A stretch of 7,351 nt of DNA from a candidate division TA06 bacterium SM23_40 (GTDB lineage Bacteria; LJUI01; SM1-40). The notes under the pieces are model-generated. The model searched no databases. It saw only the letters and a list, made by a program, of their open reading frames with translations, and was not told the origin of the DNA. The DNA lies in the NCBI GenBank assembly GCA_001303705.1, contig LJUI01000128.1, forward strand, positions 1 through 7,351. Reading direction: 5' to 3'. A program made the position numbers and the translations under genes. Of the stretch, positions 1-7,351 are shown one piece after another; within the stretch, counting starts at the first letter, position 1, and each line of letters starts with the position of its first letter.

Positions 1-1006
1 ATGGACTCCCCCGAGCGTGCGGGTAGTAGAATCCCAGAAGCTCCCCGACCGTCGGGCAGATGTCGATCTGATAGGCGTAGCGCGTAACCACGGTGCTCGA
101 TGGTGTATCCGGCCCGACAGCGATCAGGGACATGTGGCGACACCCGTGGCAGATTCCGCCGTGGTGATAGAAGCCACCGTGGTCATCATCGTGGCGCCCA
201 TGGTCCGACGTGACTATCAGCGTTGTCTTGCCCTTGTAGGTGGTATTCCACTCGGCGTCCAGCCACTTCCACAAATGCCACACGAGACTGTCAGCTACCT
301 CGATCGCTCGATAGTACTTAGCCGAGTCACCCTCATCATACGGATCGCACCGATGTGCGTACCCATCGACATCCTTGAGGTTGGCGAGCACGAGGTGCGG
401 ATGGTGATTGCCCAATACCGCAAGCAACGAGTCATAGGTCGCCGTATCTGACGGCACGGTCTGTTCGCCGGTCGGATAGACTACCACGTTACCGCCGTAG
501 CTCCTGCCGAACTCCGGATCGACGCTGCAGGCTATGGTATCCTTCCAGGCCTTGCCGCCGACGTAGAACGTCATGCTGTCGCCCGGGCCGTAGCCATTGG
601 CCTTGTTGTAATACTCGAAGAACGTCGGTTTGTCGGGCTCGGTGCTGATGTTGTCTTCTGTATCGTCCCCTTCGCAGATACCGAAGGAGGTGGTACTGTT
701 GGGCAGTAGCTGCCAGATCCCCGTCCCGATGGTCAGATGACCGCCGTGGGTCTGCGTAACGCCATTGTTCCAGAAGTTCTGATACCGTGTGCCCAGTGGA
801 GCCAGACTGTCACGCATGCACACCACGTGATCGGAAGCGGGTGAGTCGTGAAACGCCTCGTAGCAGCGTAGTCCATCGATCACGACAACAATGACGTACT
901 CGGTGGTCGGGTCCGCGCTGACATCCCGCACCCAGATTCCGAACATTAGCGCCGCAGCCATCACGGCCACCGCACAGACGGTACCTCCTCCGTTGAGCCG
1001 TTTCGT
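1..1006 (-). CDS. Secreted alkaline-phosphatase-superfamily hydrolase (partial, C-terminus outside window)
   Basis: The frame is open from a TGA at 1048-1046 to the window edge; about 335 residues are visible. Motifs in order: VIDGLR at about 881-864, whose Asp (877-875) is the likely first metal ligand; GVTQTHGGHLTIGTG at about 763-719, where a Thr (757 or 751) is the probable nucleophile; NLKDVDGYAH at about 379-353; TSDHGRHDDDHGG at about 211-173; a His/Cys-rich HHGGICHGC; then a DICPTVGELLG segment. This order is typical of metal-dependent phosphatases, phosphodiesterases and sulfatases of the superfamily; the substrate cannot be told. Start choice: AGGAGGT at 1020-1014 lies 8 bases before an ACG at 1006, and that start gives a Lys-Arg n-region, a hydrophobic core and VSA/D cleavage, so export is likely. 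The first conventional start is GTG at 970, with poor spacing (13 bases after AGGAGG at 989-984) and no basic n-region. The gene probably has its own promoter. Confidence 0.78.
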
Positions 1007-1020
1007 CGTTGTGACCTCCT

Positions 1021-1427
1021 CCCGGGAAACACACTGGATGGTTGCTCAACAATCCGTTGTGCCTTGCTACTGCGCAGATTCGTCTCGGCCGTTCTTGATC
1101 TCACCTCCTCTCATAGTTGCGAAGGCGAGCCGGATACCTGCCAATCATGTGACAGGTCAGCCGACCGTGGACTCGCCACTCTGCCGGGGCACTGGCCACA
1201 AAACAGACAGACCCCAGCAGCTCTACCGCTCGGGTCAGCGAAATCGAAGTCCATCCCTCGTTCTGTGTGCCACCCACTCTGCCGACGTCGGAAATTACAT
1301 CTACTAGGCCCGGGCGGGGCCAGATGCCGTTCACCTGTGAATCATCTCTAATAATCTTACACCGCATTGGCTCAGAGAGTCAAGCACAAAACGCCTGCCA
1401 CCGGGCCGGTTCTCACTGAAGAGAATG
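1021..1427. other. Gene-free interval / probable long 5' leader
   Basis: I see no credible gene here. Reading on the minus strand, it holds the promoter candidate at 1383-1354, a perfect 10-base palindrome CCGACGTCGG at 1282-1291, and an unused Shine-Dalgarno-like run (GAGAGGAGGTGAG, about 1111-1099) not followed by ATG, GTG or TTG at a normal distance. Two small hairpins lie just after the tRNA-like sequence: TTCTC/GAGAA at about 1410-1425 and ACCGG/CCGGT at about 1401-1411; neither is followed by a convincing T-run. I do not recognise a known riboswitch. Confidence 0.5.
1354..1383 (-). promoter_or_regulatory. Candidate sigma70-type promoter for the phosphatase gene
   Basis: On the minus strand, TTGACT (1383-1378) and TAAGAT (1359-1354) are separated by 18 bases. 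The -35 matches the consensus at 5 of 6 positions and the -10 at 4 of 6, including its conserved second A and final T. The patch is AT-rich in an otherwise GC-rich stretch and points at the phosphatase. Transcription would begin near 1347, leaving a leader of roughly 340 bases. Seen by eye only; such matches occur by chance. Confidence 0.35.
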
Positions 1428-1510
1428 CTCCCCGGGCAGGACTCGAACCTGAGCCCCGGCGGTCAACAGCCTACCCTAGGGCTCTGTTGATCAGCTGCCC
1501 ACCGCGAGGA
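1428..1510 (-). pseudogene. Degenerate tRNA-like sequence, most like tRNA-Asn(GTT)
   Basis: The 3' half is a clear tRNA signature: a T-loop GGTTCGAGTCC (1449-1439), followed by CCGGGGAG (1435-1428), an acceptor strand plus discriminator as in tRNA-Asn. T-stem pairing is 4 of 5. A CTGTTGA heptamer could be an Asn (GTT) anticodon loop, but its flanking stem pairs at only 3 of 5 positions. The 5' half is poor: TCCTCG at 1510-1505 can pair with the acceptor strand (one G-T wobble), but the D-arm lacks the conserved GG, the spacing is about 83 bases, and the sequence after the discriminator is CAT, not CCA. Internal inverted repeats GGGCAG/CTGCCC and TCAACAG/CTGTTGA suggest rearrangement. It starts 15 bases after the uppP stop on the same strand. 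Alternatives: an attachment-site remnant containing a tRNA 3' end, or a divergent functional tRNA. Confidence 0.42.
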
Positions 1511-1525
1511 GAGTCTCCGGCGTGC

Positions 1526-2368
1526 TCATCGCACTGCAACAACGAAGCCGAGGAGTGCAACTGCCCAGCAGTAGAAGGCGAACCGTGCGAGCTTTCCCCG
1601 CCGCACGATCCGAACGAGAAAGAGAAGGGCCAGCCAGCCGGAGAGGAATGCGACCGGCATCCCTGCACTGACGGCCACAGGGTTGAAGAGGCCAAGCCCT
1701 TCACCTTGAGCGGAGAGCAGTTCTTTGGCAGTGGCTCCCGCGATTGCGGGCAGCGCGAGAAGAAATGAGAACTCAACAGCCTCCTCCGCGTCCACCCCAA
1801 GGAGCAGCCCTGCTGCGATCGTCCAGCCTGCGCGGGAGATCCCCGGCAGGAGGGCGAGAGCCTGCGCGCACCCGATCGCCCATGCTCCATAAACACCAAC
1901 CGATCGCTCGGCAGCACTCGACCGATTCTCACCGACCGATCGATCGGCACGAACCGACCCACGTCCGCCCGGCGCGAACCGGGTGAGCCAGAGGATCCCA
2001 CCGGTGGCGGCCAGGGCCAGCGACACAAGCAGTGTGCTCTGGAACGCCCGCTCGACAAGATCATCGAGGAAGAGTCCGGCCATTCCTGCGGGAATGGTCC
2101 CTATGATGATATAGAGGATCAGTCTCCGCGCAGAGCGTCCCTCGTCCTCTCTCGATCCGAGACGCGACAGGATCCACCACAGCCGACGACGAAATACAAC
2201 GATGATCGCAACCATCGTCGCGAAGTGGACCATCACTTCGAAGACGATCCCGTGGGTCTGGGCGCCCAGGAGCTCGCGGGCGAGAACGAGGTGACCCGAA
2301 CTTGATACGGGCAGAAATTCGGTGAGACCCTGAACCAATCCGAGCACGAGAGCCTGGATCAGAGTCAC
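1526..2368 (-). CDS. uppP: Undecaprenyl-diphosphatase (UppP/BacA family)
   Basis: This integral membrane enzyme dephosphorylates undecaprenyl pyrophosphate to undecaprenyl phosphate, recycling the lipid carrier for peptidoglycan and other surface glycans; higher dosage is known to give bacitracin resistance. About 280 residues, normal for the family. Both signature regions are present: QGLTEFLPVSSSGHL near residues 14-28 (conserved Glu 18, His 27) and LLPGISRAGWT near 174-184 (Arg 180), where Ala-Gly-Trp replaces the more usual Ser-Gly-x. Several hydrophobic helices follow. The linker at about residues 134-160 is basic, Ser-rich and carries a repeated RSVG; its DNA contains the 12-base palindrome CCGATCGATCGG at 1936-1947. 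Two GTG codons in tandem (2371 and 2368) can start it. GGAGG at 2379-2375 is 3 bases from the first and 6 from the second, so 2368 is preferred; it also makes a GTGA overlap with the small ORF upstream. Probably last coding gene of the operon. Confidence 0.95.
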   Translation of the reverse strand: MTLIQALVLGLVQGLTEFLPVSSSGHLVLARELLGAQTHGIVFEVMVHFATMVAIIVVFRRRLWWILSRLGSREDEGRSARRLILYIIIGTIPAGMAGLFLDDLVERAFQSTLLVSLALAATGGILWLTRFAPGGRGSVRADRSVGENRSSAAERSVGVYGAWAIGCAQALALLPGISRAGWTIAAGLLLGVDAEEAVEFSFLLALPAIAGATAKELLSAQGEGLGLFNPVAVSAGMPVAFLSGWLALLFLVRIVRRGKLARFAFYCWAVALLGFVVAVR

Positions 2369-2427
2369 CACCCACCTCCCTCACCACCGGCATAGCAGGC
2401 AACGCCAACCGCACGACGCGCAGTCAT
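2365..2427 (-). CDS. Possible 20-codon leader ORF coupled to uppP
   Basis: It lies in the 66-base gap after the prenyltransferase. AAGGAG (2435-2430) sits 2 bases before an ATG at 2427, rather close. The predicted peptide is MTARRAVGVACYAGGEGGGW, Gly-rich and not recognised. Its TGA (2367-2365) overlaps the GTG at 2368 of uppP in a GTGA arrangement, the layout expected for translational coupling. It may be only a ribosome-delivery leader, or a chance ORF; with 20 codons, coding potential cannot be judged. Confidence 0.25.
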   Translation of the reverse strand: MTARRAVGVACYAGGEGGGW

Positions 2428-2437
2428 ATCTCCTTGA

Positions 2438-3280
2438 TCACCCTCCCAGAAAGAGCGCAACGATCCCGATCACTATGCCAATCTTGAGGAGAAGTGACAT
2501 CCGCCCGAGCTTCGCTTTGGAGGGAACACGCACGACGGCGACCGCCAACACGATCAATAGCAGATCGAGGATGGACACCACGACAAGATAGGGAAGACGG
2601 TACCATCCGAGCACGAAGGGGAGCGGTGTGAGGACTACGAGGATGAGCAGAACGGTAGCCGCGAACCGCATCGCCGTCTCCGGCCCCGCGATGATCGCGA
2701 GGCTCCTCACCCCCGTAGGTCGATCGCCCTCGACATCCTCCGCATCCTTGATGGCTTCCCGGCCCAGCGTAATGAGGAACGCAAACAGGGCGGGAAAGAG
2801 CCCTGCCCTGGCACCGCCCCCTGCGATCGCCCCGTAGACGAGGGCCATACCGGTCGCCCCGCTCACGATGAAGTTCCCCAGCACGCCCTGAAGCGCCGTT
2901 GAAACGGCGTACCCGGCCAACGCTACGCTCACGCCAACGGCGATGAGGAATGCGCCGAATCCGACGACAGCGCTTCCCAGGAGCCCCAGTGCGAAGAGGA
3001 TCGCAGAGAGCGCTGCGGCCTCTCCTCTGGTCGCTCTCCCTGACGGCAACGGACGATGCGGCTTGTTGACGCGATCCTTCTCCACATCGAAGATATCATT
3101 GAGCGCGTTCGCGGCTCCGGTAATCATCATCGCCGCGACTGTCGCCACCACGATCGTACCGAACGAAGAGTGCCATCCCGCCATGGCAGCTCCGACAAGG
3201 ACGGATGCCCCGGCGATCAGGCAGTTCTGGGGCCTGGTCAACTCGATGATCGGACCGTACCTCAGACGCTCACGCTCCAT
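2438..3280 (-). CDS. UbiA-family prenyltransferase, digeranylgeranylglyceryl-phosphate synthase-like
   Basis: Membrane prenyltransferase of 280 residues, usual for UbiA enzymes, with roughly eight to nine hydrophobic segments. The first Mg-diphosphate motif is NDIFDVEKD (residues 61-69), followed by RVNKPHRPLPSG; the second is GREAIKDAEDVEGD (173-186; Asp 179, 182, 186). The N-terminal ELTRPQN (13-19) is also typical. The pairing of a NKPxRPxPSG tail with a GREAIKDxEDVEGD second motif is the pattern I associate with archaeal digeranylgeranylglyceryl-phosphate synthases and their bacterial relatives, rather than 4-hydroxybenzoate, homogentisate or heme O enzymes. It would attach a second prenyl ether chain to glycerol-1-phosphate lipid, but another acceptor is possible and no GGGP synthase is in the window. 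ATG at 3280 is supported by AGGAGG (3291-3286), which overlaps the upstream TAG (3292-3290), so translation is probably coupled to the Wzi-like gene. Confidence 0.9.
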   Translation of the reverse strand: MERERLRYGPIIELTRPQNCLIAGASVLVGAAMAGWHSSFGTIVVATVAAMMITGAANALNDIFDVEKDRVNKPHRPLPSGRATRGEAAALSAILFALGLLGSAVVGFGAFLIAVGVSVALAGYAVSTALQGVLGNFIVSGATGMALVYGAIAGGGARAGLFPALFAFLITLGREAIKDAEDVEGDRPTGVRSLAIIAGPETAMRFAATVLLILVVLTPLPFVLGWYRLPYLVVVSILDLLLIVLAVAVVRVPSKAKLGRMSLLLKIGIVIGIVALFLGG

Positions 3281-3289
3281 GTCAGCCTC

Positions 3290-4834
3290 CTAGAAGTCGA
3301 GCCGCACCCAGAACCGCGCCAGCCACTCGCTCGCATAGGCACCATCGTCATGGTCCGGATTCTTCGTCCCCTGCCAGCTCCCTTCGGCAGCGAGGTCGAG
3401 CCGGGCGCCGACCTCGGCCCAGCCCCCCAGCCATAGAGCATCCTTGCGCTCCACGATGCCCGAGGGGAAGGGCGGGAACGCCGTACCCCTCTCGATCTCG
3501 AACGGCAAATGTACGTCTCCCTCACCGTGCCTGGTCGCCCGATAGCCCGCCTCGATCCCCAAGAACGGGAGGAGGCGATGCTCCATCTCGATGTCGAGGC
3601 GATCCGCATCAGGGCCGAGCTCGTGGCCGATGATCGCGCCCCGGTGCTCATATGTGTTTTCTATCTGTTCCTGGGTGTACACCCACTTGTCCAGACGGGC
3701 ATACTCACAACGCACGTCAGTATCCTGGAGGCCCAGCGGATCGGCGAGATAGCAACCCGCGAGGTATCCGAACTTATCCGGCATGACCGGCGGATCCTTC
3801 TCGTACTGCCAGTCGTCGATGAGGAATTCGCCGTCCAGGCGAACCCCATCCAGCGCCTGCCATGATAGATCGACCGACCAGAGGATCTGGTCATCGCGCC
3901 CCCTCACCATCTGTGCGACCAGATAGGGGGAGAGCGGATTGAGGTACAGGGGCTCGGGGCGCTCGGCACCGTACAGAACCGCCTCCGCGATACCCACATC
4001 GAACCCCCACGGCAGACGGACGGTCAGGCGGTGGGCCGAGAAGAATCGCCTCTCTCCGGGCTCGAGTTCGGCGAGAAAGAAAGAGAACTCGACGGGGCGC
4101 AGCACGAGATCCATCTTCACCATATCGAAGAAGTAGGATTCGTCCGAGATGAGAAGCGCCCCGAAGTGGCCGGGCCCCCACCAGACCTGATCCCTCCCCA
4201 CCTCGACCCTGAACCACGGCAAATCATATGCCCAGTACCCCCGGTCGAGAACGAGCGTCGCGCCCTTCCAGAATTGCTGATCAGGACGACCGACCTTCCG
4301 CCACGTATCCTCATCCCAGCGGGTGAGGCGGACTGCCATGGTCTGCTCGAAGACAGGCCCCTCCCCCAGCTGTCCCGCGGCAAGGAGGTCGAGAAAGGTA
4401 GCATAGTCAGGGCGTTCTTCATTCGAGAGGAGGAGTGACTCTGCGAGCGACGCATCGGCGAGGAAGTAGACCTCACTGTATTGCGTTTCGAGGAGCGGCT
4501 CATCGACGACCCCCGGAGCGGATACACCGAGCTCGTGGTCGAATTCGTGGACGAGCTTCGCCAGCCAATGCCGGTCCGCCCGCGAGAGCTGAACGTCTCC
4601 TCGCTCGACATCCCTCTGCAGCTCGCGCACCGCATCAGCAACCTGTCGCCGGGTATAGGGCCGGTGTGCCTGGTTCAGCTCTACCAGACCCTTCGCGTCG
4701 AACCGGTCGAGTATCTCATAGCTCCAGTGCGAGAGCGGTACGTTACGAGACCCCTGGGCCAATGTCGAAACGGCCCCCACTGCGAGGACCAGCGCCGTCC
4801 ACCACACCAGCCAGCCGACCGCTCGCTCCATCAT
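3290..4834 (-). CDS. Outer-membrane protein of the capsule-assembly Wzi-like family
   Basis: 514 residues. A signal peptide is evident: MMERAV, a hydrophobic core to about residue 24, and probable cleavage near Ala 26. A short HWSYEILDRFDAKGLVE segment (36-52) resembles the helical motif often found after the signal in these proteins. The family hallmark is VGRDQVWWGPGHFGALLISD at 212-231. The rest alternates polar and hydrophobic residues with many aromatics, as in a beta-barrel, and the chain ends WVRLDF with a terminal Phe, the usual barrel-insertion signal. Wzi of E. coli K30 is an outer-membrane lectin organising capsule; relatives sit in many envelope loci, so the exact ligand is unknown. 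ATG 4834 follows GAAGGAGG by 4 bases; the adjacent ATG at 4831 is 7 bases away and equally possible. It lies about 45 bases after the radical SAM gene and 9 before the prenyltransferase. Only two Cys (361, 376) occur. Confidence 0.85.
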   Translation of the reverse strand: MMERAVGWLVWWTALVLAVGAVSTLAQGSRNVPLSHWSYEILDRFDAKGLVELNQAHRPYTRRQVADAVRELQRDVERGDVQLSRADRHWLAKLVHEFDHELGVSAPGVVDEPLLETQYSEVYFLADASLAESLLLSNEERPDYATFLDLLAAGQLGEGPVFEQTMAVRLTRWDEDTWRKVGRPDQQFWKGATLVLDRGYWAYDLPWFRVEVGRDQVWWGPGHFGALLISDESYFFDMVKMDLVLRPVEFSFFLAELEPGERRFFSAHRLTVRLPWGFDVGIAEAVLYGAERPEPLYLNPLSPYLVAQMVRGRDDQILWSVDLSWQALDGVRLDGEFLIDDWQYEKDPPVMPDKFGYLAGCYLADPLGLQDTDVRCEYARLDKWVYTQEQIENTYEHRGAIIGHELGPDADRLDIEMEHRLLPFLGIEAGYRATRHGEGDVHLPFEIERGTAFPPFPSGIVERKDALWLGGWAEVGARLDLAAEGSWQGTKNPDHDDGAYASEWLARFWVRLDF

Positions 4835-4879
4835 CTATCCTCCTTCAGCACGCGCGACACACGCTCTACCGCTTCCCGA

Positions 4880-6307
4880 TCAGTCCCATATCCCCTGAAC
4901 CAGCCGCAGCGATGCAAGCCCCAGGATGCGGAAGAAGTAGCGATCCCTCACCCTCATCAGCTTCCGCAACTCTCTCAGCCAGAACTGGGGGCGCCGGTAG
5001 TAGCGTTCGAATGCCCTCAGAGAGATCTGCTCCAGTTCCCCAGACGTGAACCGGGCAAGCCCTCGCTCCGATCCTGCTGTCACGTTCGACTCATCTTCCC
5101 CGATGAGTCCTCGCCGGCGTGCGTCCTCCCACAGCTCGGACCCGTATGCGTAGTCGAGGACCCAGAATGTCGCGAAGTCGAGGGGAATCTCCCTGGCGAA
5201 TGTAAACGTGCGCTCTATCTCCTCCGTGCCCTCAAACGGTGCCCCGATGATGAAATCTCCGACCGTGTACAACCCCACCCGATTGGCGATCTCGACAGCC
5301 CGCCGGTTCATCTCCACCGTGGTCCGTTTGTTGTAGAAATCGAGGACCGTCTGATTCGCCGACTCGAGCCCGAAGACGACAGCCCGCACTCCCGCCCGCC
5401 GCATCTTACGGTACAGCTCCTCATCCACCGCATCAACACGCCCCTGAACCGCCATCGCCAGATCGATCCCTTCTTCGATGATACCGTCCATGATCTGGTG
5501 GACACGCCGCTTGTTCACAGTGAAATTGTCGTCGACGATGCCGAGTATCTCGTACCCCTCCCGATAGACGGTGCGGATCTCGGCGAGGACATTCTGGGCG
5601 CTCCGCTCCCGATACGTCTGGAACGTAACCGCCCCGTGCGCACAGAACGTACAGGAAAACGGGCATCCTCGCGACGTGATCATCGTGGTAATCCTGCTAC
5701 CCATCCGCTCTCCCAGGATGTTGTACCGCCTTGCCTTCTCGGGCGAGCGGACGAGCGACCTCGCGGGGAACCTGATCCGGTCGAGATCGCGCTCGATCGG
5801 CGCCTCCGGACCTCGCCGGATCTGGCCGGTGCGACGGTCGCGGTAGATCGCTCCCGGACAGGATGACGGGTCTCCCCCGTTGAGCAACGTATCGGCGATC
5901 TGGACAATGATCGACTCAGCCTCGCTCACCACAGATACGTCGGCACCGTCGACAGCCCTCGGGTAGAGAATGAGATCAGGCCCCCCGACTACGATCGGCA
6001 ATTCACCGTGGAGAGCACGGATGTCCGCGATCATGGTCTGTGCGTCGGAGCGGTTGAAACTCTGCATCGAGATCCCGACGAGATCGGCATTCCGCACAAT
6101 GAGCTCGAGCCGCTCCCGGCTGTACCCCTCGGCGTTGAAGTCGACGACCTCAACTCCGTACCCGGCATCGAGGAGCTCACGCCCGAGATACAGCAGTCCA
6201 AGCGGGGGAACGATGGCCAGCCGCTGCTTCACCCCCTTCCCCTCAGTGCTTCCCGCGACCGGAGTCCCCGTCTCAGGAAAGAGCAACGCCACATTCTTCG
6301 CCATCAT
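4880..6307 (-). CDS. B12-binding-domain radical SAM protein
   Basis: 475 residues. The N-terminal domain (about 1-150) is a cobalamin-binding-like Rossmann fold: VALLFPE, VPPLGLLYLGRELLDAGYGVEVVDFNAE (33-60), DLVGIS and LPIVVGGPDLILYP; the classical DxHxxG cobalamin ligand is not seen, as is common in this class. A linker leads to the radical SAM core, with CPFSCTFC (Cys 215, 219, 222) for the 4Fe-4S cluster, then GIVDDNF (256-262), VVFGLES (310-316) and GDFIIGAPFEG (350-360). The basic, aromatic C-terminus (about 434-475) is typical of class B methyltransferase and cyclase-like members. The reaction is SAM-dependent radical chemistry, and the substrate is unknown; HpnJ-, BchE- and membrane-lipid-modifying enzymes share this layout. 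As first gene of the envelope-lipid operon it may act on a lipid (inference). Tandem ATGs at 6307 and 6304; GGTGAG abuts the first, so 6304 has somewhat better spacing. Confidence 0.93.
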   Translation of the reverse strand: MMAKNVALLFPETGTPVAGSTEGKGVKQRLAIVPPLGLLYLGRELLDAGYGVEVVDFNAEGYSRERLELIVRNADLVGISMQSFNRSDAQTMIADIRALHGELPIVVGGPDLILYPRAVDGADVSVVSEAESIIVQIADTLLNGGDPSSCPGAIYRDRRTGQIRRGPEAPIERDLDRIRFPARSLVRSPEKARRYNILGERMGSRITTMITSRGCPFSCTFCAHGAVTFQTYRERSAQNVLAEIRTVYREGYEILGIVDDNFTVNKRRVHQIMDGIIEEGIDLAMAVQGRVDAVDEELYRKMRRAGVRAVVFGLESANQTVLDFYNKRTTVEMNRRAVEIANRVGLYTVGDFIIGAPFEGTEEIERTFTFAREIPLDFATFWVLDYAYGSELWEDARRRGLIGEDESNVTAGSERGLARFTSGELEQISLRAFERYYRRPQFWLRELRKLMRVRDRYFFRILGLASLRLVQGIWD

Positions 6308-6389
6308 CTCACCTACACCTAATCAGCGCACCGAAGCTATTGTCTGGACCTGCGCACATTCCGGTGAACGCGCGGCCTTCAATGGCCAC
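6308..6389. other. Leader upstream of the radical SAM gene
   Basis: This is the only non-repetitive DNA between the repeat array and the operon. On the minus strand it carries AGGTGTAGGTGAG (6320-6308), a weak double Shine-Dalgarno-like run before the tandem ATGs. I see no convincing -35/-10 pair here, so the operon promoter may lie within the repeats or upstream of the window. Confidence 0.4.
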
Positions 6390-6450
6390 TCTTCCGAAAG
6401 CGGCGGAGGGGGCTCCCTGCTCGGCCGACGCGAAGCGTCCGCCCCCAGCA
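6390..6450. repeat. Degenerate first repeat unit with a compact hairpin
   Basis: It holds a one-base-shorter version of the repeat core (AAAGCGGCGGAGGGGGCTC, 6397-6415), then diverges. A strong stem follows: GACGC (6427-6431), GAA loop, GCGTC (6435-6439), extended beyond a C-C mismatch by GGC (6423-6425) with GCC (6441-6443). The GACGCGAAGCG sequence recurs in the large hairpin of the later copies (GGACGCGAAGCG), so this is probably a decayed relative. Confidence 0.6.
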
Positions 6451-6595
6451 CATCAGTCCACCCGCACATCCCCGATCAACCAACACGCGCCGCCAGGCCG
6501 ATTCCCTTGCTCGGATCAACATCACCAAAGGCGGCGGAGGGGGCTCATGAGGAGTGAGCTCCGCGGCCGCGCCGGCACACACACTATCAACACCC
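6451..6595. repeat. 145-bp tandem direct repeat, copy 1
   Basis: Bases 6451-6573 align without gaps to 6596-6718 at an offset of 145. Conserved parts include CATCAGTxCACC, CCCCGATCAA, CGCGCCGCCAGGCCGATTC and the 48-bp core at 6526-6573 (CAAAGGCGGCGGAGGGGGCT, a TGAGGAGTGAGCTC part, then CGCGGCCGCGCC). No gene is supported in either orientation. The core G-runs could allow a two-layer G-quadruplex. Confidence 0.8.
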
Positions 6596-6740
6596 CATCA
6601 GTGCACCATCAGACCCCCGATCAAGCATCCCGCGCCGCCAGGCCGATTCCCTTGGTCCGACCAACCTCACCAAAGGCGGCGGAGGGGGCTCGTGAGGAGT
6701 GAGCTCCGCGGCCGCGCCCTCAGCTCACAGACTATCAATA
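6596..6740. repeat. 145-bp tandem direct repeat, copy 2
   Basis: Second copy of the tandem unit, with its core at 6671-6718 differing from copy 1 at one base (CTCGTGAGG against CTCATGAGG). From 6654 on it also belongs to the longer 251-bp repeat. After the core the two families part: here CTCAGCTCAC completes a hairpin absent from copy 1. Confidence 0.8.
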
Positions 6741-6904
6741 GCACGTCAGTCCACCAACAGATCACAGATCGATCAACAGCCGCCGCTGGGCGGACGCGAA
6801 GCGAACGCCCCGCGTCCTCCGCCCTCACCCAACAAACTGAGCATATCACAAAAGATCGATAACAAAGCGACCTGTACCCCACGAAACGCCGCTAGCGAAC
6901 TCCG
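6654..6904. repeat. Long direct repeat, copy A (about 251 bp)
   Basis: It recurs at 7101-7351, offset 447, with about 15 substitutions and no indel counted by eye (roughly 94% identity). It contains two inverted repeats: GTGAGCT (6699-6705) with AGCTCAC (6722-6728), and GGACGCG (6792-6798) with CGCGTCC (6811-6817), loop 12; the latter can be extended by GGGC (6788-6791) with GCCC (6821-6824), or pair alternatively as GGGCGGA with TCCGCCC. No T-run follows either stem on either strand, so they are not ordinary intrinsic terminators. No gene is supported. Confidence 0.9.
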
Positions 6905-7100
6905 AACGAGCCCCATCCGCCGCCCCCTCAACCCCCGTCCTTAACCAGCGGCCCCCCGATCAACCCGCGAACTCGAGATCTAACAGACCCACAATCACAC
7001 GACGTCGGCACCAACACCACCGCCAAGTCAATCCCCGGTGCTCCAAGCCACCGCACCTCGACCAACTCTTGCCCCCGAGCTCACGCGAACCGTCCGCCCC
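6905..7100. other. Unique spacer between the two long repeats
   Basis: C- and A-rich on the plus strand, with no supported ORF, RNA gene, strong inverted repeat or promoter that I can see. It shares no obvious sequence with the flanking repeats. Confidence 0.5.
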
Positions 7101-7351
7101 AGTCTGACCAACATCACCAAAGGCGGCGGAGGGGGCTCGTGAGGAGTGAGCTCCGCGGCCGCGCCCTCAGCTCACAAACTATCAACAACGCATCAGTCCA
7201 CCAACAGATCACAGATCGATGAACATCCGCCGCTGGGCGGACGCGAAGCGAACGCCCCGCGTCCTCCGCCCTCACCCAACAAACTGAGCATACCACAAAA
7301 GATCGATAACAAAACGACCTGCACATCACGAAATGCCGCTAGCGAACTCCG
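7101..7351. repeat. Long direct repeat, copy B (reaches window edge)
   Basis: Copy of 6654-6904. Core at 7118-7165; both hairpins are conserved at +447 (7146-7152 with 7169-7175; 7239-7245 with 7258-7264), and the substitutions counted fall outside the stems. Similarity is still intact at the last base, so the repeat probably continues beyond the window. Confidence 0.88.

Follow-up and report, generated by a model that had tools for sequence, protein, structure and literature searches.

Results

The window, the whole 7,351-nucleotide stretch of DNA analysed here, takes up the full length of one contig, C90. The bacterial genome to which it belongs was assembled from a metagenome, spans 2.88 Mb in 189 contigs and is 89.8% complete with 1.3% contamination; we examined it by targeted searches and through sequence stretches. 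Four genes run on the same strand in the order radical SAM, Wzi, UbiA and UppP, separated by gaps of 45, 9 and 66 bp (Table 1); the UppP and Wzi-like neighbours of the UbiA gene had both been named correctly in a sequence-only reading of this DNA. As the sole BacA-family gene found in the genome, the window's UppP is probably the housekeeping undecaprenyl-diphosphate phosphatase. The radical SAM protein is nearest to BchE/HpnJ-type models and could modify a lipid, yet its gene is not conserved beside relatives of the prenyltransferase elsewhere. Kinship with tetraether synthase was considered and rejected, both for this lack of conserved adjacency and because the best solved relatives are AprD4 and B12 methyltransferases, with tetraether synthase absent among them. 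Also on the same strand, a truncated gene of the alkaline-phosphatase superfamily (sulfatase/phosphodiesterase-like; positions 2-970) extends past the contig end. Positions 6340-7351 hold about 1 kb of intergenic DNA built of repeated units, to which no gene was assigned; these comprise a 250-nt direct repeat (94% identity, spacing 447 nt), a 128-nt unit (spacing 145 nt) and a recurring 31-nt inverted arm with GGCGGCGGAGGGGGCTC.

Table 1. Coordinates of the features discussed; positions are those of the window unless another contig is named, and Mj denotes the M. jannaschii enzyme.
Feature	Position	Strand	Basis and remarks
UppP/BacA undecaprenyl-diphosphate phosphatase	1526-2371	-	Profile; GTG start; 66 bp downstream of the prenyltransferase gene
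UbiA-superfamily prenyltransferase, DGGGP synthase family, 280 aa	2438-3280	-	Profile, tree, predicted structure; ATG start
Motif 3, residues 173-186, GREAIKDAEDVEGD	2723-2764	-	Alignment; D179, D182, D186 = Mj D180, D183, D187
Motif 2 position, residues 124-129	2894-2911	-	Alignment; Y124 = Mj Y125, kept; Mj K130 replaced by A129
Motif 1, residues 61-81, NDIFDVEKDRVNKPHRPLPSG	3038-3100	-	Alignment; N61, D65, D69 = Mj N62, D66, D70
Wzi-family outer-membrane barrel protein	3290-4834	-	Profile; 9 bp upstream of the prenyltransferase gene
B12-binding radical SAM protein	4880-6307	-	Profile; first gene of the run
GGGP synthase	C164, 12126-12881		TIGR01769, 213 bits (cut-off 161.6)

By its Pfam profile (PF01040; E 5.9e-39), the protein encoded between Wzi and UppP belongs to the UbiA superfamily, scoring 134 bits where the curated cut-off is 34.2. 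Among informative NCBIfam models it scores highest to PRK12884 ('prenyltransferase'), at 230 bits, followed by PRK12882 ('geranylgeranylglycerol-phosphate geranylgeranyltransferase'), at 184 bits. The NCBIfam equivalog cut-offs for digeranylgeranylglyceryl phosphate (DGGGP) synthase, hereafter DGGGPS, lie above the scores obtained (PRK12882, 184 vs 296 bits; PRK12883, 144 vs 353; PRK12884 likewise below its own), and on the same protein the chlorophyll synthase models reach at most 68 bits and the MenA/UbiA models at most 45. The closest solved structure by sequence is the M. jannaschii DGGGPS (MjDGGGPS; 6m31, 151.6 bits), with chlorophyll synthase (ChlG) next at 45 bits. An AlphaFold2 model built from 35 aligned relatives (pLDDT 94.2, pTM 0.90) points to the same fold, in that Foldseek places the DGGGPS structures 7bpu/6m31 first (E ~1e-14, TM 0.80) and gives no other UbiA structure a value better than E 1e-8. 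Three trees group the protein with archaeal and bacterial DGGGPS homologues; with outgroups that are few and long-branched, the DGGGPS family stands apart from MenA, UbiA and ChlG (support 90/99 for four outgroup proteins), and when six outgroup proteins are used its support is 75/73. The window protein sits on a long end branch, and the trees do not fix its position within the family. A scan of named genomes for homologues returned almost exclusively archaea and FCB-type or allied bacteria (KSB1, Calditrichota, Kryptonia, Ignavibacteria, Bacteroidota, Zixibacteria, Neomarinimicrobiota, Poribacteria and one Cloacimonadota).

UbiA members share Asp-rich motifs and a change of acceptor is common in the superfamily, so that a quinone, chlorophyll, heme or other aromatic prenyltransferase might resemble DGGGPS through these shared motifs only. 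We regard this as extremely improbable and have ruled out the quinone, heme and chlorophyll enzymes: scores to such families are far lower, the tree excludes it, and the genome carries separate homologues of MenA (C21) and of decaprenyl-phosphate phosphoribosyltransferase (C6). A third further UbiA protein, the second UbiA below, is encoded on C170 (L012:93-2886), in one run of genes that also codes for a polysaccharide deacetylase and a lipid A acyltransferase. On profile scores, phylogeny and predicted fold, we thus assign the window gene to the DGGGPS family. The DGGGPS-like identity proposed from motifs alone is borne out by all three, including the UbiA phylogeny suggested at the time as a check, which at 90/99 support puts the protein with DGGGPS homologues and outside any quinone or aromatic clade.

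The motifs behind that proposal are present exactly as they had been quoted, with NDIFDVEKD at residues 61-69, NKPHRPLPSG at 72-81 and GREAIKDAEDVEGD at 173-186. Mutations reduce the activity of MjDGGGPS at N62, D66, D70, Y125, D180, D183 and D187 (review PMC9385802), and by alignment all seven residues are kept in the window protein (Table 1). The lysine of motif 2, whose necessity (as K130) we did not find tested in that review, is replaced by alanine at a position that is Lys in 75 of 78 relatives (Arg in two, Gln in one) and nearly always Lys or Arg in further relatives inspected; the DGGGPS of G321, the closest relative found (45% identity), retains it. A compensating double frameshift was rejected as the source of the missing lysine, since the codons, read by eye, gave no convincing alternative. 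In the GGPP tunnel, Mj F148 is replaced by L147, a change also seen in an archaeal (Metallosphaera) and in other relatives.

Loss of the motif-2 lysine weakens the case for a DGGGP synthase without excluding it and, as the only catalytic-motif feature lacking, is our main ground for caution on substrate or rate. Perhaps the protein is a DGGGPS-family enzyme with a shifted substrate, one whose acceptor is still a glycerol-phosphate prenyl ether and whose donor is longer or different, or one whose product is a glycolipid precursor of the mono- or diether kind instead of bulk membrane lipid. A129 and L147 would then reflect the shift, and the long end branch and the operon with Wzi and UppP would fit it as well. 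We nevertheless consider such a shift unlikely, as the catalytic Asp, Asn and Tyr residues are all kept, the lysine loss is common to no group of relatives, and the Phe-to-Leu change occurs in relatives that include an archaeal one.

Further evidence for a DGGGP synthase-type enzyme comes from the rest of the genome, where a GGGP synthase (GGGPS), the presence of which had been suggested as a check, scores above its curated cut-off on a 40-kb contig (C164), unlinked to the window gene. This GGGPS gives ~180 bits to group II enzymes of the F. johnsoniae and M. thermautotrophicus type and 42 bits to PcrB. Directly upstream lies a geranylgeranyl reductase (GGR; TIGR02032, 214 bits, cut-off 159) whose best solved match is 3oz2, a digeranylgeranylglycerophospholipid reductase, and downstream lie rmlA- and rmlD-like genes followed, as read from the sequence, by ispE, prs, rplY and pth; by this gene content C164 is a bacterial contig. 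GGR normally acts on an archaeal-type product, and its presence here argues against a shifted substrate. In favour of such a shift, the single polyprenyl synthase found (C76) resembles octaprenyl/solanesyl synthases, and five positions ahead of the first Asp-rich motif it carries Ala in place of an aromatic limiter. With this long-chain-like enzyme as the only one found, a GGPP supply is presumptive and the tails may differ in length from C20. A bacterial acyl-lipid gene, plsY, is also present (C189). CarS and G1P dehydrogenase, proposed earlier as further genes to seek, were not found by genome search of this 89.8% complete assembly; the one candidate for the latter, an Fe-ADH match on C45, was rejected as an iron alcohol dehydrogenase (27 bits to the G1P dehydrogenase model, cut-off 413).

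With two loci on different contigs of a metagenome assembly in 189 pieces (estimated contamination 1.3%), either C90 or C164 might come from another organism, in which case the pathway would not reside in one cell. Such a binning artefact seems very unlikely to us. The tetranucleotide correlation between the window and five stretches of four contigs of its own genome is 0.49-0.63, within the span of these slices among themselves (0.44-0.69) and above that for nearly all other genomes (0.13-0.49); GC content agrees (0.62 vs 0.58-0.62); and a single genome, G321, is the top match for both DGGGPS (45%) and GGGPS (57%).

The pairing of the two genes extends to other bacteria. GGGPS is above cut-off in 42 of 49 genomes with close bacterial DGGGPS homologues. 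Among 290 bacterial genomes picked solely as relatives of the host, it occurs in 32 of the 38 with a DGGGPS homologue (at least 90 bits) and in 17 of the 252 without one (Fisher p 3e-24, a value that is indicative only because the 90-bit line was set after the scores were seen and the genomes are non-independent). In the genome set searched, the host is the only representative of its phylum.

Gene order around DGGGPS recurs as well. UppP lies beside DGGGPS in seven of the 29 genomes with the best homologues, spanning five families (G321, G316, G304, G178, G148, G286 and G118), and Wzi is also present in three of these seven; an additional genome (G221) has Wzi alone. By our own estimate for a 3000-gene genome, chance alone would produce such adjacency in roughly one of every thousand genomes. 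In a separate set of 80 loci, the Wzi-DGGGPS-UppP order was seen only in bacterium AUK263 (L088, 548-6661), where the genes run TPR, Wzi, DGGGPS, UppP, valS and where Wzi and DGGGPS overlap by one base. A TPR gene and/or Wzi upstream of DGGGPS and UppP downstream mark this locus and loci L155, L156, L157, L159, L160 and L161, all from distant bacteria. The DGGGPS sequences with linked Wzi/UppP do not form one clade in the tree, and the arrangement would therefore be either old and often lost or have arisen repeatedly.

On the GGGPS side, rmlA/rmlD-like genes follow GGGPS in G321, G316 and G178 also. At loci L163, L164 and L165, in three genomes from two families, GGGPS has alaS close to one flank and rmlA/rmlD-like genes at the other; L164 has a TdeIII-type restriction endonuclease and a methylase inserted in between. 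In two Poribacteria (L036:2910-9784 and L047:2977-10010), DGGGPS, GGR and GGGPS stand in one cluster, in the order bamA (Omp85), OmpH/Skp-like, lpxD, polysaccharide deacetylase, second UbiA, DGGGPS, at least one intervening gene, GGR and GGGPS, so that GGR and GGGPS follow one another as in the host. The second UbiA and the deacetylase of these clusters are homologous to the pair on C170 of the host (41-45% and 32-37% identity, respectively). Co-localisation of GGGPS and DGGGPS in bacteria has been described as seemingly restricted to Cloacimonetes (PMC7852524), and the Poribacteria clusters extend it beyond that group.

Discussion

In the DGGGPS family, the established reaction is prenylation of GGGP at its C-2 hydroxyl, which gives the lipid its second chain. 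We think it likely that the window gene encodes an enzyme of this type, which would form the second ether bond in a lipid pathway of archaeal type whose genes lie at two separate loci. This reading is favoured by the family placement and predicted fold, the seven kept residues, GGGPS, GGR and PlsY in the same genome, the co-occurrence with GGGPS elsewhere and the Poribacteria clusters. Weighing against it are the alanine at the motif-2 lysine position, scores under the DGGGPS equivalog cut-offs, the long-chain-like polyprenyl synthase, the failure to find G1P dehydrogenase and CarS in an assembly of 89.8% completeness, and the separation of DGGGPS from GGGPS. In the proposed route, the GGGPS on C164 would join a prenyl diphosphate to glycerol phosphate, and the window enzyme, predicted by homology to MjDGGGPS to be Mg2+-dependent with nine transmembrane helices, would add the second prenyl chain. 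The chains would then be saturated by the GGR encoded beside GGGPS. Because CarS was not found, we invoke a bacterial CDP-diacylglycerol synthase for activation of the product, a probable step that the literature shows to be possible in E. coli, and head groups may likewise be attached by bacterial enzymes. Since PlsY is present, the pathway would yield a mixed membrane of ether lipids and ordinary acyl phospholipids. The capacity for archaeal-type ether lipids in a bacterial host, raised by the sequence-only reading, thus finds support at the level of genes, with DGGGPS, GGGPS and GGR encoded in one genome beside PlsY.

That DGGGPS is linked to surface-glycan genes is an observation of gene order, mechanism aside. 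It is conceivable, though in our judgement unlikely, that the ether lipid is part of an outer-membrane or surface-glycan system, for example as an anchor or carrier, and not a bulk phospholipid; the grounds for this tentative suggestion are that DGGGPS is kept with a Wzi-type barrel and UppP, which recycles undecaprenyl phosphate, and GGGPS beside rmlA/rmlD, across distant families, and that the full Poribacteria set is grouped with bamA, lpxD, a polysaccharide deacetylase and the second UbiA. Our literature search found no paper joining an archaeal lipid with Wzi and UppP, and the recurring position of DGGGPS next to genes for the outer surface seems to have gone unreported. Its recurrence in distant bacteria, along with that of GGGPS-rmlA/rmlD, suggests the cell surface as the place to seek the lipid's purpose, and both gene orders can serve as markers for finding more hosts. 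More broadly, the host adds another bacterial lineage apparently able to build archaeal-type ether lipids together with acyl lipids, which bears on the lipid divide.

Archaeal-type ether-lipid genes in bacteria are of a kind known since 2020 (PMC7852524); what the present case adds is its host lineage, a DGGGPS that has lost the motif-2 lysine, and a conserved setting among surface genes. Like the pathway of Cloacimonetes and other FCB bacteria (Villanueva et al. 2020, PMC7852524), that of the host sets GGGPS, DGGGPS and GGR next to bacterial acyl-lipid genes, and the Cloacimonetes assemblies share with it the failure to find CarS or G1P dehydrogenase. For the Cloacimonetes pair, GGGPS was active in vitro, and co-expression of GGGPS and DGGGPS in E. 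coli gave PG-archaeol (PMC7852524). Unlike in Cloacimonetes, DGGGPS and GGGPS are unlinked in the host, the former in a Wzi-DGGGPS-UppP operon and the latter beside GGR and rmlA/rmlD, and only one polyprenyl synthase was found.

Compared with MjDGGGPS (6m31, 6m34, 7bpu), the window protein is 35% identical, has the same fold in its predicted model (TM 0.80) and shares the Asp-rich motifs and the equivalents of N62 and Y125; it differs in the replacement of Lys130 by Ala and of tunnel residue F148 by Leu, and in its bacterial host. In the heptaprenylglyceryl phosphate pathway of Bacillus, PcrB is a bacterial enzyme of the GGGPS superfamily that makes a prenyl-glycerol-phosphate ether, and the host resembles Bacillus in employing a member of this superfamily for what would be such an ether. 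The two differ in that the host enzyme scores far closer to group II GGGPS than to PcrB and is accompanied by DGGGPS, and with both present, a diether would be expected in the host rather than an acetylated monoether of the PcrB type.
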